From assembly GCA_947455935.1 (NCBI GenBank), contig CANGPV010000005.1, positions 1 through 47,814 of the forward strand: a stretch of 47,814 bases of DNA, written 5' to 3'. Positions within the stretch are counted from its first letter, which is position 1, and every line of letters starts with the position of its first letter. The position numbers and the translations under genes are program-made. Shown here one piece after another: positions 1 through 47,814 of this stretch. The notes below the pieces were generated by a model. That model made no database searches. It was given only the letters and a program-made list of their open reading frames with translations, and was not told the DNA's origin. The stretch is from Comamonadaceae bacterium (lineage in GTDB: Bacteria > Pseudomonadota > Gammaproteobacteria > Burkholderiales > Burkholderiaceae_C).

Positions 1-366
1 AGCGAAGCTGTTGTTACTACTGCAAGCTCAAAAACCAAAAACACATCCAGCACAATCACCTATGATTTGGGTATGGCGAAAGTTGGCTATGGTGTTACAA
101 AAACATCGCTCACTGACTCCTCCAAAAAAGGTGGAATGACCTCCATCACTGTACCTGTTGGCGCAATTACTGCTTGGTACTCTACTGGCGACGTCAAAAT
201 AGCAACCTCAGCTACATCCGGCGAAACCAAAACCAAAGGCTCACAGTACGGTCTTAACTACACTCTGAGCAAATCTACCTACGCTTATTTGCAAACTGGC
301 AAAACATCGACCAGCGCAACATCTAGCACAAGCGGTTACGCTGTTGGTTTGATCAAGTCCTTCTAA
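1..366 (+). CDS. Gram-negative porin, C-terminal part (5-prime end outside window)
   Basis: The open frame enters from the left edge and ends with TAA at 364-366, leaving 121 visible residues. The sequence is rich in Ser, Thr, Gly and Tyr, shows alternating polar/hydrophobic strands (YDLGMAKVGYGV, QYGLNYTLSKSTYAYLQ) and ends in Phe (GLIKSF). A terminal aromatic residue is the beta-barrel signal read by the Bam machinery. The residues fit the last strands of the trimeric porins common in Burkholderiales, which pass small hydrophilic solutes across the outer membrane. A strong terminator follows at once. The N-terminus and pore loop lie outside the window, so substrate preference cannot be judged. 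Confidence 0.8.
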   Translation, partial: SEAVVTTASSKTKNTSSTITYDLGMAKVGYGVTKTSLTDSSKKGGMTSITVPVGAITAWYSTGDVKIATSATSGETKTKGSQYGLNYTLSKSTYAYLQTGKTSTSATSSTSGYAVGLIKSF

Positions 367-410
367 TCCCCACGCTGGCTTCATGCCAGTTGCAGGATAA
401 AGAAACTTCA

Positions 411-442
411 AAACCCGCTGCTCACAAGGCAGCGGGTTTTTT
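411..442 (+). terminator. Rho-independent terminator of the porin gene
   Basis: A perfect 10-bp stem, AACCCGCTGC (412-421) with GCAGCGGGTT (429-438), has a 7-nt loop and a T run to 442. A smaller hairpin, CTGGC/GCCAG, sits at 374-388. It ends porin transcription 30 nt before the pyrC start, so pyrC needs its own promoter. Confidence 0.9.
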
Positions 443-459
443 CATGGGCGTGGCTGTAC

Positions 460-465
460 GACAAT
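460..465 (+). promoter_or_regulatory. Candidate -10 element of pyrC (leaderless layout)
   Basis: GACAAT matches TATAAT at 4 of 6 positions and is followed by CTCACC and then the pyrC ATG at 472. A start site 7 nt after the hexamer falls on the A of the ATG. No Shine-Dalgarno sequence precedes the gene. No good -35 is visible; the expected place is the T run of the porin terminator. Confidence 0.45.
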
Positions 466-471
466 CTCACC

Positions 472-1506
472 ATGACATTCAGCACACTTACCCTCACCCA
501 ACCCGACGATTGGCATGTGCATCTGCGTGATGGCGATGTATTGCCCCATGTGTTGGCCCATACCGCATCACAATTTGCCCGTGCGGTGGTCATGCCCAAC
601 CTCAAGCCGCCCGTCACCACCACCGCACTTGCACTGGCCTACCGTGAACGCATCATCCAAGCTTTGCCGGCTGGAACAGCCTTTCAGCCCTTGATGACGC
701 TCTACCTCACCGACAACACCCCTGCGAGTGAAATTGAAGCGGCCCATGCCGCTGGCGTGGTGGCAGTGAAGTTGTACCCCGCGGGTGCTACGACCAACAG
801 TGATTCTGGCGTGACAGCACTCGCTCATACCTACAAAGCCTTAGAAGCCATGCAACGCCTAGGCATGCCCTTGCTGGTGCATGGTGAAGTCACGGATGCC
901 AACATCGACCTCTTCGACCGCGAAGCGGTCTTCATTGATCAGCACCTCATCCCATTGCGTCACGATTTTCCTGAATTGAAAATTGTGTTCGAACACATCA
1001 CCACGCGAGAAGCCGCGCAGTACGTGGCGCAAGCAGGGCGCTTCACCGCGGCCACCGTCACTGCCCACCATTTGCTTTACAACCGCAATGCGCTGTTCAT
1101 GGGGGGTGTGCGGCCCCATTACTACTGTTTGCCGGTGCTCAAGCGCGAAGTGCACAGACAAGCTTTGATGGACGCGGTGACATCGGGCAGCGACAGGTTT
1201 TTCTTGGGTACCGACAGCGCACCCCATGCCACGCATTTGAAAGAACATGCCAGCGGTTGTGCGGGCTGCTACACCGCTTTAACCGCGCTGGAGTTGTATG
1301 CCGAAGCTTTTGACAGTGTGGGTGCATTGGACAATCTAGAAGGCTTTGCCAGCTTCCATGGCCCCGATTTTTATGGTCTACCGCGCAATACCCGCCAAAT
1401 TACTTTGCAACGCGAAAGCTGGACCCTGCCCGAAAGTTTGCCCTTTGGCGAGACCACGCTCAAGCCCTTGCGGGGTGGGGAAACAGTGGGGTGGCGGTTA
1501 GTGTGA
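472..1506 (+). CDS. pyrC: Dihydroorotase (PyrC, class II)
   Basis: This 344-aa protein interconverts N-carbamoyl-L-aspartate and dihydroorotate, the third step of de novo pyrimidine synthesis, in the cytoplasm. The length equals that of E. coli-type homodimeric PyrC. Metal ligands are visible: HVH at residues 15-17 followed by LRDGD, the lysine expected to be carboxylated at residue 100 (AVKLYPAG), VHGEV, FEHITT and the aspartate in GTDSAPH. The start at 472 gives the typical N-terminus ([10 protein letters not shown]). It stands alone between the porin terminator and a toxin-antitoxin operon. There is no Shine-Dalgarno sequence; the -10-like GACAAT suggests a leaderless mRNA. Confidence 0.96.
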
Positions 1507-1509
1507 TTT

Positions 1510-1544
1510 TTTCAGAATTCAGATAAAATTTCTGAAAACTGAAA
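1510..1544 (+). promoter_or_regulatory. Inverted-repeat operator and probable promoter of the toxin-antitoxin operon
   Basis: TTTCAGAATTCAG (1510-1522) and CTGAAAACTGAAA (1532-1544) form an imperfect 13-bp inverted repeat, 11 of 13 positions complementary, around a 9-nt A/T spacer. The spacer region contains TAAAAT (1524-1529), a good -10 match. AAAGG (1542-1546 region) then serves as ribosome-binding site for the ATG at 1554. Type II antitoxins of this fold normally bind such palindromes to repress their own operon. That AbrB-family protein binds here is inference. Confidence 0.6.
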
Positions 1545-1553
1545 GGTTGATAC

Positions 1554-1811
1554 ATGGAAACCGTTCGAATGCGTGAGAGAAGGCAGTTGACATTGCCTGC
1601 TGAGGTCGTAGAGCAAGTTCAAATAAAAACCAATGATGCTTTACAGGTGTCGGTGGTGAATGGGGTGATCCAACTCACGCCCATACACAGTGCAATGGTT
1701 AGAAAAGTTTCTTTGCGTCCCTTATTGGGTGTGGCGAAAGGTGTTTACCAAACAGGTGAACAGGTAAAGCTTGGGCAATATATTGAAAATCTTAGGAATG
1801 AATGGGAATGA
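1554..1811 (+). CDS. AbrB/MazE-type antitoxin
   Basis: This 85-aa protein starts METVRMRERRQLTLPAEVV, the signature of the swapped-hairpin SpoVT/AbrB DNA-binding fold, followed by a second strand pair (DALQVSVVNGVIQLTP). The C-terminal half (about residues 43-85) lacks a recognisable domain and is the likely toxin-binding tail, ending in acidic/aromatic EWE. It overlaps the start of the PIN-domain gene, the usual antitoxin-first order. Family knowledge suggests it neutralises the toxin and represses the operon through the palindrome just upstream. The region is more AT-rich than pyrC, consistent with horizontal acquisition. Confidence 0.85.
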   Translation: METVRMRERRQLTLPAEVVEQVQIKTNDALQVSVVNGVIQLTPIHSAMVRKVSLRPLLGVAKGVYQTGEQVKLGQYIENLRNEWE

Positions 1812-2278
1812 GCAAGGAGATCTCCCCAGACTGGGGATTCCAACTCCATGGCAAACGTGTCTATTTCGATGCCAATATCTTTATCTATCTTTTAGAGCAT
1901 CACCCCGATTTTGGTGAAGTTTGCTTATCTATCGTTCAAAGTGCTGTCGACAAAGAATTAGATGGTTACTCAGGCGATTTGGTTTTTGCAGAGCTGCTGG
2001 TTAAACCATTGAAAGAGAACAACGCCAGAGCAGTTAAAGCTGTGAAGGATATGTTTTCAGAAGAAACACAGATTGAATTGCTGCCTCATAAACGTTCAAC
2101 CTTCGAAATGGCTGCACACTTACGAGCCACCCACAAAATCAAACTGCCAGATGCTTTGCACATGGCGACTGCGATAGAAAACCATCTGGATATATTTCTC
2201 ACCAACGACAGAGATATTCCCACTATGCGTGAAATAACCGTAGTGCAATTACCCGCAGCCTTGAGCCATGCTGTCTGA
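1802..2278 (+). CDS. PIN-domain toxin (VapC-like endoribonuclease)
   Basis: The protein has 158 aa from the ATG at 1802. A second in-frame ATG at 1808 overlaps the antitoxin stop as ATGA and is equally likely; AGGA at 1794 is 4 or 10 nt away. Acidic residues expected for the Mg-dependent PIN nuclease centre are present: D23 (VYFDANIFIYLL), E64 (FAELL), D117 (KLPDALHMATA) and D136/D138 (LTNDRD). PIN toxins cleave RNA, often tRNA or rRNA, when their antitoxin is lost; the target here is unknown. No truncation is visible, so the module looks intact. Confidence 0.87.
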   Translation: MGMSKEISPDWGFQLHGKRVYFDANIFIYLLEHHPDFGEVCLSIVQSAVDKELDGYSGDLVFAELLVKPLKENNARAVKAVKDMFSEETQIELLPHKRSTFEMAAHLRATHKIKLPDALHMATAIENHLDIFLTNDRDIPTMREITVVQLPAALSHAV

Positions 2279-3020
2279 AGATATATGGGCTTGCCCATGG
2301 TTCAGCCCATGGCAAGCCATAGGCAAAGATATTCTTCAAGCATGGCAACAGCAACCCAATGCACTACATGCTTGTTTAGCAAAAAAACAAACCGAATTTA
2401 AAGCGGTAGCTCAAGAAGAACTCCCTTCTGATGAAGCTTACGAGGCCTTCATAGCCCGCACTCAAACTGTGCCCACACGCAACAATGCACACGATTTTTT
2501 CAATGGTTTGTGCTGGCTACGCTTTCCACAAACCAAGCAACAACTCAATCGCTTGCAAGCACAAGCAATTGCGCAGCAAGGTGTGCAAGACACGCGGGGT
2601 GCCTTACGCGATGCACTGACTTTGTTCGACGAAAACGCAGCCTTGCTATATGCCCCTGAAGTGCTGTGGCAAGCATTGCAAGCGCAAGACTGGCAACGCT
2701 TGTTTGTGACACTTCGCGATGAGTGGAAAGCAGCACAGCTCACGCTGTTTGGTCACGCACTGTTAGAGAAGTTACTCCATCCCTACAAAGCCATCACTGC
2801 CCATGTGCTGTGCTTGTCCGTACCCAATGAAGTCCATATCGCTGGTGACCAAGCTTTGGACACATGGTTGTCACACCAACTTGACGCAGACGCTATGCAA
2901 CGCAAACCCTTTTTACCCATACCCGTCTTAGGGATTCCAGGGTGGTGGAAGCCCAATGAAAATTCAAGTTTTTACGATGACACCCACGTGTTTCGCCCAC
3001 AAAAGAAACAAGGGTATTGA
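2268..3020 (+). CDS. DUF3025-family protein of unknown function
   Basis: This 250-aa protein is recognised as DUF3025 by its central NAHDFFNGLCWLRFP motif, the ALRDALTLFDENAALL helix and the C-terminal PVLGIPGWWKPNEN...FYDD..VFRP block. It has no signal peptide or membrane segment, so it is probably cytoplasmic. The start overlaps the toxin stop by 11 nt, so the two genes share a transcript here. A functional link to the toxin is not implied, because DUF3025 genes are widespread in betaproteobacteria. The family has no established activity and I propose none. Confidence 0.8.
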   Translation: MLSEDIWACPWFSPWQAIGKDILQAWQQQPNALHACLAKKQTEFKAVAQEELPSDEAYEAFIARTQTVPTRNNAHDFFNGLCWLRFPQTKQQLNRLQAQAIAQQGVQDTRGALRDALTLFDENAALLYAPEVLWQALQAQDWQRLFVTLRDEWKAAQLTLFGHALLEKLLHPYKAITAHVLCLSVPNEVHIAGDQALDTWLSHQLDADAMQRKPFLPIPVLGIPGWWKPNENSSFYDDTHVFRPQKKQGY

Positions 3021-3086
3021 AAAAAACAAAATTGCCCTTACCATTTTCGTCCTCAGGTCAACGTCTTGGCCAGTTCAAAGGAATCC

Positions 3087-3956
3087 ATGAAACGTGTCAT
3101 TCTTCTCATCGTCACCAACTTGGCAGTCATGCTGGTTTTGGGCATCGTGGCCAGTTTGCTGGGGGTCAATCACTATCTGACTGCCAACGGACTCAACCTC
3201 AGCGCCTTGCTGGGCTTTGCCATGGTGATGGGTTTTGGAGGTGCTTTCATATCGCTGCTGATCAGCAAGCCCATGGCCAAGTGGTCTACGGGTGCGCAGG
3301 TCATCGACCAACCACAAAACGCTGATGAGGCATGGTTGTTGGACACCGTACGTCAACTTTCTCAACGTGCAGGCCTAGAGATGCCTGAGGTGGCCATTTA
3401 CGAAGGTGAACCCAATGCCTTTGCCACGGGCGCATTCCGAAATTCAGCCTTGGTGGCGGTATCCACCGGTTTGCTGGCGGGTATGACGCGTGAAGAAGTT
3501 GAAGCCGTGTTGGCCCACGAAGTGGCCCATATTCAAAACGGCGATATGGTGACGCTGACCTTGGTGCAAGGCGTGCTCAATACCTTTGTGGTGTTCCTCA
3601 GTCGTGTCATTGGTTATGCCGTTGACAGTGCCTTGCGCAAAAACGACGACGAGAACACGGGCCCAGGTATTGGCTACTACGTCACCAGCATCGTGTTGGA
3701 TATTGTGTTGGGCATTGCCGCCAGTGTGGTGGTTGCATGGTTCAGCCGTCAGCGTGAATTCCGCGCCGATGCAGGTGCCGCCGAGTTGATGGGCCGTAAA
3801 CAACCCATGATCAACGCCTTGGCCCGTTTGCAAAACATGCAGTCCGAGGGTTTGCCTGCCAGTTTGCAAGCCATGGGCATCAGCGGCGGTTTAGGCAAGA
3901 TGTTCTCTTCACATCCGCCCTTGGAAGAGCGTATCGCTGCACTTCAAGCCAATTAA
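3087..3956 (+). CDS. htpX: Membrane zinc metalloprotease HtpX
   Basis: HtpX is a 289-aa inner-membrane M48 protease that degrades misfolded membrane proteins, overlapping with FtsH. The zinc motif HEVAH is at residues 144-148, with the further ligand expected in [14 protein letters not shown]. Two N-terminal membrane segments ([39 protein letters not shown]) precede the catalytic domain and two more follow HEVAH. I chose ATG 3087 because it gives the family N-terminus ([15 protein letters not shown]) and AAAGGA lies just upstream; an in-frame TTG at 3066 would add seven residues. Transcription probably ends at the hairpin inside the 3-prime end of the convergent radical SAM gene. Confidence 0.95.
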
Positions 3957-3968
3957 TTCAAGACACCA

Positions 3969-5867
3969 TCAATGCGATTCGCCCAGTGCTTGGGCGATCG
4001 CATTTTTTTTCACCTTGGGTTTGGGGCATTGGCCTTTGGGCAAATCAAACCAGCCTCGCACATCGTCTTCTAAGCCGATACCGTGCATATAGTTATAAAT
4101 AGCTTTTTTCAGTCCCTTGCCCAGCAGATCATGGTTGGTGCCTGTAGGGTCTATAAAACCAATGTCGTTGCGTGAAAAATTACCCTCAGCTAAGGGGATT
4201 AAGGCCACACCATAGTCTTGCGGCTTCATGCCCACGGGCGAATGCACCGTACAAGCAAAGCGGTGGAAAAAACCACTTTGAATACAACCGTGAACAAACA
4301 GCTGGCGCACATATTCCAGTGCATCCACCGTGTCTTGCACAGTTTGTGTGGGAAAGCCGTACATCAAATACGCATGGACCAAAATGCCTGCATGAGAAAA
4401 GCCTTGTGTGACTCTGGCTACCTGATCAACCGTCACACCTTTTTGCATCAGTGCCAATAAACGGTCACTGGCCACTTCCAAGCCACCTGACATGGCGATG
4501 CAACCACTGTCTGCCAGCAGTTGCGCCAGTGTGGGTGTAAAGGTTTTCTCAAAGCGGATATTGCCCCACCACGATATGTTGAGACGTCTACGCAAAAGCT
4601 CCTCAGCCATGGCTTTGAGCGCTTTAGGCGGTGCAGCCTCATCGACAAAATGAAAACCGGTTTGACCTGTTTCAGCCACGATACGCTCTATGCGATCCAC
4701 CAAGGTAGAGGCAGAGGCTGCGTCGTAGCGTGATATGTAGTCAAGTGACACGTCGCAAAAACTGCACTTCTTCCAATAGCAACCATGGGCAACGGTCAGC
4801 TTGTTCCAGCGACCATCGCTCCACAAGCGGTGCATGGGATTGAGCATGTCCAGCAAAGATAAATACTGCTGCATGGGTAAGCCATCCCACGTGGGTGTGC
4901 CCACCTCGTCAAACGCAATATCGGGTTCTGCAAAGTTGATGTACTTCACTGCAGTGTTGTCACGTGTAAAGGTACGTACCAAGCGCTGCGCTGAGCGTTT
5001 GCCTTGCAGGTGTTCGAGTAAAGCCAGCAGCGGACGCTCTCCCGCATCCAAGGTGACATAGTCCACAAAGTCAAACAGCCTTGGCTCTTGCAATGACCGC
5101 AGCTCGGTGTTGACATAACCACCACCTAAAACAATTTTGACCTGCGGGTGATGCAGCTTGATGCTTTGCGCCATTCGCAATGCCGCATACACCGTGCCAG
5201 GAAATGGCACTGACAGCAACACCATCTGCGGCTGATGATCAGCCAATGTTTGCAGGGTAAGTTCGTTCAGCAGCTCGTCGATGTAGGTGGGTGGCGCAGC
5301 CAAGGCCTTGGCCAATGGGTCAAAGCTTGCTTGGCTTGATGCCAAAGATTCTGCATAACGCACAAACTCAAACCTATCGTCAACCGCATCCCGCACCACA
5401 TCGGCCACATCATTGAGAAAAAGCGTAGCCAAGTGCCTTGCGCGGTCTTGCACACCCAAAGCCCCAAACGCCCAAAGCAGCACATCATCATCGGGGTTGT
5501 CCAAGGCCACAAAGCGTGGACCTTCGGGTAAGAATCCCCGCGCAGCTAGTCGGTGCGCCAAGGTGGGATCGCTGCCTTGTAAGAAAGCGATGGTCGCATC
5601 GATACAGTCCAGATAGCGCTGCGCGTGATCTAAAAAGTAATTCACACTGGCGCTGCGTTTTTCTACTGCCTGCGTTTGTGCCATGCGCTGAACTTGCGCC
5701 AAGCCCTCGCAGTTGAACAAACGCAACACCAATTTCAGTGCCAGATCATCTTGCCTTGCATCCACACCTCTGGAACGCAAAAAACCCGTCAAGTACGCAC
5801 TTGACGGGTAGGGTGTGTTGAGTTGCGTCATGGGCGCAATAAGCGCCAACACGCGAAAGTCACTCAC
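3969..5867 (-). CDS. B12-binding-domain radical SAM protein, function unknown
   Basis: This 632-aa protein starts with GTG at 5867, overlapping the cysK stop (GTGA). About residues 215-300 resemble a cobalamin-binding Rossmann domain ([34 protein letters not shown]), and about 350-560 a radical SAM barrel. The probable 4Fe-4S cysteines are C363, C368 and C371 in CYWKKCSFC, spaced CX4CX2C rather than the usual CX3CX2[12 protein letters not shown] and the glycine-rich [10 protein letters not shown] fit SAM-contacting strands. Family members do methylations or ring/peptide modifications; the substrate here cannot be named. It is last in the acyltransferase-FAD oxidoreductase-cysK operon. Confidence 0.85.
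3971..4010 (+). terminator. htpX terminator hairpin, embedded in the convergent coding sequence
   Basis: The left arm runs 3971-3985 and the right arm 3991-4004 (cores TCGCCCA/TGGGCGA and AATGCGA/TCGCATT, one bulged base), with loop GTGCT and T8 to 4010. On the minus strand these bases encode the last 13 or so codons of the radical SAM protein. Confidence 0.8.
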
Positions 5868-6781
5868 GCGGGGAGATAACCTTCCACCGACAAATAACGT
5901 TCACCGGTATCGTAGTTAAAGCCCAGCACTTTGGCACCAGCGGCAAGTTCAGGCAGTTTGTGTGCAATGGCTGCCAAAGTCGCACCTGAAGAGATACCCA
6001 CCAACATACCTTCTTCACGCGCAGCACGACGACCATATTCCCGCGCATCTTCAGCATCCACTTGAATCACGCCGGTGAGCAGATCGGTATGCAAATTCTT
6101 TGGAATGAAACCAGCGCCAATGCCTTGGATAGGGTGAGGCGAGGGGGCGCCACCTGAAATAACAGGTGAAGCTTTGGGTTCCACCGCAAACACTTGCAAC
6201 TGCGGCCATTTGGCTTTCAAGACTTGCGCACAACCGGTGATATGACCGCCCGTGCCCACGCCGGTGATGAGAGCATCTAAGCCCTCTGGAAAATCAGCCA
6301 TGATTTCTTGTGCGGTGGTCCGCACATGCACTGCGATATTGGCGGCGTTTTCAAACTGCTGCGGCATCCACGCACCTGGGGTGGCATCCACCAATTCTTG
6401 CGCACGGGCAATGGCACCCTTCATGCCTTTCTCACGAGGCGTTAAATCAAACGTCGCACCATAGGCCAACATCAAGCGTCGTCGCTCAATGGACATGCTG
6501 TCAGGCATCACCAACACCAGTTTGTAGCCCTTGACAGCGGCCACCATGGCCAAGCCCACACCGGTGTTGCCTGAGGTGGGCTCAATGATGGTGCCACCAG
6601 GCTTTAAGACACCACTTTTTTCTGCGTCTTCAACCATGCTCAGGGCAATGCGATCTTTGATAGAGCCCCCTGGGTTGCTTCGCTCTGATTTGATCCATAC
6701 CTGCGCTTGTGGACCAAACAAACGGTTCATGCGGATATGGGGTGTGTGACCAATGGTCTCTAGGATGTTATGGGCTTTCAT
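5864..6781 (-). CDS. cysK: Cysteine synthase A (O-acetylserine sulfhydrylase)
   Basis: CysK is a 305-aa PLP enzyme that makes L-cysteine from O-acetylserine and sulfide in the cytoplasm. The PLP lysine is K42 in [11 protein letters not shown], the substrate loop [10 protein letters not shown] is at about 69-78, and the phosphate-binding [10 protein letters not shown] and C-terminal [10 protein letters not shown] motifs are present. [11 protein letters not shown] and the length favour CysK over CysM. AAGGAG lies 7 nt before the ATG. It begins 10 nt after the FAD oxidoreductase stop and overlaps the radical SAM gene by 4 nt, so all are co-transcribed. Cysteine supply may matter for the iron-sulfur protein encoded next, but that is speculation. 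Confidence 0.95.
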
Positions 6782-6791
6782 TCGAAACTCC

Positions 6792-8561
6792 TTAAAGCGA
6801 TGGGTGATTTTGCAACAATTTCATGGCCAAGGCTTCACCGAGTTTGATGCCATCCACCGCCGCCGACAAAATCCCCCCCGCATACCCTGCGCCTTCACCG
6901 CCAGGGTACAAACCTCGCAGCGTGGGGCTTTGTAAATGCTCATCGCGATCTATTCGCAAGGGGGAAGAAGTTCGTGTCTCAACACCCGTCAACACAGCGT
7001 CATGCAAATCAAAATCTTTGATTTTTTGACCAAATACCGGCAAGGCTTCACGCATGGCGTCTATCGCAAAGCTGGGTAACACATGGCCCATATGGGTCAT
7101 GTGCACACCGGGTTTGTAAGAAGGCTCCACAGAGCCCAATTGGGTTGAGGCTTGGTCTTTCAGCAAGTCGCCCACCAATTGTGCGGGTGCATGGTAGTTG
7201 CTGCCACCCGCCACGTAGGCGGATGATTCCAATTGCCTTTGCAACACCATGCCAGCTAAAGGGTGAAAACCGTCAGCAGTGTCGTGTGTATCTAAGCGCA
7301 GCGCATTGCCTAACTCTTGGCCCAAGGCCGCATCCAACACCGCTGCATCGTTGGGATAGTCGCTGGGATCAATGCCCACCACCATGCCCGCATTGGCATT
7401 GCGTTCATTGCGTGAGTATTGACTCATGCCATTGGTCACGACACGACCGGCCTCGCTGGTGGCTGCCACCACGGTGCCGCCTGGGCACATACAAAAACTA
7501 TAAACCGCACGGCCATTGCTGGCGTGGTGGACCAATTTGTAATCAGCTGCTCCCAGCATGGGGTGACCTGCATGTTTGCCCCAACGAGCACGGTCAATCA
7601 AGCTCTGGGGATGCTCAATCCGCACACCAATAGAGAACGCCTTGGCTTGCATGGCCACTTGGTGTCGATGAAGCATGGTGAACGTGTCTCTGGCGCTATG
7701 ACCCAAGGCCATCACCACATGATGGGCGGGGAGTTCATAGCGCTCGCTTGTGTCTTGTTGGAGGATGTGTAGCGCTTGAAGTTGCCGTTCGTTGTCATAC
7801 GACATATCCACCACACGCTGAGTGAACCTGACCTCGCCGCCTAAGCGAATGATTTCTTCCCGCAAGCCTTCCACCACCTTCACCAATTTGAAAGTACCAA
7901 TGTGTGGGTGTGCCGCCCACAGAATTTCTTCGGGAGCGCCAAAGCGTACAAACTCTTGCATGACTTTGCGACCCAAATGTCTGGGGTCTTTGATTTGGCT
8001 GTACAGCTTGCCATCTGAAAAGGTACCAGCACCGCCTTCACCAAATTGCACATTGCTCTCAGGCTTTAAGACCGACTTACGCCATAAGCCCCAAGTGTCC
8101 TGTGTACGTTGTCTTACCGCTTGACCACGTTCAATGACGATAGGCTTCAAACCCATTTGCGCCAACACCAATGCGGCAAATATGCCGCAGGGACCAAAAC
8201 CTACCACCACAGGGCGTGGCGTGCCTTGTGCAGGCCAGTCGACAGGTGCTTGCACAGGAGGGCGCCACTGCATGTCGGGTGTGGCTTGTACGTGCGGGTG
8301 CTTGGCGTGTTGCTGCAAAAGCCGTTGTGCTTGCTCGGCGCTGTGCAATTGCACATCAACGATGTAGACCACTTGCAGTTTGTGACGTGCATCAAAACTG
8401 CGTTTGAACACCTGCCAGTGTGCAAGTGCTGTTTCATCGACGCCCAAGGTACGACAGATGAGAGGCAGTAGAGTAGGCGGAAAAAGCGGGGGTGTGCCAA
8501 TGTTGTCCGGCACATCAAACGCAGCATCCAGCGGCAATTTAAGTTCGGACAGTCGAATCAT
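6792..8561 (-). CDS. FAD-dependent oxidoreductase (COG2509-like)
   Basis: This 589-aa flavoprotein has an N-terminal extension of about 110 residues, then the dinucleotide motif [17 protein letters not shown] (about 121-137) with acidic VIERG at the strand-2 end. The family blocks [20 protein letters not shown] and [15 protein letters not shown] follow, and a C-terminal FAD-contact region ([17 protein letters not shown]). Such proteins are annotated as uncharacterised FAD-dependent dehydrogenases; no physiological substrate is established. There is no membrane segment. It shares an ATGA overlap with the acyltransferase stop (8558-8561), so translation is probably coupled. Confidence 0.88.
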
Positions 8562-10513
8562 TTGTTCATGGCGTTGATCAGGGGCAGCATGTCTTTGGCC
8601 ATCAACATGCCCGCATGGTCTGAAATATGGTCACCGTAGCTGTATAAAAACTTACCCTCTTTGGCAATGGTGCAGGTGTCTGCGGGTATGTCGCAGAGCA
8701 AGGGCAAAGGGTCATACACCAGCAACTCGGGGTTGTCATGCTTGAGTTTGGTGATGAACGCTTGGTAGGCAGCTGTGCCTTTTAAGTGATCGGTGAAACG
8801 CAAATGGCACTGTGGGTTTTGTTGACGTTGCAGCACGGTGTTGAGAAATTCAAAGCGGGTGAGTCCGCCGCTGATGCAACTGTTGGGGTCAGGCAATGTA
8901 GGGTTGTCAATCACAAACACCACATGTTTGCCGCTGGTTTGCCAGTGCTGGATCATGCGCGAATAGGTTTCTACATGCTTATCGATGTCTTCCAAGGTAC
9001 TGTGTTGGGCAATCAAGCCTGTCTGCGGGTCTAAGCGGAACATACCGCGCAATGCATTGCTCAGAACAATGACTTTCATATCGGGGTTGTTGTCAATCGC
9101 TTTGTAAACCGTTTGGTTAACTGGGTTGTTCTCACCAGAAAGCAAGTTGATGGGGCCCATCATGGCCCAGCTGTGCTCGGGCGGCGAGGAGCGAATGAGG
9201 CTGTAGACAAGCGCTTCGCCTTTGCTGTCACCCAGCATCACATGGTTGGGCAAGGAAAGTTTGCCATCTTGAAAACACCACATCAAAACATGTTGCTGAT
9301 CAGGTGGCAAGGTGCAGGTGTTATTCAGTGTGCCTCGCTCAGCGCCCACGATCAACGTGGAAGGATCTGCGTTGAGCATGCCATGGTGGCGAAACTTCAA
9401 CCCATCCAGACGGTTAACCGCATGTGACATCAGCAGCACGGCCACCAGCCACAAGCTCAGCCACAACACGGCACGTGGGTAACGTTGGCTGAACCTGATG
9501 GGTTGCTCCACCCACCGGTAGGTGAGATAGGCCAATAGAAAACTCATACAGATCAAAACCCATCTCACTTCGATGGACGGGGTTTGTGAAGCCAGGATGC
9601 GAGCGAAAGACAGCAAGGGCCAATGCCATAAATACAACGGGTAGCTGATTAAACCGATGGCAACCATGGGTCGTGCAGCCAGCCACACCGTGTTGGCGCT
9701 GCTGTTCATGCCAGCCAGCAACACCAGTGCGGCACCCAGAGCAGGCAGCATCGCCCAATAACCTGGAAAGGCCATACTTTTATCAAAGAAATATGCAGAC
9801 AAAAGAATCAGTCCCAAGCCCCACCAACCCGCAGGGTTGCGCCACGCTCTGGCCAAGCGTGGGTTGTTCATCAATGCGATCGCTAAGGAAGCGCCCAGTA
9901 ACAACTCCCAACTGCGGCTCATGGGCGAATAAAAATCCCGAGCAAGATCGCCAGTGAACACCAGCCATAAGCTGTAACCCACTGAGGACAGCATCAAACA
10001 CAACAAGATGGGAAGCGACCAGCGCGGAATGCGCTTAAAGAGCAACAACAACAGTGGCCAAGCCATATAAAACTGCTCTTCAATAGCAAGCGACCACAGG
10101 TGCAACATCGGCTTGGTGTCGGCTGCATTGTCAAAATAGCCAGCTTCACGCAACAACATAAAGTTAGTCAAAAAAATGGCGCTGCTGCCGGTGTGTTTGG
10201 TGAGCTGCTTGTATTCGATGAAGTTCAAACATACCCAGCCTGCAAACAAACCAAAACCCAAGACCAAGGACAGTGCTGGAAATATTCGGCGAATGCGTCG
10301 TGCATAAAAATGGCGAAGACTGAAACGCTCCTCGCGTAAGTCGCGCAAGATCAGTCCAGTGATCAGATAGCCTGAAATCACAAAAAAAACATCCACGCCC
10401 ACAAACCCCCCGCTGAGCGTTTCGGGAAAGGCATGGAATAAAACGACGATCAATACAGCGACTGCTCGCAAGCCATCGACATCGGGTCTGTAATCAGGGG
10501 TGTGTGTCGAAAT
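8558..10513 (-). CDS. Acyltransferase-3 / SGNH-domain membrane protein (OafA-like)
   Basis: An O-acyltransferase of surface polysaccharides in the inner membrane, 651 aa from the proposed start. The first ~340 residues carry about ten membrane helices and family motifs (DYRPDVDGLRAVAVL, GGFVGVDVFFVISGYLI). The periplasmic C-terminus has SGNH motifs (VMLGDSKGEAL; DHISDHAG). A TTG at 10471 would remove the conserved DGLR arginine context and has no ribosome-binding site. An in-frame ATT at 10513 restores it and lies 7 nt after GAGG, so I propose an AUU start. It heads the minus-strand operon; a -10-like TATGAT is at 10549-10544. The O-antigen ligase gene across rnpB suggests a shared surface-glycan theme. 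Confidence 0.85.
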   Translation of the reverse strand: MSTHTPDYRPDVDGLRAVAVLIVVLFHAFPETLSGGFVGVDVFFVISGYLITGLILRDLREERFSLRHFYARRIRRIFPALSLVLGFGLFAGWVCLNFIEYKQLTKHTGSSAIFLTNFMLLREAGYFDNAADTKPMLHLWSLAIEEQFYMAWPLLLLLFKRIPRWSLPILLCLMLSSVGYSLWLVFTGDLARDFYSPMSRSWELLLGASLAIALMNNPRLARAWRNPAGWWGLGLILLSAYFFDKSMAFPGYWAMLPALGAALVLLAGMNSSANTVWLAARPMVAIGLISYPLYLWHWPLLSFARILASQTPSIEVRWVLICMSFLLAYLTYRWVEQPIRFSQRYPRAVLWLSLWLVAVLLMSHAVNRLDGLKFRHHGMLNADPSTLIVGAERGTLNNTCTLPPDQQHVLMWCFQDGKLSLPNHVMLGDSKGEALVYSLIRSSPPEHSWAMMGPINLLSGENNPVNQTVYKAIDNNPDMKVIVLSNALRGMFRLDPQTGLIAQHSTLEDIDKHVETYSRMIQHWQTSGKHVVFVIDNPTLPDPNSCISGGLTRFEFLNTVLQRQQNPQCHLRFTDHLKGTAAYQAFITKLKHDNPELLVYDPLPLLCDIPADTCTIAKEGKFLYSYGDHISDHAGMLMAKDMLPLINAMNK

Positions 10514-10533
10514 AACTGGACCTCATTGCTGGT

Positions 10534-10563
10534 TTGAGCCCGAATCATAGACCGATGGATAAT
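10534..10563 (+). promoter_or_regulatory. rnpB promoter (sigma70-type)
   Basis: The -35 TTGAGC (10534-10539) and -10 GATAAT (10558-10563) are 18 nt apart. The predicted start, 7 nt downstream, is G10570, exactly the first base of the P1 helix of RNase P RNA. The element lies in the 56-bp divergent gap with the acyltransferase operon. Confidence 0.7.
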
Positions 10564-10569
10564 CCCTAG

Positions 10570-10890
10570 GTGAAGCACGCTAGGCCGTCGCTGGTGCAAG
10601 GACAGAAATGTCGCACTGGAGGAACGTCCGGACTGCAAAGGACAGCGTAGGAGGTAACACCTCTCCACCGTGAGGTGAGGATCAGAGCAACAGAGACGAG
10701 CCGATTAAGTTCGGGTGAAACGGGCAATCTCTACGCGCAGCAATACCAAGTAGGCCAACGTTGAGGCGGTTCGCTGAGTTGGCGGGTAGGTAGCACCGAG
10801 CCGGGTGGGCGACCCCCGGCCCAGAGGAATGACGGTCACGTATTGGGTAACCAATATGCACAGAATCCGGCGTATCGGCGGGCTTCACAC
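10570..10890 (+). ncRNA. rnpB: RNase P RNA (class A)
   Basis: This is the catalytic RNA of RNase P, which removes 5-prime leaders from pre-tRNAs. The terminal P1 helix is GTGAAGC (10570-10576) pairing with GCTTCAC (10882-10888). Conserved blocks occur in order: GAGGAACGTCCGG (10619-10631), GCAACAGAGACGAGCCG (10687-10703), CAATACCAAGTAGGCC (about 10741-10756), AGAGGAATGA (10823-10832) and CAGAATCCGGCGTATCGG near the 3-prime end. The size, about 320 nt, is slightly shorter than in E. coli. The 3-prime limit is approximate. No terminator is visible, and the O-antigen ligase start codon follows 15 nt later. Confidence 0.93.
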
Positions 10891-10892
10891 TT

Positions 10893-10898
10893 TAAACT
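10893..10898 (+). promoter_or_regulatory. Candidate -10 of the O-antigen ligase gene
   Basis: TAAACT (4 of 6 to TATAAT), within TTTAAACT just after rnpB, would start transcription at 10905, one base before the ATG. The same TTTAAACT precedes rodA. There is no Shine-Dalgarno sequence, and read-through from rnpB is the alternative. Confidence 0.35.
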
Positions 10899-10905
10899 GT
10901 ATTCA

Positions 10906-12129
10906 ATGCAAACTCATCTTTCTTTTTGGCAACAGCGCTGGCAAAGCTTTGCCCTGTTTGCAGTTTCCTTTCTGGCCGTATCGGTCAGTCTGGGCGTGGC
11001 CGTGGTGTCCATTGCCAAGCTTTTGCTCTTGATCGCAGTGATTGGCCAATTGATACTGGATGCCAAGCACCACACTTTCCCTTCTCTGCAGCGTTGGCCG
11101 TCTGTAATGTGGTGGACAGTATTGGCCATGGTTTGGATGAGCCTGAGTGGGTTATGGACCGAGGCCAACACAGTGAATGCCTTAGCGGGTTGGGGTCGAC
11201 ACAGTCGAATGCTTTGGCTGCTGGCGGTGTTTTATGTGTTGCGAAGTCCAGCCCATTCCTTGTTCACCTTGAAATGGTTTGTGGCCGGTATGGTGGTGAT
11301 GCTGTTGTCGTCGTGGGCCTTGGTTGCGGGCTTACCCGTGCCTTGGGCAACCGCTACGCAATTTTCTGCGCCGCTGGGTATCGTGCATGGCAGCACCTTG
11401 GAGCAACCGGTTCTGCTGACCTTGCTGGCAACAGTTCTTTGGTTCATGCGTGAGCATTGGCCTAAGGACCGTTGGCGTTGGGTTCCCCCGCTGATTCTGT
11501 GTTTAACAGTCGTGAATGTGTTTTTCGTCATGACGGGGCGCACGGGTTTTATGGTCATGCTGCTTTTCATCACTTTGGCTGTGTGGTGGGAAATCCCCAA
11601 AAGGTGGCGATGGCTTGTTGTAGCCCTTCCTTTTGCCTTGTCTGCTTTGATGATGGTTGTTTCACCACGATTCCAAGTTCGTACAAATGAAGTTGCTCGT
11701 GATGTACTAACCTATCAGAAGGGAAGCACTGAGGGTTCGCAAGCACAGCGTTTGGATTTTTGGTATCGCTCGTGGTTAGCGATCCAGGAAAAACCACTTG
11801 CAGGTCATGGCGTTGGAAGCTGGCGCATGAACTACGACCGCTTAGGCGGTTTGGAAGCAAATGCCCCTTCTAACCCGCATCAGCAGTATTTGCTGTGGGC
11901 TGTAGAGTCTGGCGTTATGGGTATGGCGCTCTTTTTAGCTATGTTGTTGTACCAATTCAAGGCAGCCCAGACCTTGCCAAAAAATGCACGACAAACCTTG
12001 TTGACGGTAACTTTGATTTCTGCAGTCATGGGATTGATGAATTGCCCTTATTTCGGCGCGGGCATGGGTGAGTGCTTGGTGTACTTGGCTGCTTGCTTGC
12101 TTGCATTGCATCCGAATCCGTCGCATTAA
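10906..12129 (+). CDS. O-antigen ligase / Wzy-like polymerase family membrane protein
   Basis: This 407-aa protein has about ten to twelve hydrophobic helices across its length. The large periplasmic loop near residues 260-340 carries the family pattern LAGHGVGSWRMNYDRLGG followed by NPHQQYLLWAVESGVMG, typical of the Wzy_C/O-antigen ligase family (WaaL, PglL or Wzy). Such enzymes transfer or polymerise lipid-linked glycans on the periplasmic face; which acceptor is used cannot be told. I chose ATG 10906 because the upstream in-frame extension to 10843 lies inside rnpB. It precedes a FkbM methyltransferase gene by 9 nt, consistent with surface-glycan work. Confidence 0.85.
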   Translation: MQTHLSFWQQRWQSFALFAVSFLAVSVSLGVAVVSIAKLLLLIAVIGQLILDAKHHTFPSLQRWPSVMWWTVLAMVWMSLSGLWTEANTVNALAGWGRHSRMLWLLAVFYVLRSPAHSLFTLKWFVAGMVVMLLSSWALVAGLPVPWATATQFSAPLGIVHGSTLEQPVLLTLLATVLWFMREHWPKDRWRWVPPLILCLTVVNVFFVMTGRTGFMVMLLFITLAVWWEIPKRWRWLVVALPFALSALMMVVSPRFQVRTNEVARDVLTYQKGSTEGSQAQRLDFWYRSWLAIQEKPLAGHGVGSWRMNYDRLGGLEANAPSNPHQQYLLWAVESGVMGMALFLAMLLYQFKAAQTLPKNARQTLLTVTLISAVMGLMNCPYFGAGMGECLVYLAACLLALHPNPSH

Positions 12130-12132
12130 AAT
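12127..12132 (+). promoter_or_regulatory. Candidate -10 of the FkbM gene (leaderless layout)
   Basis: TAAAAT (5 of 6), followed by TTCAAG and ATG 12139, overlaps the stop codon of the preceding gene. The predicted start site is the A of the ATG and there is no Shine-Dalgarno sequence. Confidence 0.4.
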
Positions 12133-12138
12133 TTCAAG

Positions 12139-13065
12139 ATGAAAAATTCGTTTGTTCGCCTTGAAAATCCTTGGCATCGAAGAAGAAAAAGTCTTCAATA
12201 CAGCTTGTTCAAGAAATTAACTCGACATGCCATGCCTGTATTTGTCAGAGGTGGCGACTTGATCAGTATTCAACCCATGGCTTGGGGTGAATATGAGCCC
12301 GAAGTTGTTGCATTGATTAAGCACTGGGCAGATTCAGGCCATTCGGATTTTTTTCTTGATATAGGTGCAAATATTGGTTTGATATCTTGTCAAGTAGGTC
12401 ATTTATTTAAGCAAATCCATGTCTTTGAGCCTAATCCAGATTGTTTAAGCTTGCTCAAAATCAATTTGAAATCCATGTTGCGGCAAAAGGAATTTCATCT
12501 CCATCCTTATGCACTTGGAAGTCAAAAAGAACGGTTAACTTTAATGGTTCCTTTTGACAATTGGGGAGGGGCCTTTATTGCATCTGCCGACAATGAATAT
12601 TCCCCTGAGGTACTGGCGCATAAAGATGGCTTTACACATTTTGATCCCAGCCAATACCAATCGCATGAAGTTGAAGTTGAACCTGTTCACGCAGTGTTAT
12701 CTCAATTATTTTCCTCTTTTAACTCCTTCGGTTTACGAAAAGGCGTCATCAAAATCGATGTGGAAGGATTTGAATCTTTGGTGCTCAAAGCCATCGCATC
12801 GACACTCCCCTCAGATTTTGAGGTGTTGGTAGTTTTTGAAAATTGGAATACACAAGCTTGCTTACCAACGCTAACGCCTGGCTTAAATTTAAAAGCTGAT
12901 TTCTTTCACCTTGCCAGCGATGTTCGTCCTTGGCCGTTGTTGCCACGCGCCATTAACTCACTCTATAACTTCATGCGCGGCGGGCATTCATTGTTTCTCT
13001 CGCCTTTGAAGCAAACACTTCAAGCAGGAACCTGCGTGTTGCATATAGGACCTGAGAACACTTAG
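12139..13065 (+). CDS. FkbM-family methyltransferase
   Basis: This 308-aa protein has a class I SAM-dependent methyltransferase core: FFLDIGANIGLISCQVG (motif I, about residues 72-88), IHVFEPNPDCL (motif II, acidic residue binding ribose) and VIKIDVEGFESLVLKA (the FkbM signature). Members O-methylate sugars or polyketides; beside an O-antigen ligase gene, a glycan substrate is the best guess. The DNA is visibly more AT-rich than its neighbours and uses many A/T-ending codons, suggesting transfer. It ends in a 4-nt convergent overlap with the Nudix-MBL gene. Confidence 0.87.
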   Translation: MKNSFVRLENPWHRRRKSLQYSLFKKLTRHAMPVFVRGGDLISIQPMAWGEYEPEVVALIKHWADSGHSDFFLDIGANIGLISCQVGHLFKQIHVFEPNPDCLSLLKINLKSMLRQKEFHLHPYALGSQKERLTLMVPFDNWGGAFIASADNEYSPEVLAHKDGFTHFDPSQYQSHEVEVEPVHAVLSQLFSSFNSFGLRKGVIKIDVEGFESLVLKAIASTLPSDFEVLVVFENWNTQACLPTLTPGLNLKADFFHLASDVRPWPLLPRAINSLYNFMRGGHSLFLSPLKQTLQAGTCVLHIGPENT

Positions 13066-14714
13066 CTTTGCTGCAAATGCACGACATGCGCCTCCAAAGA
13101 CCGCATGGCTACCGGCCACAGCGCTTGCGGCACATCGTCATACGCCATAGGCAACCAGTCTTGTAACGTGCCCTGCGGTAAGGTTTGCATGGCAAGCTGT
13201 ACTTTGGCTTCACGCTTCAATCGATGTGCCTTCAAGCGTTGAATACAGTCCACCGCGCTGTAAGGCTCACCCCACAAATTACCCAATACATAACCGTGCG
13301 CTGGCAAGATAAATTGAATCTGCCATTGCTCACACGTTGCCACCAACTTATCTAAGGAAGCGAGGTAGTCACCCATATGCCCATCGGGAGGGTCAATGAC
13401 AGTGGTGCTGCCATTAAGCACATGGTCGCCACTGATGAGTAGACCATCTTCTTGCAATACCAAACAAAGGTGGTTGGCAGCATGACCAGGGGTGTGAACC
13501 ACTTGCAAGGTGTGACGTTCATTCTCTCCAATGAGGCAAATCGTTTCGCCGTCATGCAGTACCCGATCCGGTACAAATTCGCTGTGCGCTCGTGCAGTAA
13601 CTGCTGAGGCCATGCCCATGACCTGAACAGCCACACCATGCTGGTGACACAGGTTCTTCAGCAACCAAGCGCCTGGTGCGTGGTCGGGGTGTGAGTGGGT
13701 GCAAATGATGGCGCGAATATCGCCATGGCAGGTTTGCCATAAGCGCTGGACATGGTCTGCGTCAGGTGGTCCGGGGTCAATCACGACAAAACCGGTGGCT
13801 GTATCGCCAATCACATAACTGTTGGTGCCCGGCCCCGTCATCATGCTGGGGTTGGGTGCGGTTAAACGTAAAACATGCTTGAGTAACGCAACAGGTTTGC
13901 CTGACTGCCAGTCAAGGTGGTGAACAATGTGACCGTCTGGGCATGTCAGTGCCAGTTCCCCAAAGGGTGGTTCATGTTCCATGTACCGTGCGTCAACGCC
14001 GTTGAGCAAACCTGCTCGCGGGCAACTGTGAAACCAAGGTTGCTCATTTGCACAAGCCGCAAGCACGTCTTCTACCGAGTTGAAAGCTTGCAACTTTTCC
14101 AAGGTGCGTATGGTGGGAAAAATAATGAAAAAATTACCCTCACCATGGCGTGACAACGCCACCGAGGGACGTACCCACACAGGTTCAAACTGCTCTTTCT
14201 CGTCCGCCACAGGTTCTTGGCCTTGGGGCATACGTGCCACCAAAAATGGCACATCGAAGCGTTTAGGTAAATCTCTGTCAGTGACCCAATGAGCCAACAC
14301 GAACACCTCGTCAGCGCATAAACGCAGCTCATGTGCTTGGCATTGCTCGGCAAATCTTTCTTGTCGAGAAAGCTGCGCTTGGGTTGTCGCGTCGACGGGG
14401 CGGCCATCGCTATGTTTAGCCAATAAAACACCAAGTTCTTCAAAACTTTCACGAATGGCGGCAATGGCTTGTGTCAAGCGTTGATCGCTTTGGGTGAGAC
14501 GACGGTGTGCAATGGCGTGGCTTGTCGCATCAGCCGGATCAATACCACCTCCTGGAAACACATAGGCACCTGGCGCAAAACTGGCTTGCAATGAGCGACG
14601 GGTCATCAAGACTTCCAAGCCTTCAGCACTGTCACGCAACAACAAGACCGTTGCAGCCGGCAAGGGCTTGGAAGGAATGCGGGGGGGATGAAGTTGTAAA
14701 TGGGCGCGTACCAT
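13062..14714 (-). CDS. Nudix hydrolase - metallo-beta-lactamase fusion protein
   Basis: This 550-aa protein starts at ATG 14714; an upstream frame to 14783 would run into dapF. The N-terminal ~250 residues are Nudix-like: TVLLLRDSAEGLEVLMTRRS, FPGGGIDPAD and the Nudix helix RESFEELG, with an insertion between the box glycines and that helix. The C-terminal ~300 residues are a metallo-beta-lactamase hydrolase with THSHPDHAPGAW (HxHxDH), VVHTPGHAANH and LLISGDHV, similar to LACTB2-type proteins. Likely both domains hydrolyse phosphorylated or thioester small molecules, but no substrate is evident. It is divergent from dapF with a 31-bp gap and has no Shine-Dalgarno sequence. Confidence 0.88.
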   Translation of the reverse strand: MVRAHLQLHPPRIPSKPLPAATVLLLRDSAEGLEVLMTRRSLQASFAPGAYVFPGGGIDPADATSHAIAHRRLTQSDQRLTQAIAAIRESFEELGVLLAKHSDGRPVDATTQAQLSRQERFAEQCQAHELRLCADEVFVLAHWVTDRDLPKRFDVPFLVARMPQGQEPVADEKEQFEPVWVRPSVALSRHGEGNFFIIFPTIRTLEKLQAFNSVEDVLAACANEQPWFHSCPRAGLLNGVDARYMEHEPPFGELALTCPDGHIVHHLDWQSGKPVALLKHVLRLTAPNPSMMTGPGTNSYVIGDTATGFVVIDPGPPDADHVQRLWQTCHGDIRAIICTHSHPDHAPGAWLLKNLCHQHGVAVQVMGMASAVTARAHSEFVPDRVLHDGETICLIGENERHTLQVVHTPGHAANHLCLVLQEDGLLISGDHVLNGSTTVIDPPDGHMGDYLASLDKLVATCEQWQIQFILPAHGYVLGNLWGEPYSAVDCIQRLKAHRLKREAKVQLAMQTLPQGTLQDWLPMAYDDVPQALWPVAMRSLEAHVVHLQQS

Positions 14715-14720
14715 GGTTGC

Positions 14721-14726
14721 ATTATG
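14721..14726 (-). promoter_or_regulatory. Extended -10 of the Nudix-MBL gene (leaderless layout)
   Basis: On the minus strand TGTCATAAT contains an extended -10 (TG-N-CATAAT, 5 of 6). GCAACC then ATG at 14714 follows, so the predicted start site equals the start codon. Confidence 0.5.
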
Positions 14727-14733
14727 ACAAGGC

Positions 14734-14739
14734 GATAAT
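14734..14739 (+). promoter_or_regulatory. Candidate -10 of dapF (leaderless layout)
   Basis: GATAAT (5 of 6), then CGCGCC and ATG 14746. The start site is predicted on the A of the ATG. It is back to back with the minus-strand -10 at 14721-14726, with seven bases between. Confidence 0.5.
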
Positions 14740-14745
14740 CGCGCC

Positions 14746-15606
14746 ATGCACATACGATTTACCAAAATGCAAGGCGCAGGCAACGACTTTGTGGTGCTGG
14801 ATGAAACCCAAGGTTTGCTGGGCTTAACGCCTGCACACTACCGTTTGCTTGCGGATCGCCATTTCGGCGTGGGTGCAGACCAAATTCTTTCTGTTCGACA
14901 AGCCAACTCTCCCAACGTGGATTTTGCTTATGTCATCCACAACAGCGATGGTGGCGAGGTGGAGCATTGCGGCAATGGCGCCCGCTGTTTCGTGCGGTTT
15001 GTGCGTGCCATGGGCTTGACTGACAAAACCACCATCAAGGTGCAAGTGCATGGCGGTGTCATCTCCTTGAGCGAACGCCCCGATGGTTCTGTGCAGGTTG
15101 ACATGGGCCCGCCTGTGTTCGATATGGCGCGTGTGCCCTTTGATGCCTCACAAGCCCAAGCTGTTGATGGCAAAGCAGATTTGCTGTGGCAACTGAAATT
15201 GACCGCCAAAGACCGTGTGAATGTCGCCGTGCTCTCTATGGGCAACCCCCATGCGGTGATGCGCGTGGATGATGTAAGTACGGCACCCGTGGCCGATTGG
15301 GGGCCTTTGATTGAACACCATGCTGCTTTCCCCAACCGAGTCAATGCGGGGTTCTTACAAGTAGTCTCTCGATCTGAGGTGAAGTTACGCGTGTTTGAGC
15401 GCGGTGCTGGCGAAACCTTGGCCTGTGGCACAGGCGCATGTGCTGCCGTGGTAGCAGGTATCCGACAAGGCTGGTTAGATGCGCAAGTGCAGGTGCACAC
15501 CCTGGGTGGTGTGCTGACGATTGAATGGCAAGGCGCTGACGCATCGGTGATGATGAGCGGTCCGGCCACCACCGTATTCACTGGAGAGATGGAGATTCCC
15601 GAATGA
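14746..15606 (+). CDS. dapF: Diaminopimelate epimerase
   Basis: DapF converts LL- to meso-diaminopimelate in the cytoplasm, giving the lysine precursor and the cross-linking residue used by MurE downstream. It has 286 aa. Both catalytic cysteines are visible, in [14 protein letters not shown] and [12 protein letters not shown]. The N-terminus [15 protein letters not shown] is the classic substrate loop. The stop overlaps the DUF484 start as ATGA; dapF-DUF484-xerC is the same order as in E. coli. No Shine-Dalgarno sequence is present. Confidence 0.97.
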
Positions 15607-16322
15607 GCAACCCTATCACCCCCATTACTGAGGATGACATCGCCAACTTTTTGGTGAACACCCCCGATTTTTTTGAGCGACACGCACAACTGCTCTCCAA
15701 TGTGCGCTTTGTCAGCCCCCATGGTCAACGCGCTGTCAGCTTGCAAGAGCGCCAAGCTGATATGTTGCGGGAAAAAATTCGGGCGCTGGAACAACGCATG
15801 ATGGAGATGATTCGAAACGGCAGCGATAACGCCGTGCTGTCCGATAGGCTGCATCGCTGGTCACAAAGTCTGCTGATGACCCAACACCCTGCTGACATCC
15901 CTGGCATCATCGTGGATGAAATTCAACACCACTTCATGGTCCCACAAGTGGCCATTCGTGTGTGGCATGTGGGCGAAGCGTTTCAGATAGAACACTTTGC
16001 GCAAGGTGTCAGCGATGATGTCAAGGCCTTTGTGAACGGACTGCGCACCCCTTATTGCGGCGTCAATGCTGAATTTGAAGCGGTGCAGTGGTTGGCCCAC
16101 CCGCATGAAGCGCAGTCAGTGGCTTTGTTGCCTTTGCGCAGCACGGTGTCGCCTTGGGAAGTCAAAGAAGATAACCCATCGAAAGTTGCTGAGCATGACG
16201 CCACTTTGGGTTTGCTGGTATTGGCGTCTCCTGATCCACAGCGTTTTCATTCCTCTATGGGAACCGATTTGCTCAGTCGAATTGCCGAGTTGGCCAGCGC
16301 TGCACTTAGTCGCTTGCGCTGA
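15603..16322 (+). CDS. DUF484-family protein (YigA-like)
   Basis: This 239-aa protein has the DUF484 beginning ([24 protein letters not shown]), a coiled-coil stretch ([24 protein letters not shown], shown here only as a region at about residues 40-65) and a GAF-like C-terminal domain ending [16 protein letters not shown]. No function is established; constant linkage to dapF and xerC is its best-known property. It overlaps dapF by 4 nt and shares one base with the xerC start (TGATG), so translation is probably coupled to both. Confidence 0.88.
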
Positions 16323-17272
16323 TGCCTCTTGTTGGCATGACGCATAACCATGATTTGATCCAACGCTATGTATCGCATTTGCGGTTTGAAAAAAGGTTGT
16401 CTGACAGAACCTTGGCGTTGTATAGCGAGGACTTGCGTAAATTAAATCAATGGGCTCACGAGGCAGGTTTGGCCGATCTGACGCTCATCAATGCCAGCCA
16501 GCTTCGGCGTTGGATGGCACAGATGCACGCCGATGGGAGAAGTCCACGGGGCATCGCTCTCATCTTGTCTGGTTGGCGTGGTTTTTTCCATTGGTTAGGT
16601 AAAGAAGGTTTAATCCAAGCCAATCCGTTGTCAGGACTGCGTGCCCCCAAAGCGGCCAAGCCTTTGCCTAAAGCCCTCAATGTGGATGATGCTGTGCAAC
16701 TGGCCCAGCACCGACCCGAGCACACCGATCCTTGGCTTCAAGCCAGAGATACCGCGATGGTGGAGTTGTTGTACAGCAGTGGACTGCGCGTAGGTGAGTT
16801 GATTGGCTTAGACGTGCAGGCCAGTTCACATGCCAAGGGATGGATAGATTTTCACGCCGGTGAAGCCCACGTATTGGGTAAAGGGTCTAAGCGAAGAACG
16901 GTGCCTGTAGGTCAACAAGCTTTATTGGCTTTGAGCAATTGGCTGGCAATACGATCAAGTGGGTTACCAGCAAATGTCACTGCACCAACAGCCTTGTTTG
17001 TGGGTCAACGCGCCACGCGCTTGACGGCACAAGCCGTGTGGCAACGGTTGCGATTACGCGGCTTGCAAGCCGGTATTGCTGCGCCAGTTCACCCGCATAT
17101 GCTGCGCCATTCATTTGCCAGCCATGTGTTGCAGTCCAGTGGTGATTTGCGCGGCGTTCAAGAATTACTGGGACACGCCAACATCAGCACCACGCAGGTT
17201 TACACACGCTTGGACTACCAACATTTGGCTAAAACCTACGATGCTGCGCACCCGCGTGCACGTAAAAAATAG
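16322..17272 (+). CDS. xerC: Tyrosine recombinase XerC
   Basis: XerC is a 316-aa site-specific recombinase that, with XerD, resolves chromosome dimers at dif. The N-terminal SAM-like DNA-binding domain begins at YVSHLRFEKRLSDRTL. The catalytic domain carries Arg in SSGLRVGELIGL, HPHMLRHSFASH (HxxR), the GHANISTTQVYTRLD histidine and the nucleophile Tyr in that same block. ATG 16322 is chosen for its overlap with the DUF484 stop; ATG 16337 (MTHNHD) is a possible alternative giving 311 aa. It is followed by rlmI after 3 nt, suggesting one dapF-DUF484-xerC-rlmI transcript. Confidence 0.94.
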   Translation: MPLVGMTHNHDLIQRYVSHLRFEKRLSDRTLALYSEDLRKLNQWAHEAGLADLTLINASQLRRWMAQMHADGRSPRGIALILSGWRGFFHWLGKEGLIQANPLSGLRAPKAAKPLPKALNVDDAVQLAQHRPEHTDPWLQARDTAMVELLYSSGLRVGELIGLDVQASSHAKGWIDFHAGEAHVLGKGSKRRTVPVGQQALLALSNWLAIRSSGLPANVTAPTALFVGQRATRLTAQAVWQRLRLRGLQAGIAAPVHPHMLRHSFASHVLQSSGDLRGVQELLGHANISTTQVYTRLDYQHLAKTYDAAHPRARKK

Positions 17273-17275
17273 TTT

Positions 17276-18493
17276 ATGAAAACCATCAAACTCAAAGCAG
17301 GCAAAGAGCGTTCAGCGTTACGCGGTCACCCATGGGTGTTTGACTCAGCCATTGCAAAAGGTGGTGCCGATGCTGGTGAAACTGTCAAAGTAGAGAGTGA
17401 CACGGGCCAATTCTTAGGCTGGGCTGCCTTCAGTCCCACCTCCAAAATCAGGGCGCGGATTTGGTCCTTCCAAGAAGATGAGCGCATCGATGCCGAATTT
17501 TTTGAGCGTCAAGTTGCCACCGCCGTGGCCATGCGATCGCGCTTACAAGTGCCCTCCAATGGCGTGCGACTCATTCATGGTGAGGCAGATGGGCTGCCAG
17601 GCTTGATTGTGGATAGCTACGACGGCACATTGGTGGCCCAGTTTTTATCTGCAGGAACCGAGCGATTCAAAAGTGACATCGTCAAGGCCCTGGTTCTACA
17701 CACCGGTGCGCAGCGTGTGTTTGAACGCTCTGACTCGGGTGTGCGTGGGCTCGAAGGTTTGCCACCTGTCACGGGTTGGTTATTTTTGGCATCCGGTGCA
17801 AGCGACAGCACTGCCATGGTGATTCAGGAGCACCACTGGCATTTGGAATTAGATATTTTGGAAGGCCATAAGACGGGTTTTTATCTTGACCAACGTGACA
17901 GCCGATTCAAGTTCGCTGAATATGCGCAACGTTTGGGTTTGCAGCAGGTGCTCAACTGCTATGGCTACACCGGTGGCTTCAGTGTGGCGGCATTGAGCGG
18001 CATGCGCGCGGCTGGCGTGTTGGGTAGTGGGGCGATGGTTACTACCGTGGATTCTTCAGGTCCAGCCATTGCCAAAGCACAAGCCAACGTCAAACGCAAC
18101 GGGTTTGACGAGCGCAATGCTACTTTTTTAGATGCAGATGTGAACGCAACATTGCGCCGTTTGCACAAAGAGGGACGTCAGTTCGATGGCATTGTGCTGG
18201 ACCCGCCTAAGTTTGCGCCAAGCGCTGCCCACGCCGAACGCGCTGCGCGTGCTTACAAAGATATCAACCGTTGGGCGTTCAAACTGCTGTCAAAGGGTGG
18301 GGTGCTGTTCACCTACAGTTGTTCGGGAGGCATTGCACCTGAGTTATTCCACAAAATTGTGGCTTCTGCGGGTACCGATGCAGGTGTGGATGCTTATTTC
18401 TTGGACCGGGTTCATGCGGCACCCGATCATCCCATGACGGTTTGTTTCCCTGAAGGTGAGTACCTCAAGGGTTTGGTGTTGATGAAGAAGTGA
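17276..18493 (+). CDS. rlmI: 23S rRNA (cytosine-C5) methyltransferase RlmI-like
   Basis: This 405-aa protein has an N-terminal PUA domain (about 1-80: MKTIKLKAGKERSALRGHPW), the central EEHI-type domain (LIHGEADGLPGLIVDSYDG) and a C-terminal SAM-binding domain with VLNCYGYTGGFSVAAL and VLDPPKFAPS. The late cysteine in FTYSCSGG fits the catalytic cysteine of m5C methyltransferases. In E. coli RlmI (YccW) methylates C1962 of 23S rRNA; RlmK-like members look similar, so target assignment is by homology only. It follows xerC directly. Confidence 0.88.
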   Translation: MKTIKLKAGKERSALRGHPWVFDSAIAKGGADAGETVKVESDTGQFLGWAAFSPTSKIRARIWSFQEDERIDAEFFERQVATAVAMRSRLQVPSNGVRLIHGEADGLPGLIVDSYDGTLVAQFLSAGTERFKSDIVKALVLHTGAQRVFERSDSGVRGLEGLPPVTGWLFLASGASDSTAMVIQEHHWHLELDILEGHKTGFYLDQRDSRFKFAEYAQRLGLQQVLNCYGYTGGFSVAALSGMRAAGVLGSGAMVTTVDSSGPAIAKAQANVKRNGFDERNATFLDADVNATLRRLHKEGRQFDGIVLDPPKFAPSAAHAERAARAYKDINRWAFKLLSKGGVLFTYSCSGGIAPELFHKIVASAGTDAGVDAYFLDRVHAAPDHPMTVCFPEGEYLKGLVLMKK

Positions 18494-18547
18494 AGCCAAT
18501 GCTGGCTAAACTTGCAGTCTGTTACTAACGAATTTCAATAAGGTTGA

Positions 18548-19618
18548 ATGGATATGTTGATTCCCGCTACGGTATTAACTGGTTTTTTGGGTTCAGGTAA
18601 GACCACGTTGCTCAAGCGCATCTTGTCTGAGTCGCACGGATTGAAGATTGCCGTCATCGAAAACGAATTTGGTGAAGAAAATATCGACAACGAAATTTTG
18701 GTGGCAGATACCAAAGAGCATATTGTTCAAATGAGTAACGGTTGTGTGTGCTGCACCATACGCGAAGACCTGCGTACCACCTTGCAAGACTTGGCTGAAA
18801 AAAAACGCAAGGGCGAACTGGACTTTGAGCGGGTGGTGATTGAAACCACCGGTTTGGCCGACCCGGGGCCCGTAGCCCAAACTTTTTTCATGGACGATGA
18901 AATTGCTGAAAGCTTTTTACTTGATGCGGTACTGACTTTGGTGGACGCCAAGCATGCGGCGCAAACCTTGAATGACCGTCAAGAAGCGCGCCGACAGGTA
19001 GGCTTTGCTGATCAAATCTTTATCAGCAAGAGCGAACTGGTGTCGCCAAACGAGTTGGAAGCTTTGCAGCACCGCTTAAAGCATATGAACCCGCGCGCAC
19101 CTCAGCACATCGTGCACTTTGGAGAAGTGGCGATAGACAAGGTGTTTGATCTGCGAGGGTTTAATCTCAACACTACCTTGGAAATCGATCCCGATTTTCT
19201 AAGCGATGGCCATCATCACCATGCGCATGACGAACATTGCGATCATCCCTCGCATCATCACGACCATGCGCACCACGGTGATGACCACGACCATGGTCAT
19301 GGACACCACCACCATCATGACGACGATGTGAAAAGCTTTGTCTTCAAGGCTGATCGCGCTTTAGACCCCGCCAAATTGGAAGATTTTTTAGGCGCCATTG
19401 TTAATATTTATGGCCCTCGCATGTTGCGCTACAAAGGTGTCCTACACATGAAAGGCACCGAGCGCAAGGTTATTTTCCAGGGGGTACATCAGTTGATGGG
19501 AAGTGATTTAGGTCAAGCTTGGGCACCTGGCGAGAAGCGAACGAGCAAAATGGTATTCATTGGCATCGATTTACCTAAAGATATCTTCCAGCAAGGTCTG
19601 GAACAGTGCATAAGCTGA
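18548..19618 (+). CDS. CobW/COG0523 GTP-binding metallochaperone with His-rich segment
   Basis: This 356-aa G3E GTPase has Walker A GFLGSGKTT at 12-20, the metal-binding CxCC motif (GCVCCTIR, cysteines about 66-69), IENEFGE, and a CobW C-terminal domain from about residue 260. Residues about 221-259 form a linker with 21 histidines plus Asp/Glu, typical of metal-buffering loops. Such proteins deliver Zn, Co or Fe to client enzymes using GTP. A start at the second ATG (18554) is possible; AAGG is 4 nt from the first and 10 nt from the second. It lies directly upstream of dksA, 144 nt apart. Confidence 0.92.
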   Translation: MDMLIPATVLTGFLGSGKTTLLKRILSESHGLKIAVIENEFGEENIDNEILVADTKEHIVQMSNGCVCCTIREDLRTTLQDLAEKKRKGELDFERVVIETTGLADPGPVAQTFFMDDEIAESFLLDAVLTLVDAKHAAQTLNDRQEARRQVGFADQIFISKSELVSPNELEALQHRLKHMNPRAPQHIVHFGEVAIDKVFDLRGFNLNTTLEIDPDFLSDGHHHHAHDEHCDHPSHHHDHAHHGDDHDHGHGHHHHHDDDVKSFVFKADRALDPAKLEDFLGAIVNIYGPRMLRYKGVLHMKGTERKVIFQGVHQLMGSDLGQAWAPGEKRTSKMVFIGIDLPKDIFQQGLEQCIS

Positions 19619-19762
19619 GTACAATCCGCGCGCCATTGGCCTGCGGTGTTGTTTTGCTACAAGCCCATGACACTGGTCACGAATGAAGTTTTAGACAACA
19701 ACCAGAAGCAGTATGGGGCTTGGTGCTAATGCACTCGACGCCACCCTGTAAGGAGATGTGCA

Positions 19763-20866
19763 TTGAAATCCGCAAAGCATTCAAGAGACAGCAAAGCCAA
19801 GAGTCAAACCAAGGCCAAGGTTGTGAAAGCGCCTGCTAAAAAAGCAGTTGCTGTAAAGAAAACGGTGGCAGCCAAGAAGCTTGTAGCCAAGAAAAAAGCT
19901 GTAATTGCTAAAAAAGCTGTGCCTGCCAAAAAAGCTGTTGTGAGCAAAAAAATAACACCTGCAAAGAAAGCAATGCCTGTAAAGAAAGCAACACCTGCAA
20001 AGAAAGCAATGCCTGCAAAGAAAGCAACACCTGCAAAGAAAGCAACGCCCACTGCTAAGAAAGTGCTGACTAAAAAAGCCGTGGCTGCCAAGAAAAAACC
20101 AGTGGTCAAAAAACCGCTGCCTGTTAAAAAACCCATTCCTGTGAAACCTGCCTCCAAAACTGTGACAACTGCTGCCAAATCTGCTTCTACCAAGGCCAAA
20201 GCGACTTCGCCTTCCGCGAAATCTGTCGCTCCTGCTACTTCTGCCCGCGTGGAGAACACGCCTGATACCGCAAAAAAATCTCCCCGTGCTGCCAAAGCCA
20301 TGTCCATGATGCCGCCACCCCCTGGGTTGAGTGTGGCTTCCACCATGGCCAAGGCCAGTTACGGACCCATCTCTGTCCCAACCCTTCCTGCGGTTGTTCC
20401 CATGATTCCTGTTAAAAATCCCAAACTGGCCAACAATTGGAAAAATAAAACAGCTGCAACCGTGTCTGACGAAGAGGTGCTCGCCATGCCCGATGACGAG
20501 TACATGAACGCATTGCAAATGGCTTTTTTCCGTTTGAAGTTGGTCCAATTGAAAACCGACATCCTCGCTAACGCTGGTGAGACCACAGAGCATTTGCGCG
20601 AAGACACCGTGATCGTGCCAGATCCCGCGGACCGCGCCACCATCGAAGAAGAACACGCCCTCGAATTGCGTACCCGCGATCGTGAACGCAAATTGCTCAA
20701 GAAAATCGAGCAATCCATTACGCGTATCGACAGTGGTGACTATGGTTATTGCGATGAAACCGGTGAGCCCATCGGTGTGGGCCGCTTGCTGGCCCGACCT
20801 ACTGCCACCTTATCGCTGGAGGCCCAACAGCGCCGTGAATTGAAGCAAAAAATGTTTGGTGATTGA
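19763..20866 (+). CDS. dksA: RNA polymerase-binding transcription factor DksA with long Lys/Ala-rich N-terminus
   Basis: DksA, with ppGpp, tunes RNA polymerase in the stringent response. The C-terminal 150 residues (about 218-367) match it: a coiled coil with tip DPADRA at about 287-292 (the functional DxxDxA motif) and the finger region YGYCDETGEPIGVGRLLARPTA. The finger has only one Cys (about 330), so the four-cysteine zinc site is lost. The first ~217 residues are Lys/Ala/Pro/Val-rich, histone H1- or AlgP-like and probably bind nucleic acid. E. coli DksA is 151 aa. The TTG start is supported by AAGGAG 7 nt upstream; no in-frame ATG lies nearby. It ends at a strong terminator. Confidence 0.92.
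   Translation: MKSAKHSRDSKAKSQTKAKVVKAPAKKAVAVKKTVAAKKLVAKKKAVIAKKAVPAKKAVVSKKITPAKKAMPVKKATPAKKAMPAKKATPAKKATPTAKKVLTKKAVAAKKKPVVKKPLPVKKPIPVKPASKTVTTAAKSASTKAKATSPSAKSVAPATSARVENTPDTAKKSPRAAKAMSMMPPPPGLSVASTMAKASYGPISVPTLPAVVPMIPVKNPKLANNWKNKTAATVSDEEVLAMPDDEYMNALQMAFFRLKLVQLKTDILANAGETTEHLREDTVIVPDPADRATIEEEHALELRTRDRERKLLKKIEQSITRIDSGDYGYCDETGEPIGVGRLLARPTATLSLEAQQRRELKQKMFGD
19952..20050 (+). repeat. 18-bp tandem repeats encoding a six-residue KKA(T/M)PA motif
   Basis: About five and a half copies of an 18-bp unit (consensus CCTGCAAAGAAAGCAAYR) lie in frame inside dksA. Alternating ACA and ATG codons give a 36-bp higher-order period. Near-identity of the copies suggests recent slippage, so copy number may vary between strains. 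Confidence 0.8.
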
Positions 20867-20886
20867 TCCTTCATCGCATTCACGTG

Positions 20887-20917
20887 AAAAGCAGGCCACA
20901 CCAAGCCTGCTTTTTTT
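20887..20917 (+). terminator. dksA terminator
   Basis: AAAGCAGGC (20888-20896) pairs with GCCTGCTTT (20905-20913) around an 8-nt loop, and T7 ends at 20917. It isolates dksA from the dcw operon. Confidence 0.92.
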
Positions 20918-21051
20918 ACGTCCATAAAAGCTGATATTTCACATTCGATGTTTCTTCTAAGTGCTTAATTCATAATGAAATTTTTAGTCGATTGATAATG
21001 CGAAACATCGGCTAAGTTGTTGATTTTGCTGATAAAAGCTCAATTTCAGGT

Positions 21052-21079
21052 TTGCATCCGTCTAAATTCCTGTTAAAGT
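21052..21079 (+). promoter_or_regulatory. Candidate promoter of the dcw operon (Pmra)
   Basis: A possible -35 TTGCAT (21052-21057) and -10 TAAAGT (21074-21079, 4 of 6) are 16 nt apart, just before and overlapping the MraZ repeats. The 293-bp gap from dksA also holds the dksA terminator and an AT-rich stretch (20935-21070) with no gene. The mapping is tentative. Confidence 0.4.
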
Positions 21080-21111
21080 GCATAGAAGTGGTATTAAGTG
21101 GAAAAATGTGA
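21075..21111 (+). promoter_or_regulatory. MraZ operator: four direct repeats with 10-bp period
   Basis: AAGTG occurs at 21076, 21086 and 21096 and ATGTG at 21106, each exactly 10 bp apart; extended units are AAAGTGC, GAAGTGG, TAAGTGG and AATGTGA. MraZ rings are known to bind direct repeats of this kind (TGGGN with N5 in E. coli; AAAGTG-type boxes in mycoplasma) to autorepress the operon. They lie about 50 bp before the mraZ start. Confidence 0.75.
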
Positions 21112-21159
21112 GATTCTTCACTTTTCCGCCCACATTTGTGTAACCAGGGGTTTGTAGCC

Positions 21160-21588
21160 GTGTTTCAAGGTGCGTCATCGCTGAGTTTGGATGCCAAGGG
21201 TCGCTTGTCGGTTCCCACGCGGCATCGTGATGTCTTGAGCGCGACCGCTGCTGGGCAGCTCACCATCACAAGGCATCCCCATGGATGTTTGATGTTGTTC
21301 CCTCGACCTGAGTGGGAGAAATTCCGAGAGCGTGTTGCCGCATTGCCCATGACGGCGCAATGGTGGAAGCGCATCTTGTTGGGTAATGCCATGGATGTCG
21401 ATATGGACGGTACAGGCCGCGTGTTGGTTTCGCCTGAATTGCGTCAGGCTGCGCACATCAGCAAGGATGTGATGTTGCTTGGCATGGGAACCCATTTCGA
21501 GCTGTGGGACAAGTCGACATACGACACCCAAGAGGCAGAGGCCATGCAGGGCGAGATGCCCGATGTCTTTCGCGACTTTTCCTTTTAA
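21160..21588 (+). CDS. mraZ: Transcriptional regulator MraZ
   Basis: This 142-aa protein has two SpoVT/AbrB-like repeats, each with a DxxGR motif: [15 protein letters not shown] (about 9-23) and [15 protein letters not shown] (about 84-98). MraZ forms rings that bind repeated boxes upstream of its own gene and represses the dcw operon. I chose GTG 21160 because the protein then begins [14 protein letters not shown] as in the family and AGGGG lies 9 nt upstream; an earlier in-frame TTG at 21136 has no such support. It is first in the operon, 6 nt before rsmH. Length is close to the usual 145-152. Confidence 0.94.
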
Positions 21589-21594
21589 CGTGGA

Positions 21595-22521
21595 ATGGCA
21601 ACGACTGAATGGGCACACACCACCGTCATGTTGAAGGAGGCGGTCGAGGCGCTGGACGTTCGGGCCGAAGCCACTTATGTCGACACAACCTTTGGCCGCG
21701 GCGGGCATGCAAAGCGCATCTTGGAAAAACTCTCCCCCCAAGGCAAATTGATCGTCTTCGACAAAGACCCGCAAGCGATTGCAGCGGCACAGGCCATGCA
21801 CGATCCACGGATAGAGATACGTCATCAGGGCTTCGCAGCACTGAGTCAACTCCCACAGAGCAGCGTCGCCGGTGTGCTGATGGATCTGGGAGTGAGCTCC
21901 CCACAAATCGACAACCCAGAGCGAGGATTTTCATTCCGTCAGGACGGCCCGTTGGACATGCGAATGGACACAAGCCAGGGCCCAAGCGTGTTCGATTGGC
22001 TGGGCGTGGCAAGCAGCGACCAGATAGCTCAGGTGATACGTGAATATGGTGAAGAACGGTTTGCCAAAGGCATTGCCAAAGCCATCGTTGCTCAGCGTGA
22101 AGCAGGACAACTTCCGGCGACCACATTGGCCATGGCCGAGTTGGTTGCATCGATTGTCAAAACACGGGAGCAAGGACACAACCCAGCAACCCGAACTTTT
22201 CAAGCTTTTCGAATCTTCATCAACCGTGAACTTGAAGAGCTGGAACAAGCGCTTGACGCTAGTTTGCGGGTTTTACAGCCTGGAGGCCGTCTGGTGGTGA
22301 TCAGCTTTCATTCATTGGAAGACCGCATTGTCAAGCAATTCATTGCTAAACATGCGCGTGAGGTGTATGACCGCAGAGCACCTTTCGCTATGCCTGTTGA
22401 TTTAGCGCTGCGCGCCTTGGGACGTCAACGACCCACCGATCAAGAGGTAAGCGCAAACCCTCGCAGCAGAAGTGCCATCATGCGTATCGCTCAGCGCCTA
22501 CCGTTGGGAGAGCTTGCATGA
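21595..22521 (+). CDS. rsmH: 16S rRNA (cytosine-N4) methyltransferase RsmH (MraW)
   Basis: RsmH methylates N4 of C1402 of 16S rRNA in the ribosomal P site. It has 308 aa, the usual length. The N-terminal [16 protein letters not shown]-binding [35 protein letters not shown] and C-terminal [15 protein letters not shown] motifs are all present. It follows mraZ by 6 nt and overlaps ftsL by 4 nt (ATGA at 22518-22521), matching the conserved dcw order. Confidence 0.97.
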
Positions 22522-22832
22522 CCCGAGTCAGTGCTTTGTTGCTGATGTTTGTGGTGTTGAGCGCCTTGTATTTGGTTCGCACCCAATATGAATCACGTCG
22601 TCTTTATACCGAGTTAGACCGAGCCAAAGCACTGGCTCAACGTCTAGATACTGAGCATGACCGATTAGATGTAGAGCGCGGCGCACAAGCCACGCCATTG
22701 CGTGTAGAAAAAATGGCGCGAGAGCAAATGCATATGCACACCATATCGCCTGCCATTACCCAGTATGTATCGCCATCAACTGCAGGCAGCGATAACGTCT
22801 CATCTAGCAGTACACCCAAGGCTCAGCCATGA
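22518..22832 (+). CDS. ftsL: Cell division protein FtsL
   Basis: FtsL is a 104-aa bitopic inner-membrane protein. A membrane helix at about residues 5-22 ([19 protein letters not shown]) is followed by a periplasmic coiled coil (about 24-60, [20 protein letters not shown]). It forms the FtsQLB complex that activates FtsWI for septal peptidoglycan synthesis. The Ser/Thr-rich tail after residue 75 is low in complexity. It is recognised mostly by position between rsmH and ftsI plus topology, because FtsL sequences diverge fast. It overlaps both neighbours by 4 nt. Confidence 0.9.
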
Positions 22833-24565
22833 GCAGCCGCAGCGTTCAGTACTCCACCAATCCTTTGCTGGCAAGCAAAACGCCGATATGGCGCAGCCAA
22901 TTCATCGTTGCAGGTATTGCATTGGGGTTCATTGGCTTGGTGGTACGCGCTACCTATGTACAAGTGTTAGATAACAATTTTTTCAAGAAGCAAGGGCAAG
23001 TCAGGTTTGAGCGAACGCTTGAGATTCCTGCTAACCGGGGTCGCGTCCTGGATCGTAATGGACTGATATTGGCCTCCAGCGTACCCATGCCCAGCATCTG
23101 GGCCAGCCCAGAAGAAATTGATGCTGCCAACCCCAAGCTCAAAGAATTGGCTCAACTCTTAGATATACCTCTATCTGAAGTTCAAGACAAAATCAAGGAC
23201 GAGAAACGTAAACATGTTTGGCTCAAGCGGCAAGCCGATATGGCCATAGGCAAAAAAATTGCAGAGTTAGGCATACATGGCGTCTACACCACCATGGAGT
23301 ACAAGCGCATGTACCCTGAAGGGGAGGCTGCGGCCCATGTGGTGGGATTCACCAATATTGAAAACATAGGCCAAGAAGGTGTTGAATTGGCTTTTAACAA
23401 ACACTTGGCGGGTAAGAGCGGATCACGTCGTGTGATTAACAACGGCCACAAGCAGGTGGTCGAAGGCATAGGCGATGAAATTCCACCTGAGGATGGCCGG
23501 GATTTACAACTTAGCATTGACAGTAAGGTGCAGTACTTTGCGTATCAACGTTTACGTGAAGCGGTGATTGATAACAAGGCCGCGGCAGGTAGCGTGGTGG
23601 TGCTCGATGCGCAGTCAGGCGATGTGCTGGCATTGGCCAATTACCCCAGTTACTCGCCTGACAAGCGCAGCAACTTCAACGGTGTGCAAATGCGTAACCG
23701 CGCATTGACCGACACCTTTGAGCCAGGGTCCACCATGAAGCCATTTGTGATTGCCTTGGCCATGGAAAAGGGCTTGGTCAAGCCTGAGACACAAATTGAT
23801 ACCTCGCCTGGAAAACTCAATATGTATGGCATGACCATCACCGATGCCCATCCGCATGGGGTGTTGAGTGTGTCTGAAGTGATTCAAAAATCCAGCAATA
23901 TCGGCACGGTAAAAATTGCCATGCGCATGCCCCCCAAAGATATGTGGGAGATGTATACCCAAGTGGGGTTTGGTCAAAAACCCCAAGTACCTTTCCCGGG
24001 TGCTGTTGCCGGACGTTTGCGACCCTACAAATCTTGGCGGCCTATGGAGCAAGCCACCATGAGCTATGGCTACGGCTTGTCGACCAGTTTGTTTCAGTTA
24101 GCTCAGGCCTACACCGTGTTTGCACGTGACGGTGAAGTGGTTCCTGTCAGTTTGCTCAAACGAGAAGACAAAGTGGTAGGTGTACGTGCCATCAGCGCGC
24201 AAAACGCCATCGCTGTGCGAACCATGTTGAATTTGGTGACTGGCCCGGGGGGCACAGCACCTAAGGCCCAAACCATGGGTTACTCCGTCGGCGGAAAAAC
24301 AGGCACTGCACACAAGCAAGAAGGCAAAGGCTACGCAGATAAAAAATACCGAGGCTTTTTTGTTGGCATGGCCCCGATCGAAAAACCGCGCATTGTGGTG
24401 GCAGTGATGATTGATGAGCCCAGCAACGGGCGATATTTTGGTGGCGACGTAGCGGCTCCCGTGTTCAGTGAGACCGTGCAACAAACCTTACGGATGCTGG
24501 GTGTGCAACCCGATCGCGCTGTAAAACCTCAGGTGATTGCCAAAGCTGAGGCGGAGTCCTTCTGA
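22829..24565 (+). CDS. ftsI: Septal peptidoglycan transpeptidase FtsI (PBP3)
   Basis: FtsI is a 578-aa class B penicillin-binding protein that cross-links septal peptidoglycan with FtsW. One membrane helix (IVAGIALGFIGLVVRATYVQ) at about 27-46 precedes the PBP dimerisation domain (ANRGRVLDRNGLILA). Transpeptidase motifs are complete: S301 in STMK, SSN at about 355 and KTGT at about 490. It overlaps ftsL by 4 nt and shares one base with the murE start (TGATG). Beta-lactams acylate the active serine. Confidence 0.97.
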   Translation: MSSRSVQYSTNPLLASKTPIWRSQFIVAGIALGFIGLVVRATYVQVLDNNFFKKQGQVRFERTLEIPANRGRVLDRNGLILASSVPMPSIWASPEEIDAANPKLKELAQLLDIPLSEVQDKIKDEKRKHVWLKRQADMAIGKKIAELGIHGVYTTMEYKRMYPEGEAAAHVVGFTNIENIGQEGVELAFNKHLAGKSGSRRVINNGHKQVVEGIGDEIPPEDGRDLQLSIDSKVQYFAYQRLREAVIDNKAAAGSVVVLDAQSGDVLALANYPSYSPDKRSNFNGVQMRNRALTDTFEPGSTMKPFVIALAMEKGLVKPETQIDTSPGKLNMYGMTITDAHPHGVLSVSEVIQKSSNIGTVKIAMRMPPKDMWEMYTQVGFGQKPQVPFPGAVAGRLRPYKSWRPMEQATMSYGYGLSTSLFQLAQAYTVFARDGEVVPVSLLKREDKVVGVRAISAQNAIAVRTMLNLVTGPGGTAPKAQTMGYSVGGKTGTAHKQEGKGYADKKYRGFFVGMAPIEKPRIVVAVMIDEPSNGRYFGGDVAAPVFSETVQQTLRMLGVQPDRAVKPQVIAKAEAESF

Positions 24566-26055
24566 TGCAATCACTGCATTCACCGACACAAGCTGCGCAA
24601 TGGCTGCGCGCCTCGGTCCAAGGCCATCTGCACAGCGACAGTCGCAAGGTTCAGCAAGGCGATGGCTTTCTTGCGTGGCCTGGTTTGGCACATGATGCAC
24701 GGCACTATGTTGCGCAAGCCTTGGCGCAAGGCGCAAGTGCTTGCCTGGTGGAGGCTCAAGGGGTGGAGTCATTTGCGTGGGCAGATAGCGCGGGAAAAAT
24801 TGCAGCGTTCAATGGGCTCAAACAAGCGTGTGGTCCTATTGCTGATGCCTACTTTGATTCTCCAAGTCACCAGTTGCAGATGCTGGCTGTCACTGGTACC
24901 AACGGTAAAACAACCACAGCATGGTGGTTGTCTTATGCTTTGACACAAGCAGGTCAGCGCTGCAAGTTGGTGGGCACCTTGGGCATGGGAGATGCTCAAT
25001 ATATACACAACACGGGCATGACCACACCCGACCCCGTTAGCTTGCATGCGCAATTGCGTCAGTGGGTGGATGAAGGGGTCAAGGCCTGTGCGATTGAGGC
25101 CTCATCGATTGGCTTGCAAGAGCATCGCCTAGATGGCACCTATTTGCGTATAGCCATTTTTACCAATTTCACCCAAGACCACCTTGACTACCACGCCACC
25201 ATGGCCGCGTATTGGCAAGCTAAAGCAAGTTTGTTTGCGTGGACCGGTCTGCAAGCTGCTGTGATCAATATTGATGACCCACAGGGTCACACCTTGGCGA
25301 AGCAGTTGCAATCACAGCAAGAACAGAGTCATCTGGACATTTGGACAGTCTCTTTGCGCCAAGCTGCAAGATTGCAAGCCAAGTCGTTGCGCAACATGGT
25401 GAATGGTCTGCAATTTGATGTGGTCGAAGGACACGACATTCATTCCGTGCATACGCAAGGATTGGGTGAATTCAATGTGCTGAATTTGTTGGGTGTGATT
25501 GCTGCCATGCGCTCACTCGGCTACCCACTTGCTGCGGCAGTCAAAGCTTGCCACGATTTACCCGCTGTACCTGGGCGTATGCAAAGCTTGGGTAATGCGC
25601 ACACGCCTTTGGTTGTGATTGACTATGCGCATACACCCGACGCATTGATACAAGTGTTGAAAGCACTTCGACCGGTGGCACAGGAACGCCAAGGTCAGCT
25701 GCACTGTGTGGTTGGGTGTGGCGGAAATCGCGATACCAGCAAACGCGCATCCATGGCCAGTGCGGCTGAAGCAGGCGCAGATCATTTGGTGTTCACCAGC
25801 GATAACCCTCGGAATGAAGACCCGCAACGCATCATCGAACACATGCTAGCCGGACTTCAAGCAACAACTCAAGCGGAAATTTATATTGACAGAGCCCAAG
25901 CCATTACCCGCACCATTGCAAATGCCAATACGCAAGACATTGTGCTGATTGCGGGAAAAGGTCATGAAACTTACCAAGAAATAGGCGCTACCAAGTTGGC
26001 GTTCTCTGATCAGCAGCATGCCTTGGCCGCTTTGAAGATGCGAGGCTTGGAATGA
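24565..26055 (+). CDS. murE: UDP-MurNAc-tripeptide ligase MurE
   Basis: MurE adds meso-diaminopimelate to UDP-MurNAc-L-Ala-D-Glu using ATP. It has 496 aa. The Mur ligase P-loop is at about 109 ([13 protein letters not shown]) and the carbamoylated-lysine region follows. DNPR at about 413, in FTSDNPRNEDP, is the signature for meso-DAP rather than lysine, which matches dapF upstream. The C-terminal IVLIAGKGHETYQEI is conserved. Overlaps with ftsI (1 nt) and murF (4 nt) suggest coupled translation. Confidence 0.97.
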   Translation: MQSLHSPTQAAQWLRASVQGHLHSDSRKVQQGDGFLAWPGLAHDARHYVAQALAQGASACLVEAQGVESFAWADSAGKIAAFNGLKQACGPIADAYFDSPSHQLQMLAVTGTNGKTTTAWWLSYALTQAGQRCKLVGTLGMGDAQYIHNTGMTTPDPVSLHAQLRQWVDEGVKACAIEASSIGLQEHRLDGTYLRIAIFTNFTQDHLDYHATMAAYWQAKASLFAWTGLQAAVINIDDPQGHTLAKQLQSQQEQSHLDIWTVSLRQAARLQAKSLRNMVNGLQFDVVEGHDIHSVHTQGLGEFNVLNLLGVIAAMRSLGYPLAAAVKACHDLPAVPGRMQSLGNAHTPLVVIDYAHTPDALIQVLKALRPVAQERQGQLHCVVGCGGNRDTSKRASMASAAEAGADHLVFTSDNPRNEDPQRIIEHMLAGLQATTQAEIYIDRAQAITRTIANANTQDIVLIAGKGHETYQEIGATKLAFSDQQHALAALKMRGLE

Positions 26056-27467
26056 CGCACAGTCTGCCTATCTCTGTTGCACAGCTTTACGCTTGGTTAC
26101 CCCAAAGCAAATTGGTGGGTCTGGCTGATCATCAGGTGTCACGTTTGCATACCGACACGCGCAGTCTTAGGCCTGGAGATATGTTTGTGGCGCTAAAAGG
26201 TGAGCACTTTGATGGCCATGACTTCCTTTCGTCATTGGTAGGGCAAGGCGTACATGCAGCGATTACAACTCATGGGTTGCAAGCCGCTGGTTTGACGGGT
26301 TTGGAAGTCAGTGATACCCGTGAAGCATTGGGTCGCATTGCGCAAGCGTGGCGCAAGCAGTTTTCATTGCCTTTGATTGCAGTGACTGGCAGCAATGGCA
26401 AAACCACAGTGACCCAGATGATTGCCAGCATCTTGAAAACATGGCATGGCGAAGATGCACTTGCAACACAAGGCAATTTCAATAATGACATTGGCGTACC
26501 CCTGACCCTGCTCAGATTGCAATCGCATCATCGCAGTGCCGTCGTTGAGTTGGGAATGAACCATCCAGGCGAAATTGCAGAACTTGCTGCAATGGCAGCA
26601 CCCAACATTGCATTAGTGAATAACGCTCAACGTGAACACCAAGAATTCATGCACAGTGTGCAAGCTGTTGCTGTTGAAAATGGTCAAGTCATTGCTGCCT
26701 TGCCAGCCGATGGTGTGGCCGTGTTTCCCACAGACGATGCACATGCAGACGTATGGCGTCAGTTGTCCCAAGCTAAGCGGGTCATAGGTTTTGGCCATTC
26801 CCGCTCGGCAGATGTGCATGCCCGCAGCAGTGTTTGGACGCAAAAGCATTGGCAATTGCAAGTAGATACCCCGGTGGGCGAGTTAAATGCCCAGTTATTT
26901 GTGGCAGGTGAACACAATGTACACAATGCCTTGGCGGCGATTGCGTGTTGTATCGCTGCAGGCATTCCCTTAGCGACGATTGAAAAGGGGTTGAGCGAAT
27001 TTGAGCCCGTTGCAGGGCGCTCGCGATCCCTCACTGTGGGCTTGGGGGAGCGACAACTGTTGTTGATCGATGACACCTACAACGCCAATCCAGACTCTGT
27101 CAGAGCTGCCATCAATGTGCTGGCGCAGTCACCCTCGCCAAGGTTGCTGGTGCTGGGTGACATGGGTGAAGTGGGCACGCAAGGCGCTGAGTTTCATGCT
27201 GAAGTGGGGCGCTACGCTCAAGCCAGTGGTGTCGAACATCTCATCACCTTGGGTGAGTTAAGCCGTGATGCTGCCAAGGTGTTTGTCAATGCCAAGCATT
27301 GTCAATCTATCGATGAGGTTTACGCGCAGGTGCAAGCACGCTTGCCCGGTATCTCGACGGTGCTGGTCAAAGGTTCGCGCTTCATGCGCATGGAGCGCGT
27401 TGTTCACGCCATACAGTCTTGGGCAGACCAAGCTACATCTCACCCCAAGGAGGCTTCATGCTCTTGA
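26052..27467 (+). CDS. murF: UDP-MurNAc-tripeptide D-Ala-D-Ala ligase MurF
   Basis: MurF adds D-Ala-D-Ala, the product of Ddl, to UDP-MurNAc-tripeptide, finishing the pentapeptide. It has 471 aa. The sequence shows the N-terminal substrate domain ([19 protein letters not shown]), P-loop [14 protein letters not shown], the central [14 protein letters not shown] and [14 protein letters not shown], and the C-terminal [15 protein letters not shown] and VLGDMGEVG motifs. The last 10 nt overlap the mraY start, and the mraY ribosome-binding site AAGGAGG lies within murF. Confidence 0.97.
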
Positions 27468-28636
27468 GTTTGGCGCAATGGTTACAAGCCATGTCACCTG
27501 ATTACGGTTATCTGCGGGTGTTTCAGTACCTGACATTCAGAGCCGTGATGGCAGCCATGACAGCGCTACTCATTGGTTTGGTCGCAGGCCCCAGTGTGAT
27601 TCGCAAACTCACAGAACTCAAAATCGGACAACCTATCCGAGGCTATGGCGTGCAAGCGCATTTAGCGAAATCAGGGACACCCACCATGGGCGGTGTATTG
27701 ATATTGCTAGCTATTGCAGTGTCCACTTTATTGTGGGTTGATTTGTCCAACCGGTTTGTGTGGATTGTGTTGATGGTTACTTTGGGTTTTGGAGCCATCG
27801 GGTGGGTCGATGACTGGCGCAAAGTCGTGAGCAAGGATCCTGAGGGCATGCCCTCGGGTGAGAAATACCTATGGCAATCTCTGATTGGTTTGTTGGCTGC
27901 TTTGTACTTGGTATTCAGCATTTCGGAGGTCAGCAACCTGAAGGTCATGGAGTTGTTTTACAGCTGGGTAAGTTCTGGCTTTGATGTGAGTTTGCCACCC
28001 AAGGCAGGATTGTTGTTACCTTTCTTCAAAGAAATTAGCTACCCCTTGGGTATATTGGGGTTTGTGGGTTTGACCTATGTGGTCATTGTTGGTTCTAGCA
28101 ATGCAGTGAATTTGACTGATGGTTTAGATGGCTTAGCCATCATGCCTGTGGTGATGGTGGGTTCGGCTTTGGGTGTATTTGCTTACGTCACGGGTTCTGC
28201 GGTGTATTCGCGGTATTTGTTCTTTCCGCATATTCCTGGTTCGGGTGAGCTGTTGATATTTTGCTCAGCCATGGCCGGTGCAGGTTTGGCATTTTTATGG
28301 TTCAACACCCACCCAGCGCAAGTCTTCATGGGGGACGTGGGGGCATTGGGATTAGGCGCAGCTTTGGGCACCATCGCTGTCATTGTTCGGCAAGAAATTG
28401 TGCTGGCCATCATGGGGGGTATCTTCGTTGCCGAAGCCTTGTCGGTCATGTTGCAGGTCACCTATTTCAAATACACCAAACGAAAATTTGGCGAGGGAAG
28501 ACGTATTTTAAAAATGGCACCCCTGCACCATCATTTTGAAAAAACCGGATGGAAAGAAACACAAGTGGTGGTGCGCTTTTGGATCATCACCATGCTGCTG
28601 TGCTTGGTGGGTTTGTCAACATTGAAGTTACGCTAA
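27458..28636 (+). CDS. mraY: Phospho-MurNAc-pentapeptide transferase MraY
   Basis: MraY moves phospho-MurNAc-pentapeptide onto undecaprenyl phosphate, making lipid I at the inner membrane. It has 392 aa and about ten membrane helices. Catalytic Asp residues lie in GWVDDWRKV and [13 protein letters not shown]; the [15 protein letters not shown] loop is the conserved HHH region. ATG 27458 is preceded by AAGGAGG with 4-nt spacing and gives the normal N-terminus; an earlier TTG at 27419 is inside murF. The stop is 2 nt before the murD start. Confidence 0.97.
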
Positions 28637-28638
28637 AA

Positions 28639-30123
28639 ATGAAACTGCTGGCTGACCTTCATGTCTTGGTATTGGGTTTAGGTGACTCAGGCTTGGCCAT
28701 GGTGCGTTGGTGTGTGATGCAAGGGGCAGATGTCACGGTGGTCGATAACCGAGCGCAACCGCCAGGGCTGGCCAGTGTGCAGGCCGAAGACTTCAAAGTC
28801 ACTTTCATCCATGGAAATTTTGAAGCTTCATTGCTAGACGATCCAACGATCAAAGCGGTATTCAAAAGTCCTGGACTCACACCTGTGCAGGTTGCGCCTG
28901 TGTGGTCAGCAGCCCAACAAAAAGGACTGTGGGTAGGAACTGAGCTAAGTCTTTTCTCCCATGCGCTGTCTCATTTGGCCACTGACCAAGGCTACCGACC
29001 TCACGTCGTCGCCATCACGGGCACCAATGGCAAAACCACAGTCACATCGCTGACAACGCTGTTGTTACAAAGCGCCGGCAGGGATGTAGCCATGGCTGGC
29101 AATATTGGCCCTACCTTGTTGGACACATTGCGCGACAAGCTCGACCACTTGCCACAAGTGTGGGTATTGGAGTTATCGAGCTTCCAACTTGATGCAGAGC
29201 ATGGATTTGAGCCTACAGCAGCATGCATTCTTAATTTGACCGAGGATCATTTGGATTGGCACGCCGATATGCAAAGCTACGGCAAAGCCAAATCGCATAT
29301 TTATGGCAAACAAGCAACCGCAATCATGCCGCGCCATGATGCAGTGGTAGCAGAACTGTTACCTAAAGAACAAGCTAAGAAGAAAACAGAGCAGAGACAC
29401 ACGGTCAGCTTTGGTGCTGACTCACCGCAAGTGGCGGGTGACTATGGTTTAGAACATATCAATGGCATGACATGGCTAGTGCGTGCTGCTATACCTGAGA
29501 CAGAGGGCAAGCGGCAGGTAGATGATGAGTTACTGATCCAGCGCTTGATGCCAGCAGATGCTTTGCGATTGCGCGGGCAACACAATGCCCTCAACGCATT
29601 GGCAGCCTTGGCGCTGGCCAGCAGTTGTGGCGCAGGTCTGGCCACCATGTTGCATGCTCTGCGCCAATATCCAGGTGAGCCACACCGTATGCAATCGGTG
29701 GGTATTGTCAATGACATTGAATATATGGATGACAGCAAGGGTACCAATGTGGGGGCCACTTTGGCAGCTATCCAAAGTTTGGGGCAGGATAAAAAACTGG
29801 TGTTGATTTTGGGTGGCGATGGCAAGGGGCAAGACTTTACACCCCTGCGTCATGCAATGCAGCACTGTGTTCGCGCCGTGGTGTTGATGGGTAAGGATGC
29901 GTCTCTTATAGAGCAAGCCATCACAGGTCTTGAAATCCCGGTGTTGCATGCATCCGATATGTCAAGTGCTGTCGCGTTGGCCGGTGCGCAGGCGCAAACC
30001 GCTGATATTGTCTTGCTCTCACCTGCTTGTTCGAGTTTGGATATGTTCAAAAACTATGCAGAGCGTGGAACTCAGTTTGTCGATTGCGTGAACGCATGGG
30101 TTTTTGAGAAGGGGCATGCATGA
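28639..30123 (+). CDS. murD: UDP-MurNAc-L-alanine:D-glutamate ligase MurD
   Basis: MurD adds D-glutamate to UDP-MurNAc-L-Ala. It has 494 aa, longer than the ~440 aa of E. coli MurD because of insertions in the middle domain (around residues 240-300). Motifs are [16 protein letters not shown] at the N-terminus, [14 protein letters not shown] in the ATP site, [27 protein letters not shown] and [14 protein letters not shown] 28639 directly follows the mraY stop. The upstream extension to 28549 overlaps mraY and lacks family similarity. It overlaps ftsW by 4 nt. Confidence 0.96.
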
Positions 30124-31391
30124 GTGATGGCGTGCTTTTAAGTTGGAGCGACCGGCTAGGGCGTTGGTTTGGCAATGCACCCAAAGAAGGGCCGGATGCC
30201 TTGCCTGTGCGTGTACATGGTCGTGAATATGGGCGTACCCGTGCAGCTCCTGCTGGCATCAAAGCATTTGATAAAGCCTTGGTTTGGTCGATCGCCAGTT
30301 TGCTGTTATGGGGATTGGTGATGGTGTATTCCGCATCTATCTCCCTCAACGACGGTCCTCAATCGAATGGGTTCACCCAAATTCAGTATTTGGTTCGACA
30401 TTTGGCTGCGTTGGGTATTGGCTTTATCGCCGCCTTGTTGGTATTTCAAATTCCCATGGATACATGGGAAAAAGCAGCGCCTTGGGTCTTTATTGCGTCT
30501 ATTGTGTTGCTGATTGTGGTGTTGTTGCCATTCATGGGAAAAAACATCAACGGCGCAAGACGCTGGATCAGTCTTGGCATCATGAATTTTCAACCCTCCG
30601 AATTAGCCAAGTTCGGAACGCTCTTGTATGCAGCCAATTACATGGTTCGCAAGATGGATGTAAAAGAAAAATTCTTTGCTGCCGTTACGCCTATGGGCGT
30701 TGCTATAGCAATTGTGGGCTCATTGCTGCTGGCCGAGCCTGATATGGGTGCATTTTTGGTGATCGCTGTGATCGCCATGGGCATTTTGTTTTTGGGTGGT
30801 GTTAACGCCCGCATGTTCTTGTTGATTGCCTTGGTGTTGCTGATTGCGTTTAGCTTGATCATTGGTTTGTCGGAATGGCGACGTGAGCGGATTTTTGCTT
30901 ACCTTGATCCTTGGAGTGCCAAGTACGCCTTAGGCAAAGGGTATCAACTCTCGCATTCCTTGATTGCCTTTGGGCGAGGTGAAATTTTTGGTGTTGGACT
31001 GGGTGGCAGTGTTGAGAAATTACATTGGTTACCAGAGGCACATACCGACTTTTTGTTGGCCGTCATCGGTGAGGAGTTTGGTTTGGTGGGTGTGGTGACT
31101 TTGATCGGTGTGTTCATGTGGATGACACGACGCATCATGTTCATTGGTCGTCAAGCCATTGCCATGGACCGTGTATTTGCTGGGTTGGTGGCGCAAGGTG
31201 TGGGCATTTGGATTGGCTTTCAAGCTTTTATCAACATGGGCGTTAACTTGGGCGCACTGCCGACCAAAGGATTGACCTTGCCCTTGATGAGTTATGGCGG
31301 TTCAGCTATTTTGTTGAACTTGATCGCCTTGGCTGTTGTTTTGCGGGTCGATTATGAAAACAGACTGATGATGCATGGGGGTCGTGTATGA
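30120..31391 (+). CDS. ftsW: Septal peptidoglycan glycosyltransferase FtsW (SEDS)
   Basis: FtsW is a 423-aa SEDS polytopic protein that polymerises lipid II at the septum with FtsI. An N-terminal cytoplasmic extension of about 50 residues precedes ten membrane helices. Family motifs are [47 protein letters not shown] (big periplasmic loop) and [15 protein letters not shown]. FtsW rather than RodA is chosen from its place in the dcw cluster; the RodA paralogue is at 43402. It overlaps murD and murG by 4 nt each. Confidence 0.95.
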
Positions 31392-32455
31392 GCACACCCA
31401 CCGCATTGGTAATGGCTGGTGGCACAGGTGGTCATATCTTTCCGGGTCTGGCTATTGCCGAGGTCTTGCGCAACCAAGGCTGGAATGTGCATTGGTTGGG
31501 TGCACCTTCGCCCAGCATGGAGTCGCAACTCGTTCCAAGCAGAGGTTTTGCATTTGAAGCAGTGCAATTTGGTGGCGTGCGAGGCAAGGGCCTGCGTACA
31601 TGGTTATCACTGCCATGGCGACTGCTGCAAGCCTTGGCGCAAAGTTTGAAGGTGATACGTCGCTTGCGACCCGATGTGCTGGTGGGTTTGGGCGGCTACA
31701 TCACTTTCCCTGCTGGGCTCATGGGTGTCATTTGCGGCAAACCCTTGATACTGCATGAACAAAACTCTGTGGCTGGCGCAGCAAATAAATATTTATCCAA
31801 AATTGCGCGCCAAGTATTTAGCAGTTTTCCCAGTGCGTTGCCCCAAGCGCATTGGGTGGGCAATCCTTTGCGTGCAGAGTTTCTTCAGCAAGAGCCACCT
31901 GCACATCGATTTGCCAACCGCCAAGGGCCGCTGCGTGTGGTGGTCATGGGTGGAAGCTTGGGTGCTCAGGCGCTCAACTCGGTGGTACCTGAGGCATTGG
32001 CCTTGATTCCCCCAGCACAGCGTCCCATGGTGGTGCATCAGGGGGGCGAAAAGCATCTCGACAATTTAAAAGCTGCTTATGCACAAGCGGATGTTGACGC
32101 AGAATTATTGGCATTTATTTCTCAACCTGCAGCCTTGATGGCACAAGCCGATGTGGTGATTTGTCGCGCTGGTGCAAGCACAGTTAGCGAACTTGCCGCC
32201 ATTGGTGTGGCAGCCCTGTTGGTGCCGTTCCCTTATGCCGTCGATGATCACCAAACCATGAATGCCAAGTTTTTAACGGATCATGGCGCTGGTTGGTTAT
32301 TGCCGCAACACACATTGACGCCCGTTGTGTTGGCACAGCAGTTGCAAGCCTTGAGCCGTGAGATTTTGTTGCAAGCGGCTAGCCAAGCCTATGCCTTGCG
32401 TCAAACCCAAGCTGCTGAACATGTCGCCAAAGCATGTCAGGAGGTTTTGCAATGA
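31388..32455 (+). CDS. murG: Lipid II synthase MurG
   Basis: MurG is a GT28 glycosyltransferase on the cytoplasmic side of the membrane. It adds GlcNAc from UDP-GlcNAc to lipid I. It has 355 aa. The N-terminal [17 protein letters not shown], central [14 protein letters not shown] and C-terminal [15 protein letters not shown] with [14 protein letters not shown] blocks are complete. The 4-nt overlap with murC carries the ribosome-binding site CAGGAGG for the next gene. Confidence 0.97.
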
Positions 32456-33879
32456 AGCATGCCATCAGTCATGTTCATTTTGTCGGTATCGGTGGCGCGG
32501 GCATGAGCGGTATCGCTGAAATTTTGCATAACCTCGGCTACAGCGTGTCGGGCTCAGATTTATCAGATGGTCCTGTGCTGCAGCGCTTATCAGCCTTGGG
32601 TATACACACGCAGGTAGGACATGACGCCGCACATATGCAAGGCGCAGACGCTGTGGTGATTTCAACCGCAGTGCAGCACGACAATCCCGAGGTTGTCGCC
32701 GCACATCAGAAACTCATTCCTGTGGTTCCCAGGGCCGTCATGTTGGCAGAGCTGATGCGCTTAAAGCAAGGTATTGCCATTGCTGGCACACATGGCAAAA
32801 CCACCACCACCAGTTTGGTAGCCAGCATACTGGCCCAAGCTGGTTTAGATCCCACATTTGTGATCGGTGGAAGACTCATCAGCGCAGGCGCAAATGCCAA
32901 GCTGGGTTCAGGTGACTACATCGTGGTCGAGGCAGATGAATCTGATGCCTCTTTCTTGAACCTTAATCCCATTATGTCGGTGGTGACCAATATTGATGCA
33001 GATCACATGGAAACCTATGGACACGACTTCAACAAGCTGAAGTCTGCGTTCATCGAATTTTTACACCGAATGCCCTTCTATGGTGCAGCGGTGCTGTGCA
33101 TTGATGATCCCGTGGTGGCCAGCATCTTGCCTGAGGTTTCTCGACCCATCACAAGCTATGGTTTGTCAGAGAAAGCGCAAGTGCGTGCTACTGAAATTCA
33201 AGCTCAGGGCGCGCATATGCACTTTACTGTCACGCGCAGCAATGGGGTGACCTTGCCCTCGTTACGCATCGATTTGAATTTACCTGGCATACACAATGTA
33301 CGTAATGCCTTAGCTGCTATCGCTATCGCTGTAGAACTCAACGTGCCCGATGAAGCTGTGATCACAGCCTTGGCAAATTTCAGTGGTGTGGGGCGACGCT
33401 TTCAGCGACATGGCGAAATTGCTGCAAAGACAGGTGGCCACTTCACCTTGATCGAAGACTATGGTCACCACCCAGTTGAACTGGCTGCAACGATTGAAGC
33501 CGCACGGGGTGCGTTTCCAGGACGACGGTTGGTACTGGCATTTCAGCCGCATCGTTACAGCAGAACACGTGATTGCTTTGAAGACTTTGTGCGCGTTTTA
33601 CAAGATGTCGATGTGGTGTGTTTGACAGAAATCTATGCCGCAGGAGAGGCGGCCATTGCAGGTGCTGATGGACGCGCGCTTGCCCATGCAGTGAGGGTGG
33701 CGGGACAGCAGCAACTCATATTTGCCAAAGACTTGCAGCAATTGGAAGACTTGTTGGTGGACAACGCACGGGAAGGCGATGTGGTGATGTGCATGGGGGC
33801 AGGATCAATCGGTTCAGTACCCGCAAAGCTGGCACAGCGGCAGATACAGCAAACACCTCTGAAAGTGGTGGGCGCATGA
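32452..33879 (+). CDS. murC: UDP-MurNAc:L-alanine ligase MurC
   Basis: MurC commits UDP-MurNAc to peptide synthesis by adding L-Ala. It has 475 aa. It shows the Rossmann-like [20 protein letters not shown]-loop [26 protein letters not shown] and the C-terminal [14 protein letters not shown] and [11 protein letters not shown] motifs. ATG 32452 follows AGGAGG with 7-nt spacing and overlaps the murG stop; a GTG-type extension to 32434 is unsupported. Overlap with ddl is 4 nt. A paralogous ligase, Mpl, is encoded at the right edge of the window. Confidence 0.97.
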
Positions 33880-34850
33880 GCAATTTTGATATAGGTACCA
33901 GCAAAGTCGCCGTCCTCATGGGGGGACGCTCGGCAGAGCGCGAAATTTCTTTGCTCTCGGGCCAAGGCGTTGTAAATGCTTTGAAGTCTGTTGGTGTGAA
34001 TGCAATTGCTTTTGACCCAGCTTCGCAGCCTTTGGCGCAATTAAAGATATTGAATTTCACACATGTTTTTATTGCTTTGCATGGCCGGCATGGAGAAGAT
34101 GGCACCGTTCAAGGCGCATTGGAGTTGATGGGTATTCCTTACACGGGGTCTGGTGTGATGGCATCTGCCATTGCAATGGACAAGCAAATGACCAAGCGCA
34201 TTTGGCGCGCTGAACAATTGTCAACACCCCCGTCAGTTTGGCTGTCCGCTCACAAACAAAGCAAAGCAGATATTGACACCATCATCAGTCGACTTGGCTT
34301 GCCTGTGATTGTCAAGCCCCCGCATGAGGGTTCATCCATAGGTGTGAGCAAAGTCAGCCAAGAGGCTCAACTGGAACAGGCCATTCAATTGGCCAAACGT
34401 TATGACCCAGATATCTTGTGCGAAATGTTCATCGAAGGTGAGGAAGTGACCTGTCCTGTGCTGGGGCACGCAGATTCAGCACACGCATTACCTGTGGTCA
34501 AAATCGAGGCGCCTCAAGGTGCTTATGACTATCAAAATAAATACTTCACAGATGAGGTGCGCTACCACTGCCCCAGTGGCTTGCCGGTTGAGGAAGAAAA
34601 AGCAATCCAAGCCTTGAGTGTGGCAGCCTACCAAGCTCTGGGATGTCGTGGTTGGGGGCGAGCCGACGTCATGATTCGCGCCAGTGACCGTCAACCTTTT
34701 TTGCTTGAAATGAACACCAGTCCGGGCATGACCAGCCATTCTTTGGTACCTATGTCGGCCTTGGCTGCGGGCATCTCCTATCCACAGTTGTGTTTACAAA
34801 TTTTGGTCAACGCGAGTTTGGATACACAAACCGGAGTCAGTGCATCATGA
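33876..34850 (+). CDS. ddl: D-alanine-D-alanine ligase
   Basis: Ddl is an ATP-grasp enzyme that makes D-Ala-D-Ala for MurF. It has 324 aa, slightly longer than DdlB of E. coli. Motifs are [17 protein letters not shown] at the N-terminus, [16 protein letters not shown], the ATP-binding [11 protein letters not shown] and the metal/substrate region [18 protein letters not shown]. It sits between murC and ftsQ with ATGA overlaps on both sides. The frame continues upstream to 33789 inside murC, but only ATG 33876 fits the family start. Confidence 0.97.
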
Positions 34851-35653
34851 AAGCACGCGACGCCATGTACTTGACCAAAGCGCCCCCTTTGGCCTTGGAT
34901 ATACGTTTGATGAACATCACCAGTTTGTTGTTGGTGCTGGTTCTCAGTGGCATGTTGGTGGCTGTCATGGTCTGGTGGATGTTGCGCCACCCTGTGTTTG
35001 CGCTGTCAGCCATATCTGTCCAAGGCGATGTACGACACAACAATGCTGTCACCTTGAGGGCCAATGTGGTACCAAGGTTGCAAGGCAGTTTTTTCACGGT
35101 GGATTTGATGCAAGCCCGTTCGGCATTTGAAAACGTACCTTGGGTGCGACAAGCCATGGTCAGACGTGAATTCCCCAACCGATTGAGTGTGGATTTGGAA
35201 GAGCATCAGCCTGCCGCTTATTGGGGTAACGAATCTGACTCACGCTTGTTAAACAAACAAGGGGAGGTGTTCAGTGCAAATTTCGGCGAACTCGATGATG
35301 AAAATTTACCCCACCTGAGTGGCCCTGACAACGAGTCCGCACAGGTATTGCGCATGTATGAAACCTTAAAACCAGAGCTCAACAAAGTTCAGCTGCATCT
35401 CAAAGGACTGGAACTGACAGCCCGAGGAAGTTGGCACGCTGAGCTCAAAGGTGGGGGTCATATTGAATTGGGACGTGGCTCCAGTGAAGAAGTCATGGCA
35501 CGGGTGCAAAGATTGACGATGACGCTGGCGCAGGTCAGCCAACGCTTTGGACGACAAACCCAAGCGTTGGAAGCTGCGGATTTGCGCCACGTGAACGGTT
35601 ATGCCTTGCGCTTGCGCGGGGTGAGTACGTTGACATCAACAACAACAAGGTAA
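34847..35653 (+). CDS. ftsQ: Cell division protein FtsQ
   Basis: FtsQ is a 268-aa bitopic protein with a short cytoplasmic tail, one membrane helix at about 24-46 ([20 protein letters not shown]), a POTRA domain ([18 protein letters not shown] onward) and a beta domain ([10 protein letters not shown] near the end). It recruits FtsL and FtsB in the divisome. [18 protein letters not shown] is the conserved FtsQ/DivIB block. It overlaps ddl by 4 nt and lies 16 nt before ftsA. Confidence 0.95.
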
Positions 35654-35669
35654 ACACACAGAGGTTTCC

Positions 35670-36899
35670 ATGGCAAAAGAGTACAAAGATTTGGTCGTAG
35701 GTTTGGACATCGGTACCAGCAAGGTGATGGTGGTGGTGGCCGAGGTATTGCCTGGGGCAGAGTTGAAATTAGCGGGCTTCGGTATTGCACCCAGTAATGG
35801 CTTGAAGCGAGGCGTGGTGGTCAACATTGATGCAACGGTGCAAAGCATTCAACAAGCTTTGAAAGAAGCTGAATTGATGGCCGACTGCAAAATTACCCGC
35901 GTCTACACCGGTATCACGGGAAGCCATATACGGGGCATGAATTCACACGGCATGGTCGCTGTCAAAGACCACGAGGTCACAGCTGCAGATGTGGCCCGCG
36001 TGGTGGAGACAGCCAAAGCCATCAACATCTCCACAGACCAGCGCCTGTTACTGGTCGAGCCGCAAGAGTTCGTGATTGATGGACATGACGTCAAAGAGCC
36101 TATTGGTATGAGCGGCATCCGCTTAGAAGCCAAGGTGCATATCGTGACTGGAGCCCAAAGTGCAGCAGAAAACATCATCAAATGTGTACGTCGCTGCGGA
36201 CTTGATGTAGAGCAGCTCATGCTCAACCCCTTGGCGTCAAGCCATTCGGTGTTAACCGCTGACGAGCGGGAATTGGGTGTGGCCTTGGTGGACATCGGTG
36301 CTGGGACCACCGATGTAGCTATTTTCACCAACGGTGCGATTCGCCACACCGCTGTCATTCCCATCGCAGGTGATTTGATCACCAGCGATATTGCTATGGC
36401 GTTGCGTACCCCCACCAAAGACGCAGAAGACATCAAAGTGGAGTCAGGGTTTGCCAAGCAGTTGTTGGCCGACCCCAATGTACAAGTGGAGGTGCCAGGT
36501 CTGGGTGACCGTGGCCCACGCATGTTGAGCCGACAAAATTTGGCCGGTGTGATTGAACCTCGCATAGAAGAAATTTTCTCCTTGGTGCAACAGGTGTTGC
36601 GAGACTCCGGTTACGAGGAAGTCTTGTCCTCTGGCATTGTGCTGACCGGCGGTAGCGCCATGATGCCCGGCATGATTGAGTTGGGCGAAGACATATTTTT
36701 AAAAGCCGTACGCCGCGGCGTTCCTCGCTACAGCAGTGCCTTGTCAGACATGGTGTCGCACCCACGCGCTGCAACTGTCATGGGCCTGCTGGAAGAGGCT
36801 CGATTGGCCCGCCTGCGAGGCTTTAGGGTGTCACAAAAACATGGCTCTGTGAAAACAGCCATGGGTCGTGTCAAAGATTGGTTTGTAGGGAACTTCTGA
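35670..36899 (+). CDS. ftsA: Cell division protein FtsA
   Basis: FtsA is a 409-aa actin-like ATPase that anchors FtsZ filaments to the membrane. The nucleotide site begins VGLDIGTSKVMVVVAEV; the 1C SHV/MreB-like insertion (IRGMNSHGMVAVKDHEVT), phosphate-2 region VDIGAGTTDVAIFTNG and adenosine loop VLTGGSAMMPGM follow. The last residues (GRVKDWFVGNF) form the amphipathic membrane-targeting helix. A GAGGTTTCC-type weak ribosome-binding site precedes the ATG. A 164-nt gap separates it from ftsZ. Confidence 0.97.
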   Translation: MAKEYKDLVVGLDIGTSKVMVVVAEVLPGAELKLAGFGIAPSNGLKRGVVVNIDATVQSIQQALKEAELMADCKITRVYTGITGSHIRGMNSHGMVAVKDHEVTAADVARVVETAKAINISTDQRLLLVEPQEFVIDGHDVKEPIGMSGIRLEAKVHIVTGAQSAAENIIKCVRRCGLDVEQLMLNPLASSHSVLTADERELGVALVDIGAGTTDVAIFTNGAIRHTAVIPIAGDLITSDIAMALRTPTKDAEDIKVESGFAKQLLADPNVQVEVPGLGDRGPRMLSRQNLAGVIEPRIEEIFSLVQQVLRDSGYEEVLSSGIVLTGGSAMMPGMIELGEDIFLKAVRRGVPRYSSALSDMVSHPRAATVMGLLEEARLARLRGFRVSQKHGSVKTAMGRVKDWFVGNF

Positions 36900-37063
36900 C
36901 TATGAAATCCATCGTGCTTTACCGTCGCCAAAGAGATCCCTGTCGCTTGGAAAGCCATTGGCGATGGCGACCGTGTGCAGGAGGCGCCCCGCCCACCAGT
37001 TAAGACTGCGCTTTGATCCACTTTGGCAACAGACAACAGAAACAACAGATATCGGAGAAAAAT
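36900..37063 (+). other. ftsA-ftsZ intergenic leader
   Basis: This 164-nt gap is the only long one inside the dcw operon. It holds a weak hairpin (GCCAT/ATGGC near 36954-36968) and, just before the GGAG ribosome-binding site at 37054-37057, a C/A-rich unstructured stretch with repeated AACAGA-like units (37026-37051). No convincing promoter or gene was found, but a separate ftsZ promoter or processing site is plausible. Confidence 0.4.
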
Positions 37064-38308
37064 ATGAACATCGAAATGATTGAAAAAAGTGAATTCAGCT
37101 CTGACACCCAAATCCGCGTGATTGGTGTGGGCGGTGGTGGCGGTAATGCGGTTGAGCACATGATCAAAAGCGGCGTGCGTGGCGTGGAGTTCATTTGCGC
37201 CAATACAGATGCACAAGCTTTGCGTGCAAGTTCGGCGCACCGCGTCATTCAATTGGGTGACAACGGCTTGGGCGCAGGAAGTAAACCAGAGCGCGGTCAA
37301 GCTGCTGCAGAAGCGGCCACCGAAACCATTCGAGACATGCTCGAAGGTGCCAATATGGTGTTTATTACCGCGGGCATGGGGGGCGGTACAGGCACAGGTG
37401 CAGCACCCGTGGTCGCACGTGTTGCGCGCGAAATGGGCATACTCACCGTAGGTGTGGTGACCAAGCCCTTTGACTGGGAGGGTGGTCGTCGCATGACCAA
37501 TGCAGAAGCGGGTTTGGCCGAATTGGAAGCCAATGTGGATTCGCTCATTGTTGTACTCAATGAAAAGTTACTGGATGTGCTGGGTGACGACGTGACCCAA
37601 GATCAAGCCTTTGCATATGCCAATGATGTGTTGCGCAATTCTGTGGGTGGCATTGCTGAGATCATCAATGTGGAAGCTTTGGTGAACGTCGACTTTGAAG
37701 ATGTACGCACGGTGATGAGCGAGCAAGGCAAGGCCATGATGGGCACGGCAACTGCCAACGGCCCCGACCGCGCTCGCATTGCTGCAGAGCAAGCAGTGGC
37801 CTGCCCTTTGCTAGAAGGCGTGGACATGACCGGTGCCAAAGGTGTCTTGGTTTTGATCACTGCAGCCAAAGGCGCGTTGAAACTGGCCGAATCACGCGAA
37901 GCCATGAACACCATTCGCGCTTTTGCTTCGCAAGAAGCGCATGTGATTTATGGAACGGCGTATGACGAAAGTTTGGGTGACCAGATTCGAGTCACTGTGG
38001 TGGCTACTGGTTTAGCCCATGCCGGAAAACGAGTGGCACCACCGCTTACCGTTATTCAGCGCACAGGAACAGACAATGTGGGCTATGCGCCCCAAGCCAT
38101 CATGCCCACAACTGCCATGGTGGACAGCAGTGCTTTAACCAGCACTTCCCCCAGCGTTGCCACACCCGCCGACTACGGTAATGTGAACGTCCCCAGTGTG
38201 TGGCGTACGCGAGACCGTACGCAGGCGGCCGCTAAAGTGGATGCCATGTCCTCTGGTGGCATGGACAACTATGAGATACCTGCGTTCTTGCGCAAGCAAG
38301 CCGATTAA
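37064..38308 (+). CDS. ftsZ: Cell division GTPase FtsZ
   Basis: FtsZ is the tubulin homologue that forms the Z ring. It has 414 aa. It shows [14 protein letters not shown] at the N-terminus, the tubulin signature [13 protein letters not shown], the T7 loop [11 protein letters not shown] (GTP hydrolysis in trans), a linker from about 320 and the conserved C-terminal peptide [11 protein letters not shown] that binds FtsA. ATG 37064 follows GGAG by 6 nt; an upstream in-frame start at 37013 is not preferred because it adds residues foreign to the family. lpxC begins 10 nt after the stop. Confidence 0.98.
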
Positions 38309-38311
38309 AAT
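38306..38311 (+). promoter_or_regulatory. Candidate -10 of lpxC
   Basis: TAAAAT (5 of 6) overlaps the ftsZ stop and would start transcription at 38318, one base before the lpxC GTG. Co-transcription with ftsZ is the alternative. Confidence 0.3.
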
Positions 38312-38318
38312 CTTCGGC

Positions 38319-39242
38319 GTGCTTAAACAAAGAACTCTACAAACTCTCACTCGCGCGGTAGGCGTTGGTCTGCACAGCGGCCAACGCGTTGAGTTATGTC
38401 TGCGCCCAGCACCACCTGACACAGGTGTGGTGTTCAGGCGTATAGATTTGGCGCATCCGATCGATATACCCGTGACTGCCACTGCAGTGACAGACACACG
38501 GTTGGCCTCCACCATATCTGCACAAGGTGTGAAAGTTCACACCGTTGAGCACTTGATGTCTGCCTGTTCAGGCTTGGGGATCGACAATTTATATGTGGAC
38601 ATCACCGCAGAAGAAGTGCCGATTTTGGACGGTTCCTCGTCTTCGTTTGTGTTTCTTTTGCAAAGTGCAGGCATTGTTTTGCAAGATGCACCTAAGCGCT
38701 TTATTCGCTTGCTAAGTGAAGTCTGCGTCTCAGAAGGTGAGGGTGAGCAACGCAAATGGGCCAAGTTATCGCCCTACCATGGCTACAAATTAAGTTTTGA
38801 AATTGACTTCCAACATCCTGCAGTGGATGCAACAGGTCAACGAGTCGAGTTCGATACTGAAACTGACAGCTATGTCAAAGATATAGCCAGGGCACGCACC
38901 TTTGGTTTTTCCAAAGACATAGAGCATATGCGCGCCAACGGATTGGCTTTGGGTGGTGGCTTAGACAATGCCATCGTCATGGATGACTACAAGGTACTCA
39001 ACAGCGATGGTCTTCGCTACGACGATGAGTTTGTCAAGCACAAAATATTGGATGCTATGGGCGACTTGTATTTGTTGGGGCGCCCCTTGCTAGCGGCTTA
39101 TAGCGCCTTTCGTTCAGGGCACGCCTTGAATAATCGTTTATTACGCGAACTGCTCAGCCAACCCCAAGCCTATGACATCGTCAGTTTTGACGATGAACGC
39201 CGCGCGCCGCGCGGCTTGGCGCAACTCGCGCCAGCTTGGTAA
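38319..39242 (+). CDS. lpxC: UDP-3-O-acyl-GlcNAc deacetylase LpxC
   Basis: LpxC is the Zn-dependent deacetylase that commits UDP-acyl-GlcNAc to lipid A. It has 307 aa. GTG 38319 is chosen because the protein then begins [20 protein letters not shown] like other LpxC; no ATG fits. Zinc ligands lie in [10 protein letters not shown] and in [18 protein letters not shown] is also conserved. No Shine-Dalgarno sequence is visible. The last 62 nt overlap the end of the convergent ruvC, so the two C-termini share DNA. Its place after ftsZ is conserved in proteobacteria. Confidence 0.96.
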
Positions 39243-39756
39243 CTTGTGCGCTCATTGCCCGCACATGCGCACTGTGACGTGCATGTGCGTGTGTGATGGC
39301 CAGACCCAAAGCATCCGCCGCATCCGAGCCTGGCAAGCCGGGCAGCTTTAACAAGCGCTTCACCATTTCTTGCACCTGCGCCTTGGCTGCCTTGCCATGT
39401 CCCGCAATGGCTTTTTTCATTTGCAACGCGGTGTACTCGGCCACCGGCAATTGATGGTGGACCAATGACGTTAAACAAGCACCGCGAGCTTGACCCAGCA
39501 GCAGACTTGCTTGCGGATTCATATTGACAAAAACAATTTCTACCACTGCCTCTTGAGGGGAATAGCGTTCAACCACTTCACCAATGCCTTTAAAAATAAC
39601 CGCTAAGCGTGCTGGTAAATCATCGCGAGGCAAATGGGTGGTGGTGATGGTGCCGCTGGCCACATAGTGCAAGGTGCTGGCAGTGCTGTCGATCACACCA
39701 AAGCCCACACATTGCAGCCCTGGGTCTATGCCCAAGATGCGAACTGTAGAGCTCAT
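39181..39756 (-). CDS. ruvC: Holliday junction resolvase RuvC
   Basis: RuvC is a 191-aa endonuclease that resolves four-way junctions with RuvAB. Acidic catalytic residues are visible: [17 protein letters not shown] (first Asp), [21 protein letters not shown] (Glu) and [15 protein letters not shown] (the Asp pair). The protein is about 18 residues longer than E. coli RuvC; this basic C-terminal tail is encoded antisense to the end of lpxC. It overlaps mtgA by 4 nt at its start, so it is the last gene of the rnb-tonB-like-mtgA-ruvC operon. Confidence 0.95.
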
Positions 39757-40493
39757 GGCAGTGTCACCATGGGCATACGCGTCAAAATGATATTGGCGCG
39801 TTCGTTCAAATAAGGCGAGCGAGATAGCTTCTCGTAATACTTAGGACGGGGCAACATGACAGCCAAACGAGCAGACTCCCAAGCGCTTAATTGTGCAACA
39901 GGGTGACCAAAATAATGCCGTGCGGCAGCATCTGCACCAAACACACCTTCACCCCATTCCACGCTATTGAGATAGATTTCCAAAATTCGTTGCTTGCCTA
40001 AACATTGTTCAAGCGCCAGCGTTAAAAGCAGTTCCTGTGCTTTACGAAACAGAGTTCGCTCACCACTCAAAAAAAGATTTTTGGCCAACTGCTGGGTGAT
40101 GGTGGACCCGCCCACCATTTTGGCTGGTTGGTTGATCGCCTGAGCCCTGGCTTGGGCGCGGGCGTTTTTACTCCACGCTCGCTCCAATGCCGCCCACTGC
40201 ACGCCGGTGTGGTTGGCAAACACATCATCCTCAGAGGCGATAACAGCACGCCGAATTTGTGGAGGCAATTTATCCTCTGCTACCCAACGCTGTGACCAGC
40301 GCAAGTCGTGTTGCTGATGGCTGATACGCCACAACTCCGAGCGCTGAAAAGCCGTGGATGATGGGTCCACATAACGCATCGTCACAATGCGGCCCACAAA
40401 AAATAATTGCAAGCCTAGTGCGCACCACATCAGCAGCATCAACCAACGCAAAACACCACGTAAAACAGGATGACGAGAGCGCTGCACGGTCAT
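39753..40493 (-). CDS. mtgA: Monofunctional peptidoglycan transglycosylase MtgA
   Basis: MtgA is a 246-aa GT51 enzyme anchored by one N-terminal helix ([20 protein letters not shown]). It polymerises lipid II into glycan strands but cannot cross-link. GT51 motifs are [15 protein letters not shown] (catalytic Glu), [19 protein letters not shown] and [17 protein letters not shown]. It overlaps both the TonB-like gene and ruvC by 4 nt. It adds to the peptidoglycan theme of the window. Confidence 0.96.
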
Positions 40494-41347
40494 TCGCCTT
40501 GCAAAGTGGTTTGCAAAGTATTGTTATGGTCAAAACTAAAGCGCGTCACCAGTGCCAGTTGATCCATCTCGCGGCGCATGGCTTCATTAAACGGCCCATA
40601 GGGGCCCGCATCACGTGCAATTTGCTTGGCATGAAAGTCCAGCAATGGATTGCCCGAGCTTTGTGAAATATCTGTAGAAACCACCTTGCCGCTGGTGTCC
40701 AAGGTGATGACCATGATCAACACACCGTACAACTTGTGGCCTTGCGATTGGGGAAAATATTGCGTTCCACGCTCTTCAATTTTGCGTCGCATCAAATCGT
40801 AATAGCGTGCATAAGTCGCCTCTAAGGTACTGGGGCTGACATACCGTTTTCTTGGCCGTGCATTCTCTTCTTGAATGCGTTTTTCAATTTGAGCCAGCAA
40901 ATTGATCAGTTGCTGTCGCTGGCGTTCAACCGCAGGGTCTTTATTGTCGCTATGGGAGGCATTGAGCTTGGCTAGCGATTGTTTGGTGCGCGTCAATAAC
41001 TCGGCTTGTTCACGTTCTTTTTCAGCGATTTTTTGTTGTACTTGGTTATCGGCTTGGCCTGATCGGGTGGTGGGTGAGTTGATTAACGGCGAGGTCGATC
41101 GGTCGTTGGTGGTTTCACCACCGCCAGCCAAATTGGTTTGTGCAATCGCCTTGGGCTTGGTCGGTGCTTTTTCATCTGACTCAGTATTGACCAATATCAC
41201 TTCCAAGCCAGCATCGCGGACCAAACGGTCGATTGCCTCAGGAGGGCTGAGCCGAACCGCCAGCACCGCAGCGTGCACCAATAAAGAAATGCCCAAGGCC
41301 CAGGGCAGCAATTTATCCGCATTGAATCGGGCTTCAGGCATCCGCAT
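40490..41347 (-). CDS. TonB-family C-terminal domain protein
   Basis: This 285-aa protein has one N-terminal membrane helix (LPWALGISLLVHAAVLAVRL, about 14-33), a polar coiled-coil-prone linker (about 110-165, rich in Gln, Glu, Lys) and a TonB_C-like domain (YGVLIMVITLDTSGKVVSTDISQSSG). The classical proline-rich TonB stretch is missing and no exbBD genes lie nearby, so energy transduction is uncertain; it may instead act like TolA. It overlaps the RNase gene by 14 nt and mtgA by 4 nt. Such a gene beside mtgA is frequent in betaproteobacteria. Confidence 0.78.
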   Translation of the reverse strand: MRMPEARFNADKLLPWALGISLLVHAAVLAVRLSPPEAIDRLVRDAGLEVILVNTESDEKAPTKPKAIAQTNLAGGGETTNDRSTSPLINSPTTRSGQADNQVQQKIAEKEREQAELLTRTKQSLAKLNASHSDNKDPAVERQRQQLINLLAQIEKRIQEENARPRKRYVSPSTLEATYARYYDLMRRKIEERGTQYFPQSQGHKLYGVLIMVITLDTSGKVVSTDISQSSGNPLLDFHAKQIARDAGPYGPFNEAMRREMDQLALVTRFSFDHNNTLQTTLQGE

Positions 41348-43379
41348 CGTCGAGGTTCACCGCAATTGTCAAGGGGCCGGCAGACATTTCTTCATCTTCT
41401 TCGCTGGGCGCAGGTGTTTGCTCAACCGGTGAAAGAGATTCTAAGAATTGTGCGTGAATATCCAAAGCAATCAAGTCCATTTCTCCTAAACGTACACGGA
41501 CTCGGCTACCCCGTTCCAGGGCTGGCGCACCCATGAGGGGGAAAACCAACGGTAAATGGTCGGCACGTGCAAGAGGCGTTTCGCCAGGAAAAGACTTGAT
41601 CAGCGTGGCGTCAAGTTCGGTGATGGCATTTTGTTGCAAGTGTTGCAAGGTCCAAAAACGCTCCATGCTGGCTTGCTGGGTGTTATAGACACTGTAGGCA
41701 GATTCAAAGGCCGTGATGATGGCGAACAGTTCGGCATCCTTAGGCTTGAAAGGGGCTGCCAAAGCAGCGGTTGCTCCATGTCGCACACAGGCAATCAGCT
41801 GCCACTGGTTCACCAAATCGGTGTAGCGACGCAGCGGAGAGGTGCTCCAGGCGTAACTGGGCACACCAATACCTGCGTGGGGCAAGGCTTTGGTGCCCAT
41901 GCGCACTTTGATGCCAGGCGCCAAGGACGCTTGGCTGCGGTAGATGGCGGGTACGCCAAAGCTTGCCAGCCATTGGCCCCACGTGCTGTTGGCCAAGATC
42001 ATGGCCTCGGCAACGATCAGGTCCAGTGGCGCACCACGCTGGCGTACGCTGATAAGCACCTGCTCATCACCTTGTGGGCCGTTGTCGCTAACACCTCGGA
42101 GGCGGAAGTTGTAGTCAGGGCGGTTAAACGTTTCAGGCTTTCCTCGTACCACCTCACGTGCAGCTTTCAAATGTTTGGCTAAGCGAAACAAAAAAGCCAA
42201 CTCATTGTGCGGCATGGCGACTTCAGGGCTGTCCTTGCTGCTCGCACTGCACAACCAGCTTTCAGAGACCACTGCGTCTAGCTGATCGTGGCGCATATTC
42301 GCGACGATAGGCACTTGCTCCAAGCGTGTATGGGATGTCACCACTTCAAGCGTCTGCGCATCGAAGCTGACATACAAAGACAACGCTGGGCAGGCGCGAC
42401 CTTCTTGTAAGGTATAGGTTTGCACCACGCTGTCGGGCAGCATGGTGATTTTGTGGCCGGGCATGTAGACCGTGGAGAGGCGTGATCGGCCGCAAGCGTC
42501 AATGGCATCACCAGGCTGTAACGCCAAAGCCGGGGCCGCAATATGGATACCCACGGTCACACAGTTGCTGCCCAAGCCTTGCACTGACAAGGCATCGTCA
42601 ATCTCGGTGGTTTGCGAATCATCTATCGAATAAGCCCTGACAGCTGCGAGCGGTAAATTGCTTTCAATAGGCGGTGCTTGCAAAGTCGGGAATGCCGTTC
42701 CTTTGGGGAAATATTCAAACAAAAACCGCTGCCAGTGAAAGTCATAAGGCGAGCGAATGGCGCCTGCTTGTTGCAACAACACCAAAGGCGCAGTTTGACT
42801 TGCACGCGAAGCTTCCACCACCGCTTTGTATTCAGCTGCGTTCTTGTCGGGCTTAAACAGAATTTTGAACAGTTGCGCCTGAACCTGGGCTGGACAATGA
42901 CCTGAGATGAGTTGCTGCGCCCATTCGCTGATTTGCTGCTGAAGTTGCTTTTTCTTTTCGATGGCAACCAGTGCCTGTTGAACGATATCAGCCGAAGCTT
43001 TACGAAAGCGCCCTTTGCCTGCACGGCGGAAGTAGTGAGGCGCTTCGAAAAGGCATAGCAATGTGCCGAGTTGCTCGCTGGCACTGGCGTCCTTGGAGAA
43101 GTAGTCTTTTGCCAAATCGACAAAACCAAATTCTTCCTCGGGGGCAAACTCCCAAGCCATGTCCACTTCCATGGCATTGGCAACAGTTTGACCGGCCAGC
43201 ATGAATTCGGCAGGGGAGGGTTTGTCAAACTTCATCAGCAGCTGTGCAGTTTTCACCTTGACACGCTTGCCACTCTCTAGTTCAAGTTGCAAAGATGCCT
43301 CGGCCTCAGACATAACCCGTCCGGTAAGGAATTTCCCGCCTTCTTCATAAAGTGCATACATGGGGGCGGATTCTCCCAT
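41334..43379 (-). CDS. RNB-domain exoribonuclease (RNase II/R family)
   Basis: This 681-aa protein shows the RNB catalytic core from about residue 245: SIDDSQTTEIDDALSV with the metal-binding Asp cluster, IHIAAPALAL, PGHKITMLPDSV and the later STSPLRRYTDLVNQWQL. This subtype resembles the cyanobacterial/plastid RNB proteins more than E. coli Rnb. The N-terminus (GRVMSEAEASLQLELESGKR) looks like a cold-shock-type RNA-binding domain and the C-terminus an S1-like one (GSRVRVRLGEMDLI). It should degrade RNA 3-prime to 5-prime. AAAGGAG lies 6 nt before ATG 43379. It is divergent from rodA with a 22-bp gap. Confidence 0.88.
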   Translation of the reverse strand: MGESAPMYALYEEGGKFLTGRVMSEAEASLQLELESGKRVKVKTAQLLMKFDKPSPAEFMLAGQTVANAMEVDMAWEFAPEEEFGFVDLAKDYFSKDASASEQLGTLLCLFEAPHYFRRAGKGRFRKASADIVQQALVAIEKKKQLQQQISEWAQQLISGHCPAQVQAQLFKILFKPDKNAAEYKAVVEASRASQTAPLVLLQQAGAIRSPYDFHWQRFLFEYFPKGTAFPTLQAPPIESNLPLAAVRAYSIDDSQTTEIDDALSVQGLGSNCVTVGIHIAAPALALQPGDAIDACGRSRLSTVYMPGHKITMLPDSVVQTYTLQEGRACPALSLYVSFDAQTLEVVTSHTRLEQVPIVANMRHDQLDAVVSESWLCSASSKDSPEVAMPHNELAFLFRLAKHLKAAREVVRGKPETFNRPDYNFRLRGVSDNGPQGDEQVLISVRQRGAPLDLIVAEAMILANSTWGQWLASFGVPAIYRSQASLAPGIKVRMGTKALPHAGIGVPSYAWSTSPLRRYTDLVNQWQLIACVRHGATAALAAPFKPKDAELFAIITAFESAYSVYNTQQASMERFWTLQHLQQNAITELDATLIKSFPGETPLARADHLPLVFPLMGAPALERGSRVRVRLGEMDLIALDIHAQFLESLSPVEQTPAPSEEDEEMSAGPLTIAVNLDDADA

Positions 43380-43389
43380 GGCGCTCCTT

Positions 43390-43395
43390 TAAACT
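43390..43395 (+). promoter_or_regulatory. Candidate -10 of rodA (leaderless layout)
   Basis: TAAACT (4 of 6), then TTGCCC and ATG 43402. The predicted start site is the A of the ATG. The promoter must extend into the rnb coding sequence because the gap is only 22 bp. Confidence 0.4.
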
Positions 43396-43401
43396 TTGCC
43401 C

Positions 43402-44556
43402 ATGGCAACCCAAATTGGTAAATACAGCGTGTTCCAGCGCATCACCCCGCTGGTCAAAGGTTTTGACAGTGTGATTGGCTTTGCTGTGTTGCTGTTGGCC
43501 GCAGTGGGTTTACTCACGATTTTTTCCTCTGGCTATGCAGAGGGTCAGCGCTTTATAGACCACGGTCGCAATATGCTGATTGCTTGCGCCATCATGTTTG
43601 CGGTCGCGCAAATTCCACCGCAGCGCATGATGGCTTTGGCTGTGCCCATCTACACCGTGGGCTTGGCTTTGTTGGTGGCTGTGGCTTTGTTTGGCTTGAC
43701 TAAAAAGGGCGCTCAGCGTTGGTTGAATATTGGTATCGTCATACAGCCCAGCGAAATCATGAAAATTGGCATGCCGCTCATGCTTTCTTGGTGGTTTCAA
43801 AAACGCGAAGGCCAGTTGCGTACCTTGGACTTTTTTGTCGGCGGCTTGATTTTGCTCATTCCCGTCGGTTTAATCGTCAAGCAACCTGATTTGGGGACCG
43901 CTATTTTGGTCATGGCCGCAGGCCTGTATGTGATCTTTTTTGCAGGCTTGAGTTGGTGGCTGATCATTCCGCCCTTGGTGCTGGGCTTGGTCGCCGTGGC
44001 CTTGCTGGTGGTGTTTGAACCTACCTTATGTGCCCAAGGCTTCAGTTGGCCGCTGCTCAGGGAATACCAACAGCAGCGCATTTGCACCTTGCTAGACCCT
44101 GGTCGAGACCCCTTAGGTAAGGGCTTTCACACCATCCAAGGCATGATTGCGATCGGTTCAGGTGGGTTTTGGGGCAAAGGTTTGATGCAAGGCACCCAAG
44201 CACAACTCGATTTCATCCCCGAGCGCACAACTGACTTTGTATTTGCCGCTTATGCCGAGGAATTTGGCTTGCTTGGCAATATGTTGCTGATAGGCGGGTT
44301 TTTGGTGCTGGTTTTCAGGGGCTTGGCCATTGCGCTGGAGGGGCCTACTTTGTTTGCACGATTGTTGGCCGGCAGCGTGACACTCATCTTCTTCACCTAT
44401 GCTTTTGTCAATATGGGCATGGTCAGTGGCATCTTGCCCGTCGTGGGTGTGCCCTTGCCCTTTATCAGCTATGGCGGTACGGCCATGGTGACGCTGGGTT
44501 TTGGTATTGGCATTTTGTTGTCGATTGCCAAGGCCAAGCAATTGGTGCAGTCCTAG
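43402..44556 (+). CDS. rodA: Rod-shape peptidoglycan glycosyltransferase RodA (SEDS)
   Basis: RodA is a 384-aa SEDS polymerase with about ten helices that works with PBP2 and MreBCD in side-wall elongation. Motifs are KKGAQRWLNIGIVIQPSEIMK, VKQPDLGTAIL, GMIAIGSGGFWGKGLMQGTQ and VGVPLPFISYGGTAMV. The GTQAQLDFIPERTTDF loop favours RodA over FtsW. ATG 43402 is chosen; TTG 43396 would add two residues. No mreBCD or pbp2 genes adjoin it here, so it may be separated from the rest of the elongation operon. Confidence 0.94.
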   Translation: MATQIGKYSVFQRITPLVKGFDSVIGFAVLLLAAVGLLTIFSSGYAEGQRFIDHGRNMLIACAIMFAVAQIPPQRMMALAVPIYTVGLALLVAVALFGLTKKGAQRWLNIGIVIQPSEIMKIGMPLMLSWWFQKREGQLRTLDFFVGGLILLIPVGLIVKQPDLGTAILVMAAGLYVIFFAGLSWWLIIPPLVLGLVAVALLVVFEPTLCAQGFSWPLLREYQQQRICTLLDPGRDPLGKGFHTIQGMIAIGSGGFWGKGLMQGTQAQLDFIPERTTDFVFAAYAEEFGLLGNMLLIGGFLVLVFRGLAIALEGPTLFARLLAGSVTLIFFTYAFVNMGMVSGILPVVGVPLPFISYGGTAMVTLGFGIGILLSIAKAKQLVQS

Positions 44557-44598
44557 CACCGACTCAACCCGTCGCATACAAGGTTGTTGGTCGACTCC

Positions 44599-44604
44599 TA
44601 CAAT
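44599..44604 (+). promoter_or_regulatory. Candidate -10 of tldD (leaderless layout)
   Basis: TACAAT (5 of 6), then GTCACC and ATG 44611. The start site is predicted on the A of the ATG. The string ACAAT-N-TCACC-ATG is almost identical to that before pyrC. Confidence 0.5.
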
Positions 44605-44610
44605 GTCACC

Positions 44611-46071
44611 ATGATTTCACGCGAACCTACCCTCGAGCGATTGACCATCGCACAAAGCCTGCTCCTCACTCCTTACGGTTTGGACGAATCCCATCTCACG
44701 CAGGCCTTGTCTGCCATTCGTGCTCACCAGGTGGATGATGCCGATTTGTACTTTCAGTACACCCGTGCTGAAGGCTGGAGCTTGGAAGAGGGCATTGTCA
44801 AAACCGGCTCATTCAGCATTGACCAAGGCGTGGGTGTGCGGGCGGTGAGTGGCGAAAAAACCGCGTTTGCATATTCCGACGATATTTCCATGGCCTCCCT
44901 GATGGACGCTGCACATACGGTGCGCAGCATTTCAGCAGCGGGGTTGAATGCCAGCACCCAAGTTCCTGCAAGAGTGATTGCACCCAGCCGATCCCTCTAC
45001 CAAGGCGTGGACCCTATCGGCAGCTTGGACAGCACCGCCAAAGTTCAGTTGCTCGAGCGCTTGGAAAAGCAAGCCCGCGCTAAAGATCCTCGCGTGGTGC
45101 AAGTCATGGCGGGTTTGGCCAGTGAATACGACGTGGTCTTGGTGGCACGGGCTGACGGCACTTTGGCCGCCGACGTCCGACCCTTGGTGCGCTTGTCCTT
45201 GTCGGTCATCGTCGAGCAAAACGGTCGTCGTGAAAGTGGCTCAGCCGGCGGCGGCGGTCGCTTTGGTTTGGCGCATTTTGATGCAGCTTGTTTGACCCGT
45301 TATGTGAACGAAGCTGTAGGCTCGGCCCTCACCAATTTGGAAGCGCAGCCTGCGCCCGCTGGCGAAATGACCGTGGTGCTGGGCTCGGGTTGGCCAGGCA
45401 TTTTGTTGCACGAGGCGATTGGCCATGGCTTGGAGGGCGACTTCAACCGTAAAGGCTCTAGCGCCTTTAGCGGCAAGATTGGCCAACGCGTAGCCGCCAA
45501 AGGCGTGACGGTACTTGACGACGGCACCATCGCCGATCGCCGTGGCTCGCTCAACGTGGACGATGAAGGCCACGCCAGTCAAAAAAATATACTGATTGAA
45601 GACGGTATCTTGGTAGGCTACATACAAGACAGCATGAACGCGCGTTTGATGGGCGTGGCCCCCACCGGCAATGGACGGCGCGAAAGTTATGCGCATGTAC
45701 CCATGCCACGTATGACCAATACTTATATGTTGGCGGGGAATAAAGACCCCGAAGAAATCGTCGCCAGCATGAAAAAAGGCCTGTACGCCACCAATTTCGG
45801 TGGAGGCCAAGTCGATATTACCTCTGGCAAGTTTGTGTTCTCTGCCAGCCAAGCGTTTTGGGTGGAAAACGGCAAAATTCAATACCCCGTCAAGGGCGCC
45901 ACCTTGGTCGGTAACGGCCCCGATGCACTCACCCGTGTCAGCATGATCGGCAATGACATGGCGCTCGATCCAGGTGTGGGCACCTGCGGCAAAGAAGGCC
46001 AAAGCGTGCCCGTGGGCGTGGGTCAGCCCACCTTGCGCATTGACGGCTTGACTGTGGGCGGTACTGCCTGA
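44611..46071 (+). CDS. tldD: Metalloprotease TldD
   Basis: TldD is a 486-aa peptidase that with TldE (PmbA, not in this window) forms a ring and degrades unfolded peptides, for example microcin and CcdA precursors in E. coli. The zinc motif HEAIGHGLEGDF starts at about residue 267 (HExxxH). GSGWPGILLHEA and MPRMTNTYMLAGNKDPEEIV are also characteristic. ATG 44611 gives MISREPTLERL; an upstream TTG at 44584 would add nine residues and has no support. The gene stands between rodA and the aroG leader. Confidence 0.96.
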   Translation: MISREPTLERLTIAQSLLLTPYGLDESHLTQALSAIRAHQVDDADLYFQYTRAEGWSLEEGIVKTGSFSIDQGVGVRAVSGEKTAFAYSDDISMASLMDAAHTVRSISAAGLNASTQVPARVIAPSRSLYQGVDPIGSLDSTAKVQLLERLEKQARAKDPRVVQVMAGLASEYDVVLVARADGTLAADVRPLVRLSLSVIVEQNGRRESGSAGGGGRFGLAHFDAACLTRYVNEAVGSALTNLEAQPAPAGEMTVVLGSGWPGILLHEAIGHGLEGDFNRKGSSAFSGKIGQRVAAKGVTVLDDGTIADRRGSLNVDDEGHASQKNILIEDGILVGYIQDSMNARLMGVAPTGNGRRESYAHVPMPRMTNTYMLAGNKDPEEIVASMKKGLYATNFGGGQVDITSGKFVFSASQAFWVENGKIQYPVKGATLVGNGPDALTRVSMIGNDMALDPGVGTCGKEGQSVPVGVGQPTLRIDGLTVGGTA

Positions 46072-46102
46072 AAGGCGCATGAGGCCTTGAAAAGGCCTGT
46101 GC

Positions 46103-46108
46103 TACATT
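46103..46108 (+). promoter_or_regulatory. Candidate extended -10 of the aroG leader transcript
   Basis: TGCTACATT is an extended -10 (TG-N-TACATT, 4 of 6 for the hexamer). The predicted start site is 46115, one base before ATG 46116 of the leader peptide, which has no Shine-Dalgarno sequence. Confidence 0.4.
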
Positions 46109-46115
46109 AATGCCC

Positions 46116-46184
46116 ATGGCTTCTTTGCACTTTTACTTTGCTTATTTTTTCTTCTCACGCTTCACCGGCGGTCGAGAGGTCTGA
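46116..46184 (+). CDS. Phe/Tyr-rich leader peptide of aroG
   Basis: This 22-codon frame ends with TGA 46182-46184. It contains six Phe codons (F6, F8, F11-F13, F16) and two Tyr codons (Y7, Y10), including three Phe codons in a row at 46146-46154. An in-frame ATG at 46110 could lengthen it by two codons. It lies 30 nt before a terminator and 104 nt before aroG, an aromatic-pathway entry gene, as expected for an attenuation sensor. CGGCGGT (46166-46172), inside codons 17-19, can pair with the first arm of the terminator. There is no other similarity. Confidence 0.8.
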   Translation: MASLHFYFAYFFFSRFTGGREV

Positions 46185-46242
46185 ACGCAAACAGCGCACT
46201 GAACCCCCGAACCAACCGCCGAAACAACGGCGGTTTTTTTTT
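46166..46242 (+). promoter_or_regulatory. Transcription attenuator of aroG (antiterminator and terminator)
   Basis: Segment 1, CGGCGGT (46166-46172), and segment 3, CGGCGGT (46228-46234), are identical, and both are complementary to segment 2, ACCGCCG (46215-46221). Pairing 1:2 is the antiterminator; 2:3 plus the T run (46234-46242) is the terminator. A ribosome stalled on the FFF codons leaves segment 1 free, whereas one at the leader stop covers it. So aroG should be read through when charged Phe-tRNA is scarce. This is inference from geometry. Confidence 0.78.
46214..46242 (+). terminator. Rho-independent terminator before aroG
   Basis: AACCGCCG (46214-46221) and CGGCGGTT (46228-46235) form an 8-bp perfect stem with loop AAACAA and a run of nine T (46234-46242). 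It lies 46 nt before the aroG ATG, so it must be conditional. Confidence 0.9.
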
Positions 46243-46288
46243 GCCCCACCTTTTTTGCAACGATCTGAAACGCCTCCAAGGAGCTTCG

Positions 46289-47404
46289 ATGAAAACCCCC
46301 AAGCATGATGCTTATGCACCGATCAATGACCAGACCAGCCAAACCGACAATCAACGCATCAAGGACATCACCGTGTTGCCGCCCCCTGAACATTTGATCC
46401 GCTTCTTTCCCATCGCAGGCACGGCCGTTGAGAGTTTGATCGCCAAGACCCGCCAGCGCGTGCACAAAATCATGGCCGGCAAAGACGATCGCTTGCTGGT
46501 GGTCATGGGCCCTTGCTCCATCCACGACCCGGCGGCTGCCTTGGACTATGCCCGCCGCTTGAAGGTCGAGCGCGAAAAATACGCCGATACGCTGGAAATC
46601 GTGATGCGGGTGTACTTTGAAAAACCCCGCACCACGGTGGGGTGGAAGGGCTTGATCAACGACCCCTACCTCGATGAGAGCTTTCGCATCGACGAGGGTT
46701 TGCGCATTGCGCGCCAGTTGCTGATCGAGATCAACCGCGCCGGTGTGCCCGCCGGCAGCGAGTTTTTGGATGTGATTTCACCCCAATACATTGGCGACCT
46801 GATCAGCTGGGGCGCGATTGGTGCCCGCACCACCGAAAGCCAAGTTCACCGCGAGTTGGCTTCCGGCCTGTCGGCGCCGATTGGTTTCAAAAACGGGACC
46901 GATGGCAACATCAAAATCGCCACAGACGCCATCCAAGCGGCTGCGCGCGGCCACCACTTTTTGTCGGTGCACAAAAACGGCCAAGTGGCGATTGTGCAAA
47001 CCCAGGGCAACCCCGATTGCCACGTGATTTTGCGCGGCGGCAAAACCCCCAATTACGACGCTGCGAGCGTCGCTGCCGCCTGCAAAGAGTTGGAAGCCGC
47101 CAAATTACCCGCCAGCCTGATGGTGGATTGCAGCCATGCCAACAGCAGCAAGCAGCATGAACGCCAATTGGTGGTGGCCCAAGACATCGCCGATCAAATG
47201 GCCAGCGGTTCGCACAGCGTGTTTGGCGTGATGATCGAAAGCCACCTCAAAGCGGGTGCGCAAAAGTTCACCCCCGGCAAAGACAAGGTGCAAGACTTGG
47301 CTTACGGCCAAAGCATCACCGATGCTTGCTTGGCTTGGGACGATTCCTTGCAAGCGCTGGAAGTGCTGTCCAAAGGTGTTAAAGCGCGGCGCGGTAAAAA
47401 ATAA
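46289..47404 (+). CDS. aroG: 3-deoxy-7-phosphoheptulonate (DAHP) synthase, AroG/AroF type
   Basis: This 371-aa enzyme condenses phosphoenolpyruvate and erythrose 4-phosphate, the first step of aromatic amino acid synthesis. It is very close to E. coli AroG: LLVVMGPCSIHDP (74-82 region), MRVYFEKPRTTVGWKGL, GARTTESQVHRELASGLS, GFKNGTDGNIK and DCSHANSSKQ. ATG 46289 follows AAGGAG by 5 nt. Which amino acid inhibits it allosterically cannot be fixed by eye; the Phe-rich leader suggests Phe control of expression. It is convergent with mpl 41 nt downstream, with no clear terminator between. Confidence 0.95.
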   Translation: MKTPKHDAYAPINDQTSQTDNQRIKDITVLPPPEHLIRFFPIAGTAVESLIAKTRQRVHKIMAGKDDRLLVVMGPCSIHDPAAALDYARRLKVEREKYADTLEIVMRVYFEKPRTTVGWKGLINDPYLDESFRIDEGLRIARQLLIEINRAGVPAGSEFLDVISPQYIGDLISWGAIGARTTESQVHRELASGLSAPIGFKNGTDGNIKIATDAIQAAARGHHFLSVHKNGQVAIVQTQGNPDCHVILRGGKTPNYDAASVAAACKELEAAKLPASLMVDCSHANSSKQHERQLVVAQDIADQMASGSHSVFGVMIESHLKAGAQKFTPGKDKVQDLAYGQSITDACLAWDDSLQALEVLSKGVKARRGKK

Positions 47405-47445
47405 CTGGCCCAGCAGATCGCGTCGCTGCGATCGCGATGGACGAT

Positions 47446-47814
47446 CTATTTCAATGCCTGCAGCAATTTGGCGTGAACCCCGCCAAAGCCACCATTGCTC
47501 ATGCACAGCACATGATCGCCGGGGCGGGCTGCGGCCTTGACCTGCGCCACCAAGCTGTCGATGTCGCCAGCGATGTGAGCACGGGCTCCCATGGGGGCCA
47601 AGGCCTCGGCGGCGTCCCAGTCCAAACCGGCGGTGTGACAAAACGCCAAGTCGGCTTGTTCCAAGCTCCACGGCAGTTGCGACTTCATTGCACCCAGTTT
47701 CATGGTGTTGCTGCGCGGCTCGAACACCGCCAAGATGCGGGCCGTGCCCACTTGGCGACGCAAGCCATCAACGGTGGTGCGAATGGCGGTGGGGTGGTGG
47801 GCGAAGTCGTCATA
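47446..47814 (-). CDS. mpl: UDP-MurNAc:tripeptide ligase Mpl, C-terminal part (continues beyond window)
   Basis: The visible 122 residues end at TAA/TGA-type stop 47446 and run off the right edge. They start YDDFAHHPTAIRTTVDGL, the motif that separates Mpl from MurC (EDYGHHP in the MurC of this genome), and continue with RILAVFEPRSNTMKLG and GDHVLCMSNGGFGGVHAKLL. Mpl reattaches recycled L-Ala-D-Glu-meso-DAP to UDP-MurNAc. The ATP-binding and N-terminal domains lie outside. It adds peptidoglycan recycling to the synthesis genes of the window. Confidence 0.92.
   Translation of the reverse strand, partial: YDDFAHHPTAIRTTVDGLRRQVGTARILAVFEPRSNTMKLGAMKSQLPWSLEQADLAFCHTAGLDWDAAEALAPMGARAHIAGDIDSLVAQVKAAARPGDHVLCMSNGGFGGVHAKLLQALK

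Follow-up and report, generated by a model that had tools for sequence, protein, structure and literature searches.

A predicted ribosome-mediated transcription attenuator with phenylalanine and tyrosine codons upstream of aroG in Burkholderiales

Introduction

The attenuators of enterobacterial pheA and pheST work with 1:2, 2:3 and 3:4 hairpins, and a Shine-Dalgarno sequence precedes their leaders. Escherichia coli aroG is under TyrR, and repressors govern the entry step of the aromatic pathway there. An attenuator of Corynebacterium glutamicum aroR-aroF was reportedly described by Neshat et al. in 2014.

According to the available part of PMC11802643, enterobacterial pheA (pheL) and pheST have a Phe-rich leader and are controlled by charged tRNA-Phe, and the C. 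glutamicum aroR leader, which lies before a DAHP synthase gene, gives readthrough on limitation of Phe, not of Tyr. The accessible portion of PMC4046766 shows Phe-Tyr-Phe in the aroR leader. For Sinorhizobium meliloti trpL-trpE(G), the available text of PMC7298713 describes an attenuator RNA that is leaderless and begins with the leader AUG. The Shewanella aroF 5' region is listed as an 'attenuator sensing tyr-tRNA' in the available part of PMC2659441, which cites older work. In the main text of PMC2965389, aroG and phenylalanine do not occur.

We analyzed a 47,814-nt stretch of DNA (the window) from a Comamonadaceae bacterium (assembly GCA_947455935.1, contig CANGPV010000005.1). An earlier note, made from the sequence alone, had proposed a ribosome-mediated attenuator before an aroG-type DAHP synthase gene. 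Conservation, strand co-variation and the DAHP synthase profile match all supported this proposal. It is very probable that a ribosome-mediated transcription attenuator couples aroG transcription to charged tRNA-Phe, probably also to tRNA-Tyr.

Results

The tldD-aroG intergenic stretch of the window

tldD ends at 46071, and the attenuator occupies the stretch between tldD and aroG. The order from tldD to aroG is an extended -10 box, a 22-codon leader frame, a protector hairpin over the last codons of the frame, a spacer and a terminator. The features are listed below.

46100..46108, + strand: extended -10 element TGC-TACATT, 7 nt before the leader AUG (read in the sequence)
46116..46184, + strand: leader peptide ORF MASLHFYFAYFFFSRFTGGREV, stop included; no Shine-Dalgarno sequence seen (read in the sequence)
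46131..46154, + strand: control codons Phe 6, Tyr 7, Phe 8, Tyr 10 and Phe 11, 12 and 13; a ribosome held there leaves strand 2 free in ribosome-mask folding
46151..46161, + strand: strand 1 of the protector (1:2) hairpin, overlapping the last Phe codons (minimum-free-energy fold)
46166..46179, + strand: strand 2; CGGCGGT at 46166-46172 pairs with strand 3 (antiterminator), and 46167-46170 and 46174-46179 pair with strand 1
46214..46242, + strand: intrinsic terminator, strands 3:4 with T9, -13.7 kcal/mol (terminator scan)
46215..46221, + strand: strand 3, ACCGCCG, common to antiterminator and terminator (read in the sequence)
46228..46234, + strand: strand 4, CGGCGGT (read in the sequence)
46278..46283, + strand: Shine-Dalgarno sequence AAGGAG of aroG (read in the sequence)
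46289..47404, + strand: aroG, the gene under control; encodes a type I DAHP synthase of 371 aa (profile matches)

The aroG product passed TIGR00034 with 534.8 bits against a cut-off of 173.2. Its best match was the AroG equivalog NF006723, yet the score was under that cut-off (542.6 versus 568). It was the sole DAHP synthase found in the genome, whose assembly is 84.85% complete and gave one AroG match. At this completeness, no type II DAHP synthase was found, and neither TrpR nor a TyrR-type HTH had a match. A second DAHP_synth_1 match was rejected as a DAHP synthase; it is KDO-8-phosphate synthase. The close named relatives in the scan were Comamonadaceae, e.g. Limnohabitans, Polaromonas and Acidovorax. 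The window also holds an ordinary bacterial class A RNase P RNA at 10572-10890 (204.1 bits).

The two CGGCGGT copies (46166 and 46228), ACCGCCG (46215) and the T9 all lay where they had been placed before. T9 spans 46234-46242 and shares the last T of the second CGGCGGT. The terminator-like site at 46214-46235 has 8 pairs. The fold of the leader RNA had a z of -2.43 against dinucleotide shuffles, and 3 of 200 shuffles were as good. The earlier note had described a minimal layout with 'no separate pause hairpin'. This part did not stand, as the minimum-free-energy fold contained a 1:2 protector hairpin at 46151-46179, in which 46151-46156 pair with 46174-46179 and 46158-46161 with 46167-46170. 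RNAalifold on 27 sequences, window included, predicted it at the same place with UCUC:GAGA, a pairing that is invariant in these sequences and therefore gives no co-variation. Thus, the element has the full four-strand attenuator design. The local energies in the window were -10.3 kcal/mol for 1:2, -19.9 kcal/mol for the stretch with 2:3 and -13.7 kcal/mol for 3:4.

Conservation of the element before aroG

The DNA upstream of aroG was compared at 30 loci of related genomes and at the best 80 loci of a scan of named genomes. The sample favours close AroG similarity and is mostly Burkholderiales; 2 of the 110 regions were too short, which left 108 usable. A first, generic detector found 69 of 110. 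Its misses had longer terminator loops, and a detector was then fitted to the CCGCC...GGCGG core. With it, 86 of the 108 usable regions showed a Phe/Tyr-rich ORF and, behind it, a terminator with this core. The earlier note had named such a frame in relatives as support for its proposal, and the comparison bore this out. Hydrogenophaga pseudoflava (L050) and Variovorax (L044 and L052) are among the named carriers.

For the background, a generic detector, not the fitted one, was run on all fetched DNA. A Phe/Tyr-rich ORF preceded 78 of 84 aroG terminators versus 4 of 95 others, and a stricter cut gave 75 aroG terminators versus 1 other; the background here is the other terminators in the same fetched DNA, and the window region is counted more than once (as the window and as L001).

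By the criteria used, 22 of the 108 aroG loci were without the element. They were the following.

First half: L026, L028, L029, L059, L065, L066, L068, L071, L073, L081, L084
Second half: L091, L098, L102, L105, L109, L110, L112, L115, L116, L117, L119

Three of them are named Polynucleobacter (L065, L066 and L068), and L071 and L073 are Cupriavidus loci, the latter on chromosome 2. Nine loci of weaker AroG matches showed no leader with a terminator by eye. Read directly, aroG starts a few dozen bases after tldD in L065, L066 and L091, with no attenuator. L059, a Comamonadaceae locus, has by eye a terminator and a leader with many His, Phe, Tyr and Trp residues, MRTTVRYHFWHFHIQHLTGAGVANA, that fell under the detection threshold.

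Leader codons and the sensed signal

The leader frame of the window runs from ATG at 46116 to TGA at 46182-46184 and has 22 sense codons. The six Phe codons are at 46131, 46137, 46146, 46149, 46152 and 46161, and the two Tyr codons are at 46134 and 46143. Direct reading confirmed the counts and all coordinates given in the earlier note. Trp codons are absent from this leader.

In an alignment of 21 close sequences, window included, Phe TTT occupied leader codons 8 and 11 in all 21. The variable columns were spread over codon positions 1, 2 and 3 (8, 9 and 9), so the leader peptide as a whole is not strongly constrained. Judged by this alignment, the aromatic codons are what stays constant. In the leader of L012, a one-base gap shifts the frame, and the end of the peptide is altered while the strand 2 RNA is not; the common GGRE peptide end therefore reflects RNA, not protein. 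In L048, L063, L067 and L069 (records from Acidovorax, Curvibacter, Simplicispira and Comamonas), the leader frame is closed by a stop codon immediately after the core of strand 2. Their peptides end VPGG or VLGG, that is, the peptide is shorter and the RNA is kept.

Over the leaders, Phe was the commonest residue (377 of 1892, 19.9%), followed by Tyr (154, 8.1%) and Trp (56, 3.0%). Among 85 distinct leaders, all had at least two Phe, 81 had Tyr, 53 had Trp and 50 had all three. In relatives, Trp often stands within the motif YFWFS beside the switch point.

These counts bear on a reading in which attenuation is real and the signal is a general aromatic shortage (Phe, Tyr and, in relatives, Trp), not one of Phe alone. 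We hold this to be a serious but somewhat improbable reading. The joint occurrence of the three residues in the 50 leaders speaks for it, as does the position of AroG, which, as the sole DAHP synthase found in the 84.85% complete genome, feeds all three amino acids. However, the window's own leader is without a Trp codon, and the Phe-Tyr-Phe leader of C. glutamicum aroR is reported as unresponsive to Tyr in the available part of PMC11802643. Phe is the surest signal because of the leader residue counts and the fixed Phe codons 8 and 11. Going by codon content, Tyr and, in relatives, Trp are possible further signals.

Co-variation of the strands

In the 85 distinct leaders, the cores were GGCGG in strand 2 (80 leaders), CCGCC in strand 3 (84) and GGCGG in strand 4 (84). 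The one exception in strand 4, GACGG in L013, was matched by CCGTC in strand 3 of the same locus. As the cores are nearly fixed, pairing has to be judged by the flanking bases. The nucleotide just 5' of the strand 2 core and the one just 3' of the strand 3 core made a standard pair in 68 of 85 leaders: C-G in 37, T-A in 20, T-G in 6, G-C in 3 and A-T in 2, so that all four Watson-Crick pairs were seen. Antiterminator flanks farther out paired less (54, 38 and 25 of 85).

The ragged 85-row alignment gave RNAalifold the terminator alone, without the protector. Therefore, a strand-swap test was used, in which each species' own strands were compared with strands exchanged between species (32 representatives with less than 72% identity, 5000 permutations). 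The z was -7.1 for the terminator (0/5000), -4.67 for the antiterminator (0/5000) and -2.63 for the protector (31/5000, weak co-variation); because the permutations ignore the tree, these figures are not exact probabilities. In eight control pairings, in which strands were reversed or were not partners, the z values were +1.73, +1.11, +1.16, +0.63, +0.60, -1.41, +2.04 and +0.45. Compensatory change in the terminator and antiterminator strands, which had been proposed as a check, was thus found.

An attenuator is not the only source of a hairpin with a T run at this place. It could be a tldD or intergenic terminator, with the aroG promoter after it and the Phe/Tyr frame there by chance. Taken alone, the window is compatible with this, and 61 of the 86 leaders have tldD in their fetched flank. 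The other 25 loci have the element with no tldD found in the flank, though, and the Phe/Tyr frame that recurs before aroG is rare at other terminators (4 of 95). Strand 2, which lies inside the frame, co-varies with strand 3. In the relatives L009, L010, L012 and L014, the aroG ATG follows just 10-14 nt after the T run; an aroG transcript that starts 3' of 46242, named beforehand as an observation that would speak against attenuation, is unlikely in view of this gap. We consider the terminator reading very improbable.

Another reading, in which a ligand-binding riboswitch or a T-box toggles the two alternative hairpins and the short frame plays no part, is hardly conceivable and was rejected. 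Alternative hairpins alone would fit it, but in this region no Rfam family, the leader families with the Phe leader included, reached its gathering score in a covariance-model search, the six weak hits up to E 10 included no riboswitch, T-box or amino acid leader, and the strand 2-3 stretch varied in length and sequence with no candidate aptamer seen.

Position of the switch

The attenuator was modeled by folding with a ribosome mask on RNA ending after strand 3, the stage where the decision would fall. For the window, the probability of the antiterminator was 1.0 with A-site codons 5-13, 0.97 at codon 14 and 0 from codon 15 to the stop. With the switch between codons 14 and 15, shortage can be sensed at seven of the eight aromatic codons but not at Phe 46161. 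When the ribosome was stalled at the best aromatic codon, the probability of the antiterminator was at least 0.5 in 31 of the 32 representatives, window included; with the ribosome at the stop, this held for none of the 32. The exception was L030, which showed no switch in the model.

Full-length equilibrium folding with the ribosome mask gave no switch in the window, and the probability of the terminator was 0.998-1.0 at every position tried. Averaged over the stall codons, the terminator won in 27 of 32 representatives. The antiterminator must therefore be a kinetic product, which forms first and persists. Without a ribosome, the window RNA gave 0.56 for the antiterminator and 0.44 for the protector, a default state that is not clean; the medians over the representatives were 0.03 and 0.91, respectively.

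Promoter and predicted leaderless start

A two-box sigma-70 scan found no promoter at the leader. Of the 86 leaders, 54 had the pattern TGnTAnnnT 5-9 nt upstream of their ATG (35 of them at 7 nt) versus 9 of 2730 control windows, a count in which the leader start was shifted by hand in L004 and L017 and whose pattern was first noticed on part of the same sequences. It was also present in 11 of 31 aroG loci fetched later, one of which was without a leader over the threshold. A Shine-Dalgarno-like 5-mer preceded 1 of the 86 leaders.

With an extended -10 element near the AUG and Shine-Dalgarno sequences nearly absent, a start on the leader AUG is predicted for the window's lineage and several others. 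In the window, the predicted transcription start is at about 46116, the A of the leader AUG. An in-frame ATG at 46110, between the -10 box and this position, is probably not transcribed. By eye, Burkholderia- and Massilia-type leaders seem to have a short 5' untranslated end without a Shine-Dalgarno sequence. According to the available part of PMC4603805, 72 genes of Burkholderia cenocepacia have a primary start site that coincides exactly with the annotated start, and leaderless transcription as such is thus normal in the group.

Distribution by covariance model

A covariance model of the element, run on 250 genomes sampled evenly across the order, matched 70 places in 68 of them at E <= 0.1; 60 of the places had E <= 4.5e-4, and the window's own genome had one place. 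Class-wide, with a limit of E <= 0.01, 5 of 229 genomes matched; three belong to the window's family, and the other two share a different family. The named carriers outside Burkholderiales were Xanthomonas and Dyella (L113 and L118).

Forty of the 70 places were fetched, none of them, by handle, from genomes used to build the model. Although aroG was no part of the search, it lay behind 31 of the 40, among them every one of the 30 with E <= 4.5e-4, and a Phe/Tyr-rich leader by the script criteria was present at 30 of the 31. Three of the 31 (L120, L123 and L157) were near a training leader, with 89-97% identity over most of it; none of the 31 was 95% or more identical over 800 nt to an earlier locus. 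The nine fetched places without aroG comprised six ordinary terminators, judged by eye, and three leaders of another gene. For the eight fetched places with E 0.02-0.09, the figures were six ordinary terminators by eye and two leaders of another gene.

A second kind of aromatic attenuator was seen among the matches. Its leaders have the cores YFYWYR, YFYWFR, FYWYHTNVRY or CFYWCHTNVRY. Of the 250 genomes, 15 have a match to an uncharacterised protein of about 170-200 aa, several of these matches being weak, and in 7 of the 15 such a leader stands before the protein. The leaders are at L162 (the same as L136), L163 (L143), L164, L165 (L139), L167, L168 and L169, upstream of the matched ORF, and a T run follows six of the seven. 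Three of the proteins had no Pfam or NCBIfam match over the cut-off. To judge by the leader codons, the gene behind them is apparently under Phe/Tyr/Trp control.

Discussion

Computation gives the anatomy of the aroG attenuator, its conservation, the co-variation of its strands and the position of its switch. In the model set out here, we infer where transcription starts, that the leader is translated, that the ribosome stalls and which physiological signal is sensed. RNA polymerase would start at or beside the leader AUG, and a ribosome would most likely load on the leaderless 5' end. Under a shortage of Phe (or Tyr), the ribosome would stall at codons 6-13 and open strand 1, leaving strand 2 free. 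Free strand 2 would capture strand 3 before strand 4 leaves the polymerase, the antiterminator would form and aroG would be transcribed. When the amino acids are plentiful, the ribosome would run on and cover strand 2 from codon 15 to the stop, and the 3:4 terminator would form. Transcription would then end at about 46242 with release of an RNA of about 127 nt. With no ribosome on the RNA, the 1:2 hairpin would compete for strand 2 and favour termination, only partly so with the window sequence.

The entry enzyme of a large betaproteobacterial group thus appears to be governed by an attenuator. The element adds a conserved RNA family whose switch is simple and can be tested, and it would explain how aroG is set by amino acid supply. 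Many leader peptide genes can now be annotated, and the aroG leader offers a further system for studying translation start on leaderless mRNA. No description of the aroG element was found in a literature search that had most subscription papers outside its scope. A wider reading is tentative, and we think it rather improbable: an RNA family absent from Rfam and leaderless in many members would integrate Phe, Tyr and Trp supply at aroG of Burkholderiales and some relatives of Xanthomonas, replacing the enteric TyrR and TrpR, and its RNA of about 127 nt may act in trans.

Among the described systems, C. glutamicum aroR-aroF resembles the window in that its DAHP synthase gene is preceded by a leader containing Phe and Tyr codons, as far as the available parts of its sources go. 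It belongs to another phylum, and the likeness is one of described features. Enterobacterial pheA (pheL) and pheST share the Phe-rich leader in the available text on them, but they control a terminal branch and a tRNA synthetase, whereas the window element controls the entry step. S. meliloti trpL, in the available part of its source, has the leaderless leader mRNA that is predicted for the window. It is alphaproteobacterial, with Trp codons and a trp gene, whereas the window is betaproteobacterial, with Phe/Tyr codons and aroG. The terminated RNA of that system, rnTrpL, and its peptide act in trans according to the available text of PMC7298713. The aroG element is a widespread case of the classical kind of attenuator, and its predicted leaderless start and mixed aromatic codons are unusual.
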